From IMG/VR virus record IMGVR_UViG_3300044858_005801, positions 1-31,030 of that record: DNA of 31,030 bases; one strand, written 5' to 3'. The position numbers and the translations under genes were made by a program. Numbering within the stretch: position 1 is the first letter of the stretch; every line of letters starts with the position of its first letter. The notes beneath the pieces were generated by a model. The model had not been told where the DNA came from, made no database searches, and saw nothing but the letters and a program-made list of their open reading frames with translations. The DNA comes from a virus. Shown here one piece after another: positions 1 through 31,030 of the stretch.

Positions 1-112
1 TGCAATCCATTACCAGACCGCTCCGGGATGCAAGGCAATGTCGCACCGCTGCAACCACCATTGTCTCTTCCCAACCCCATGCCTGCTCTCTGGTCAATGT
101 GGGCTCGCTCAT
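1..112 (-). CDS. Partial hypothetical phage protein, N-terminal 37 residues only
   Basis: The reading frame starts at ATG 112 and stays open to the left edge, so only the N-terminus is present. It begins MSEPTLTREQAWGWEE, followed by a hydrophobic helix-like stretch with AAVRHCL. An in-frame GTG lies directly upstream at 115, and a GGTGAG stretch sits just before it as a possible ribosome binding site. It lies 30 bases after the stop of the GNAT-like gene on the same strand, so it probably continues the late operon. I vaguely associate the W-x-x-E...VVAAVRYC pattern with small phage hypotheticals, but no function can be given. Confidence 0.5.
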   Translation of the reverse strand, partial: MSEPTLTREQAWGWEETMVVAAVRHCLASRSGLVMDC

Positions 113-142
113 CACTCACCGCCTTTCTGCTGTCGTGAATGG

Positions 143-718
143 TCATGGCGTGTTTTCTGAAAAGTCGGGCTGATGATCGACGACTTCCGGCGGCAGCCAG
201 AGCATGGACCAGCCGTCGGCGACGCGGGGGGGACAGGTTGTGTTGATCTCGCTGTGGTTGCTCGGCTGGGCCGGCTGCTCGGGTGGCGGACCGAATTGTG
301 GCACCGACAGACCGCGGTAAAATCGCCAGGCAATGAAGCCCATCGTCCGCAGAAAATCGGTCCGCTCTGGGGGGACCAGCGTCAACAGCGGGATCTGGTA
401 GGCTTTGGCCAGGTGCTGCAGCTTGTCGACCAGAACGCGCTCAATCTCGTTGACGTCAACCACCCAGTCGCACCGCACCTGCATCCGGTGGATCCACAGA
501 CGGGTATCGCCGGGCTTGTAGTGGAATTGGACCACCACCACCGCTACCACGTTGTTGGCGTCGTAATGGTGCACCAGATACCCGCGACGGCTTTGGCGGT
601 GCTGTTCGTCGGTTAGCGCGTTCCAGCACTCGGGGAACAGCCGCCGGACCTCGGTGGTTTGCGGACCGCCAAACAGTCGGATCCGGACTGCGGAAAATCG
701 GGGGCGGGGAACGCTCAT
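143..718 (-). CDS. GNAT-like acetyltransferase-fold protein (191 aa)
   Basis: I chose ATG 718 because it overlaps the stop of the preceding gene in the ATGA pattern seen throughout this operon. The protein has the strand-helix order of a GNAT fold: a beta strand around AVVVVQFHY, then WIHRMQV, a helix (VLVDKLQHLAKAYQ), a strand (PLLTLVP) and the typical ending FLRTMGFIAWRFYRG, where GNAT proteins usually carry G-F. The classic pyrophosphate-binding R/Q-x-x-G-x-G/A loop is not clear, so catalytic activity is doubtful. The last 40 residues are proline-rich and appended. It sits at the distal end of the late operon, downstream of the tail genes and the glycosyltransferase. The fold call is from pattern only; substrate unknown. 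Confidence 0.5.
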   Translation of the reverse strand: MSVPRPRFSAVRIRLFGGPQTTEVRRLFPECWNALTDEQHRQSRRGYLVHHYDANNVVAVVVVQFHYKPGDTRLWIHRMQVRCDWVVDVNEIERVLVDKLQHLAKAYQIPLLTLVPPERTDFLRTMGFIAWRFYRGLSVPQFGPPPEQPAQPSNHSEINTTCPPRVADGWSMLWLPPEVVDHQPDFSENTP

Positions 719-1494
719 GCCTGCACCCTGCGGACCGACAGCACCCACACCCAAGGGTTGCGGATCCAATGCGATTCCTCGGAGATTGTCGAGCGATCCC
801 ACGCGTTGGCAAACGACTGCCGCGACCGGGTGATGTCGCTTGGTTTGGGCAGCTTGATGCGTTCGTCCAGCCACCCTTCGTTCCGCAGTTGCAGCGCGAA
901 CATCGGTTCAAGCTTGGCAATCCACAGCTCGACGATCTGATACACCAGCCGACAACCGCCGGGAGGAGTCTGCTGCAGTTTCCAGACGACCCCGCGGTCG
1001 TGCAAATCACGCCGCTGCGTGGTGCTCAGATTGTCGGCCCGGTAGATCACCGACCCAGTTTCAGCGTCGTGCGCCCAGGCCTCGGTGACATGCAGCCGAC
1101 CCCCCGGCACGCCCCACGGACAATAGGTTTGCAAAATCTCGTGGCTTACCTGGTAGCGGTTGCGGTCGGTTGACGATCCGCGGGTGAAGCTCCACCGGTC
1201 GCGATCGTCGTCGACCGGCTGCAGGTCGGCGATTTCACCGATCTCGGCCAGCAATTTCAGCGGCCGGCGGATCTCGTGTTTCGCGTTGCGCAGTCCGGCC
1301 TGGATCTCGACGTCGTGCAGACGGATCGCCAGATTGCCGGGATTGCGCTGGAGAGCAGAAATCATGCGTGTCCCCTGTTCTGCCGTCGCACTCCCCAGCC
1401 GCCGCGGACGGGTGGTGCCAGGATGCCGGCATTCTTTTTTGCGTTTGATCGGTCGCGACAATGAACTGCGGAGCGGGGCGTGGTCCTCACTCAT
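715..1494 (-). CDS. Hypothetical protein (259 aa)
   Basis: I do not recognise this protein. It is hydrophilic, without signal peptide or membrane segment. A charged, basic N-terminus (PIKRKK near residues 15-20) precedes a better-behaved region from about residue 44. That region contains LKLLAEIGEIADLQP, and later VYQIVELWIAKLEPMFALQLRN and a Trp-rich C-terminus. The start at 1494 overlaps the upstream membrane-protein gene by 8 bases, which suggests coupling. An internal ATG at 1365 has a stronger ribosome binding site (AGGGGA, six bases upstream) and could be the real start, leaving 216 residues. It overlaps the next gene by ATGA. Function unknown; the late position suggests a virion or lysis-stage role. 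Confidence 0.55.
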   Translation of the reverse strand: MSEDHAPLRSSLSRPIKRKKECRHPGTTRPRRLGSATAEQGTRMISALQRNPGNLAIRLHDVEIQAGLRNAKHEIRRPLKLLAEIGEIADLQPVDDDRDRWSFTRGSSTDRNRYQVSHEILQTYCPWGVPGGRLHVTEAWAHDAETGSVIYRADNLSTTQRRDLHDRGVVWKLQQTPPGGCRLVYQIVELWIAKLEPMFALQLRNEGWLDERIKLPKPSDITRSRQSFANAWDRSTISEESHWIRNPWVWVLSVRRVQA

Positions 1495-1696
1495 CGGTGG
1501 TGCCTCGTGTCTGGTGCCAGTGGTCGCCCGGCAGGTATTGCCCGTGCCGGGGGTCGTAGTGCCAGGCTCCGGGCGAATCGTCGGCAGGGGTGGAGTGATG
1601 GTGTCGCACCATCCACGCGTACCAGGCCACACAGCCCGCGACCTGCAGCAAAATCACCAAAGCCAGCAACAGTCCGACAGTTTGCTCTGCAGTCAC
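1487..1696 (-). CDS. Small single-span membrane protein (69 aa), possible lysis protein
   Basis: The GTG start at 1696 is chosen because GGAG lies eight bases upstream. The product starts MTAEQTVGLLLALVILLQVA, with one transmembrane helix over about residues 6-27. A His/Pro-rich soluble tail follows (RHHHS, then WHYDPRHGQYLPGDHWH). The gene overlaps the stop of another tiny membrane protein upstream, so the two are made as a pair. Such pairs of small membrane proteins after the tail genes often are holins, antiholins or spanin parts, but no endolysin is in this window to confirm that. The His-rich tail could bind metal. The membrane call is seen in the sequence; the lysis role is inference. 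Confidence 0.6.
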   Translation of the reverse strand: MTAEQTVGLLLALVILLQVAGCVAWYAWMVRHHHSTPADDSPGAWHYDPRHGQYLPGDHWHQTRGTTDE

Positions 1697-1893
1697 TTGA
1701 CCGTCTCCGTACGCGAGGACAACGAGGGGAACCACGCGGGATACTGGGTTTCGCCGTCAATCACAGGGAACGGCGTCGCGCCCAATTCGACCCGGCGGGC
1801 GACTTCACTGCCGTGTTCCAGCACCACCGCAAGAGCAAGTGCCAGTCCGACAATTGCGGCCAGCACGGCCAACGGTTGCAACAGATTCCACAC
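1693..1893 (-). CDS. Small single-span membrane protein (66 aa), possible holin-like partner
   Basis: The GTG start at 1893 has CAGGAG six bases upstream, which is better support than any start further up. The product begins MWNLLQPLAVLAAIVGLALA and has one transmembrane helix over about residues 5-25. A soluble tail of about 40 residues contains ATPFPVIDGETQYPAWFPSL. Its stop overlaps the start of the next membrane protein. It is the first gene after a 270-base non-coding stretch rich in RNA hairpins, one of which ends about nine bases before the ribosome binding site, so its translation may be structurally controlled. Role unknown; membrane insertion and operon position are compatible with phage lysis, but this is not shown. 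Confidence 0.6.
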   Translation of the reverse strand: MWNLLQPLAVLAAIVGLALALAVVLEHGSEVARRVELGATPFPVIDGETQYPAWFPSLSSRTETVK

Positions 1894-1914
1894 GGAAGAC
1901 TCCTGACAGGAACA

Positions 1915-1944
1915 CGGCGGGAGGAAGTTGCCTTCCTCCCGCCG
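1915..1944 (-). promoter_or_regulatory. Strong GC-rich hairpin just upstream of the small membrane-protein gene
   Basis: A perfect 13-bp stem closes a four-base loop that reads GCAA (GNRA-type) on the minus strand. It ends about nine bases before the CAGGAG ribosome binding site of the gene starting at 1893. No U-tract follows on the minus strand, so it is not a classical terminator. It could be an mRNA stability or translation-control element. Terminator-like pausing for the upstream glycosyltransferase transcript remains possible. Confidence 0.6.
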
Positions 1945-1979
1945 GTCTACAAAATCCCCGACCACACGCGGGCCGGGAG

Positions 1980-2005
1980 TCGCGACAGTTTCCACGCTGT
2001 CGCGA
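1980..2005 (-). promoter_or_regulatory. Second hairpin in the 1894-2163 non-coding stretch
   Basis: A perfect 9-bp inverted repeat (CGCGACAG arms plus a closing T-A pair) surrounds an 8-base loop. It lies directly after the 3' side of the tRNA-like element on the minus strand and about 35 bases before the 1915-1944 hairpin. There is no T-run. The three structures together occupy most of the gap between the glycosyltransferase stop and the next gene. Confidence 0.5.
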
Positions 2006-2006
2006 G

Positions 2007-2119
2007 TGGATCGGGCAGGAGTTGCACCTGCTGTGTCTATCTAGAATTCCAAGGGCCGCATCGATCGAACCTCTTTGGCTCAAACAAACCCTGTGTGTCG
2101 CTGTCCACACCGCCGATCC
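2007..2119 (-). ncRNA. tRNA-like structured element, non-canonical
   Basis: On the minus strand, GGATCGG (2113-2119) pairs perfectly with CCGATCC (2008-2014), followed by A, as in a 7-bp acceptor stem with discriminator base. Two bases after the 5' strand comes a 5-bp arm (GTGTG/CACAC, 2093-2110) in the D-arm position. Directly abutting the 3' strand is a 5-bp arm with a 7-base loop, TGCAACT (2015-2031), in the T-arm position. The loop keeps the C56 and A58 equivalents. The middle is 61 bases, too long for a normal tRNA. It offers only an imperfect anticodon arm (GTTTG/CAAAG, loop TTTGAGC, would read UGA). T8 and A14 equivalents are missing. This may be a degenerate tRNA, a tRNA-like RNA or coincidence. 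Confidence 0.3.
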
Positions 2120-2163
2120 AAAAACACTGTGCAGAGCTTTGCACGGCCGAAACCGTCCGATTG

Positions 2164-3558
2164 TCACCGCTGCACGCGGGGCCGCGGGCGCTTGGCCTGC
2201 GGCAAATTCTCCGCCACGTTGTCATCAGACCGGTCGGAAGCCTGCCGATCTGCCGTGGGGTGGGACAAACTGCCAACAGCAATTCCCACCAATGCGCCAG
2301 CAGGCGTTCGGTCCTGCTGGCTCGCGTCGCTCGCTGCGTTGATTTCGTTCACCCAATGACTGACCGCCCGCTGGGCGGCACACTTTTGGAGGAGCTGCAC
2401 CCACTCGGCCGGATCACGTCCCAACCCATGCGGGGCAATCCCGTAAAAATGGGTGTGGATGTCGTCGAGGTCCTGATCCAGTTCAGCCCGGGCGTGCAGA
2501 TAGTTCAGGATCCTCTGCGCCATCGAGCTGGGATAATTCGCGTGCTGGCCCGTCGCCGCAAACCGGTGCGCCCACCGCAACCACGGGAGACAGACCACCG
2601 GCCGACCATCGGCCCGGTATTTGTCGTGCAGGTAGCCCTCTTCGCCGCCGAATTCGCGGAACCACGGGCTGAAGCCGAGCCAGTCCCGCCGCCGGCAGCC
2701 AAACAGGCCGAGCCCTTGCAGCGGAATGTCAAACGGCGGGGTGTCATCGCCGCGGTACCGCGGGTCTAGGGCCCACTGCCCCAGCATGCCCGCCCCCCAC
2801 GTCCGCGTCTGGTGCGTGCTGACCGATCCGTTGTCGTATTCGAGCGGCCCCTGAAACAGGCCGCAGAAATCGGGATTGGCGTCGAGCCAGCCGAGCGTCC
2901 GCGAGAGGGCACCCGAAGCGACCAGCACGTGCGAATCGACGCAGATCACCACCTCGCCGCGAGCCCGCCGAAACACCTGATCCCGGGGGGCGGCCGTCCC
3001 CTGCTGTTCGCTCCAGGGAATGTACCGCCCGCCCGGAACCATCCGCATCAAATTCTGCACCCGCTGGCTCGCCGTCTCGCCCGGAGCGCTCAGTTCAGGA
3101 GCGGGCCCCTGATCGCCCAGCCGCGGGCGGTTGTCGATCACCAGAATTTCGAGCTGTCCCGCCAGTTCGGGGTGGTGCAGCATCAGCGACCGGACGGTGA
3201 AATACACCCCGTCGAAATCGTCGACCATGGCCATGCCCACCGTGAGCCGCGGGCGGACCTCGCCCCCCGCGGCCAGCGCCGGCCAGTGTCCGTCGGGGCA
3301 ACTCTCCGAAGCCATCGCCAATTTGTTCCGCAGGCTGTTTTCGCTGCTGCTGACCGGACAGCCGCAGCGGCGGCAGCCGGCACCGTCAAACTGCTGCGTG
3401 GGACACGCTTCGCAGATCTGCAGCCGCCGGGCGATCTCTGCGGCAGGGGTCACCCGCAACCCGTCGGCCGCGTGCTTCCACAGGGCCGCCGCGTACTGCT
3501 GCACGCGTCCCAACAGCGAGCGTCCGGGGGTTGGCGAATGGTCAAATGACTGGCTCAT
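2164..3558 (-). CDS. Family 2/27-like glycosyltransferase with N-terminal Cys cluster (464 aa)
   Basis: Probable GT-A fold glycosyltransferase that moves a sugar from a nucleotide-sugar to an acceptor. Residues 49-87 hold a cysteine cluster (C49-x2-C52, C62-x2-C65-x-C67, C87-P) resembling a small zinc-binding module common in phages. The transferase domain starts near residue 104 (LTVGMAMVDD). It carries a DSH metal-binding motif at 208-210, GGEE at 304-307 and a W-x-H at about 329-331, a set seen in polypeptide GalNAc-transferases and relatives. The C-terminal 60 residues are polar and unstructured. ATG 3558 is used; a GTG lies at 3567, and neither has a clear ribosome binding site. It directly follows two poly-Thr tail proteins, its likely substrates. 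Enzyme class is fairly sure, acceptor is inferred. Confidence 0.8.
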   Translation of the reverse strand: MSQSFDHSPTPGRSLLGRVQQYAAALWKHAADGLRVTPAAEIARRLQICEACPTQQFDGAGCRRCGCPVSSSENSLRNKLAMASESCPDGHWPALAAGGEVRPRLTVGMAMVDDFDGVYFTVRSLMLHHPELAGQLEILVIDNRPRLGDQGPAPELSAPGETASQRVQNLMRMVPGGRYIPWSEQQGTAAPRDQVFRRARGEVVICVDSHVLVASGALSRTLGWLDANPDFCGLFQGPLEYDNGSVSTHQTRTWGAGMLGQWALDPRYRGDDTPPFDIPLQGLGLFGCRRRDWLGFSPWFREFGGEEGYLHDKYRADGRPVVCLPWLRWAHRFAATGQHANYPSSMAQRILNYLHARAELDQDLDDIHTHFYGIAPHGLGRDPAEWVQLLQKCAAQRAVSHWVNEINAASDASQQDRTPAGALVGIAVGSLSHPTADRQASDRSDDNVAENLPQAKRPRPRVQR

Positions 3559-3614
3559 GCGAAACACTGTAATAGGGCGTTTAGTAATTGCAAGTCATTT
3601 CGGACATATTTTTG

Positions 3615-3634
3615 GAGCGTTTTTCAAAACGCTC
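3615..3634. repeat. AT-rich perfect inverted repeat between tail gene and glycosyltransferase
   Basis: GAGCGTTTT and AAAACGCTC form a 9-bp stem around a two-base loop. T5 and A5 flanks could extend it past one bulge. The whole 3559-3683 gap is unusually AT-rich for this genome. No U-tract follows the stem in the proper place on either strand, so it is not a standard terminator. It could be an operator or a processing site before the glycosyltransferase gene. No convincing promoter was found here. Confidence 0.5.
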
Positions 3635-3683
3635 AAAAACTGCGGGAAAAGTCCGGGATCTACAACACGGCGGGCGGCGTGGA

Positions 3684-4694
3684 CTACGGACCGGGGGGAC
3701 CGGTGGTGGTGGTGGTGGTCGTCGTCGTCGTGGTGGTCGGCGGATCGACGTCACAATTCGCGTTGGCGGTGACGGTCAGCGAGGCAGGCCAGCCGATACA
3801 GGTCGGATTCCAAGGGCTGGCGGGATTGCTGCCGGTGAAGGTGCCTCCAGTATCGGGGTCGAAATCGTACGAGAAGTATCTCTCGACGCCAAAATCCAGT
3901 TCCGCCGGACAAACGTAGCTGGAGGTCGCCGGGTCCCAGATTTTGTACAGCGGCCATCTCAGCCGGGCCTGCGTCTGCGTGCTGGGTCCGTACCACAGCG
4001 AGCCGGGGGGACAGCCGTTGTTGTAGGTGAGCGTGTATTCCCACTGGCAGGTGGCGCCGCCCCACCAGGCCCAACCTTTGCCGCGAAACGGCAGGCACCA
4101 GGTGCGGTTCATCTGGCTGCAAATCTGGTCGTTGCTGCCACACTGGCCCGCTCCCGGACGCAGGCTCACCCCGCTGACGGTGACCTGCATGCTCGGGTGA
4201 GTGCTGCAGTCGCAGGGGGGCTGCGTGGTGGTCGTGGTCGTGGTGCAGGCAGTTCCGGCGGTTGAGACACCCCACCAGTTGCCGTTTTGACGGGTGACCA
4301 GATCGAGCCGCAGCCCGGCACTGCCCGCCGCGTCTCCTACCGTGAACGGGATGGGACAGCCGACGTTGCGGAACGAAAAATCCCGGATCGCCGTCACCGG
4401 AATTTGATCGCGGTACCGCCAGTTCAAGAACTGATCAGGATTGACTTCAATTGTCTGCGACGGCTGCACGAAAACGAAACAGCCAGTGTAGGTCAAATAC
4501 GGCAACGGGACCGGATCGCCATAGGAGTACTGGGCGTTCTGCGTGTATCGCTGCGTCAGATTGAACGGGTCCCAATAGGGTGCGCGTTCGTCGGCGGCGA
4601 CCACAAACTGCAATTGTTGTTCCTGCGTGACCGGGGGCCGCAACTCGGCCCTCCCCCCCTGCTCGGCCTGCCGCAGATACTCATCCAGTTTCAT
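3684..4694 (-). CDS. Tail-tip protein with two poly-threonine tracts (336 aa)
   Basis: The start at ATG 4694 overlaps the previous stop (ATGA). The N-terminus (MKLDEYLRQAEQGG) is helical and similar in style to that of the preceding gene. The body is rich in Trp, Tyr, Cys and Gly, as in beta-rich extracellular domains. A run of seven Thr followed by Q-P-P-C-D-C sits near residues 150-156, separating two globular parts. The C-terminus ends in P-P, twelve Thr, then GPPGP. The second part contains about nine Cys, suggesting disulphides. Position after the hub and before the glycosyltransferase suggests a receptor-binding or tail-tip decoration protein. Poly-Thr linkers flanked by Pro are typical O-glycosylation targets elsewhere; modification here is inference. 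Confidence 0.75.
   Translation of the reverse strand: MKLDEYLRQAEQGGRAELRPPVTQEQQLQFVVAADERAPYWDPFNLTQRYTQNAQYSYGDPVPLPYLTYTGCFVFVQPSQTIEVNPDQFLNWRYRDQIPVTAIRDFSFRNVGCPIPFTVGDAAGSAGLRLDLVTRQNGNWWGVSTAGTACTTTTTTTQPPCDCSTHPSMQVTVSGVSLRPGAGQCGSNDQICSQMNRTWCLPFRGKGWAWWGGATCQWEYTLTYNNGCPPGSLWYGPSTQTQARLRWPLYKIWDPATSSYVCPAELDFGVERYFSYDFDPDTGGTFTGSNPASPWNPTCIGWPASLTVTANANCDVDPPTTTTTTTTTTTTGPPGP
3702..3737 (-). repeat. Twelve-codon poly-Thr tract (C-terminus of the 336-aa protein)
   Basis: Twelve consecutive Thr codons use a mix of ACC and ACG. The mixture breaks up pure trinucleotide slippage and suggests selection for threonine itself. Confidence 0.9.
4224..4244 (-). repeat. Seven-codon poly-Thr tract (interdomain, 336-aa protein)
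   Basis: Seven Thr codons alternate ACC and ACG, between a Trp/Cys-containing domain and a Q-P-P-C-D-C segment. It acts as an interdomain linker. Confidence 0.9.
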
Positions 4695-5245
4695 GGCTGG
4701 CCCCAGATGCGGGGAGCGGGCGAGGTCGTGCTTGTCGTGGTCGTCGTCGTCGTGGTGGTCGTCGTGACCTGGGCCTGCGGACAATTCGTGTACGCCTCGA
4801 GGGCCCAATAGCGGCCGTTGACGTAGGTCGCCAGCACGATGTCGTCGATCTGAAGCGTCAGGCCCACCGAAGTCAGCAGCGGATAGGTCTGCTGGTCGTC
4901 GCGCGGCAGGACCACCAGTTTCCGCCAGCCGAGCCCCCCCGCCGTTTCGTCAAACTGCACATCGACCATCACTCCGAACCACAGTCTGCCGTTGCACGGG
5001 GGGGCGGTGGTGCTGGTGGTCGTGGTGGTCGTGGTGGTCGTCGTCGTCGAGCCCGGGGCCGGGGTCGTCGTCGTCGTCGTGGTGGTCGTCGTCGTTGTGC
5101 CGCTTTCGTTGGCGACAATCCGGAAGAACACATACGGCGACCGCTGGACCACGGGGGGTCGCACCTGGGCGGCCTCGGCCTGGGCCCGGCGGCGGGCCTC
5201 TTCACTGGGGCCGCCGACTGCCTGCAGCGCGTCGCGGAACTTCAT
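4691..5245 (-). CDS. Tail-tip protein with three poly-threonine tracts (184 aa)
   Basis: ATG 5245 overlaps the stop of the hub gene (ATGA). The N-terminal 45 residues are helical and Ala/Arg-rich (MKFRDALQAVGG...), likely the docking segment. Twelve Thr, then PAPGS, then eleven Thr plus S-T-T follow at about residues 50-80. A compact domain of about 80 residues comes next (RLWFGVMVDVQFDE...DDIVLATYVNGRYWALEAY), which looks like a small beta-barrel. It ends with a third tract of eleven Thr plus S-T-T-S and a short Pro-containing tail. The next gene shares this layout, so the two are probably parallel tail-tip components on flexible Thr stalks. No known family is recognised. Confidence 0.75.
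   Translation of the reverse strand: MKFRDALQAVGGPSEEARRRAQAEAAQVRPPVVQRSPYVFFRIVANESGTTTTTTTTTTTTPAPGSTTTTTTTTTTTSTTAPPCNGRLWFGVMVDVQFDETAGGLGWRKLVVLPRDDQQTYPLLTSVGLTLQIDDIVLATYVNGRYWALEAYTNCPQAQVTTTTTTTTTTTSTTSPAPRIWGQP
4724..4765 (-). repeat. Poly-Thr tract (C-terminus of the 184-aa protein)
   Basis: Eleven Thr codons (ACG, ACC, one ACA) are followed by Ser-Thr-Thr. Codons are mixed, as in the other tracts. Confidence 0.9.
5006..5047 (-). repeat. Second poly-Thr tract (184-aa protein)
   Basis: Eleven Thr codons then Ser-Thr-Thr, leading into A-P-P-C and the globular domain. It is separated from the first tract by a PAPGS spacer. Confidence 0.9.
5063..5098 (-). repeat. First poly-Thr tract (184-aa protein)
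   Basis: Twelve Thr codons with mixed third bases (one ACA, the rest ACG or ACC), just after the helical N-terminal docking region. Confidence 0.9.
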
Positions 5246-7524
5246 GCGAAATCGACCTGGGCCAGCGAGGTTTCCAGCTCGGTGACCTGTTGCACAAGAT
5301 CATAGCGAATGCCGGTGACGGGGGTATTGATCCCCTCGAGGGTGTACCGCCCCCCCACACTGGTGATCAATTGCCCGAGGGTGACTGTCTCGACCACGCC
5401 GCGGATCCGGAAGAACAGCGTTTGCCGCTCGGTTTGGTACCAGCGGCAGGCCGCCTCGACGATCTGGCTCAGCCGCAGCCGGTCGTCGCGGACGAAACCG
5501 CCCGTCGAACGCTCGGCCCGGCCGTCACTGATCCGGACCACCGTGTCCGGCACGACGTAGTCCAGCCGGGCGTCAACCGGAATCACGAGCTGCCGCCAGG
5601 GGCGTCCTCCCGCCACCGTGTCGCGGATCTTCTTCCGCTGTTGGACCCGCCAAGGGAGCCGCAGGGTGAGCGTCGCCCGCATTTGCTCAAACTGGATCCC
5701 CGACTCTTTGCTCGGGTCGTTGTACGGCTCGAGCCCCACAATGGTGCCGACCGAATCGGCCGTCAGGAAATGCTGGGGGGCCCCGTGGACGTCGACCTCC
5801 ACCGCCGGACGGTCGGGCAGCACCCGCAGGGTGGCACTCCAGCGCCGCCGCTGCCGCTCGTTGCTCGACTGCTCGGCCAGCCGGTGCAGCACGTCGTACC
5901 GTGGCGCCGAGACTGTGCTGTTGTCGGTGATCGTGTAGAGCAGCGGCGGCAGGTACTGCGGGTCAAGGCCGTCCGGCAAATCGGCCTGCCAAGTCTGTTT
6001 GGCGATCCGGTCGCTGGTGTAATCCCCCTGATCCTGAAACGGCAGATAGGGCTCGAACACCAGCCGCGATGCGGCGTAGTGCGGGATTTCATTTTTTTCC
6101 GCAAACGGCTGAATCGGATCGGCCCGCGGCTTGCTGTCCCGGGCCGAATACCCGGTCGTTTCCGACTGGTACCACGGCGGATTGAACGAATACTTGGTCG
6201 CGACGGATTCGTCCTGCTCGTAATCCCAGACCAGCCCGTCCCAGTATTCATAGAGTGACCATCTCCGGAACACGGGCCGCAGATCGTCGCGTTGCCTGTA
6301 GCGGGTATTGGCCTCGTACTGCGTCGCCAACGCCAGACTGCTGTAGCCCGCACGGCCGCTGGCCCCGGAACGGTACGCCTGTTCCTGCGTATTGGTCCAG
6401 TCGGGGCGGAACAGAAACGAGCTGCCCCGCTGGAAGGCAGTCCGCCCAAACGCGAGCGTGCAGGTGGAGGTCGCAAACTTTCCCATCGCCACCACCTCGT
6501 CGTAACTGGTGGTCACCGACTCGACGATGCGGGCCTCGACGTCGAGGGCGTTTTCAAAATCCAGCGTGACCGGCTGCGCGTTGGCGGGCAGGACCCGGTC
6601 GTCGGGTAGGGTCAGATCTTCCGAAGCGAACGAAAACGGTACGACCGTCACCCGCCCCCGGAGGCCCGGCGTTTCGTCGTAGCGCACTGCGTAGCTGACG
6701 CCGCGACGGTACGGGATCAGTTCGTCCAGTACCGTTTTGACGGTCCGGCCGTCGGTCGCCACGAGCGGATCGTACCAGCTCAGCCGGGTGTCTCCCGGGT
6801 CGCCGTCGAGCACCCAGTCACAGACCGGATCGTCGTTGCCGTCGCGAGGGGGGTGAGTCGCCAGCAGGTACCGGACGGCGTCGTCGGCCGTCCAGATACT
6901 GTTGGACGTGATGGTGCGGCTGAACCAGTACGGGGCGGTCGGCGATCCGTCTTTCGTTTGCTCGGCCCGGTTCCCCTGCCGGTTCTTGTTGGCCTTGCCG
7001 AGTTCGTTGAACTGCTCGCCGTATTCGACCATCACCGCTTGGGTGGGCAGCGGCGTCGCTTGGCTGGCGTCGATCTGGCTCGACAGGATCAGACTGCGTT
7101 CCAGCAGCCGCAGCAGGCCAAACGCCGTAAACCGCTGCCGGCCGCGGGGCTCATCCGATTGTGGCCCGGAGCCCAGCGGAGTGGTGTCGTCGATCTCGAC
7201 CAGCCCGTACCAGGTGACGTCGTCGCCGTCGACGTTGGCCCCCTCAAGCAGCACCTTGAGGTACGATCCGACCAGGTCCAGCGGCTCAAACTGCTCGAAC
7301 TCGGTTTCGCCAGGGTGGCAAATCGACCCGTACAGGTACGTCAGGCGGCAATCGTCGATCCCCGGGGCGGCCCGGATTGCCAGGTCGTCCACGTACAGAT
7401 ACGGCACTTCCTCCCAGTCGCTGCCGAGCGTGTCGGCCCGGTAGACCTTCGAGCGGACGGCCGATTTGATCTGGCTCTGGCCGGTTGTGATTGTCTGCAG
7501 CACCGTCTGGCCGGTGGTGATCAT
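5242..7524 (-). CDS. Large tail hub / baseplate-like protein (760 aa)
   Basis: ATG 7524 overlaps the stop of the preceding gene (ATGA). The protein is long, beta-rich and has no signal or membrane segment. Early residues (VYRADTLGSDWEEVPYLYVDDL) and the paired WYGLVEIDD and FTAFGLLRLLERS segments resemble the beta-barrel domains of phage hub proteins such as gp27 or gpD. No catalytic motif is evident. It follows the tape measure and a small distal-tail candidate and precedes the poly-Thr tail-tip proteins, the place where siphophages encode the hub or tail-associated protein. A lysozyme or peptidase domain is not apparent. Role is inferred from size, order and fold style; sequence family not recognised with certainty. 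Confidence 0.7.
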   Translation of the reverse strand: MITTGQTVLQTITTGQSQIKSAVRSKVYRADTLGSDWEEVPYLYVDDLAIRAAPGIDDCRLTYLYGSICHPGETEFEQFEPLDLVGSYLKVLLEGANVDGDDVTWYGLVEIDDTTPLGSGPQSDEPRGRQRFTAFGLLRLLERSLILSSQIDASQATPLPTQAVMVEYGEQFNELGKANKNRQGNRAEQTKDGSPTAPYWFSRTITSNSIWTADDAVRYLLATHPPRDGNDDPVCDWVLDGDPGDTRLSWYDPLVATDGRTVKTVLDELIPYRRGVSYAVRYDETPGLRGRVTVVPFSFASEDLTLPDDRVLPANAQPVTLDFENALDVEARIVESVTTSYDEVVAMGKFATSTCTLAFGRTAFQRGSSFLFRPDWTNTQEQAYRSGASGRAGYSSLALATQYEANTRYRQRDDLRPVFRRWSLYEYWDGLVWDYEQDESVATKYSFNPPWYQSETTGYSARDSKPRADPIQPFAEKNEIPHYAASRLVFEPYLPFQDQGDYTSDRIAKQTWQADLPDGLDPQYLPPLLYTITDNSTVSAPRYDVLHRLAEQSSNERQRRRWSATLRVLPDRPAVEVDVHGAPQHFLTADSVGTIVGLEPYNDPSKESGIQFEQMRATLTLRLPWRVQQRKKIRDTVAGGRPWRQLVIPVDARLDYVVPDTVVRISDGRAERSTGGFVRDDRLRLSQIVEAACRWYQTERQTLFFRIRGVVETVTLGQLITSVGGRYTLEGINTPVTGIRYDLVQQVTELETSLAQVDFA

Positions 7525-7943
7525 GTCTGGTCAATCATGGGTTGAAGCGTCCAGAGGATTTCGACGACGGCGGTTGAGCCCGAGACCGCTCCCCCCGCCC
7601 GGGCCAGCACCCGCCGCGACGATTGGCAGACGCAGTCGAGCACGGCATAACGGCAACCGTAATTGGCCGCATAGTCCACGTCTTGCCAGACGACGTTCAC
7701 CACCGTGCCGATCAGGCTCTGGTACGACTGCACGGCGGTCGGAACGATTGGGAGCGAAAGCACGTCGACAAACGCCCGCATCTGAAACGGCTCGCTCCGT
7801 CGGCCCATCTTCATCACGCCCGTCCCGTCGACACCCGGGCGGTTGATCAGTTCGCACTGCTCGCGCGGCACGAGCGGTCCGCCGCGGGGATCGTCGGTGC
7901 GGTGCAGCGAAATGAATCCGTACGGGCCCACGTAGGAGTACAT
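7521..7943 (-). CDS. Distal-tail-like small tail protein (140 aa)
   Basis: ATG 7943 overlaps the tape-measure stop (TGATG); a GTG at 7946 is also possible. The protein contains NRPGVDGTGVMKMGRRSEPFQMRAFVDV near residues 35-62. This resembles distal tail proteins and tail collar subunits, which carry an R-P-G-V-D-G-x turn before a beta sandwich. It lies between tape measure and hub, the usual place of the distal tail protein in siphophages. It has two cysteines close together (LDCVC) near residue 105. Assignment rests on position and this motif; sequence identity with a named protein cannot be claimed. Confidence 0.6.
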   Translation of the reverse strand: MYSYVGPYGFISLHRTDDPRGGPLVPREQCELINRPGVDGTGVMKMGRRSEPFQMRAFVDVLSLPIVPTAVQSYQSLIGTVVNVVWQDVDYAANYGCRYAVLDCVCQSSRRVLARAGGAVSGSTAVVEILWTLQPMIDQT

Positions 7944-9511
7944 CACTCACCCCCCTCGGGTTTGCGGTCGGGTTTGGGGCGGGTGTTGCGGTTGAGCTCG
8001 CGCAGTTGGTCGAGCTGCTGCCGCTGGACCTCGGCCACTGCCGCCCCGCCGGCTCCCTCGGGAGACCCGGCCACCTGGGCGGCTGCGGCGCCGACACTCG
8101 GCAATTCGCCGAGCTGGTCGGTGGGGACCTCCCCCCGCAGTTCGGCCATCCGTTGCCGCAGCAGTTCCGGGGGCAGCGTGGCGCCGCTGCGCTGCCACCA
8201 AGGGAGCTGCATCTGGGCGGGGTCGGTGTAGATCTCTGCGATCGACTCGACCGAGGTGTCTCCCGTCAGGTTGCGGAAATTCGCCCGCTGCCGGCGGAAC
8301 GCGAGAAGGGCCTCGGGGATTCCCGCCTCACGCTGCAGCGACTCGGCGGCCTGAATCATTTCTTCAAAATTTTTGTTCTGCGCCATCATCTGCTGTTCCT
8401 GCAGCAGTTGCACCCGGACGCGGGCCGCCGCCGGACCTGCCGCCCGGATCCCGACGTCGGTCTGGAACCCAGCTTCGTCCCCCTGCAAGGCCAGGTACTC
8501 TTGCACCTTGGCCCGATCTCGCAAGAGACCCGACGCGGCGGCCATCGCCTCTTGTCCAAAGAGGTCTTTAAGAACCCCCGCCTGCTCTGGTTGGGGCAGG
8601 GCGTTCAGGGCGGTCGCCAGCCGCTCGAGCACCTCGGCCGGTTTTTCGCCGATCGCGTCGATCTGATCCGCAGCCAGCCCCAATTTTCCCAAGGCGTCCA
8701 TGGAACTGGTGGTTCCGCTGGCGGTCTGCAGCCGTTCCCAAAAGATTTTCAGCCCTGTGGCGGCCACGTCGGGGGTGGCCTTTTCGCGCATGACCGCGAA
8801 CTGGGCGAGGGCTTCCTGCCAGGGGACTGCCTGCGATACCCCTTGGACCTTCGGAGCCAGCGCCATGAGGTCGGGGGCCTGTAGCGGGGTTCCTTTGAAC
8901 GTCCGTTGGACTGCTCGACTCACGTCCTCGAGGTTGGCAGTGGTTTTTTCCTGTCCCGTGCCTGCCAGGAGGGCCGAGTAGGACTGGGCCAACAGCTTGA
9001 TATCCTCCGGCCGGGCGTTGGTCGCCTGCATCGTCTGCAGCAGCCGCTCGAGGGCCGAGCCGGTCCCCTGCTCGACGTTGAACCCCTGTGACACCAGTTC
9101 TTCCGCCCCTCGGGCGGCGGTGCCGTAGTCGACCCCCGTCCGCAGGGCGATCTGCGTCAGCCGCTCTTGGGCCTGCTGCCCCTGCACGGCGGTCAGGCCT
9201 CCTTGCACCCGCAGCCGGCGGTTCAGCTCGTCGTACTTCAGGATCCCTTCGTCGGCCTTCCGGTTGACTTCCTGCTGGGCCTGGGCGACGGTCTGCAGCA
9301 CATTGTTCAGTCCGGTGTAGGCCAGCACGGCCGTGCCGATTTTGGCCCCCCACTGTTCGAGGGCCTGCCCGGCGGCGTTGGCGTCTTCCTTTGATTTGCG
9401 CGAGACCTGCTTGAGCTGGTTCTCGAGCTTGAGGTATTTGGCTTCCAGCCGGGCGATCGCCGCCTCGGCCGCCTGCGAGTCGGCAAAAAACGTCGTGGTG
9501 ACCTGCCCCAC
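7943..9511 (-). CDS. Tail tape-measure protein (522 aa)
   Basis: GTG 9511 is preceded by AGAGGAG six bases upstream. The N-terminus (MGQVTTTFFADSQAAEAAIARLEAKYLKLENQLKQ) is a long coiled coil. A TMP-family core follows: helices with YDELNRRLRVQGGLT, GTAARGAEELVSQGF, SYSALLAGTG, LKIFWERLQTASGTTSSMDALGKLGL and LKDLFGQEAMAAASGLL. These are typical of the TP901-type tape-measure domain. The C-terminus is again coiled and Arg/Pro-rich. At 522 residues it is short for the family, so a short siphovirus tail of roughly 75-80 nm is expected at about 1.5 angstrom per residue. It scaffolds tail tube length and is ejected with DNA. No hydrophobic membrane patch is obvious. Confidence 0.85.
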   Translation of the reverse strand: MGQVTTTFFADSQAAEAAIARLEAKYLKLENQLKQVSRKSKEDANAAGQALEQWGAKIGTAVLAYTGLNNVLQTVAQAQQEVNRKADEGILKYDELNRRLRVQGGLTAVQGQQAQERLTQIALRTGVDYGTAARGAEELVSQGFNVEQGTGSALERLLQTMQATNARPEDIKLLAQSYSALLAGTGQEKTTANLEDVSRAVQRTFKGTPLQAPDLMALAPKVQGVSQAVPWQEALAQFAVMREKATPDVAATGLKIFWERLQTASGTTSSMDALGKLGLAADQIDAIGEKPAEVLERLATALNALPQPEQAGVLKDLFGQEAMAAASGLLRDRAKVQEYLALQGDEAGFQTDVGIRAAGPAAARVRVQLLQEQQMMAQNKNFEEMIQAAESLQREAGIPEALLAFRRQRANFRNLTGDTSVESIAEIYTDPAQMQLPWWQRSGATLPPELLRQRMAELRGEVPTDQLGELPSVGAAAAQVAGSPEGAGGAAVAEVQRQQLDQLRELNRNTRPKPDRKPEGGE

Positions 9512-9553
9512 GGGGCGCTCCTCTCAGGACGGGGGAAACGCTCGGGACAGGAA

Positions 9554-10111
9554 TTAGGCGGACCGGCCAAGCAGGTAGACGTCGTAGGTCACCGCCCCGC
9601 CGCTGGCCAGCATCGTCAACAGGTGGCTGCTCGTGTCGGCGACAGCCCACGCCGGGTCGTTGGTCGAGGCGATCAGGAAGATTCCCGAAGGGGGCAGCGT
9701 CAGCTCGGCGTCGTCGTTGGCGTTCAGCCACTCCGACCAGGCCGCCGCGGTTCCCTTGCCGCCAATCAGCAGTTTGCCGGCCGAGGTCGGCCGATTGTAG
9801 ACGAGCATCCCGGCAATTTCGGCGACCGTCCAGACCTGTCCGTTGGCATCCCGACCGGCGCCAGCCCCGCTGATGTCGAGCGACCCCAAGTCGTAGACGT
9901 CGAGGTCTTCCGACCCACCGCTGGTCAGCGTGCGGCCGGTCGATTGCCAGAATCGATCGGCCTGTCCGGCCCCGGTCCCGCTGGCCGTGAATGTGACCGA
10001 TTGCTGCGCCCCGTGCGCGGCACTCGACGTCAACACCCCGTTGTCGGACGTGTTGATCAGAGTTGCCTGCAGGATCGCCCGGGCGGACATTGTCGAAAGT
10101 GAACGGGGCAT
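9554..10111 (-). CDS. Putative tail/virion structural protein (185 aa)
   Basis: ATG 10111 is used; it lies two bases from the preceding stop and has AAAGGG nearby. The protein is Ser/Thr/Gly/Ala-rich and beta-like: ILQATLINTSDNGVLTSSA, then DVYDLGSLDISGAGAG, VAEIAGMLVYNRPTSAGKLLIGG and a C-terminal VTYDVYLLGRSA. It has no cysteines and no signal peptide, consistent with a virion surface or tube-associated protein. It sits directly before the tape-measure gene. I do not recognise a named family; structural role is inferred from composition and place. Confidence 0.6.
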   Translation of the reverse strand: MPRSLSTMSARAILQATLINTSDNGVLTSSAAHGAQQSVTFTASGTGAGQADRFWQSTGRTLTSGGSEDLDVYDLGSLDISGAGAGRDANGQVWTVAEIAGMLVYNRPTSAGKLLIGGKGTAAAWSEWLNANDDAELTLPPSGIFLIASTNDPAWAVADTSSHLLTMLASGGAVTYDVYLLGRSA

Positions 10112-10112
10112 T

Positions 10113-10262
10113 TCAGGAACCCTTTCGCGTGGGAACGCCAATCACGGCGACCGGTTCGGTGTCACCGAATCCGGTCGCGAGGAGAAACAGGTCAGCCCGC
10201 GAGGGCTGGTAATCGGAGAGCAGGCCGCGGGCAAACGCCTGCAGCTCGTGGCCGCGGCTCAT
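10113..10262 (-). CDS. Small protein (49 aa), tail-assembly region
   Basis: The frame begins at ATG 10262, overlapping the previous stop (TGATG), and ends one base before the next start. The sequence MSRGHELQAFARGLLSDYQP followed by a beta-like DLFLLATGFGDTEPVAVIGVP looks like a real folded peptide rather than chance. It fills what would otherwise be a 150-base hole in a gapless operon. In many tailed phages the second tail-assembly chaperone is encoded here, often by frameshift. I saw no convincing slippery heptamer, so independent translation is favoured. Function unknown. Confidence 0.55.
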   Translation of the reverse strand: MSRGHELQAFARGLLSDYQPSRADLFLLATGFGDTEPVAVIGVPTRKGS

Positions 10263-11014
10263 CAGGCGGCCGCGGGGGCCGCCTCGGGAGGGTGCGGGGT
10301 GGACAGGTCCTCCCCAGGGTGTTGGCCGGTCAAAAGCTGCTCGACCAGCGGCCAGTCACATGCCGCTTTGAACACTTCGGAAAACGTCGCGGTGTCGAAC
10401 GGGGCCAGCAGCTCCAGCTCGGGGTCGCCGACCCGGTAGTTGACCGCCAGCACGTGCCGGCATAGGTCGTAGACTTCTTCCCATTCGGCCCCCTGCACGG
10501 TCGTCAGCAGATCCCAACAGCGGCCGGCGACCCGCCAGGTGTCCTGCCACTCGGCCCGCAGTTGCAGCTCAAGCCTCCCATTGCGGCGGATCAGGGCCTG
10601 CGGCAAAGCGGGGCGGATTCCTCCCCGCCGCAGAATCGGCACGGTCCACACGTGTTCCCCCAGCACGGTGTCGTGACCTTCGAGTGATTGCGGGCGCCGC
10701 AGATCTTCGGGGGTGACCGGAAACCGACGGTCAACGCCGAACCAGATTCCCGCGTCGAGTTCCCGCCAGGTCTGGTGGGCGGGGAAGTGGCCGATGTGCT
10801 GGGCCGGCTGCGTCGCCGGGTGCGCTGCCACGAGCATTCCCCGGCCGTTGTCTGGTCCGCGGTCGACGATCTGCCGCAACGCGAGCCGTGCGTCCCACGC
10901 GCGGTGAGAGTCGAGGCAGTCGGCGAACACGTCGCCCAGCCCCGCCATCCGCAGCCGCTCGGGGGTCAGCGTCTCGCGGGTTTCGCCGGGCAGGTAGTAC
11001 AGGGGGCAGGCCAT
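10262..11014 (-). CDS. Hypothetical protein in the tail-assembly chaperone position (250 aa)
   Basis: ATG 11014 follows the preceding stop by 12 bases. The N-terminal half starts MACPLYYLPGETRETLTPERLRMAGLG and contains a Pro/His-rich stretch (LVAAHPATQPAQHIGHFPAHQTWREL). The C-terminal half is helical and acidic (WDLLTTVQGAEWEEVYDLCRHVLAVNYRVGDPELELLAPFD), ending in a Pro/Ala-rich tail. Helical acidic proteins between the major tail protein and tape measure are commonly tail-assembly chaperones, which is the inferred role. No enzyme motif is seen, and the family is not recognised. Confidence 0.55.
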   Translation of the reverse strand: MACPLYYLPGETRETLTPERLRMAGLGDVFADCLDSHRAWDARLALRQIVDRGPDNGRGMLVAAHPATQPAQHIGHFPAHQTWRELDAGIWFGVDRRFPVTPEDLRRPQSLEGHDTVLGEHVWTVPILRRGGIRPALPQALIRRNGRLELQLRAEWQDTWRVAGRCWDLLTTVQGAEWEEVYDLCRHVLAVNYRVGDPELELLAPFDTATFSEVFKAACDWPLVEQLLTGQHPGEDLSTPHPPEAAPAAA

Positions 11015-11026
11015 GGGAACCGGACG

Positions 11027-11191
11027 TTACTCGGGCAGGTGTGGGTCGGGGAACAGGTCGGCGGCGGGAGCCGTGGCGTCGCGGGCGAGTGGCGGCGGCG
11101 GCAGCGTCTGGTCGGGGCCGGTGATCTGGCCGGGCAGCGGTCCCGGGTGTGCCGGATCGACGGTGGCCGGGTCGTGGGTGTAGTGCGGCAT
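11027..11191 (-). CDS. Small proline-rich protein (54 aa)
   Basis: ATG 11191 lies five bases after the stop of the major tail protein candidate and the frame runs to TAA 11027-11029. The product (MPHYTHDPATVDPAHPGPLP...) is about a quarter proline, with a PPPP run and an acidic end (DLFPDPHLPE). Without it the operon would have a 180-base gap, which supports it being real. Being disordered and proline-rich, it could be a tail-assembly helper or a binding peptide. No clear ribosome binding site; translation probably couples to the gene upstream. Confidence 0.45.
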   Translation of the reverse strand: MPHYTHDPATVDPAHPGPLPGQITGPDQTLPPPPLARDATAPAADLFPDPHLPE

Positions 11192-11196
11192 GTCTG

Positions 11197-12114
11197 TCAG
11201 GTGATGGCCGAGGCGGTCGAGAGGGTGAGGGGGAGCACGGAATCAGACCCGGCGATCAGGTGCACCCGGATCGTGTCGCTGACAGGGCTCCCCCGCTGGC
11301 CAGTCGTGTTGACGGGATTCACCACGCCGTTCAGGCCGGTGAATTTGAGGTGCTCGGCGGTGGCGTTGGCCACCCTCGAGGCTTTGTTGTTGTACTTACG
11401 CCCGTAGCAGACCAGCCCGGTGCTGCCGTTCAGAGTCGTTCCCCGCAGGCCAACCGAACTCCAGTTGTATTCGCGCAGGAATTGGATGGTGACGACCGGG
11501 GAAGAATCCTGAATCCCGACGAACGTATCGAATTCTTCCGACTCACCCCCCGCCTGGATCATCGTGATCCCGCTGTCGATCGTGATCGACTGCACGCCCC
11601 CCAGAGTGGTGCCGTTGATTGACACGGGACCCGCGCCGAAGAAATTGCCGGCCGACAGGTTTCCGCTGAGTGCGGTCGAGCCGGTGTACACAAATGGGTC
11701 ATTCGTCCCGTCGTAAGCCGCCTGCACCCGAACGGTGACCTCGCCCATGCCGTTGTGCGGCAGCCGCAGGCTGGTCCAGTAGACGCAGCTCGCCGCGATC
11801 TCCAACTTTTTGTGCGCGCTGCTGGCTCTCGCCGTGTTGCCGGTGACGGCCCCCTGTTTCAGGAACGCGGTGATCGTGCCGGCGGCGAGCCCCGCCAGAG
11901 TCACCGCTCCCAGCACCTGGTCGAGCTGCGGGGTGGTGAATTCGATCATCGGTTTTTGCGACTGATTCGCCGTGAACATCGGCGAGACGTGACCGGCGGG
12001 GCGCTCGGTCATGTTGGTGATGCCGGCGTCGATCGTGGCGTTCGTCAGCACGTCGATCGCGACCGGGCCAGGCAGAATGATCTTGTCAAGTTTATCGATG
12101 GCGGCGAGAGCCAC
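11197..12114 (-). CDS. Major tail (tube) protein candidate (305 aa)
   Basis: GTG 12114 has AAAGGA seven bases upstream, a good ribosome binding site for a highly expressed protein. The product is beta-rich with abundant Thr, Ser, Gly and Asn. It has a central DSSPVVTIQFLREYNWSSVGLRG segment and a repeated STALSGNLSAGNFFGAGPVSING style, as in tail-tube proteins with appended Ig-like domains. It lies after the neck genes and before the tail-assembly region and tape measure, the position of lambda V. It lacks catalytic motifs. Position and composition support the call; family membership cannot be confirmed by eye. Confidence 0.6.
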   Translation of the reverse strand: MALAAIDKLDKIILPGPVAIDVLTNATIDAGITNMTERPAGHVSPMFTANQSQKPMIEFTTPQLDQVLGAVTLAGLAAGTITAFLKQGAVTGNTARASSAHKKLEIAASCVYWTSLRLPHNGMGEVTVRVQAAYDGTNDPFVYTGSTALSGNLSAGNFFGAGPVSINGTTLGGVQSITIDSGITMIQAGGESEEFDTFVGIQDSSPVVTIQFLREYNWSSVGLRGTTLNGSTGLVCYGRKYNNKASRVANATAEHLKFTGLNGVVNPVNTTGQRGSPVSDTIRVHLIAGSDSVLPLTLSTASAIT

Positions 12115-12126
12115 GGGACGATCCTT

Positions 12127-12651
12127 TCAGGAGAGCCGGTCGTTCAGGTCCAGCAGGTTTTGGAGGCGGTCGGCTGCGAACGCCCGAATGTCGGCGGCGT
12201 CTTCGGCGTCGACGCGGGTCACTTCGCCCGGCTTGTCGGGTTGGCGACGGACGGTCTTGCGTTTGCCGCTTTTCGGGTCGACCCACGATCCGATGAACGG
12301 CCGGTCGAAATAGCTGGGGGCCGTCATGCGGACCGTCATGCGGCGGGCGGTGCCGGTGATCTGCGCCAAATTGCGGAGCATGAACTGAGACGACCCTTTC
12401 AGAATCATGTCCCGAAACTTGCCGATCCCCCGCCCCTGGAATTTCTTCAGTTTTTCGGTGTAGAGCTGCGAGCGGGGAGCAAACTGGTATTTGCTGCGGT
12501 TGCGGCCGCCGAAGTGCCGCGGGAAGATCTCGCGGTGCCAGTGCTCGGCCGTCCGTCGCAGGACCTCGGCGACCGCCTTGCTGTGGGTCGTCTGCAGGCC
12601 GATCAGCCGGCGGCGGGGGCGGGTCTGCAAATCGAGGATGATTGCGGTCAT
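12127..12651 (-). CDS. Neck / tail-completion protein, gpZ- or gp10-like (174 aa)
   Basis: The start overlaps the preceding stop (TAATG). The protein is strongly basic, with helices (KAVAEVLRRTAEHWHREIFPRHF) followed by KYQFAPRSQLYTEKLKKFQGRG and a beta segment (ARRMTVRMTAPSYFDRPFIGSW). Basic proteins of this size between the head-completion genes and the major tail protein are usually HK97 gp10-like or lambda Z-like tail-completion factors, which join tail to head. Aromatic and Arg-rich loops fit a protein contacting DNA at the neck. The call comes from position and charge; no decisive motif. Confidence 0.55.
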   Translation of the reverse strand: MTAIILDLQTRPRRRLIGLQTTHSKAVAEVLRRTAEHWHREIFPRHFGGRNRSKYQFAPRSQLYTEKLKKFQGRGIGKFRDMILKGSSQFMLRNLAQITGTARRMTVRMTAPSYFDRPFIGSWVDPKSGKRKTVRRQPDKPGEVTRVDAEDAADIRAFAADRLQNLLDLNDRLS

Positions 12652-13166
12652 TATTCGTCCCCCCAGCGGATTTGCCAGACCGACTCGAAATCCATTCCGA
12701 CCGCCGGTTGATCTTCGACCGGCGGGGGACCAAACGCCAGCAGGTTACACTCGACGATCGCCAGCAGATCATCCTGGGCCGCCTGCTCGATCAGTTGTTC
12801 AACGACCAGAGCATGGGCGTCGGCCCCGTAGAATTCCTGTTCGATCGGGTCGGTCAGTTCCGGCGGGGTGGGGGTTTGCAGAATCAGCAGCAGCGAGCCG
12901 GTCGGCCGCAGTTGGTTCTGGGCGCCCCCCGCTACCAACTTGTACTGCAGTTCCTGGGCAAGCTGGATCGACGCCCAAGGGGCCGGGACTTCGCCTCCGA
13001 CCTGCCGCAGAAAAACCCCGTTGGGGGCGTCGTCGGGATAGTGCAGCGAGTTGCCGGCGGTCAGGGCCTGCCACTGCGTCGAGGCCGCCAGCATCCGCGA
13101 CAAGAGCGCAGCCGCTTGACGCGGAGCACTCAGTGTGGCGGGGAGTTCGGCGGGGGCAGGCACGGA
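12651..13166 (-). CDS. Head-tail joining / tail-terminator candidate (171 aa)
   Basis: The frame is open from 13250, but codons upstream of GTG 13166 lose the strong GC third-position bias and overlap the previous gene, so 13166 is taken as start. No clear ribosome binding site supports either. The protein has helical parts (RQAAALLSRMLAASTQWQAL, ALVVEQLIEQAAQDDLLAIVE) and beta strands (SLLLILQTPTPPEL, FESVWQIRWGDE). Its size and position between a gpFII-like protein and the basic neck protein suggest a tail-terminator or neck subunit. Family not recognised. Confidence 0.55.
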   Translation of the reverse strand, partial: SVPAPAELPATLSAPRQAAALLSRMLAASTQWQALTAGNSLHYPDDAPNGVFLRQVGGEVPAPWASIQLAQELQYKLVAGGAQNQLRPTGSLLLILQTPTPPELTDPIEQEFYGADAHALVVEQLIEQAAQDDLLAIVECNLLAFGPPPVEDQPAVGMDFESVWQIRWGDE

Positions 13167-13215
13167 CCAGAATCCAGAAGGAACTTGTAAGCAACTCTTA
13201 CCAGTTGTCGACGTG

Positions 13216-13599
13216 TCAGCGAATGCGGGGTTTATCGCCAGCGCGCACAAGCTCGAGGCGACGGAATTCGCAGGTGATCAGGCCTGCGGCGACGTGCTTG
13301 ACGGCGACAAACGGGTGACGGGTTTCGGGAGGATCCTCGGCCAGGCGGATTGCGTCCCCCACCTGCGGGTCACTGATGCCGGTCGTGGCGTTGGTGCTGC
13401 ACTGCACCAGCAGCATGCCGCGGGTCTCGGTGCGGTACTGTTGCGATTCGTCGCGGGCGTTGCCGCGGTCGACGACGGCACTGACAGACCGGGGTTTGCC
13501 GGGCTCGGTCTTCCGGTAGTAGGTGATGGTTTCGGCGAATTCGGCCGCGTTGAGGAACACAGTCCCGACGTCGGCGGCAATTTCGCTGGCGAATGACAT
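13216..13599 (-). CDS. Head-completion (gpFII-like) protein (127 aa)
   Basis: The N-terminus MSFASEIAADVGTVFLNAAEFAETITYYR, followed by a compact beta-barrel-like half (VSAVVDRGN, GMLLVQCSTNA, VGDAIRLAED, FVAVKHVAAGLITCEFRRLEL), matches the pattern of phage head-tail joining proteins related to lambda FII. These annotate as head-tail joining or as ATP-binding sugar transporter-like proteins. Length of 127 aa is close to the 117 aa of lambda FII. It comes after capsid and a possible decoration protein, as expected. Function: caps the portal/connector and offers the docking surface for the tail. The family likeness is by pattern. Confidence 0.6.
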   Translation of the reverse strand: MSFASEIAADVGTVFLNAAEFAETITYYRKTEPGKPRSVSAVVDRGNARDESQQYRTETRGMLLVQCSTNATTGISDPQVGDAIRLAEDPPETRHPFVAVKHVAAGLITCEFRRLELVRAGDKPRIR

Positions 13600-13674
13600 G
13601 GGCGCTTCAGGAAGGAAACCAACCGGCCGACGACGGCAGCGTCAGGGACTGCCGCCGCCGGCCGGGGGACTGAG

Positions 13675-14352
13675 TTACGAGCCGTAGGAATACTGCGACT
13701 GGATCCCGAACTGGGCGATCGTGATGGCCGGGACGCCGGTTCCCGAAGCCTTCTGGATCTGCACGAACGGCTGCACGTTCTGGCCGGCGGCGACTGCCGC
13801 CAGCGAAAACGTCTGCGATCCGATTGGCTGGCCGTCGGCGTAAAACCGGACGTCCGACAGGCCCCGGCCGAAATCCATTTCGAATTTCTTGTACGTGCCG
13901 CCGAGGGTGACGCCGGTCGCGTTGTCGTTGTCGTCGTTGACGTTGTCGTCGGTCTCGATCACCACGTCGTCCAGATCGGCGGTGCCGTCGATCCGGAACC
14001 ACGAGTGCACAGAGACATTGTCGAGCGTGTCGTTCTGGGCCGACGCGAGCCCCCAGGCAATCTGGGTCGCGGAGTCGACCCCGGAGACCTTGCAGATCCA
14101 CCAGCACCGCTGGATCTGCCGCAGGTCGTAGGCCAGCACGTCGTTGAGGAACATTGTGACGATTTCCGCCTCGCTGGTGGCAGCGAGCGTCAGCGCCATC
14201 GCGCCGCCGTCTTCGGTGACGCACAGGTACGTGGGCGATCCGGCGGAGGAGGTGTCCTTGACCGTCCAGCCGTTTTGGCCAGGGGTCGTGGACAGGACTT
14301 GGGCCCGGTTGAAGTGGTCGATCAGTTCGATGGTGCCTGCGGCAACAGACAT
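13675..14352 (-). CDS. Jelly-roll-like virion protein, possible head decoration (225 aa)
   Basis: ATG 14352 has AGGAG eight bases upstream, one of the best ribosome binding sites in the head operon. The sequence resembles a concanavalin-type jelly roll: LIDHFNRAQ...GWTVKDTSSAGSPTYLCVTEDGG, then WWICKVSGVDSATQIAWGLAS, SVHSWFRIDG, KKFEMDFGRGLSDVRFYADGQPIG and a C-terminal FVQIQKASGTG. The FEMDFG...VRFYADGQ segment is typical of this lectin/glucanase-like fold. An acidic D/N-rich loop sits near residues 128-142. Lying directly after the capsid gene, it could be a head decoration protein or capsid-bound carbohydrate binder. Role is inference. Confidence 0.6.
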   Translation of the reverse strand: MSVAAGTIELIDHFNRAQVLSTTPGQNGWTVKDTSSAGSPTYLCVTEDGGAMALTLAATSEAEIVTMFLNDVLAYDLRQIQRCWWICKVSGVDSATQIAWGLASAQNDTLDNVSVHSWFRIDGTADLDDVVIETDDNVNDDNDNATGVTLGGTYKKFEMDFGRGLSDVRFYADGQPIGSQTFSLAAVAAGQNVQPFVQIQKASGTGVPAITIAQFGIQSQYSYGS

Positions 14353-14441
14353 TATGGTGGCTCCTGTGGAGAGTCAGACAAGAAGGGGGCCGGGGGCAAC
14401 ACACTGTCACCCCCGGCAATGTCACGGGGAGAGCGTTACGA

Positions 14442-17120
14442 CTACGCTCCGGTGTTTTTGTAGAGGCCGCGGTAGTCGATGGCCTTCGCGCCGAAACACT
14501 GGTACATGCGCATGGCGATCGCCAAGCGGTCGAACATGTTTTGACGTTCGAACGCCGGGGTTTCAAGGCCTTGCAGATACGCGTACTCGACAGTGTCGAC
14601 TTGGCTGGAGTCGCCCGCGAAGTACCACGCAGTGTCGCTGCCCCCCGCGGCCGTCGAGAGCTCGACGTCAACCACCGGCTGCAAACCGTTTTGCCAAATG
14701 TTCCCCACCCCCGAGTTGGAGCTCGCGGGATTGGCCGTGGCTCCCAACAGTTCTAGCCCGGTACCCCGCAGGGCCGGGGGAATCAGCAGATACCGGGGCT
14801 CGACGGCGACAAACACCCCCGAGTTCAAGCCCGTCTGCTGCTGCATTGCGGTGTACGCCACATTGAACGACGCCACACTCATGGCGGTTCCCGGGCCAGT
14901 GGTCAGGTTTTTGTGGGTCGCGGCATTGAACAGGGCGATGCCGTCGTTGACCAATGCGGCGTTGTCTTTGAGCACCCCGTAAACGATGCGGTTTTGCTTC
15001 CGCCGCATCGCCGCCCCCTGTTTGGCGGGGATGTCCGTCAGGGCCGCCAGCCGGTCGTCGACCAGCGTGTTCCAGGTGATAGTGAAGCGCTCGCCCCAAG
15101 TGACCACGCTGTACGGCTCGCGGCCATCGAGCAGCGTTGTTTCTTCAAACGTGCCGTTCTCGGGGATGACCTGCGGGTCGGAGAGTTCGCCGGCGATCAC
15201 GTTGTGCCGCGGCTTGAAATCAACAAAACTCTCACCCGGTTTGGCCCACGCGGTGAAGGTGGCGGTGGTCTCGGCATAGGACCGCCGCAGCACCACATTG
15301 GCCGCGTCGAACAGCAGGTTGGAAAACTGCGCGCGGCCGTTGTACGCCGCCCCCTCGGCCCGCAGGATTCCGAAGTCCAGCGGGTCGGCGCCCAGCACCA
15401 GTCGCGCGACCTCGGCGTTGGCCAACTGGTTGACCTGCCGGGCATCGAAGCCCGCGACAATCAGGCTCTGCCGGGCCATGTTCGGCAGGCTGCCCAGGAA
15501 ATGGTTGGGCCGCCGCGGAGCCTGCCAGGCCACGAAATCCTGCGCGACGTTGCTCCAGATCTGGGTCGGCACATTGGCCCTCCAGGTGCGCTGCAGCAGG
15601 GCGTCGCGAGCGGCCACGGCAAATTTGTCGGCCTCGGCTTCGGCCACGCCGATTCGCACGCCGGCGGCGGGCTGGCTGGCCTGCGTCTGCTGCTGGATCC
15701 GGCCGAGCACCCCCTGCGGGGTCAACGGTTCGGCGCTGCTGGTCAATTGGCCGATCAGGTCGAGCTGGGCCGCCGCCTCGAGGGCCGAGACCCGGACCAT
15801 GGCGATTGCGTCCTGGACCGACAGCGTTCCGGAGGTGGCCGACACAGGAGCCTGCGAGGGCAGGGCCGGAGGCGGGACGGCTGCGGCCACGGGGGTGGAC
15901 GACGTGCGGTTCAGACTGGTCGACACGCGGGCCAAGGCGGCGACCTGTTCCTGGACTGCGGCGCTCAGGTCACAGCCCGCCATCGTCAGCAGCATCTGCC
16001 GGGCGCTCTCGGCCTGGTCGGCGGTGGCGGCGGCGGTGATCGCACCGCACCGGATGAGGGCGGTCAACAGTTGCGGATCCATCGAGTAGTTCTCCAAAAC
16101 GGGGGGAAGTGTGGGGCGGGCGGGGTCCCCAGCGGTGGTCGGCGTGACCCCAGCCGGGGTGCCGGTTCCGCCCAACAGTTCCGCCAGCACCTGGTCCAGG
16201 GTGGCGACGCGATCGATCATGCCGGCCGCAAGTGCCTCGGCCGCGGACAACACCCGCCCCGAGCCAAACGCCGTCGCCACAGTCGACAGAGAGACACGGC
16301 GGCCTGCTGCCAGGTCCGCCACAAATTGTTCATGCACCGCCGCGATGCGCTCGGTGACCCGGGCCCGGGCCTCGGCACTGAGCGGTTCGACGGAATTGAG
16401 TTCGGCTTTGGCCGCCACGGAGCGGAACACGGTGGTGGTGATCCCCGCCTGCGCGTCGGCCTGCGACGTTTCCTGGTGGATCGCCAACACCCCCACCGAG
16501 CCAACATCGGCCGAGGGACTGGCGACCACTTCCGAGGCCTGCGCCCCGATCCAAAATGCGGCCGAAGCCATCAGGTGATTGGCGACGGCGATCACGCGCG
16601 TACCGTTTGCGACCGCCTCGCGGATCGTCGCGGCCAGCTCGGGGATTCCGGCGACGGCTCCCCCGGGGCTGTTGATGTCGATCACAATCGTCGAGACGTC
16701 GGGATTGCTGGCCGCTTGGCGGAACGCCTGGGCCACCCCCTCGGCCGAAACAAACCCGCCCCCCGAGGCGTTGGCCGAGTCGATGCGGCGGGGGACCAGC
16801 GTCCCCTGAATCGTCAGCACGGCGACCGACTGGCCCGCACTGGGGGGGCTCGACGGGGCCGAGTTCATTCCCGTACGGGGCGTTCGCCCGGGAACGGGGG
16901 CCGCGACCGGGTACAGGGCCAGCAACTGATCGGCGGCGACCGGTTCCTCACGCAGTCCCTCCAGCCGGCTCTCGATTTCGCCGTCGTCCAACGCCAGCCC
17001 CTGCCGCCGGAGCGACAGGATTTCACAAAACGCGGCGAGGCGTTCGGGCAGAATCGCCCACGGGGTGGCGAGGGCTTGGGCAGTGAGTCGCCGGACGGCG
17101 TGTTTGCGGGGCGCGGGCAT
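14442..17120 (-). CDS. Prohead protease - scaffold - major capsid fusion protein (892 aa)
   Basis: One frame carries an S49/ClpP-like protease, a linker/scaffold and the major capsid protein. The protease shows INSPGG at 149-154 and the Ser nucleophile region MASAAFW with S186, followed by SPSADVGSVGV, as in lambda gpC. Residues about 347-480 are Ala/Gln-rich and helical, as a scaffold. The C-terminal 400 residues look like a capsid: SFVDFKPRHNVIAGEL, PENGTFEE, WGERFTITWNTLVDD, NRIVYGVLKDN and FERQNMFDRLAIAMRMYQCFGAKAIDYRGLYKNTGA. Such fusions are an annotated class of phage genes. ATG 17120 abuts the portal stop. An internal start at 16082 would give protease-free capsid. Only proteolysis can show where the mature shell protein begins. 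Confidence 0.85.
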   Translation of the reverse strand: MPAPRKHAVRRLTAQALATPWAILPERLAAFCEILSLRRQGLALDDGEIESRLEGLREEPVAADQLLALYPVAAPVPGRTPRTGMNSAPSSPPSAGQSVAVLTIQGTLVPRRIDSANASGGGFVSAEGVAQAFRQAASNPDVSTIVIDINSPGGAVAGIPELAATIREAVANGTRVIAVANHLMASAAFWIGAQASEVVASPSADVGSVGVLAIHQETSQADAQAGITTTVFRSVAAKAELNSVEPLSAEARARVTERIAAVHEQFVADLAAGRRVSLSTVATAFGSGRVLSAAEALAAGMIDRVATLDQVLAELLGGTGTPAGVTPTTAGDPARPTLPPVLENYSMDPQLLTALIRCGAITAAATADQAESARQMLLTMAGCDLSAAVQEQVAALARVSTSLNRTSSTPVAAAVPPPALPSQAPVSATSGTLSVQDAIAMVRVSALEAAAQLDLIGQLTSSAEPLTPQGVLGRIQQQTQASQPAAGVRIGVAEAEADKFAVAARDALLQRTWRANVPTQIWSNVAQDFVAWQAPRRPNHFLGSLPNMARQSLIVAGFDARQVNQLANAEVARLVLGADPLDFGILRAEGAAYNGRAQFSNLLFDAANVVLRRSYAETTATFTAWAKPGESFVDFKPRHNVIAGELSDPQVIPENGTFEETTLLDGREPYSVVTWGERFTITWNTLVDDRLAALTDIPAKQGAAMRRKQNRIVYGVLKDNAALVNDGIALFNAATHKNLTTGPGTAMSVASFNVAYTAMQQQTGLNSGVFVAVEPRYLLIPPALRGTGLELLGATANPASSNSGVGNIWQNGLQPVVDVELSTAAGGSDTAWYFAGDSSQVDTVEYAYLQGLETPAFERQNMFDRLAIAMRMYQCFGAKAIDYRGLYKNTGA
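16080..16095 (-). promoter_or_regulatory. Internal ribosome binding site and in-frame ATG inside the protease/capsid gene
   Basis: On the minus strand TTTTGGAGA (GGAGA at 16091-16095) precedes an in-frame ATG (16082-16080) by eight bases, in codon 347. The following residues MDPQLLTALIRCGAI look like a natural N-terminus of a scaffold. The product would be 546 residues, scaffold plus capsid without protease. This parallels lambda Nu3, which starts inside gene C. The same TTTTGGAGA signal occurs before the 170-aa gene at 19966. Confidence 0.65.
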
Positions 17121-18788
17121 CTAGGTGTCTTCTCCCGGAGTGTCGAGCGGCTCGACCGGCGGCTGGTCGTCCTGCGGGTTGTCGTCGTCGTCCTGCGGGT
17201 TGTCGTCGTCGTCCTGCCCGGCGATTGCGGCGTTTTTGGCCGGGTCTCCCGCCATGCCGAACAGCGAATTTTCGAGTTCCCACTGCCGACCGAGTTCCTC
17301 CCAGTCGACGCCCCGTTTGGCGCAGATCTCTTCCCGGGTGATCGTGCCGTCCTGCAGCATGATGCGGTCGGCCTGGGCATCGTCGACCGGGTTGACGGTG
17401 TCCCAGCCCGGTTTGCGCCACCGCACCCGCAGGTACTGATCGGGGTCGTCCAGGAAGGCGTTCGGAGCGGGAAATCCCGGGCGACCGACCAGCACCGCCC
17501 CGCGCACCCACTCGTACCAGACGCGGTTGAGGAACGTATCGACCAGCAGTTCCTGTAACGCCTTGAACGTGCGGCGGTCGCGGTTCATCGCGGCCCGGGC
17601 GGAACTGAAATTCACCCGGCTGTAGTCGCGGCTGAGTTCGATCGCCGAGAGGTCCAGACCCTGGGCGATCGACTGTTCAATCAGACTGATCCACGGGACG
17701 GAATCTCCCTGCGGCACGTTCGGACCGACCGCCTGAATCTCATCCCCCGGCCGGCCGTAGTAGACCTGCCCGGGGGACATGCGTTCCAGCCGGTTGCCGT
17801 CGGAATCGACGACCGCCACGGAAGCGTCGTCCGACAACGTGCTGACCAGGTCGGGAGCGTCGTCGCTGCTCTTGACCATATACGCCCACTGCGCTTTCAT
17901 TTCGGCCGCGATCAGCTCGCTGTCGAGGTAGCCCCCCAGGCGTTGGGTCGACAGCACAATCGGGGCCAGCAGGCTGATGCCGCGGACTTGTCCGGTGAGT
18001 GTCACCAGCGACAGGTACCGGCAGCGGCTGCCGTCGATGCGGACCGGAACGGGATCCTCGCCGCCGACGTCGTTGACCTGCGAGGGCTTGACCCAGTAGG
18101 CCAGGTGTCGGCCGGTCCGGCGGTCGAGTTCGACCCCCCGCACGATCGGGTTGCCGGTGCGGGGGGCCACCCACGGCCCGTTGGTCCAACTGTCATTTTC
18201 TTCGGCGATGCGTTCCTCGGGAACCAGTTCGATGGCCAGCGGGTGGCGACGGCCGCCGCTGGCGCTGGTGGTCCGCTCGGAGTTGAACACGACCAGCACG
18301 CCCCCGGCCACGATCATTTCCCGCAGGATCTGGGCCTGCAGGCCGTAAAAGGTCTGCCGCTGGGACAGGTCGCAGTGAAAATCACTGCCCGGCACCACCC
18401 CCGCCCAATGCTCCCACTCGTCTTCCCACTCGCTGCGCAGGGCGGGATCTTCGATCTGCGGTTTCGGGGTGATTCCTGTAGCGATCACATTCCGCAGGAA
18501 GGCGTTGATCGCCGAAACCGCTTTGGGGTTGTTCCGCTCGAGGTCCCGCACCCGCTCGCGAATGGTGCGGCCGTTCAGTTGGTGCAGGCGGTTGGGGCCG
18601 ATCGTGCCGGGGTTCCAGTCCCCGGTCAGGCGGCCCATCCCGCCGGCGTCGTACCCCGATCCAAACCAGCCAGGCTCGGACCATGGCGACCCCGAATGCG
18701 CACGCAAAGCTGCGGCCCGGTCCGCTGCTTTGTGGCGGCGTTCGAGGTGTCGCAGGAAATGGCGGGTGGCGGCGTCGTCGGTGGCCAC
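17121..18788 (-). CDS. Portal protein, lambda gpB-like (555 aa)
   Basis: The dodecameric portal through which DNA is packaged and ejected. The frame opens at 19013, but its first 55 codons lie over the small secreted-protein gene, so GTG 18788 is the better start; no ribosome binding site marks it. The segment WNPGTIGPNRLHQLNGRTIRERVRDLERNNP, followed by AINAFLRNVIATGITPKPQI, is diagnostic for lambda-type portals. Later motifs fit too: LREMIVAGGVLVV, VQGISLLAP-like VRGISLLAPIV, and IEQSIAQGLDLSAIELSRDYSRVNFSSARAAMNRDRRTF. The C-terminal tail is acidic and repetitive (DDDDNPQ twice). It lies directly before the protease/capsid gene, as in lambda B-C. Confidence 0.88.
   Translation of the reverse strand: MATDDAATRHFLRHLERRHKAADRAAALRAHSGSPWSEPGWFGSGYDAGGMGRLTGDWNPGTIGPNRLHQLNGRTIRERVRDLERNNPKAVSAINAFLRNVIATGITPKPQIEDPALRSEWEDEWEHWAGVVPGSDFHCDLSQRQTFYGLQAQILREMIVAGGVLVVFNSERTTSASGGRRHPLAIELVPEERIAEENDSWTNGPWVAPRTGNPIVRGVELDRRTGRHLAYWVKPSQVNDVGGEDPVPVRIDGSRCRYLSLVTLTGQVRGISLLAPIVLSTQRLGGYLDSELIAAEMKAQWAYMVKSSDDAPDLVSTLSDDASVAVVDSDGNRLERMSPGQVYYGRPGDEIQAVGPNVPQGDSVPWISLIEQSIAQGLDLSAIELSRDYSRVNFSSARAAMNRDRRTFKALQELLVDTFLNRVWYEWVRGAVLVGRPGFPAPNAFLDDPDQYLRVRWRKPGWDTVNPVDDAQADRIMLQDGTITREEICAKRGVDWEELGRQWELENSLFGMAGDPAKNAAIAGQDDDDNPQDDDDNPQDDQPPVEPLDTPGEDT
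17167..17220 (-). repeat. Tandem 21-base repeat encoding an acidic DDDDNPQ tail of the portal
   Basis: The unit coding for D-D-D-D-N-P-Q occurs twice and is followed by a partial third copy (D-D-Q-P-P). It gives the portal a very acidic, flexible C-terminus, which may contact basic scaffold or tail-completion proteins. Confidence 0.8.
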
Positions 18789-18847
18789 AGGCAGAGCGGG
18801 GCTGGGTCTGGCTGGTGTGGAGGGGTCGTCGGTCGTGTCCGCGCGGC

Positions 18848-19045
18848 TCAGCGGCTGCGGCGGACGGTGATCTGGGTGCGCGTGGTCTGGGTCGAGCGAT
18901 ACACCCGTGGGGCGGCGGCCTGACTGCACTGGCCCGAGCTGCAGGTCGACCGGGTGCGGGTGCGGGTCACGGCCGCGTCGGCCCAGTTCGCAACGATGAG
19001 CAGGCACAGACACAGGCAGGCGGCAAACAGCGTCGAAATTCGCAT
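18848..19045 (-). CDS. Small secreted basic protein (65 aa) with signal peptide
   Basis: The N-terminus MRISTLFAACLCLCLLIVAN, followed by WADA, is a classic Sec signal peptide with a likely cut after ADA near residue 24. The mature part is about 40 residues, Arg/Thr-rich (VTRTRTRSTC), with a C-S-S-G-Q-C pair that could form a disulphide, and ends VRRSR. It sits between gpW and portal, where lambda has no such gene, so it may be a moron. No clear ribosome binding site precedes ATG 19045. The shift in composition and the clean signal peptide argue it is real rather than part of the portal frame. Export to the periplasm or beyond is inferred; function unknown. Confidence 0.6.
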   Translation of the reverse strand: MRISTLFAACLCLCLLIVANWADAAVTRTRTRSTCSSGQCSQAAAPRVYRSTQTTRTQITVRRSR

Positions 19046-19074
19046 GAGGGGCTCACTACGGGAACACGGATCAA

Positions 19075-19311
19075 CTACCGCCGGACCACCCGGCCCAGGC
19101 GGATTTTTCCCCCCCGCTGCTGCAGGGCGACCTCGCGACCGAGCACCGCCCGCAGACTCTGCAGGGCGGCCAACGTCGTGGAAAACTCGGCCCGCCGGAC
19201 GCGTCGCCCGTCGGGGAGCTGGTACTCCTGACAGTTCGCGTCCGCCAGGCTGGTCAGCAGCCCGGAAATCGCGGCATTCGTCTGGTCGAGCAGGTCGGCA
19301 GGGGTTGGCAT
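19075..19311 (-). CDS. W: Head-tail connector, gpW-like (78 aa)
   Basis: ATG 19311 is preferred over an upstream extension that reads into the cassette repeat. The product (MPTPADLLDQTNAAISGLLT...) has the gpW layout: a first helix, a beta hairpin YQLPDGRRVRRAEF (compare KDGRRVEF in lambda gpW), a second helix TTLAALQSLRAVLGREVALQQ and a short basic tail. Length is close to lambda W (68 aa). gpW fills the portal-proximal neck and lets FII and the tail attach. In lambda W lies between terminase A and portal B. Here the same order holds once the plus-strand island is removed, which strongly supports the call. Confidence 0.75.
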   Translation of the reverse strand: MPTPADLLDQTNAAISGLLTSLADANCQEYQLPDGRRVRRAEFSTTLAALQSLRAVLGREVALQQRGGKIRLGRVVRR

Positions 19312-19388
19312 GGCTGGTCTATCGTCCCCTCTGGCGGGCGGAATCCCAGCCCGAACTACCACCCGCCAGCGCAAACAGACCCATCCCA

Positions 19389-19585
19389 GCGGAATTCCGG
19401 AAGTTTTTTGGGGCTGGAACGGCACTTCCCCGGACGATCCGATCGGGGGTCGAGGTTGACCCGACGACCAACAAACGGCGGAATTCCGCGTTGTGGGGGT
19501 TGCATCCTAACCGCCAGCGGTTATTATTCACCCATCAGACACGCACACCGCGAGTCAGAACCACCAGCCCCGAGGAGTTCGAAAA
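19389..19585 (+). promoter_or_regulatory. Cassette promoter/operator module, copy R1
   Basis: The most diverged of four copies. It starts with CGGAATTCCGG, repeats GCGGAATTCCGC 89 bases on, and then has a promoter: -35 TTGCAT (19500-19505), 16-base spacer containing CCGCCAGCGG, -10 TATTAT (19522-19527). GAGGAG lies eight bases before the ATG of the first gene. Because gpW lies divergently to the left, this is also the boundary between island and late operon. A half-similar CCGCCAGCG occurs at 19366-19374. Confidence 0.7.
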
Positions 19586-19888
19586 ATGAACGTCGCTTCT
19601 GAAATTCTGCGTCAATTGGGTGGCAACCGTTTTCGCGTGATGACTGGCGCCAGACAGTTCCTGTACAGCGACAATTCGCTGCAGTTCCGACTGCCCAACA
19701 ACCCCGGTTTTGTGCGGGACAAAATCAACTGCATCCGGATCACGCTGACCCCGGCCGACGTCTACCGGGTCGAATTCCTGCGGATCGTCGGATCCAAGAT
19801 CACCCCCATCGAGATTTACGACGACGTCTACTGCGACACCTTGGCGGATCTGGTCAGCGACCGGACCGGCTTGGCAGTCAGCCTGTAA
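19586..19888 (+). CDS. Small conserved phage protein, GGN-F-x-MTGA type (100 aa)
   Basis: First gene of cassette 1, with GAGGAG eight bases before ATG. The motif LGGNRFRVMTGARQFLYSDNSLQFRLP, then INCIRITLTPADVYRVEFLRI, then a tail rich in Asp/Tyr (IYDDVYCDTL...TGL) is a pattern I know from small uncharacterised proteins of many phages and mobile elements. Secondary structure looks like alpha-beta with a central sheet; no enzyme motif. Such proteins are often encoded with other small early genes such as ArdC-like proteins, as here. Function unknown. It is followed by a hairpin and then the 170-aa gene. Confidence 0.75.
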   Translation: MNVASEILRQLGGNRFRVMTGARQFLYSDNSLQFRLPNNPGFVRDKINCIRITLTPADVYRVEFLRIVGSKITPIEIYDDVYCDTLADLVSDRTGLAVSL

Positions 19889-19903
19889 CCACCTGGTCCC
19901 GCT

Positions 19904-19930
19904 CCCGGGTTCATCGCCCGGGGGTCTTTT
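19904..19930 (+). terminator. Hairpin with T-rich tail after the 100-aa gene
   Basis: CCCGGG arms around a TTCATCG loop, followed by GGTCTTTTCTG. It is a possible intrinsic terminator or attenuator. The gene after it has its own good ribosome binding site but no promoter, so read-through is expected. Confidence 0.5.
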
Positions 19931-19965
19931 CTGTTCCCAATGTTCCCCCTGTTTTGGAGATTCCG

Positions 19966-20478
19966 ATGAGCGACATTCGAATTTGCGTCCGCGGCGACGA
20001 CGGCGACTACTGGTGTAACCTCCACGGGAGCGACGGCGACCGACTGATTGCAGCGTGCGCCAGCAGGCCGCGGAGCTTGGCCGAACTGTGCCAGGCTGCC
20101 GAAACCTACGCCCGGGGCGCAACCCATTGGGTACAGTATTTCCACGCCGGGCACAATTTCCACCGCTGGGATGCGGGGATGGTCATCATCGACCTGACCT
20201 CCCGGCTGATTGTGGTCAACAGCGGCTACAGCGATCCGCAACTGGTCGACCAAGTCTACTACCACAACGGGTCGTGCAAGACTTCGACCGCCATTCCCTA
20301 CGATCTGACAGCCGACGACTGGCTGATCACCAAAGACCTGCTTCGCCGTATCGATTGGCAGCCGCTGGCAAACCGGCGGTGGGAGCACCTGCATGGTATC
20401 CGCAACAACCCCGAACAGTCTCGATTGACTTTCGGGGCCTATCTCCAGCCGAACCCCGCCCCGTCAGCGACCCCCTGA
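19966..20478 (+). CDS. Duplicated hypothetical protein, copy A (170 aa)
   Basis: ATG 19966 follows TTTTGGAGA; a TTG 12 bases upstream is less likely, since copy B lacks it. I do not recognise the family. It starts MSDIRICVRGDDGDYWCNLHG and has a helix LAELCQAAETYARGATHW. A beta-rich middle follows, YFHAGHNFHRWDAGMVIIDLTSRLIVVNSGY, with several His and aromatic residues, then DWLITKDLLRRIDWQPLANRRWEHLHGIRNN and a Pro-rich end. It resembles a small alpha-beta protein that may recognise a ligand. The protein is identical to the one at 21051-21563. It is second in its cassette both times, after different first genes. Dosage or recent cassette expansion may explain this. Confidence 0.75.
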   Translation: MSDIRICVRGDDGDYWCNLHGSDGDRLIAACASRPRSLAELCQAAETYARGATHWVQYFHAGHNFHRWDAGMVIIDLTSRLIVVNSGYSDPQLVDQVYYHNGSCKTSTAIPYDLTADDWLITKDLLRRIDWQPLANRRWEHLHGIRNNPEQSRLTFGAYLQPNPAPSATP

Positions 20479-20489
20479 CCGACTCCCAC

Positions 20490-20525
20490 CCAGCCCCCCC
20501 GGAACAACCGCTCCGGGGGGGCTGG
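20490..20525 (+). terminator. Strong 14-bp GC hairpin after copy A
   Basis: CCAGCCCCCCCGGA pairs perfectly with TCCGGGGGGGCTGG over an 8-base loop. The T8 run of the following promoter module lies about 25 bases on, too far for a standard terminator, but the stem is very stable. It separates cassette 1 from promoter R2. Confidence 0.65.
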
Positions 20526-20527
20526 CG

Positions 20528-20723
20528 GCGGAATTCCGAAAGTTTTTTTTGGCTGGAACGGCACTTCCCCGGACGATCCGATCGCGGGCCGAGGTCGACC
20601 CGACGACCAAAAAACGGCGGAATTCCGCGTTGTGGGGGTTGCATCGTAACCGCTGGCGGCTAATATGTAACCATGTCAGACGCACAACGCGAATGACGAA
20701 CACCTAGCCCGGAGTGATGACAG
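20528..20723 (+). promoter_or_regulatory. Cassette promoter/operator module, copy R2
   Basis: CGGAATTCCG at 20529-20538 and again at 20618-20627. Promoter: -35 TTGCAT (20639-20644), spacer with CCGCTGGCGG, -10 TAATAT (20661-20666). GTCGAC and CGATCCGATCG sites lie between the palindromes. The gene ATG follows 57 bases after the -10, with GGAG nine bases upstream. This is the only copy with G instead of A at the centre of the spacer palindrome relative to R3 and R4. Confidence 0.75.
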
Positions 20724-20975
20724 ATGTACGACCCCCTCGCTAAGTACGACTTTCAGTTGCAAAACGCCCAGCGGTTGGCTGATGCAAACCTGCCGGACTT
20801 TCATTGCTATCAAGGCTGGAAGTTGCGGGGCAAGCAGGTCAAGAAGGGTGCCAAGCAACGGGCGATCCGTGTCCGCGAGGGTGGCTACCAGACAATGGAC
20901 CCGATCACCGGGGAGCAGTTCTGGGAGCCCAAATGGGTGACAGCCTACGGTTTCGGTGCCGATCAGGTTTATTAA
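20724..20975 (+). CDS. Small ArdC-N-like protein (83 aa)
   Basis: First gene of cassette 2, with GGAG nine bases upstream of ATG. The segment CYQGWKLRGKQVKKGAKQRAIRV, then a loop with TGEQFWEP and a final YGFGADQVY, resembles the core of the ArdC/LtrC N-terminal single-strand DNA-binding domain (W-x-x-x-G-R-Q-V-K-K-G-E-K-x-x-x-I). It is reduced to one domain, without the metalloprotease part of full ArdC. ArdC proteins protect incoming DNA from restriction, so a role in defence evasion or DNA binding is possible. The likeness is by motif, and the short length makes it tentative. Confidence 0.6.
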   Translation: MYDPLAKYDFQLQNAQRLADANLPDFHCYQGWKLRGKQVKKGAKQRAIRVREGGYQTMDPITGEQFWEPKWVTAYGFGADQVY

Positions 20976-20987
20976 ACACCACACCCC

Positions 20988-21012
20988 GCCCCCGGGTTCA
21001 TCGCCCGGGGGC
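20988..21012 (+). terminator. 9-bp GC hairpin after the 83-aa gene
   Basis: GCCCCCGGG and CCCGGGGGC surround the same TTCATCG loop as the hairpin at 19904, followed by CTTTCTTCT. It is a sister copy with a longer stem. Probable terminator or attenuator inside cassette 2. Confidence 0.55.
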
Positions 21013-21050
21013 CTTTCTTCTCCCCTGCAACCCCTGTTTAGGAGATTCCG

Positions 21051-21563
21051 ATGAGCGACATTCGAATTTGCGTCCGCGGCGACGACGGCGACTACTGGTG
21101 CAACCTCCACGGGAGCGACGGCGACCGACTGATTGCAGCGTGCGCCAGCAGGCCGCGGAGCTTGGCCGAACTGTGCCAGGCTGCCGAAACCTACGCCCGG
21201 GGCGCAACCCATTGGGTACAGTATTTCCACGCCGGGCACAATTTCCACCGCTGGGATGCGGGGATGGTCATCATCGACCTGACCTCCCGGCTGATTGTGG
21301 TCAACAGCGGCTACAGCGATCCGCAACTGGTCGACCAAGTCTACTACCACAACGGGTCGTGCAAGACTTCGACCGCCATTCCCTACGATCTGACAGCCGA
21401 CGACTGGCTGATCACCAAAGACCTGCTTCGCCGTATCGATTGGCAGCCGCTGGCAAACCGGCGGTGGGAGCACCTGCATGGTATCCGCAACAACCCCGAA
21501 CAGTCTCGATTGACTTTCGGGGCCTATCTCCAGCCGAACCCCGCCCCGTCAGCGACCCCCTGA
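21051..21563 (+). CDS. Duplicated hypothetical protein, copy B (170 aa)
   Basis: Identical in protein sequence to the gene at 19966-20478; one silent T to C change was seen in codon 17. AGGAGA lies before the ATG. It is second in cassette 2, behind the ArdC-like gene, and is followed by the same 14-bp hairpin and by promoter R3, which drives the amidoligase. Near-zero divergence means the duplication is recent or kept uniform by gene conversion. It is unrelated by sequence to its neighbours. No function is proposed. Confidence 0.75.
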   Translation: MSDIRICVRGDDGDYWCNLHGSDGDRLIAACASRPRSLAELCQAAETYARGATHWVQYFHAGHNFHRWDAGMVIIDLTSRLIVVNSGYSDPQLVDQVYYHNGSCKTSTAIPYDLTADDWLITKDLLRRIDWQPLANRRWEHLHGIRNNPEQSRLTFGAYLQPNPAPSATP

Positions 21564-21574
21564 CCGACTCCCAC

Positions 21575-21610
21575 CCAGCCCCCCCGGAACAACCGCTCCG
21601 GGGGGGCTGG
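21575..21610 (+). terminator. Strong 14-bp GC hairpin after copy B
   Basis: Exact copy of the hairpin at 20490-20525, placed between cassette 2 and promoter R3. Confidence 0.65.
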
Positions 21611-21612
21611 CG

Positions 21613-21808
21613 GCGGAATTCCGAAAGTTTTTTTTGGCTGGAACGGCACTTCCCCGGACGATCCGATCGCGGGCCGAGGTCGACCCGACGACCAAAAAAC
21701 GGCGGAATTCCGCGTTGTGGGGGTTGCATCGTAACCGCTAGCGGCTAATATGTAACCATGTCAGACGCACAACGCGAATGACGAACACCAGCCCCGCGAG
21801 ACACGATC
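21613..21808 (+). promoter_or_regulatory. Cassette promoter/operator module, copy R3
   Basis: Both CGGAATTCCG palindromes are present. -35 TTGCAT (21724-21729), spacer with the perfect palindrome CCGCTAGCGG, -10 TAATAT (21746-21751). The last 19 bases before the amidoligase ATG differ from R2 and R4, and the ribosome binding site there is weak. Confidence 0.75.
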
Positions 21809-22654
21809 ATGCTGACCGCCAACGACACGACGTTCGGAATCGAAATCGAGTGCCTGATCCCCGACACCGTCCGGATCGCTCTCGGTTACTACCACAACGG
21901 CCGCCAGATCGACGGCCTGCCCACCGGTTGGAACGCCCAGACCGACGGGTCGATCGTTCGCCGCTCCGGGTTCTACGCCGTCGAGATCGTCAGCCCGGTG
22001 CTGCGGGGTGCCGAGGGGCTGGCCCAGGTCGCCCAGGTGTGCCAGTGGCTCAACTCGATCGGGGCCGAAGTCAACGCCTCCTGCGGTCTGCACGTGCACG
22101 TCGGCTGGTCGGGTGACAAAGCTGCCACGATCCGCCTGACGACGATGGTCGCCAACCACGAAAAAGCGATCTTCGCCAGCACCGGGACCCACAGCCGCGA
22201 GCGCGGCACCTACTGCCGCGGTGTGCGGAACGACCGCACGATGCGGTCCGAATTCCTCGACAACGATACCGCCCGCCAGAGCAGCCGCTATCACGTGCTC
22301 AATCTGACAAACCTTGCCCGCCGCCAGCCGACTGTCGAGTTCCGGGCCTTCGCTGGCACCACCAACGCCCGCAAGATTGCCGGGTATGTCCGCCTGTGTG
22401 TGGGACTGGTCAACAAAGCTGCCAACGCCAAACGGACCATCAAGTGGGACAGTTCGACCGTCGTCGCCAGCAGCCCGGTCCGCAAGGGTGGCGAGGGGCA
22501 GACCGAGCTGAACCGGTTGTTTTTCGCGCTCGGTTGGAACAAGGGTCGGACCGCGACGGTCTGGGGTGCGATCGACACCCCCGAGGGGTGCCCGACCCTC
22601 GCCGACAGCAAGGCCAAGCTGATGGAACTGGCCAAGAAATACGACGGCGAGTAG
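21809..22654 (+). CDS. Amidoligase, glutamine-synthetase-like COOH-NH2 ligase (281 aa)
   Basis: Matches the Amidoligase_2 family of ATP-dependent carboxylate-amine ligases. FGIEIEC at 9-15 supplies the metal-binding acidic pair. Then come DGSI (46-49), EIVSP (59-63), SCGLHVHVG (91-99) and TVEFRAF (175-181) with its catalytic-type Arg, and a helix IAGYVRLCVGLVN. These occur in family order, and length is typical. Members are thought to join amino acids or peptides through isopeptide-like bonds, some tagging proteins or altering cell-wall peptides. First gene of cassette 3, with a class II amidotransferase behind it as possible ammonia or amine supplier. Family call is strong; substrate unknown. 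Confidence 0.88.
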   Translation: MLTANDTTFGIEIECLIPDTVRIALGYYHNGRQIDGLPTGWNAQTDGSIVRRSGFYAVEIVSPVLRGAEGLAQVAQVCQWLNSIGAEVNASCGLHVHVGWSGDKAATIRLTTMVANHEKAIFASTGTHSRERGTYCRGVRNDRTMRSEFLDNDTARQSSRYHVLNLTNLARRQPTVEFRAFAGTTNARKIAGYVRLCVGLVNKAANAKRTIKWDSSTVVASSPVRKGGEGQTELNRLFFALGWNKGRTATVWGAIDTPEGCPTLADSKAKLMELAKKYDGE

Positions 22655-22668
22655 TCGCCGCGAACCGG

Positions 22669-22693
22669 GGGGGGGCGGGTGGTCCGCCCCCCC
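22669..22693 (+). terminator. 10-bp GC hairpin between amidoligase and amidotransferase
   Basis: GGGGGGGCGG and CCGCCCCCCC surround a GTGGT loop. No U-tract follows. More likely an mRNA-stabilising or partial attenuation element, since the amidotransferase has no separate promoter. Confidence 0.5.
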
Positions 22694-22732
22694 TCCTGCG
22701 ACCATTGTTCCGCTTCCTGTCAGGAGTGCATC

Positions 22733-23380
22733 ATGTGCGGAGTGTTCGGATTCACCAGCAACAACGGCAATCCGGTCGACCTGGGTCGGCTGCGGGAGAT
22801 TGCCACTGTCACGAACAGCCGGGGTAACCACGCGTGGGGCATGGCGTGGATCAACAGCCGGGGTCGGTTGTGTCAGTTTCGGCAGTCGGGGCCGATTGTT
22901 GACGCCCTGCCGCTGCTGTCGATGGCCCGCGACGCCGTGGCGCTGATCGGTCACTGCCGCTACGCCACTCAAGGGAGCCCAGACGACGCCGTCAACAACC
23001 ACCCGCACCCGGCGGACGGGGGGTGGATCGTCCACAACGGCATGCTCCACGGCTACCGCCAACTCGTGCGGGATCACGGGTTGCTGCCCGTCTCACAGTG
23101 TGATTCAGAGGTCCTCGGTCTGCTGATTGAACGACTCGACGGAGACGACCTGATCGACCGGGTGGCCGAGGCCACCGCCGCGGCGCTGCGTCCCCAGCGG
23201 TCGGCATTAGTGTTGCTTGGGCTGTGGAAGCCGGGCCAGGTGATCGCGGTCCGGCGGGGGAACCCGCTTGTGACCAGCCAGACCCGGCGTGGCGTTTGGC
23301 TCGCGTCGCTGCCCGGGGGACTGCCCGCCACGGTGCGCGAGGTCCCCGACCAGCACGTGCTGGCGTTCCAGGCCCGCTAG
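22733..23380 (+). CDS. Class II glutamine amidotransferase (215 aa)
   Basis: ATG 22733 has CAGGAG upstream, and cleavage of Met leaves the catalytic Cys2 at the N-terminus (MCGVFGFT), as Ntn-type GATases need. Further family motifs: RGNHAWG (30-36), GHCRYAT (73-79), NNHPH (88-92), VHNGML (100-105) and CDSEVL (123-128). It is a free-standing glutaminase domain without a synthetase half. It would hydrolyse glutamine to supply ammonia, or act as an amide hydrolase in reverse of the amidoligase next to it. Published comparative work on amidoligases (Iyer and co-workers) describes such pairings in phages and bacteria. It shares its stop with the convergent zinc-ribbon gene. Confidence 0.88.
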   Translation: MCGVFGFTSNNGNPVDLGRLREIATVTNSRGNHAWGMAWINSRGRLCQFRQSGPIVDALPLLSMARDAVALIGHCRYATQGSPDDAVNNHPHPADGGWIVHNGMLHGYRQLVRDHGLLPVSQCDSEVLGLLIERLDGDDLIDRVAEATAAALRPQRSALVLLGLWKPGQVIAVRRGNPLVTSQTRRGVWLASLPGGLPATVREVPDQHVLAFQAR

Positions 23381-23619
23381 TTCCGGAGCGGATCGTCACA
23401 GGAACCACCGTCGCCCGGCAGGTGGACGACCCGCCCCTGCGAGTCGACCGCCCAGGTCAACGCCACCTCCACCGGGACGCTAACCCCCGGGTGGTGCTCG
23501 ACGTCAAAACAGTCGTCGCACTGGTAGACGGGCAGCTCGACTGCGGCCACCGTCACGACCCCCGCCAGACCGGCGGGACGCCCGCACCGTAAGCAGTCAC
23601 AGACGGGTTGGGGTTTCAT
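23377..23619 (-). CDS. Small zinc-ribbon protein on the opposite strand (80 aa)
   Basis: ATG 23619 starts MKPQPVCDCLRCGRPAG. C7-x-C9-x2-C12 pairs with a second knuckle YQCDDCFDVEHHPG, giving a C-x2-C...C-x2-C zinc ribbon with VTVAAVELPVYQ strands between. The rest is a small beta domain. It is the only minus-strand gene inside the island and runs tail to tail with the amidotransferase, their stop codons overlapping. No promoter or ribosome binding site is obvious. The clean Cys pattern makes it likely real. Role unknown; zinc ribbons of this size are usually DNA- or protein-binding adaptors. Confidence 0.6.
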   Translation of the reverse strand: MKPQPVCDCLRCGRPAGLAGVVTVAAVELPVYQCDDCFDVEHHPGVSVPVEVALTWAVDSQGRVVHLPGDGGSCDDPLRN

Positions 23620-23742
23620 GCGAACCACGCGACAGGAGACGGCAGAGAGGCTACCAGCCGTCGGGAACCGCGTTCCCTGCCGGGTGGCAGCACGATGTCT
23701 GGCACTCTACCACCGGCAGACCACGACTGGACACCCACCCCA

Positions 23743-23937
23743 GCGGAATTCCGAAAGTTTTTTGGGGCTGGAACGGCACTTCCCCGGACGATCCGATCGC
23801 GGGCCGAGGTCGACCCGACGACCAAAAACCGGCGGAATTCCGCGTTGTGGGGGTTGCATCGTAACCGCTAGCGGCTAATATGTAACCATGTCAGACGCAC
23901 AACGCGAACGACGAACACCAGCCCGGAGTGATGAGAG
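23743..23937 (+). promoter_or_regulatory. Cassette promoter/operator module, copy R4
   Basis: Both palindromes are present. -35 TTGCAT (23854-23859), spacer with CCGCTAGCGG, -10 TAATAT (23876-23881), GGAG nine bases before ATG 23938. Similarity to R1 extends a little upstream (CACCCCAGCGG against CATCCCAGCGG). The 120 bases between the zinc-ribbon start and this module hold nothing I can identify. Confidence 0.75.
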
Positions 23938-24096
23938 ATGCCTAGCCTGACTGAAGCCTTGAACGCTGGCCTTGCCATGATTCGTGCCGACAAGTCTGTC
24001 GCGTCTGTGGTTGTGGCTGGACTTTCGATCGGTGGCGTGGTTCGCACCTTCGAGATCTTCCGCGACGAGTCGATTCGACAGATTGACGCGAAGTAG
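23938..24096 (+). CDS. Small protein (52 aa), first gene of cassette 4
   Basis: ATG 23938 lies nine bases after GGAG in the promoter module, in the same place as the 83-aa gene start in cassette 2. The product starts MPSLTEALNAGLAMIRADKS. It has a hydrophobic VVVAGLSIGGVV segment, borderline as a membrane helix, and ends FRDESIRQIDAK. Too small to classify. The shared promoter architecture and the hairpin right after its stop support it as a gene. It could be a peptide modulator or small DNA mimic, but nothing shows this. Confidence 0.55.
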   Translation: MPSLTEALNAGLAMIRADKSVASVVVAGLSIGGVVRTFEIFRDESIRQIDAK

Positions 24097-24111
24097 TCCA
24101 GACGACGCACC

Positions 24112-24135
24112 CCCCCGGGAATCAACCCCCGGGGG
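24112..24135 (+). terminator. 8-bp GC hairpin after the 52-aa gene
   Basis: CCCCCGGG and CCCGGGGG around an 8-base loop, followed by TTCCCCTCT. Same style as the other island hairpins, with a weak pyrimidine tail. Confidence 0.5.
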
Positions 24136-24167
24136 TTCCCCTCTGACCCCTGACGATGGAGACTGAT

Positions 24168-24557
24168 ATGTTCGTGATCATTGAAACCACCGGCTCGCAA
24201 CTCGTCGACCACAACGGACGCTGCACCGGACCAGAGACCAAACAGGAATTATCTCGGCACCGAACTCAAGAGACCGCTGAACGGGCTTTAGCCAACCTGC
24301 GAAAGACGATGCCGGTGTTTGCGCTGAACTGCCGGATTGTTGAGTACAGTCCTCCCGGGGTGATCGTCACGTACTGGCGAGGAGACAAGCAGTACACCGA
24401 GACCGCCAAGACGTACCGGGGAGCGAAGCGAATCGCCTCGCTCAGTCAAAACAGGATCGGCCCAACGTATCGCACGTTCGACGGTCGCGAGTTGTTCGAC
24501 GACGGACACGGACTGTGGTTCGAAGAGAGCGACAACCGCCGCGTGTACGTTGTGTGA
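24168..24557 (+). CDS. Hypothetical protein (129 aa)
   Basis: ATG 24168 has GGAG seven bases upstream; an ATG at 24156 overlaps that site and is less likely. The protein begins MFVIIETTGSQLVDHNGRC. It has a helix ETAERALANLRKTM, a strand NCRIVEYSPPGVIVTYWRG and an acidic-aromatic end (FDDGHGLWFEESDNRRVYVV). It looks like a small alpha-beta phage protein. No family or catalytic motif recognised. Second gene of cassette 4, between two hairpins. Confidence 0.65.
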   Translation: MFVIIETTGSQLVDHNGRCTGPETKQELSRHRTQETAERALANLRKTMPVFALNCRIVEYSPPGVIVTYWRGDKQYTETAKTYRGAKRIASLSQNRIGPTYRTFDGRELFDDGHGLWFEESDNRRVYVV

Positions 24558-24572
24558 ACTGACCCCCCCCAC

Positions 24573-24591
24573 CCCCCGGTATCCCCGGGGG
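24573..24591 (+). terminator. GC hairpin after the 129-aa gene
   Basis: CCCCCGG and CCGGGGG around a 5-base loop, followed by TTCCTG. Part of a C-rich stretch. Confidence 0.45.
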
Positions 24592-24612
24592 TTCCTGACA
24601 ACCATTTGCACG

Positions 24613-24636
24613 ACCCCGGCAAAATGCTGCCGGGGT
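24613..24636 (+). terminator. Second hairpin before the HTH gene
   Basis: ACCCCGGCA and TGCCGGGGT, 9 bp, around a 6-base loop. It ends about ten bases before the CAGGAG of the HTH gene, so it could also affect translation. Confidence 0.5.
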
Positions 24637-24660
24637 GTTCACCACAGGAGACCACTCGAC

Positions 24661-24891
24661 GTGACCCGCAAACGCTATCACCCACCGCTGAAACTGTACT
24701 CCACGGCTGAGGCCGCTACTGACCTGCAGGTCTCGCCCGAGACCGTCCGCCGACTGGCCCGGCTGCGCCACCTCGGCGTACGCAAGGGGCGCGACTGGCT
24801 GTTCACCCCGCACGACCTCGACCAGATGCGCGCCCGCCCCCGCGTGGGGACCTACGACCGCAGCCGCCCGAACAAAAAGGCCGCGCCATGA
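24661..24891 (+). CDS. Small HTH protein, excisionase/MerR-type (76 aa)
   Basis: GTG 24661 follows CAGGAGA and is chosen over a longer upstream frame that reads through two hairpins. The core LYSTAEAATDLQVSPETVRRLARLRHLGVRKGRDWLFTPHDLDQMRARP is a winged helix-turn-helix of the HTH_17/excisionase type: A-A-x-x-L-x-V-S-x-x-T-V-R-R-L then R-x-x-W-x-F-x-x-x-D-L. The C-terminus is basic. Such proteins act as excisionases or transcription factors. It is the only DNA-binding regulator seen in the island, hence a candidate to act on the four promoter modules. It overlaps the ASCH gene by ATGA. Confidence 0.75.
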   Translation: MTRKRYHPPLKLYSTAEAATDLQVSPETVRRLARLRHLGVRKGRDWLFTPHDLDQMRARPRVGTYDRSRPNKKAAP

Positions 24892-25325
24892 TCCTGCGAG
24901 CACTGACGATTAAACAGCCTTGGGCCTCGCTGCTCGTGGCGGGCGTCAAGACGGTGGAAAACCGCAGTTGGACCACCGCGTATCGAGGGCCGCTGGCGAT
25001 CCACGCCGGGGCGGCCCGCGAGCGCAACGCGGCCCAGATGATCGCCGATTGCTTGGGCCGCGATTTGACCCCCAGCGAGCGGGCGCGGTGGTTGCTCGAC
25101 GCCGAGTTGCCGCACGGCCAGGTACTGGGGGTGGTCGAGCTGCTCGACGTCGTGCCGGTCGAGCAGACCCACGAGGTGGAGAGCCCGTGGGCGATCGGCC
25201 CGTGGTGCTGGCGGGTGCGACCCTCCCAGCAGTTTCAGCCCCACGCCCGCCCCGCCTTAGCCGGAAAACTTGGGCTCTGGAAATGGGAATCGGGCGACCT
25301 GCGGATTGGCAAGTGGCGGGAGTGA
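24888..25325 (+). CDS. ASCH-domain protein (145 aa)
   Basis: The start overlaps the HTH stop (ATGA). The N-terminus LRALTIKQPWASLLVAGVKTVENRSW, then YRGPLAIHAG near residues 32-41, is the hallmark of ASCH proteins, a beta-barrel fold related to PUA. Later GQVLGVVELLDVV, then a W-x-x-G-P-W-C-W strand and a C-terminal GKLGLWKWE, also fit. ASCH proteins bind RNA or nucleosides, and some hydrolyse N4-acetylcytidine; the phage versions are common and mostly uncharacterised. It closes cassette 4 and the island, and is followed by a hairpin shared with the convergent nuclease gene. Confidence 0.85.
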   Translation: MILRALTIKQPWASLLVAGVKTVENRSWTTAYRGPLAIHAGAARERNAAQMIADCLGRDLTPSERARWLLDAELPHGQVLGVVELLDVVPVEQTHEVESPWAIGPWCWRVRPSQQFQPHARPALAGKLGLWKWESGDLRIGKWRE

Positions 25326-25343
25326 TCACAACAACACGGCACA

Positions 25344-25371
25344 GGGAGGTGCGGTTGCTGACACACCTCCC
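25344..25371. terminator. Hairpin between convergent ASCH and nuclease genes
   Basis: GGGAGGTG and CACCTCCC form a perfect 8-bp stem with a 12-base loop, lying between two convergent stop codons. No strong T-tract on either strand; a bidirectional terminator is plausible from position. The rest of the 25326-25415 gap holds no gene. Confidence 0.5.
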
Positions 25372-25415
25372 CCGGCGATTTGGAAGACTGCCTCGACCGC
25401 CTTGCCGTTGTGCCG

Positions 25416-25781
25416 CTATTCGGGCCGGAACGGGACGGCGTGATGCGTCGCCAGCATATGTTCCGCCAGGCTTGCTTGGTGGCCCGCAAAATTCGTCCCG
25501 TAGATCAACGCTAGATACCTTCGGAACGCGTCCACCCGTTGTTTCGGTTCCTTGCACAGTTCAATCACGAGCGTGTGATGATCCCTGAAAAAGCGTTCCG
25601 CCTCGCGGGTTGCCGCCAGGCCTGCCTCGCGGGTCTCCCCCTTGGTCTCCGGCGTGTTGACCCCCAGCAGGCGGACCGTCAGCTTATGCCAGACTGAGCA
25701 GCCCAGATCCACCATCAGTTCGTACGTGTCGCCGTCAACCACCCGTTCCAGTTTCGCGGCGTAAACGTAGTTTGGCTGCAT
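25416..25781 (-). CDS. Staphylococcal-nuclease-like protein (121 aa)
   Basis: ATG 25781 has AGGA eight bases upstream. The protein shows VVDGDTYELMVDLG (residues 14-27) and LTVRLLGVNTPETKG. These are the SNase fold strands with the calcium-binding Asp and the catalytic Arg of the R-L-x-G-x-x-x-P-E motif. A later DAFRRYLALIYG carries the second Arg region. There is no signal peptide, so it would act in the cytoplasm or inside the virion. SNase proteins near terminases occur in several phages and may trim DNA or degrade host nucleic acid. It ends the packaging-side operon before the island. Activity is likely but not certain, since the catalytic Glu is not sharply placed. Confidence 0.8.
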   Translation of the reverse strand: MQPNYVYAAKLERVVDGDTYELMVDLGCSVWHKLTVRLLGVNTPETKGETREAGLAATREAERFFRDHHTLVIELCKEPKQRVDAFRRYLALIYGTNFAGHQASLAEHMLATHHAVPFRPE

Positions 25782-25811
25782 GAGATATTCCTGGGGAGAG
25801 CGTTGCCGTAA

Positions 25812-26216
25812 TCAGGTTGCTCTGTTGTCGTCGGCTCCCGCAATCTCTCGCAGTTGCCCGACGATTTTCCGCACCGACGCCACGTCGAGCACCACGACCA
25901 GCCGGGTGCCCATCGTCGACGGACGCCCGGCCTCTTTTTCCAGCGTGTCGGCCAGCCCTTCGGCCCATTGCTGCGCCTGCGTGTACTCGGGGGCGGTCTG
26001 CTTCCACGACCTGCCGCAGGTGTCGCACTTGCAATACCGCGTCCTGCCCGAGGTTTTGTAGACCTTCGCCCCCCCGTGATTGGGATTCACCGGACACACC
26101 GCCCGGCGCATCCGGTTGTTTGTGCCCACGTCGCTGTCGGTCGACGGGGCAGCGGCAGTTGCGGGAGGGGCCGAGGTCGCACTGGTGGCGGCCTCCGGTA
26201 GCAGTTGTTTCGCCAT
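25812..26216 (-). CDS. Zinc-ribbon protein next to the terminase (134 aa)
   Basis: Starts three bases after the large-terminase stop. Residues 1-35 are Ala/Thr/Pro-rich and flexible. A zinc ribbon follows: AVCPVNPNHGG...TRYCKCDTCGRSWK, with Cys at about 41, 62, 64 and 67, and a His nearby as possible ligand. The C-terminal half is helical (AQQWAEGLADTLEKEAG, VRKIVGQLREIAGA) and could dimerise. In function it may be a DNA-binding partner of packaging. No named family recognised. Confidence 0.65.
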   Translation of the reverse strand: MAKQLLPEAATSATSAPPATAAAPSTDSDVGTNNRMRRAVCPVNPNHGGAKVYKTSGRTRYCKCDTCGRSWKQTAPEYTQAQQWAEGLADTLEKEAGRPSTMGTRLVVVLDVASVRKIVGQLREIAGADDNRAT

Positions 26217-26219
26217 GGC

Positions 26220-28160
26220 TTACAGCTCGACCACCCGGATGGTTCCAGCGTCCGGTGTGGTGGGGTGCGGAGAGTGTACCACGGGACGAGCCCTCATGGC
26301 AGCCCCGCGGTTCAACAGCTTCAGCGCGGCAAACGCATACCGCCAGGCGTCGCGGTAGTCGTTTGGAACATGCGGGTCGAGCCGCTCCCATCGCTCGCGG
26401 TAGTTGCCGTCTTTGGCGACGGATCCCACCGGGCCGTCGTTGAGCAGTTGTTCGAGGAAATCTTGGTGCTCGCCCAGCGACCCATGGAACAGGCTGATTT
26501 CCGATTCTCCCGCTTCGCCCCCCGCGAGAGCCCCCTCCATCCAGTCCTGCGTGGAGGTGGTGTCCACCAACACGATTTTCTGCCCGGGGCTCGACGTGTT
26601 TTCGCCCAGGATCCGTTTTTGCACGTAGGTCCCCAGCGGCGAATTTGAGCCTTTGGCGGGGTAGATCCGGCGTTTGCGGGTTTTTCCCCGGCAGAACCGA
26701 TAGACCATCGAGGGTCGAAAGCCGCTGTCCATCAGCGTCAGCCGCGGGCGCTGGGGAGATCCCCCCACTAGTGGGACTGACCGGTCCAGCACCAGCCCAT
26801 CGAGCTGGTCGGCCTGTTGACACGTTCCGTACGCCACCACGTGGCCACGCTCGCGGTGGTCCCAGGCGACGATGACCCAGACGTAGTGATTGAGCTGTTT
26901 GTCGATGCCGGCAGTGATCACCACTGAGGTTCCTGGGGCGTTCCCCTCAGTCAGCTCAGGGTCGATCAGCCGGACTCCCAGCTTCTCCCAGGTCTCCCGC
27001 CGCTCGCTGGCCTCCCACGTCTCGGCACACCACTGGTTGACAAACGCGCGCAGCGACTGGGGTCGGGACTTGACCGTCAGGAACCGGCGGGCGAAATCGC
27101 CCCACCCGGGAATGGCCTGCGCGTACCACGACGGCAACTGGTAGCTGGCGACCTCGCCGACCCGCAGCGGCCGGCCGGTCACCCAAGCAGCCTCGGCCCA
27201 GCCGCGCCACTCGGGGCGGGTCTCGGCCGTCACGTACGCGAGGGCCGCCGCATCGTCGACCCCGCACCCCTCGGGAACCCAGACCCCGCGGCGGAGCATC
27301 CACGGGCGGTCTTCCGACTCCAGCCGGCCGTGACAGTGCTCGCACACGTAATGAGCGGTCGCCACTGCTGTGTCGAGATCGGTCCGGCCGTCGGGCCCGG
27401 CCGACCATTTGATCCCGTGGGGAAGTTTTTCGTTCCCCAGAATGAGCACCTGGTACCGCCCGCACCGCCGGCACGGCACCCACAGTCGGCAATTGGTGCC
27501 GAGCAGCCGCCACCGCTCGACCCGGGAGCGGTGTTTGACCGACGGGGTCCCCTCGAGGATGACCTTCCGGCTCGGCAGGAAGTCATTGAACCGGTCGAGG
27601 AACAGGTCGAGGGGGTCGCCTTCAGTCGAGGTCCCCTGCTGTTCCCACTTGTCGATTTCGTTGGCGTGGCCCACCCGGCAGTTTTTGTCGGCGAGGCTGG
27701 ACGGGCTGCGCGACCAGGCGACATAGCAGCGAGCCGCCTCAAACTCGACCAGATCCCGCTTCTGCAGGTGCTCGGGTTGCGCGAGCAGGTCCGAGAGCGG
27801 ACCACGTCGCAGCATTTCGTACAAACGGGAGGTCACGTCGATCGAAAGTTTCTCCCGAGACGACGCCAACATCATCGGCGAGGGTGTTTGGTGGGCCGCG
27901 TTGAGCAAACAGCACGAGCCGAAGAAGGTTTTGCCGAGTCGAACACCCCACTGCAGCACGATCACCCGCACCCGGTGATCGTCCCACGCATCCCCCGGCC
28001 CCCCCGGTGCCGTGATTTGGGGATAGAACAGTGCGTCATAGGGCTTTCCTGTATCGGTTACGACGTATTTTGACGCCCAATCGCTGAAATTTAGGGGTTT
28101 TCTGGGCTCAAAGGCATCCCAGCACGAGGCGAAATCGTCGGTCTGATCGGTCGAAATCAC
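26220..28160 (-). CDS. Terminase large subunit, GpA family (646 aa)
   Basis: The ATP-driven DNA-packaging motor and nuclease. GTG 28160 overlaps the small-terminase stop (GTGA). N-terminal features typical of GpA: FSDWASKYVV, then YPQITAPGGPGDAWDD, then the Walker-A-like QWGVRLGKT (70-78), which is a GpA-style variant. The nuclease part begins around VVITAGIDKQLNHYVWVIVAWD, where the first acidic residue of the RNaseH-like site lies, and goes on through MDSGFRP. A C-x2-C...C-x2-C pair (PCRRCGRYQ, YVCEHCHG) forms a zinc finger, as in many GpA proteins. Length 646 compares with 641 in lambda. Clear homologue. Confidence 0.92.
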   Translation of the reverse strand: MISTDQTDDFASCWDAFEPRKPLNFSDWASKYVVTDTGKPYDALFYPQITAPGGPGDAWDDHRVRVIVLQWGVRLGKTFFGSCCLLNAAHQTPSPMMLASSREKLSIDVTSRLYEMLRRGPLSDLLAQPEHLQKRDLVEFEAARCYVAWSRSPSSLADKNCRVGHANEIDKWEQQGTSTEGDPLDLFLDRFNDFLPSRKVILEGTPSVKHRSRVERWRLLGTNCRLWVPCRRCGRYQVLILGNEKLPHGIKWSAGPDGRTDLDTAVATAHYVCEHCHGRLESEDRPWMLRRGVWVPEGCGVDDAAALAYVTAETRPEWRGWAEAAWVTGRPLRVGEVASYQLPSWYAQAIPGWGDFARRFLTVKSRPQSLRAFVNQWCAETWEASERRETWEKLGVRLIDPELTEGNAPGTSVVITAGIDKQLNHYVWVIVAWDHRERGHVVAYGTCQQADQLDGLVLDRSVPLVGGSPQRPRLTLMDSGFRPSMVYRFCRGKTRKRRIYPAKGSNSPLGTYVQKRILGENTSSPGQKIVLVDTTSTQDWMEGALAGGEAGESEISLFHGSLGEHQDFLEQLLNDGPVGSVAKDGNYRERWERLDPHVPNDYRDAWRYAFAALKLLNRGAAMRARPVVHSPHPTTPDAGTIRVVEL

Positions 28161-28894
28161 GCTGCGGCTTCCTGTGAGGAGTCTTCAGCGACCGGTTCCG
28201 CTCCCGAAACGTCGCGCTCAAAACGGAAATTGGTCAGTTGTTGCAGAAAGATCCGCAGCCGCTCGACGCAGTCCCGGCGGAAATCGGTGCGCACTTCGGT
28301 TGGAACCAGCGGAGCCAGAGCGTCGGGCAGTTGTTCGAGCTGACTCTTCAGCCGGGAGAACATTTGCCGGATCGCGGACTTGGCTGCCGCGCGGGTGACC
28401 AGCTCTCCCGCCTCGCGGGCGAGCTTCAACTCGGCCCGGGCGTTTTGCAGCCGTAGGGCGGTCTCCTCCAGGTCGGCTTTCGCCTGGCTCGGTCCCCGGG
28501 CGCTCGACCGGGCCAGCCTCCAGCGGGCGATCGCCTGCAGGTCGTAGTGACCTTCCTCCCCCGGGCAGCCGTGCGGACCGACCCGCCACTGTTTGACCGT
28601 CTGCAGTTCGAGGCCGAACCACTCGGCCACTTCACCCAGGGTTCGCACCACGAGCCGCCCGGCGGCGGCGGGGCTGGTCGGTCTCGACGACTCGACCAGG
28701 TGCTGCAGTTCCAGCAGACCCGCCGGACTCGCCTGCCGCAGCCAGTCGGCCAAGGAAATTTCCGCGGAGCGCTTCGAGGCCCTCGGCCGAGAGCTCGATG
28801 CGGACGGCGGGCGGGGCTCCGGCGGCGTCTCCTGGGGAGGCAGATCCGGGAACAGACTCGGCCGTGAGCCGCGAGAGCCGCGCGTTTTGCTCAT
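28157..28894 (-). CDS. Terminase small subunit, Nu1-like (245 aa)
   Basis: ATG 28894 has GGTGGAG just upstream. Residues 1-46 are disordered, Pro/Ser-rich. A helix ADWLRQASPAGLLELQHLVESS follows, then the winged HTH VRTLGEVAEWFGLELQTVKQWR...EGHYDLQAIARWRLAR (about residues 83-127). This is the Nu1-type cos-binding domain with its G-E-V-A-x-x-F-G-L and D-L-x-x-I-x-x-W motifs. A long coiled coil (LEETALRLQNARAELKLAREAGEL) and a C-terminal helical tail complete it, as in Nu1, where this part binds the large subunit. The N-terminal 88 codons overlap another gene in a different frame. Confidence 0.82.
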   Translation of the reverse strand: MSKTRGSRGSRPSLFPDLPPQETPPEPRPPSASSSRPRASKRSAEISLADWLRQASPAGLLELQHLVESSRPTSPAAAGRLVVRTLGEVAEWFGLELQTVKQWRVGPHGCPGEEGHYDLQAIARWRLARSSARGPSQAKADLEETALRLQNARAELKLAREAGELVTRAAAKSAIRQMFSRLKSQLEQLPDALAPLVPTEVRTDFRRDCVERLRIFLQQLTNFRFERDVSGAEPVAEDSSQEAAA

Positions 28895-29048
28895 TCATCT
28901 CCACCAGAGCAACGGCGGCTTTGACCCGGGCGGCGGGAGGGGTCTGCCCGTCGGCAATGATCTGCGCCAGCACCCGCGGCACAACCGAGAGCATCTGCGG
29001 AGTGATCAGCCAGCGAGTCTGTTCTGCGGCGGGAGTCGGATCGCTCAT
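28632..29048 (-). CDS. Small helical protein overlapping the small terminase (138 aa)
   Basis: ATG 29048 overlaps the stop of the ABC/GNAT gene (ATGA). The first 58 residues (WLITPQMLSVVPRVLAQIIAD, then ARVKAAVALVEMNEQNARL) form two good helices and lie outside the overlap. Residues 81-106 (AVRIELSAEGLEALRGN...) look folded while the terminase frame opposite is low complexity. The last 30 residues are disordered where the terminase frame becomes structured. This alternation suggests both overlapping frames are used. Function unknown; position before TerS suggests a packaging or copy-control accessory. Confidence 0.6.
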   Translation of the reverse strand: MSDPTPAAEQTRWLITPQMLSVVPRVLAQIIADGQTPPAARVKAAVALVEMNEQNARLSRLTAESVPGSASPGDAAGAPPAVRIELSAEGLEALRGNFLGRLAAAGESGGSAGTAAPGRVVETDQPRRRRAARGANPG

Positions 29049-30343
29049 TCATCGACCACCCGATAGGTGTACCTGTCGCGTCCCTTTCCGGAACCCAGTC
29101 GCCGCAGCCGGCCCGCGGCGATCTGGTTTTGGGCCCAGCGGTCAAACAGTGACCCGCAGACCTGCCCTAGGTCCAGCAGTTTTTCGCGGGTCCGGTTGGG
29201 GTGTTGGCGGACCAGGTCGGACAAATCCACCCGCCGGATCGTCTCGGCCTGCTCTCGCGGCAGGGCCGGGCCCACGTATTCAAAGCTGGCGGTTTGGCGC
29301 CCGAACGACGTGCGGTGATTTGAGGTTCTGCCTTTGCTGAACACGTGCGTTGTGGGGGTTGCGGTCAGTTTCTGGCTGATCCGCCAGAGCGGGGAGCGGT
29401 AGCGGTGCGCGATCATTGCGGGGTGTCCCGTCCGACTGTAGTACCGTTCTCCACAGCCGCGATAGATCGACCCGACCGCAGCCGACATGGCTTGGCCCAA
29501 CCCGACCCCCTGAAAATCCGGCAGGCAGACCAGCCGGCTCTCGCGCCACTGGCCCACGCCATTGGGCGAGCTGATCACGGCGGCAAACGTCGCCGGCCGC
29601 CCGTCGACCGTCCCCAAAAAACACTCAGCCCCCGCTTTCAACTCGGCGTTCAGATAGTGATGGTGTGCGAACTGCCGCCAAGCCGAATCGCGGACCCGCT
29701 GAATCTCGAGGGTGATGCGTGGTCGTTGTTGAAGCGACCTCCATCGGAACTCGCCGGTGTGGGGCTCGTAGGTCCAGTCCGGCTGCAGCCACCCCACGAT
29801 ATCGTCGTGACACGCCACCCCCACAAATTTGGTCCCCGGCCGCGCCCGAATCGCCTTGGCCACGGCCGCCGATCCGATCCGGGCCACGGTCCGATCGACC
29901 ACCGAGGTGAACTCATCGATCACCGCCAGCGACGACTCGGCCAACGCCCGCGCCAGCGTCACCCGAAACTGCTCGCCGTTTGACAGGCAGGCGAATGGCC
30001 GCAGCCACGCCGGCGGCGACGAAAACCCAACCGACGACAACAGGCCCGTAACCTCTTTGATTGACAGAGTTTCGGGAAAACCATCGACCACCGCAGCCCC
30101 CGGTTTCCACTCAAAACCACTCACCAGGTTCTCCCCGAAAAACTCCCGGGCAATCGTCGACTTGCCGCAGCCCGACGGGCCATGGATCAGACCGATCTGC
30201 CACGGTTGTTCGTCGATCGGCAGCGTCACCTCCCAGGTCAGTTCCGACCGTTTCGAGGGGGGCAAATCGAACATCCCCTCGAGTTGTTTCACCCGGGCCG
30301 ACCGGGCGACTGGGGAACTCCTTACGATACGATGGCTCGGCAT
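29045..30343 (-). CDS. ABC-type ATPase fused to GNAT and winged-helix domains (432 aa)
   Basis: ATG 30343 has GGGGGA upstream. Residues 30-225 are an ABC ATPase: Walker A GPSGCGKST (55-63), signature LSNGEQ (120-125), Walker B LAVIDE (139-144), D-loop SVVD and a switch His near VACHDD. There are no membrane segments, so it is not a transporter. Residues 230-335 form a GNAT-like fold with LVCLPDFQGVGLGQAM, a real acetyl-CoA-binding Q-G-x-G-x-A-type loop. The last 65 residues (LSDLVRQHPNRTREKLLDL...RLRRLGSGKGRDRYTYRV) look like a winged helix. It lies between the ParB-like gene and terminase, an arrangement known from other phages but of unknown role. Confidence 0.8.
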   Translation of the reverse strand: MPSHRIVRSSPVARSARVKQLEGMFDLPPSKRSELTWEVTLPIDEQPWQIGLIHGPSGCGKSTIAREFFGENLVSGFEWKPGAAVVDGFPETLSIKEVTGLLSSVGFSSPPAWLRPFACLSNGEQFRVTLARALAESSLAVIDEFTSVVDRTVARIGSAAVAKAIRARPGTKFVGVACHDDIVGWLQPDWTYEPHTGEFRWRSLQQRPRITLEIQRVRDSAWRQFAHHHYLNAELKAGAECFLGTVDGRPATFAAVISSPNGVGQWRESRLVCLPDFQGVGLGQAMSAAVGSIYRGCGERYYSRTGHPAMIAHRYRSPLWRISQKLTATPTTHVFSKGRTSNHRTSFGRQTASFEYVGPALPREQAETIRRVDLSDLVRQHPNRTREKLLDLGQVCGSLFDRWAQNQIAAGRLRRLGSGKGRDRYTYRVVDE

Positions 30344-30969
30344 TCAATCCCCCTGTTTTCCAGCTCCTCCAAGAGCATTTTTTGGTGTCCCTCATCCGTG
30401 CAGGTGATCATCACCTGAAACCGCTCCGGGACCTGCTCGGGCGGAATCTCTTCGGGCTCGTCGACGTCATCCGCAACAATCAACTCCCGCTCTTCGGCCA
30501 GCCCCGCAAACATCTGCTGCAGCTCGGCGTCCCCCACCTCCACCTCCCGCAGGAGTTTCTCGAGGGCCGCATCATCCCATTCCGCGAGCTCGGCGGTCCG
30601 GTTGTCCGCGATCGACAAAGCGGTGGCGGTGACGTTGTCCATCGCCTTCCGCACGACCGCCAGCCGCGCAAACCGCAGATCCCCCTCGGCCAGCAACTCG
30701 CGAGCCGCCGCGAGCCGCCCGTTTCCGACCCGCACCACCGAGTTGTCGGCCTGCACCACCAGCGGCGTGTACTGACCAAACTGCCGCAGACTTCCTTTGA
30801 TCGAATCGAGGTTGGCCCGCTGATGCGCCCGCGAGTTGGCCGGGTCGGGATACAGATGGTCGATTGGCTCTGCAAGCGCCCGCAGGTTCTCCACAATGTG
30901 CGTCAGGTCGGGAGGCGCATCCGCCTGCCGACCCTTCTTTTCAGCGTTCCCAGAGGCCTTTTTCGCCAT
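30322..30969 (-). CDS. ParB/Srx-fold N-terminal-domain protein (215 aa)
   Basis: ATG 30969 starts a Lys-rich tail; no clear ribosome binding site. The ParB-type domain runs from about residue 36: IDHLYPDPANSRAH, LDSIKGSLRQFGQYTPLVVQ, then VGNGRLAAARELLAEG (81-96). This last is the nucleotide-binding G-x-x-R-x-x-A motif of ParB/sulfiredoxin-like proteins. IADNRTAELAEWDDAALEKLL follows, as in phage ParB-like nucleases. The C-terminus is acidic, then alpha-beta (FQVMITCTDEGHQKMLLEELENRGI). Overlap of 22 bases with the ABC/GNAT gene. Such proteins may act as CTPase/ATPase switches or nucleases during packaging; role not established. Confidence 0.8.
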   Translation of the reverse strand: MAKKASGNAEKKGRQADAPPDLTHIVENLRALAEPIDHLYPDPANSRAHQRANLDSIKGSLRQFGQYTPLVVQADNSVVRVGNGRLAAARELLAEGDLRFARLAVVRKAMDNVTATALSIADNRTAELAEWDDAALEKLLREVEVGDAELQQMFAGLAEERELIVADDVDEPEEIPPEQVPERFQVMITCTDEGHQKMLLEELENRGIECRAIVS

Positions 30970-31030
30970 GGTAGTAGTATGCGACCCTCAAAAAGGTGTT
31001 CAAGCAGGAAACCCGTGAGCCGTGCGGACC
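30970..31030. other. Right-edge segment upstream of the ParB-like gene
   Basis: Sixty-one bases with no gene on either strand that I can support. No convincing promoter is visible for the ParB-like gene, so its transcript may begin further right. Confidence 0.4.

Follow-up and report, generated by a model that had tools for sequence, protein, structure and literature searches.

In the window analysed here, an IMG/VR virus record taken in its entirety (31,030 bases), a glycosyltransferase gene follows two tail genes that encode long runs of threonine. This arrangement raises the question of whether the enzyme sugars the threonine tracts of its neighbours. The minus strand carries a large terminase of the gpA type, a lambda-family portal and a fused S49 protease-capsid gene, and on the same strand a tape measure gene is followed by two tail genes, the two Thr-tract genes and the transferase P0001 at the end of the tail module (Table 1). 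P0001 is indeed the next gene on the strand after the Thr genes, as a preliminary description of this DNA had stated, and the five tract lengths given there are exact. The same description had called the two genes tail-tip genes. They are adjacent and lie in the tail module; for the tip itself, it is from gene order that we infer such a role for both proteins.

Successive tail genes before P0001 overlap by 4 bp. The last Thr gene and P0001 are separated by an open gap of ~116-125 bp, a correction to the preliminary description, and a terminator scan around P0001 detected no terminator between the two genes. The start of P0001 was placed at the ATG at 3558 and not at the GTG at 3567, with the gene ending at 2164. 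Elsewhere in the window, an amidoligase (PF12224) at 21809-23380 on the plus strand adjoins a glutamine amidotransferase (PF13522), and an ASCH domain protein is encoded at 24888-25325. An 881-residue open frame at 14913-17558 (plus strand), antisense to the protease-capsid gene and without a family match, is probably an effect of high GC.

Table 1. Tail-module genes and threonine tracts of the window
Feature	Position	Strand	Remark
Tape-measure-like protein	7943..9511	-	PF10145 PhageMin_Tail match
Small tail protein, 141 aa, between tape measure and P0004	7521..7946	-	Position only
Tail protein P0004, 760 aa, upstream in same operon-like run	5242..7524	-	80% identical in L002
Thr-tract tail protein 1 (P0003), 184 aa; T12, T11 and T11 around one globular domain	4691..5245	-	
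Thr tract 1 (T12)	5063..5098	-	Residues 50-61 of P0003
Thr tract 2 (T11)	5015..5047	-	Residues 67-77 of P0003
Thr tract 3 (T11)	4733..4765	-	Residues 161-171 of P0003
Thr-tract tail protein 2 (P0002), 336 aa from ATG at 4694; internal C-T7-QPPC linker, C-terminal T12-GPPGP tail	3684..4694	-	
Thr tract 4 (T7)	4224..4244	-	Residues 151-157 of P0002
Thr tract 5 (T12)	3702..3737	-	Residues 320-331 of P0002
Glycosyltransferase P0001, 464 aa	2167..3558	-	Pfam Glycos_transf_2

As described before, the tracts are flanked by proline, serine and cysteine (GTTT..PAPG, STTAPPC, CTTTTTTTQPPC and DPPTTT..GPPGP). They are encoded by mixed Thr codons (ACC, ACG and ACA). Threonine makes up 6% of the residues in the long minus-strand ORFs. 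At this frequency a run of 11 has a probability of ~4e-14 per site, which excludes a chance origin of the tracts. P0003 had no match among GenBank phages with low-complexity masking on.

Fold and family of the transferase

P0001 consists of an N-terminal CxxC..CxxCGC ribbon (residues 37-92) and a DxH GT-A domain (residues ~98-400). The motifs from which a GT-A transferase had been proposed were located at residues 208-210 (DSH), 303-307 (FGGEE) and 329-331 (W-x-H) in P0001 numbering. D208, H210, W262, W329 and H331, all in columns outside the retrieval motif, are invariant in an alignment of 108 relatives. Note that the invariance of F303-H311 is partly built in by the search motif and was left out as evidence. 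The N-terminal cysteine ribbon resembles phrog_13558 and, weakly, DUF6171. A ribbon of this type also occurs free-standing at L021:1596-1886, ~200 bp after a poly-Thr gene.

The alignment of 108 relatives yielded an AF2 model of the GT domain (303 residues) with a pLDDT of 94.5 and a pTM of 0.92; an earlier model from 4 sequences had been discarded (pLDDT 43.8). In a Foldseek search against the PDB, the best 50 matches were all GT27 polypeptide GalNAc-transferases (2ffu, E 1.9e-13, TMq 0.67). A second aligner, VIA, placed GT27 at ranks 1-29 (Z 19.8-23.4 over ~247-264 residues, rmsd 2.7-3.5) and the first structure outside GT27 at Z 18.8 over 182 residues, a ranking obtained with the model of this one phage enzyme. 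In the comparison with GT27 and GT2 that the preliminary description had proposed, the model came out nearest to GT27, and not to a lipid or DNA-sugar transferase.

By sequence, P0001 matches GT2 (PF00535) above the curated cut-off (34.5 vs 23.3 bits), and PF00535 is matched by 108/108 family members at E<=1. In the PDB, the enzyme's best match by sequence (E 4e-9) is the teichoic-acid transferase TarP, and no GT27 is among its sequence matches there. An hhalign comparison to one human GALNT2 sequence, the stretch used being identical to PDB 2ffu, aligned the motifs colinearly, including DSH and the distal His, at an insignificant probability of 1.2%. As modelled, P0001 is thus nearest to GT27 by fold and to GT2 by sequence.

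Pairing of transferase and threonine-tract genes in viruses

The first searches, with P0001 alone and with narrow peptide patterns, found no relatives; the degenerate motif FG[GA]EEGYxH recovered them at 120 viral loci. Every locus matches the enzyme profile, with scores of at least 235 bits apart from one partial gene. When a tract was defined as at least 8 Thr in 12 residues, the gene directly upstream of the transferase (rank -1) carried one at 31/102 loci, compared to 15/895 genes at other ranks (p 3e-22). The rate was 30% at rank -1, 2-7% at ranks -2 to -6 and 0-3% downstream. In the subset of homologs nearest to the window enzyme, the counts were 22/37 vs 5/172. After removal of near-duplicates from the full set, rank -1 tracts numbered 21/72 vs 15/632 elsewhere (p 2e-13). 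On the enzyme tree, the Thr-neighbour label required 10 changes (shuffled mean 21, minimum 15), being clustered yet found in separate branches. The pairing extends across many viral lineages. Among the DxD GT2 genes that these viruses carry besides the family, 0 of ~14 had an upstream Thr tract.

The proposed co-occurrence was borne out, with a strong link between the family and Thr-tract genes, yet one of the refuting outcomes named beforehand was seen in part: 71 of the 102 homologs lack an upstream tract, 36 of these 71 forming a nuclease-cassette group. In that group (36/102 loci), the transferase gene immediately follows one for a PD-(D/E)XK (RecB/Cas4-like) nuclease in a replication module, never with Thr tracts. 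With these loci set aside, a rank -1 tract was present in 31/66. Thus, poly-Thr is not the target of this family at every locus, and the nuclease group may have a different acceptor. One such cassette is found at L138:2670-4585.

These results are consistent with P0001 being a phage-encoded soluble polypeptide O-glycosyltransferase of GT27-like fold that sugars the Thr/Ser tracts of the tail, a reading to which we assign a probability of about three in four. The adjacency may be partly modular, since the enzyme and the Thr genes both lie in tail modules. Alternatively, the transferase might modify a host surface glycan or a teichoic-acid-like polymer, for receptor masking or superinfection exclusion, with the Thr adjacency reflecting only a shared host-interaction module. 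TarP, its best sequence match in the PDB, has such an acceptor, wall teichoic acid, and like P0001 is phage-encoded (a staphylococcal prophage GT2); moreover, tail-tip modules often carry host-range cargo. We consider this unlikely, because GT27 ranks above TarP-like folds (Z 23 vs 16.8), the adjacency is specific to rank -1, and other GT2 genes in the same genomes are without Thr neighbours.

The Thr-rich proteins encoded before the transferase (at L093, L104, L204, L216 and others) end in a conserved C...C[NK]-x-L-x-[FY]. This tail may serve the enzyme as a docking signal.

Retention of the tracts and poly-Thr genes at large

Three further viral contigs (L002, L005 and L006) share the three-gene order with the window, their transferases being 73, 62 and 60% identical to P0001, and all five tracts are present in each. 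In every pair of these four related viruses, 100% of the positions aligned to a tract Thr hold Thr or Ser, a figure that depends on low-complexity alignment, with the tracts anchored by conserved cysteines and prolines. In L005 and L006, the tracts differ solely by the swap of Thr for Ser. Outside the tracts, the identity of the second Thr protein falls to 33-37%, and about half of the aligned tract Thr codons differ between relatives. The earlier proposal of selection on Thr over slippage was upheld against this diverging background: codon turnover and Thr/Ser-only exchange led us to reject simple slippage, and the aligned sequences look as would be expected with selection on the hydroxyl side chain and not on the DNA.

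Poly-Thr is frequent in viruses beyond this family. A DNA pattern of ten ACN codons matched at least 120 stretches in viral contigs, and 110/148 T10 DNA tracts in the viral contigs matched lie in an open Thr frame that is the longest of six. Among the proteins flanking poly-Thr genes, 3/81 match GT2, at least two of them belonging to this transferase family; other recurrent neighbours are endolysins and tail or other structural genes. Retrieval by Thr alone gave a P0001 homolog at 3 of the 120 stretches listed (L093, L096 and L104), overlapping the end of the Thr gene in two. The family was present in 1/50 poly-Thr viral records vs 0/32 random records, counts that are very sparse. Since most poly-Thr viral genes are without an adjoining transferase, poly-Thr does not need one. 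Separately, phrog_4417, of unknown function, matches 9/81 proteins flanking poly-Thr genes.

The abundance of poly-Thr in viral structural genes without a nearby GT would fit the tracts being unmodified flexible linkers, kept by slippage or for spacing, with the GT acting on another protein or site. However, between relatives aligned tract Thr gives way to nothing but Ser while synonymous codons turn over, and the enzyme-Thr pairing is found on several distinct branches of the enzyme tree; we regard this explanation as slightly less probable still than a host glycan acceptor. A role of the family in glycosylating DNA bases, with displaced members in the tail modules, is very improbable: one group does adjoin a nuclease in a replication module, but the window copy is the last gene of a tail operon, the window ORFs scanned yielded no recognised genes for base hypermodification, and the fold ranks GT27 first.

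Proposed activity, known systems and cellular homologs

As a polypeptide O-glycosyltransferase, P0001 would act in the host cytoplasm and transfer sugar from a nucleotide-sugar donor, putatively by retaining chemistry; UDP-HexNAc would fit GT27. The candidate acceptors are the Thr/Ser hydroxyls in the tracts of P0003 and P0002, whose genes lie just upstream; the two proteins would be modified before or during assembly. The predicted product is a set of extended tail-tip linkers that resemble mucins and bear glycans, and the benefit might lie in stiff protease-resistant stalks, receptor contacts or shielding. Viruses with this enzyme beside Thr-rich proteins probably coat tail parts with sugar.

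The animal GT27 enzymes attach the first sugar to mucins and usually have a C-terminal ricin-B lectin domain. GT27 (human GALNT2, Toxoplasma GalNAc-T3) resembles P0001 in the GT-A fold over ~254 residues, the DSH metal motif, the GGE motif and the distal histidine (H-x-F versus H-R-F). Its acceptors are Thr/Ser beside Pro, as are the candidate acceptors of P0001. In contrast to GT27, P0001 has a zinc-ribbon-like N-terminal module and no ricin-B lectin domain was found in it (Pfam reported Glycos_transf_2 only); identity in the structural alignment is ~15-18%. In Trypanosoma cruzi, Thr-rich mucin domains are O-glycosylated by a dedicated polypeptide transferase, pp-alpha-GlcNAcT (PMC3769586). 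This system shares with our proposal a Thr-rich acceptor and a dedicated polypeptide transferase and differs in its eukaryotic Golgi setting; its Pfam family (GT60) was absent among the 25 families listed, of 26 matched at E<=1 by the 108 family members.

In mycobacteriophages Che8 and Rita, phage-encoded transferases are held to glycosylate virion proteins (Freeman et al. 2023, cited in PMC11256854). Such glycosylation is reported for major capsid proteins, unlike the tail tracts proposed for the window; the Maravista report puts its transferases near the genome 3' end and, in the part used here, mentions no poly-Thr acceptor. Phage virion glycosylation is thus already known, and P0001 appears, by its modelled fold, to be a GT27-like variant. 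No match was found among 50,697 GenBank phage records for P0001 (E 1e-5) or for three clade representatives (E 1e-8), and no poly-Thr phage glycosylation was found in the open-access literature.

Cases of phage virion glycosylation are few, and acceptor sites and enzymes have rarely been tied together. Here, an enzyme and its candidate acceptor, a simple synthesizable peptide, are encoded side by side, and many uncultured viruses show this pairing; a single small enzyme and a single peptide would therefore suffice to test the idea. If true, it would assign a role to the poly-Thr tracts seen so often in viral structural proteins, offer a bacterial-expression route to mucin-like polymers and point to a possible prokaryotic relative of GT27.

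Homologs of P0001 also occur in 93 bacterial or archaeal contigs, many within larger proteins; two scanned bacterial homologs (L255 and L305) are fused to an HprK-related kinase. The neighbourhood of bacterial homologs includes secreted proteins of twin-arginine-like type that carry a W-x-[KRT]-P...LP[AS]HA segment and end in long Thr stretches. Thr-tract ORFs were present at 21 loci within 1.5 kb of the homolog, at 6 loci at 1.5-3 kb and at none beyond. The test at rank +-1 was weak (6/149 vs 11/635, p 0.11), while the distance bins show a gradient. The bacterial Thr association is weaker than that in phages but points the same way. It is conceivable, at somewhat less than even odds, that a widespread and undescribed mucin-type O-glycosylation exists in prokaryotes and the viruses that infect them, in which GT27-fold DxH transferases are paired with poly-Thr proteins, either of phage tails or of a twin-arginine-type secreted kind with an HprK-kinase-fused enzyme. 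Mucin-type chemistry would then not be an animal speciality. Twin-arginine-type poly-Thr proteins were seen near homologs at L253, L295, L318, L330, L342 and other bacterial loci, and at L267 and L301 a PqqD-like start precedes the Thr stretch.

Follow-up and report, generated by a model that had tools for sequence, protein, structure and literature searches.

The window, that is, the whole stretch of DNA analysed here, is a virus record of IMG/VR with a length of 31,030 bp that is classed as linear. On one side, its minus strand carries genes for the portal, the tail and a fused protease/major head protein, and on the other endonuclease, terminase and ParB-like genes, the portal and tail genes being identified from position and sequence without a family match. 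TerL of the window falls into the phrog_15 family, the head protein is a protease-major head fusion, and the closest TerL matches among phage records are about 25% identical and come mostly from phage genomes of 29-86 kb. Judged by its TerL and head families, the record belongs to an uncultured tailed phage that is not T4-type. A host scan of genome contigs with a terminase alignment yielded nothing beyond one 25% relative.

Sandwiched by the minus-strand late genes lies a plus-strand block with the gene order A, B1, C, B2, D, E, F, G, H and I (Table 1). A phage with 80% TerL identity (L021) is devoid of this block and has only about 105 nt between P134 and gpW, the place where the window holds about 6 kb, so that the block is, on this comparison, an accessory island that runs antisense to the late genes and separates the terminase from the head genes. 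The G+C content of A, C, F and G (56.6-57.9%) is below that of the flanks (about 65%); for D, E, H and I it is not lower. A PADLOC search of the cassettes detected no defence family, and H alone gave a weak HTH match.

Table 1. Positions of the island, its genes, modules and hairpins in the window
Feature	Position	Strand	Remarks
Island	19389..25325	+	genes A to I
Module R1	19389..19577	+	palindromes 19390-19399 and 19479-19488; putative -35 TTGCAT 19500-19505; putative -10 TATTAT 19522-19527
R1 5' leader hairpin	19536..19558	+	variant without ATG; GAC.CGC-ACACC-GCG.GUC; 26.1 bits
Gene A	19586..19888	+	100 aa; phrog_9437, E 3e-25; function unassigned by family; headed by R1
Terminator-like hairpin 3' of A	19901..19925	+	short T tract
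Gene B1	19966..20478	+	170 aa; no family match; B2 region 99.7% identical
Module R2	20528..20716	+	putative -35 20639-20644; putative -10 TAATAT 20661-20666; strong GC hairpin abuts 5' side
R2 5' leader hairpin	20675..20697	+	35.1 bits
Gene C	20724..20975	+	83 aa; headed by R2; missing in sister L005
Terminator-like hairpin 3' of C	20988..21012	+	
Gene B2	21051..21563	+	duplicate of B1
Module R3	21613..21801	+	putative -35 21724-21729; putative -10 21746-21751
R3 5' leader hairpin	21760..21782	+	35.1 bits
Gene D	21809..22654	+	Amidoligase_2, PF12224, E 2.7e-26; headed by R3
Gene E	22733..23380	+	class II glutamine amidotransferase
Module R4	23743..23931	+	putative -35 23854-23859; putative -10 23876-23881; L005 counterpart chimeric
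R4 5' leader hairpin	23890..23912	+	31.7 bits
Gene F	23938..24096	+	52 aa; headed by R4; unrelated X at its place in L005
Gene G	24168..24557	+	Y and Z at its place in L005
Gene H	24661..24891	+	HTH_17/excisionase-like DNA-binding protein by family match; near island end; kept in relatives
Gene I	24888..25325	+	ASCH domain protein; island end

Modules in the window and in related phages

A repeat search combined with alignment recovers four module copies in front of four unrelated ORFs, and both the DNA search and the RNA-model search count no more than these four in the window. The initial annotation described four near-identical modules of 196 bases; the four copies are real, but the conserved block amounts to about 189 columns and R1 is only about 85% like R2-R4, which are mutually about 96-97% alike. 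An R1-type module stands at the equivalent place in the sister phage L005 and in L023. Several of the annotated elements recur in every copy: the two CGGAATTCCG palindromes 89 bases apart, the CGATCCGATCG sites, and the TTGCAT -35 followed after 16 nt by a -10, with CCGCnnGCGG as the spacer. Others apply to R2-R4 only, since R1 reads GTTGAC in place of GTCGAC and has TATTAT instead of TAATAT as its -10. The window contains eight CGGAATTCCG sites, and every one is inside a module; in a shuffle control that allowed one mismatch, a mean of 2.0 and never eight were found. The start codon, expected within about 58 bases, is an ATG preceded by a Shine-Dalgarno-like sequence in all four cases (the first base of genes A, C, D and F), 56-58 nt past the -10. 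The putative window promoters match 7-8 of 12 sigma70 consensus bases, and a sigma70 consensus scan made no call on them. Strong hairpins are present directly 5' of R2 and R3 as well as in L039, and none is clear 5' of R1 and R4; because the T tracts that follow the hairpins are short, termination is uncertain. An inverted repeat flanking the promoter in the window copies (CGCGTTGTG/CACAACGCG) was discarded as a candidate element, as it is lost in most relatives.

Terminase and gene A searches provided seven relatives (L005, L023, L027, L028, L029, L030 and L031). In all of them, H and I occupy the end of the island that faces the terminase. The module profile matches in six of them, and a diverged module was spotted by eye in L029. 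In the TerL relatives, the modules are diverged and lie in the corresponding island, between gpW and the terminase genes. A scan of IMG/VR with the leader sequence added five more phage contigs (L039, L041, L042, L044 and L045), three of which have a TTGAC(A/T)-17-TATAGT promoter sequence; in L041 and L042, the structural genes in the vicinity are different ones, and a near-consensus TTGACA-17-TATAGT stands before the same leader. The comparison of modules covers 21 cores from eleven contigs, most of which are fragments. Their layout is uniform, with a -35, 16-18 nt, a -10, a few bases and a 23-nt leader element, and nearly all of them contain a sigma70-type TTGnnn-16/18-TATNNT that agrees with the consensus at up to 11 of 12 bases. 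The hairpin starts 35-38 nt past the start of the -35, its first paired base lies about 8 nt after the -10, and its distance to the start codon is 21-28 nt, including a purine-rich Shine-Dalgarno-like sequence. The upstream part of the module is variable, and the core consists of promoter, leader, Shine-Dalgarno sequence and start codon.

This search of the window and its relatives agrees with the promoter-like role that the initial annotation proposed: all 21 cores, including the four of the window, precede a Shine-Dalgarno-like sequence and a start codon and are not dispersed repeats unrelated to gene starts. The modules also head different genes, as had been claimed, with 15 unrelated families among the 20 proteins compared from the window phage and its relatives, of which one family follows a degenerate module. 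Outside this set, the module is absent from the 50,697 phage records and 72,556 plasmids searched. In IMG/VR, the exact promoter pattern matched L005 only, and two CGGAATTCCG sites 75-105 bases apart retrieved L005 and otherwise unrelated contexts. Two further hits to a degenerate leader pattern (L067 and L068) were rejected as coding look-alikes (MSYAERARQLG) without a promoter.

A covarying hairpin in the leader

The most conserved element of the module, the 23-nt leader just 3' of the -10, was overlooked in the initial annotation. It folds as GUCA-GA-CGC-ACAAC-GCG-AA-UGAC and equivalents, with a conserved A...C pentaloop and upper stem; in R1-type leaders, which have no ATG, the stem is shifted but retained. 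For the covariation analysis, the 23-nt elements were cut by hand to keep the register of the upper stem and were aligned using MAFFT without structure, giving a gapless alignment of 11 sequences from which L039_R2 was omitted for want of a gap-free fit, though its architecture is retained. Compensatory changes occur at seven of the nine hairpin pairs in this alignment, and the covariation score of 0.40 is matched by none of 500 shuffles and falls to 0.10 or less when the pairing partner is slid by 1-3 columns. The independent changes behind these figures are few; the stems, when inspected, show at least five. RNAalifold, unprompted, returned the same stem. Single-sequence folding gave z values mostly between -2.6 and -4.7; L039_R3 folds no better than its shuffles (z -1.0) and is the sole such case among the leaders tested. 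With a covariance model, all four leaders of the window are recovered. The model also predicts, independently, a leader in L028 that has no promoter (20.1 bits, E 0.006), and the gene behind this leader has a homologue in L039 with a full module. No Rfam family was found above its gathering score, and two sub-threshold chance matches both lie outside the leader. With a transcription start 7 nt past the -10, the hairpin would begin 2-3 bases from the 5' end of the transcript. The element is conserved and undescribed, and it probably stabilises the mRNA or insulates its 5' end.

By itself, compensatory change does not distinguish between a hairpin in RNA and a dyad in DNA, as an operator located just 3' of the start site would also be an inverted repeat in which paired changes are expected, here through co-evolution with a dimeric repressor. 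Stems differ, however, within single phages (W_R1 and W_R2; L044_R1 and R2; L039_R1 and R3), a variation that a single repressor is unlikely to accept, and the L028 stem includes a G-U pair, a position that as G-T in DNA would be unpaired. Because of these two features RNA is favoured, and a DNA operator is improbable. The leader could alternatively be a leaderless mini-ORF (MS[DN]AQRE...) that couples its translation to that of the cassette: most copies have an ATG at the presumed start site, several of the frames end on the cassette start codon (ATGA/TGATG), and L005_R2 has an in-frame fusion with D. Against this, ATC replaces ATG in R1-type leaders, others stop after seven codons, and pairwise codon changes are mostly non-synonymous (85 versus 22 synonymous), so that a leader peptide was rejected as the general explanation and is given a very small probability. 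The conserved pentaloop and upper stem would also suit a regulatory RNA, which might be bound by a protein of phage or host or might serve as a put/nut-like antitermination signal for reading through the inter-cassette hairpins, and B, G, Y, Z and others do follow strong hairpins without a module of their own. This reading is set back by the lack of Rfam similarity to a described family and by stem sequences that vary with pairing retained. One short hairpin also falls below what antitermination sites usually comprise. Its likelihood is considered low, as is that of the leader being a new RNA element, bound by a trans-regulator or serving as a compact antitermination signal, that accompanies unrelated accessory genes in several phage groups. 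If true, one RNA motif would control a whole exchangeable pool of accessory genes, and antitermination would let the polymerase pass the hairpins between cassettes.

Exchange of cassettes between sister phages

The late genes compared between the window and its sister L005 are 99.6-100% identical, R1 and A are 100% identical and the remaining island is mostly 87.7-98% identical. L005 has a single B and is missing the C-B2-R3 unit, and its last module is followed by X-Y-Z, in contrast to F-G in the window. The regions of B1 and B2 differ at only 2 of 582 sites, so the duplication or conversion of B would be recent; in principle, an assembly error might account for the B-R duplication. Compared with R4, the last module of L005 is 99% identical as far as the second palindrome; beyond it, identity drops to 72%. 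This module has 57 informative sites and resembles R4 at every one of the first 32 and L027 at 19 of the remaining 25, which places the breakpoint at the second palindrome (permutation p<1e-5); the single module of L027 heads gene X too. At the level of sequence, this is direct evidence of recombination inside a module with cassette replacement, the exchange test being made on one pair of near-identical phages. The initial suggestion that the modules could recombine and shuffle cassettes is thus borne out by loss, gain and replacement relative to L005 together with a chimeric module.

Quite probably, each of R1-R4 is one copy of a portable module for gene expression that belongs to a moron island. 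The module would be similar in its working to the promoter-stem-loop cassettes of T4-type phages and is equipped with a conserved 5' hairpin. Its putative sigma70-type promoter would be used by the host RNA polymerase, and the first approximately 25 nt of the transcript would fold into the hairpin. Between hairpin and start codon, the Shine-Dalgarno sequence would serve whichever accessory gene had been placed there, and GC-rich hairpins, probably terminators, would set many of the cassettes apart. Because the modules are alike, they would supply the homology by which recombination, within a phage or among relatives, duplicates, deletes and swaps cassettes.

The initial annotation derived from the shared control region a co-regulated regulon, which is putative, and took the palindrome between -35 and -10 for a classic repressor site. 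The CCGCnnGCGG spacer and the upstream CGGAATTCCG might accordingly be operators of one phage regulator, perhaps H, by which the cassettes would be switched together. The palindromes occur in all four window copies, the first CGGAATTCCG is kept in several relatives, H is conserved at the island end, and a different strong dyad in the spacer of L030_R2 (ACGATCG-ATAC-CGATCGT, p 0.007) would fit operators that are specific to a lineage. However, recent copies are alike anyway, so that the sameness of the four window copies says little about function. The CCGCnnGCGG spacer and the second CGGAATTCCG are found only in the window and its sister; both are missing from L005_R3, L023, L027-L030, L039 and L041-L045, and significant dyads are present in only 2 of 19 distinct spacers. 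Seen across the relatives, the repressor reading appears weakened and is rather unlikely; it is compatible with the portable module, to which it could add a layer. Repeated units that border gene cassettes also call to mind mobile non-autonomous elements, MITE-like or akin to integron-type attachment sites, which a recombinase would move. The modules are, however, always 5' of start codons and in one orientation relative to the gene, they are confined to the island in the window and L023 records, the L005 junction is homologous and within a module, and no recombinase gene was recognised among the proteins examined, all of which makes such mobility extremely improbable.

Comparison with known systems

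Arbiol and colleagues (2010) and Comeau and colleagues (2014) are said to have described promoter-early stem-loops (PeSLs) in T4-type phages. In the passages on them in PMC4503421, PeSLs are repeated cassettes of a sigma70-like promoter and a stem-loop in an ORFan-rich region, whose copies recombine and thereby shuffle genes. As far as these passages describe PeSLs, the modules share with them the sigma70-like promoter repeats and the shuffling of genes among close relatives by recombination between copies. They differ in that the phage is not T4-type by its terminase and fused protease-major head families, that the module has no sequence match in the 50,697 phage records, and that the conserved hairpin is in the 5' leader, with separate terminator-like hairpins that are not always present. 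Since the T4-type affiliation does not apply and no sequence kinship is detectable, the module is not classed as a PeSL. The stem-loops of ompA and papA, for which PMC3997798 supplies references, are 5'-terminal and stabilise mRNA. By that brief account, the leader hairpin resembles them in its expected position, 2-3 nt from the transcript 5' end and upstream of the Shine-Dalgarno sequence; unlike them, it is common to unrelated phage cassettes and travels with the promoter, and here stabilisation would follow only by analogy.

Morons, as defined for lambdoid and other phages (PMC4378225), are likewise accessory genes between genes that are adjacent in a relative. They have their own promoter and often a terminator, and some are of lower G+C; in the island, the promoters are putative, the hairpins are terminator-like and present in part, and G+C is lower for A, C, F and G. 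The island differs in that a series of cassettes, antisense to late genes, has one homologous control module in common, in place of unrelated single insertions. In cluster K mycobacteriophages, the start-associated sequences (SAS/ESAS) include the 13-bp SAS GGGATAGGAGCCC, which lies 3-7 bp from the start codon (PMC3203893). SAS is also a conserved repeat before many unrelated accessory genes, some copies having upstream inverted repeats (PMC3203893), but the conserved part of the module is a promoter and a hairpin ending 21-28 nt upstream of the start, and no copy of GGGATAGGAGCCC was found in the window with two mismatches allowed. The haloarchaeal virus HGTV-1 has a repeated TATA-box/inverted-repeat motif before many ORFs that was proposed to aid shuffling (PMC3950731). 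This motif, too, is a promoter-like element with an inverted repeat before many ORFs; it is, however, an archaeal promoter in another virus, and its shuffling was argued by analogy, whereas a chimeric module was found here.

The acquisition of morons has been called mysterious (PMC4378225), and their entry and exit are usually invisible. Here, loss, gain and replacement are seen between near-identical phages, with a breakpoint in the shared module. The covarying 5' hairpin can serve as a search handle for the accessory genes of uncultured phages, and the plug-in design of promoter, hairpin, ribosome site and gene is directly testable. Sequence comparison supports the view that the modules may act both as "on switches" and as sites of gene swapping.

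Gene A and the two copies of gene B

The first island gene, A, is a member of phrog_9437, with relatives in 47 phage records, among them Pseudomonas jumbo phages and phages that infect Sinorhizobium. Gene B is present twice together with its following module, and the near-identity of the two copies (99.7%; 2 mismatches in 582) points to a recent duplication or gene conversion, or to an assembly problem.

Features of the window
Feature	Coordinates	Strand	Description
Threonine runs	3684-5245	minus	Two tail-region ORFs
Gene A	19586-19888		
Gene B region up to the module, copy B1	19966-20527		
Gene B region up to the module, copy B2	21051-21612		
D-E pair	21809-23380		Amidoligase_2 gene, then class II glutamine amidotransferase gene
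CxxC-motif ORF	23377-23628	minus	83 aa; between E and R4
ABC-ATPase/acetyltransferase-like ORF	29045-30343		ABC-ATPase part, acetyltransferase-like end; phrog_11143, E 9e-102

Other reading frames and a second repeated unit

No confident family was found for the CxxC-motif ORF, whose counterpart in the sister contig L005 is 94% identical. The ABC-ATPase/acetyltransferase-like ORF lies upstream of the terminase genes, and the long threonine runs are coded by GTC/GTG-rich repeats. In the islands of two related phage contigs, L030 and L028, another repeat lies between the cassettes that have no module; it is made up of GCCCCCGGCACATCGCCGGGGGC and TGATGGAGATGATGACAGATG and links a hairpin to a Shine-Dalgarno sequence and a start codon.

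Genes D and E

Both genes also occur in L005, where the ATG of the R2 leader, the hairpin-forming element of that module, is in frame with D (L005 6871-7773); D may carry an N-terminal extension there, MSDAQRERRTPAPRDTT. The pairing of the amidoligase gene with the glutamine amidotransferase gene suggests peptide or cell-wall modification.

Follow-up and report, generated by a model that had tools for sequence, protein, structure and literature searches.

An accessory cassette of a probable Planctomycetota phage carries adjacent genes for an amidoligase and a class II glutamine amidotransferase (GATase), and the two products are read here, tentatively and with confidence a little under even, as a glutamine-dependent amide synthase that likely acts on a peptide carboxylate of the host envelope. 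The cassette is encoded in IMG/VR virus record IMGVR_UViG_3300044858_005801, a stretch of 31,030 bases that was analyzed whole and is termed the window. In the proposed mechanism, the cassette, which has its own promoter-like site and runs against the late-gene direction, would be gained, lost or exchanged as a block at near-identical 189-bp repeats. The GATase would hydrolyze glutamine and deliver ammonia, while the ATP-dependent YbdK/GS-like ligase would couple the ammonia to an activated carboxylate. The most likely target would be a peptide carboxylate of the host envelope (e.g., of the peptidoglycan stem peptide), and the altered surface of the infected or lysogenic cell may hinder competing phages. 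The proposal of a single amide synthase is based on fold, invariant catalytic residues and co-evolution of the pair; the envelope-peptide target and phage exclusion are suggested by a homologous podovirus cassette.

Amidoligase/GATase pairs recur in many phages, and the planctomycete pair looks like the smallest natural form: two intact, co-evolving enzymes and a specific small partner gene. The module is missing in a close relative, and thus allows phages that are otherwise similar to be compared cleanly with and without the pair; the candidate partner is narrowed from any neighbor to a zinc-ribbon gene.

Genomic setting and the repeat-headed island

The minus-strand genes of the window include (i) a ParB-like gene and an ABC-ATPase-GNAT-like fusion (ABC-GNAT), (ii) the terminase small and large subunits and (iii) portal, a fused head protease/major head protein and tail. 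A mostly plus-strand island (about 19.4-25.3 kb) resides between the minus-strand terminase and portal genes and includes the amidoligase/GATase pair. The features considered are:

19389-19577, plus strand: repeat copy 1, heading a module of 100-aa and 174-aa genes (repeat search)
19954-20478, plus strand: 174-aa gene, near-identical to the 170-aa gene
20528-20716, plus strand: repeat copy 2, heading a module of 83-aa and 170-aa genes that is absent from sister contig L002 (repeat search)
21051-21563, plus strand: 170-aa gene, a near-identical duplicate of the 174-aa gene (repeat search)
21613-21801, plus strand: repeat copy 3, heading the amidoligase/GATase module (repeat search, alignment of eight copies)
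21809-22654, plus strand: amidoligase (Amidoligase_2, YbdK/GCS/GS-like ATP-dependent carboxylate-amine ligase), 281 aa (PF12224, fold, invariant residues, dN/dS)
22667-22695, plus strand: GC-rich hairpin with a 12-bp stem, between amidoligase and GATase (folding against shuffles)
22733-23380, plus strand: class II GATase (GlmS/PurF-type Ntn glutaminase domain), 215 aa, N-terminal Met-Cys (PF13522, phrog_14519, GlmS, invariant residues)
23377-23628, minus strand: gene for a small zinc ribbon of 83 aa that converges on the GATase gene; a recurrent partner of the pair (neighbor survey)
23743-23931, plus strand: repeat copy 4, heading a module of 52-aa and 133-aa genes, then HTH and ASCH genes (repeat search)
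24661-24891, plus-strand island: HTH gene, after the copy-4 module
24888-25325, plus-strand island: ASCH-domain gene, recurring near the pair
29045-30343, minus strand: ABC-GNAT, often near the pair
30322-30969, minus strand: ParB-like gene, often near the pair

Elsewhere in the record, the head maturation protease and major head protein are apparently fused into one 892-aa protein (14442-17120, minus strand), and a glycosyltransferase family 2 domain is encoded in the left part (2164-3567, minus strand).

The four copies of the 189-bp repeat share 85-96% identity, and each is positioned just upstream of a plus-strand gene. In copy 3, a promoter-like site is composed of a -35 TTGCAT (21724-21729), a 16-nt spacer containing CCGCTAGCGG and a -10 TAATAT (21746-21751). 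When eight copies from the window, sister contig L002 and relative L107 are aligned, TTGCAT is invariant, as are the A and AT of the -10; the -10 hexamers are AT-rich (TATTAT, TAATAT or AATAAT), the spacer is 16 nt throughout, and a block near ACGCACAACGCGA is conserved in all copies. Based on this conservation and the match to consensus, the repeat is considered promoter-like; a general sigma-70 promoter scan did not report the site within the repeat. A 16-nt stretch of the repeat (GCGTTGTGGGGGTTGC) is found again inside the ABC-GNAT gene (about 29345-29365), which may be chance.

The initial annotation had the two genes share one promoter, and this view stands in part: the promoter-like site precedes both genes, and no plus-strand site between them came out of the scan, but the GC-rich hairpin separates the two. 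The hairpin is no better than shuffled sequence (z -1.3), and thus is possibly due to composition alone; in 22 loci inspected, the amidoligase is mostly, but not always, followed by a hairpin of unrelated sequence. The conserved promoter-like site and the hairpins are candidates for a promoter and terminator of the module, which may be transcribed independently. Co-transcription of amidoligase and GATase is likely.

The block structure of the island is revealed by comparison to L002 and L107. The portal and terminase stretches of L002 are 100% identical to those of the window, whereas its island has three repeats (compared to four in the window), is without the 83-aa/170-aa module and diverges downstream of the last repeat, with island dS values of 0.05-0.28 between the two contigs. 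L107 is related at ~80% nucleotide identity over the portal, terminase and ABC genes and has a single repeat; PF12224 has no match in the L107 record. Because L002 has fewer modules, and L107 has one repeat and no pair, the pair is regarded by this comparison as an accessory 'moron'-type cassette, present here and missing from the close relative L107 at the same place. The simplest reading is that recombination at the repeats would add, remove, duplicate or swap the repeat-headed modules, which the near-identical 170-aa and 174-aa genes fit. The late-gene neighborhood ascribed earlier to the pair is positional only: the pair is on the opposite strand, in a separately headed accessory module that the ~80%-identical relative does not have. 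Transcription of the late genes would cross the pair in antisense.

The host assignment derives from relatives. Of 15 amidoligase loci in genome contigs, the closest six are all Planctomycetota, and the relatives of the pair are located in Planctomycetota phages and one Planctomycetota prophage. In a Planctomycetota MAG contig, a related cassette (L087) has the phage genes for portal and capsid to one side and the host genes for MnmG and Mg-chelatase to the other; this supports a Planctomycetota host and prophage carriage for the group. A tyrosine integrase match is detected in 8 of 33 pair-bearing records; no integrase match is found in the window record, which may be a fragment. The window phage is probably a temperate virus of Planctomycetota.

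The two enzymes and their linkage

The amidoligase is assigned by PF12224 (E 2.7e-26; 93.4 bits, curated cut-off 22) and phrog_2443 (E 1.2e-31). As a PDB profile search with the amidoligase alignment returned chance matches to designed repeat proteins and nothing else, fold comparison was used instead. The AlphaFold2 model (mean pLDDT 94.5) has the fold common to YbdK, glutamate-cysteine ligase, glutamine synthetase and the Pup enzymes PafA and Dop (versus YbdK homolog: VIA Z 13.7, rmsd 4.3, 234 aligned), and this GS/GCS-like fold includes the conserved ExE, HxH and ExR motifs. Residues E12, E14, E59, H95, N165, E177 and R179 are invariant, with 87-90 homologs aligned per position, and presumably correspond to the metal and phosphate sites of GS.

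The GATase is matched by PF13522 (E 9.7e-9) and phrog_14519 (E 4e-22). Its predicted true start is the ATG at 22733, as an AGGAG (22722-22726) precedes this codon and the Met-Cys N-terminus of relatives results; the GTG at 22679 of the ORF list is too early. The nearest solved structures by PDB profile search are GlmS (2.8e-22) and then PurF. Residues C2, R76, T79, G81, H90, N102, G103 and D124 are invariant in 49/49 homologs and align with the GlmS glutaminase site; thus, the class II hallmarks (Met-Cys, with the Cys as predicted N-terminal nucleophile once Met is removed; the glutamine-binding Arg/Asp residues R76 and D124; and the oxyanion Asn-Gly of N102 and G103) are present in every homolog. 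Position 77 is Trp or Tyr in 39 of the 49, as in GlmS and PurF.

Between the window and L002, dN/dS is 0.046 for the amidoligase and 0.116 for the GATase (substitution counts are small), values that point to purifying selection on both. Judged from alignments and model, the two enzymes are intact and look active. This agrees with the earlier view that both proteins are complete and keep their family motifs, the catalytic residues being retained across 49-90 aligned relatives.

Catalytic residues do not separate ammonia transfer from hydrolysis of the EgtC type, because both chemistries share them. The main rival, which is unlikely, is that the amidoligase, in the manner of EgtA or gamma-glutamylcysteine ligase, would link an amine in a gamma-glutamyl amide or isopeptide and the GATase-like Ntn amidohydrolase would remove the glutamyl group, with no transfer of ammonia. 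Such an arrangement has precedent in ergothioneine biosynthesis, where EgtA is a homolog of gamma-glutamylcysteine ligase and EgtC is a class II GATase homolog that acts as an amidohydrolase (PMC9103826); like the window, EgtA/EgtC pairs a glutamate-cysteine-ligase-like enzyme with a class II GATase-like protein (PMC9103826). EgtC also ranks second among NCBIfam enzymes for the window GATase; however, it is outscored by GlmS (68.6 bits for GlmS, 42.6 for EgtC and 40.0 for PurF), so the GATase is not closest to EgtC. GlmS is likewise closer than EgtC for all five GATase members scored, and EgtC is not among the matches of the GATase PDB profile search.

Gamma-glutamylamine cyclotransferase (GGACT) bears on the same question. 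GGACT is encoded in 4/33 pair-bearing records compared to 0/35 control phage records, a weak hint of gamma-glutamyl chemistry, and Arthrobacter phage Waltz has cyclotransferase, amidoligase and GATase genes consecutively. The Waltz genes are of the same two Pfam families and in the same order as in the window, but differ in the gamma-glutamylamine cyclotransferase that precedes the pair, in genome context and in sequence (about 28% identity). Against gamma-glutamyl attachment and release, a search of all 31,030 bases for PF06094 (GGACT) had no match, although the record may be a fragment.

The reading as one amide synthase draws further on the linkage of the two genes. A profile scan with the amidoligase detected 175 viral relatives, of which 80 were kept. 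The GATase is present at 44 of 66 close amidoligase loci with room downstream, always downstream and on the same strand (44/44); the pair is, thus, conserved elsewhere, and, with the catalytic residues retained on alignment, neither of the outcomes that the initial annotation named as refuting has occurred. Distances of amidoligase and GATase correlate over 49 loci (rho 0.81, Mantel p 0.001). At matched loci, the amidoligase-GATase correlation exceeds that of amidoligase with terminase (0.73 versus 0.22) and ParB (0.83 versus 0.42), as well as with ABC-GNAT, the zinc ribbon and a zincin-like protein, while ASCH (14 loci) correlates with the amidoligase as well as the GATase does. By these distances, the amidoligase and GATase genes co-evolve and are stably linked. 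Fusion of the two was considered as proof of a complex and rejected, as four long amidoligase ORFs of Clostridia contigs are without a GATase domain.

Comparison to amidoligase/GATase genes of other phages

Podoviruses (phage tf, LUZ24, PaP3, phiEco32, RIO-1 and PSA-HP1) encode a 'peptidoglycan modification cassette' that is proposed, as a hypothesis of the source, to change the side chains of peptidoglycan and to prevent superinfection (PMC5498523). Like this cassette, the window has adjacent Amidoligase_2 and class II GATase genes, and these are homologous to those of phage tf (profile comparison E 6.6e-11 for the GATase and 2.8e-8 for the amidoligase). Unlike the podovirus cassette, the window has two enzymes only and is without GGACT, COOH-NH2 ligase and the ATP-grasp enzyme. 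Queries with PF14395 (COOH-NH2 ligase type 2) and the tf ATP-grasp protein, both of which detected phage tf, had no match in the record. The GATase is 215 aa in the window versus 531 aa in the podoviruses, the zinc-ribbon partner is extra, and the window pair belongs to an island that is headed separately and is close to packaging genes, whereas the podovirus cassette is among replication genes. By its two-enzyme content, zinc ribbon and repeat-headed island, the window locus is a variant of an already described kind that falls outside the full podovirus cassette, and the peptidoglycan role may not transfer because the GGACT, COOH-NH2 ligase and ATP-grasp partners are absent.

A planctomycete phage with an amidoligase and a GATase is also on record. 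Phage-ZRK32, from a planctomycete of the deep sea, has genes for amidoligase, GATase, gamma-glutamylcyclotransferase and glutathione synthase, and reportedly promotes growth when nitrate or ammonium is supplied (PMC10945688). The likeness to the window is by that description, which differs in adding the gamma-glutamylcyclotransferase and glutathione synthase and in presenting the phage as extrachromosomal and chronic (PMC10945688). Thus, the combination of amidoligase and GATase in phages, planctomycete phage included, is already described, and the phage-borne, amide-forming role put forward in the initial annotation has published precedent in the podovirus cassette (PMC5498523) and Phage-ZRK32 (PMC10945688). 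No substrate is demonstrated for phage amidoligase/GATase pairs in the cited literature.

The gene set of Phage-ZRK32 and its reported growth benefit also suggest an auxiliary role in nitrogen metabolism, as proposed for that phage, in which the pair would assist ammonia assimilation by the host or its synthesis of amino acids derived from glutamate. For the window this role is very unlikely: by its chemistry, a glutamine-consuming GATase would spend rather than assimilate ammonia, the cyclotransferase of Phage-ZRK32 is absent, and the portion of PMC10945688 relied on describes no single-gene test.

Neighboring genes and the readings they suggest

The 170-aa and 52-aa genes, offered earlier as examples of a conserved small substrate, are not conserved by the neighbor survey: the 170-aa gene is seen in sister contig L002 only, and the 52-aa gene has no relative in the related loci searched. 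Recurring instead are the zinc-ribbon gene and, in other phages, the zincin-like gene. The zinc-ribbon gene is within 3 kb downstream of the GATase in 24/42 pair loci, nearly always in the opposite orientation. Among ABC-GNAT loci, the zinc-ribbon gene is present at three of four with the pair and at none of 76 without. The zincin-like family (about 145 aa) is found at 19/66 close amidoligase loci and has no convincing Pfam or PHROG match. Of 22 members inspected, six retain the HExxH motif and the others have lost it; the model for the family (pLDDT 90) has zinc peptidases as best, weak structural neighbors (SprT-type Z 6.3, rmsd 3.5, 106 aligned). Examples beside pairs include L090:7157-7594, L013:9690-10250, L016:6120-6695 and relatives. 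A PADLOC scan for defense genes had no match for the amidoligase, GATase or zinc-ribbon protein.

These neighbors raise the prospect of peptide or protein tagging, in which a small protein, either the zinc ribbon or one of the host, would receive an amino acid or amide from the ligase and the zincin-like partner of other phages would trim or present it. The specificity of the zinc-ribbon gene for pair loci in the ABC-GNAT sample, the recurrence of the zincin-like family with its HExxH and peptidase-like neighbors, and an amidoligase fold that includes PafA and Dop are in line with tagging. Its probability is, nevertheless, low, as the zincin-like protein is not in the window and its structural matches are weak (Z 6.3 at best), while the C-terminus of the zinc ribbon is not strongly conserved and its gene is convergent rather than co-transcribed. 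Similarly doubtful is that amidoligase, GATase and zinc ribbon (with the zincin-like protein in relatives) constitute a distinct Planctomycetota-phage conjugation system that would act on one particular protein or peptide, perhaps the zinc ribbon itself, and not on the cell wall.

The ABC-GNAT and ParB-like genes, in turn, suggest a DNA acyl-modification system that would include the pair. ABC-GNAT proteins are predicted to modify DNA bases (PMC7824862), and ABC-GNAT is found at 19/66 close amidoligase loci. Conversely, of 80 ABC-GNAT loci, 73 have ParB and six have the amidoligase; 35 ABC-GNAT records chosen without amidoligase have no PF12224 match over their whole length, and the amidoligase and ABC-GNAT distances correlate poorly (0.17). 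Participation of the pair in DNA modification is, thus, highly improbable, and the link through ABC-GNAT/ParB was set aside as the main reading, with 74/80 ABC-GNAT loci lacking the amidoligase. As separate observations, ABC-GNAT and ParB occur together in 73/80 viral loci examined, and the ASCH gene is also near many ABC-GNAT loci without the pair.
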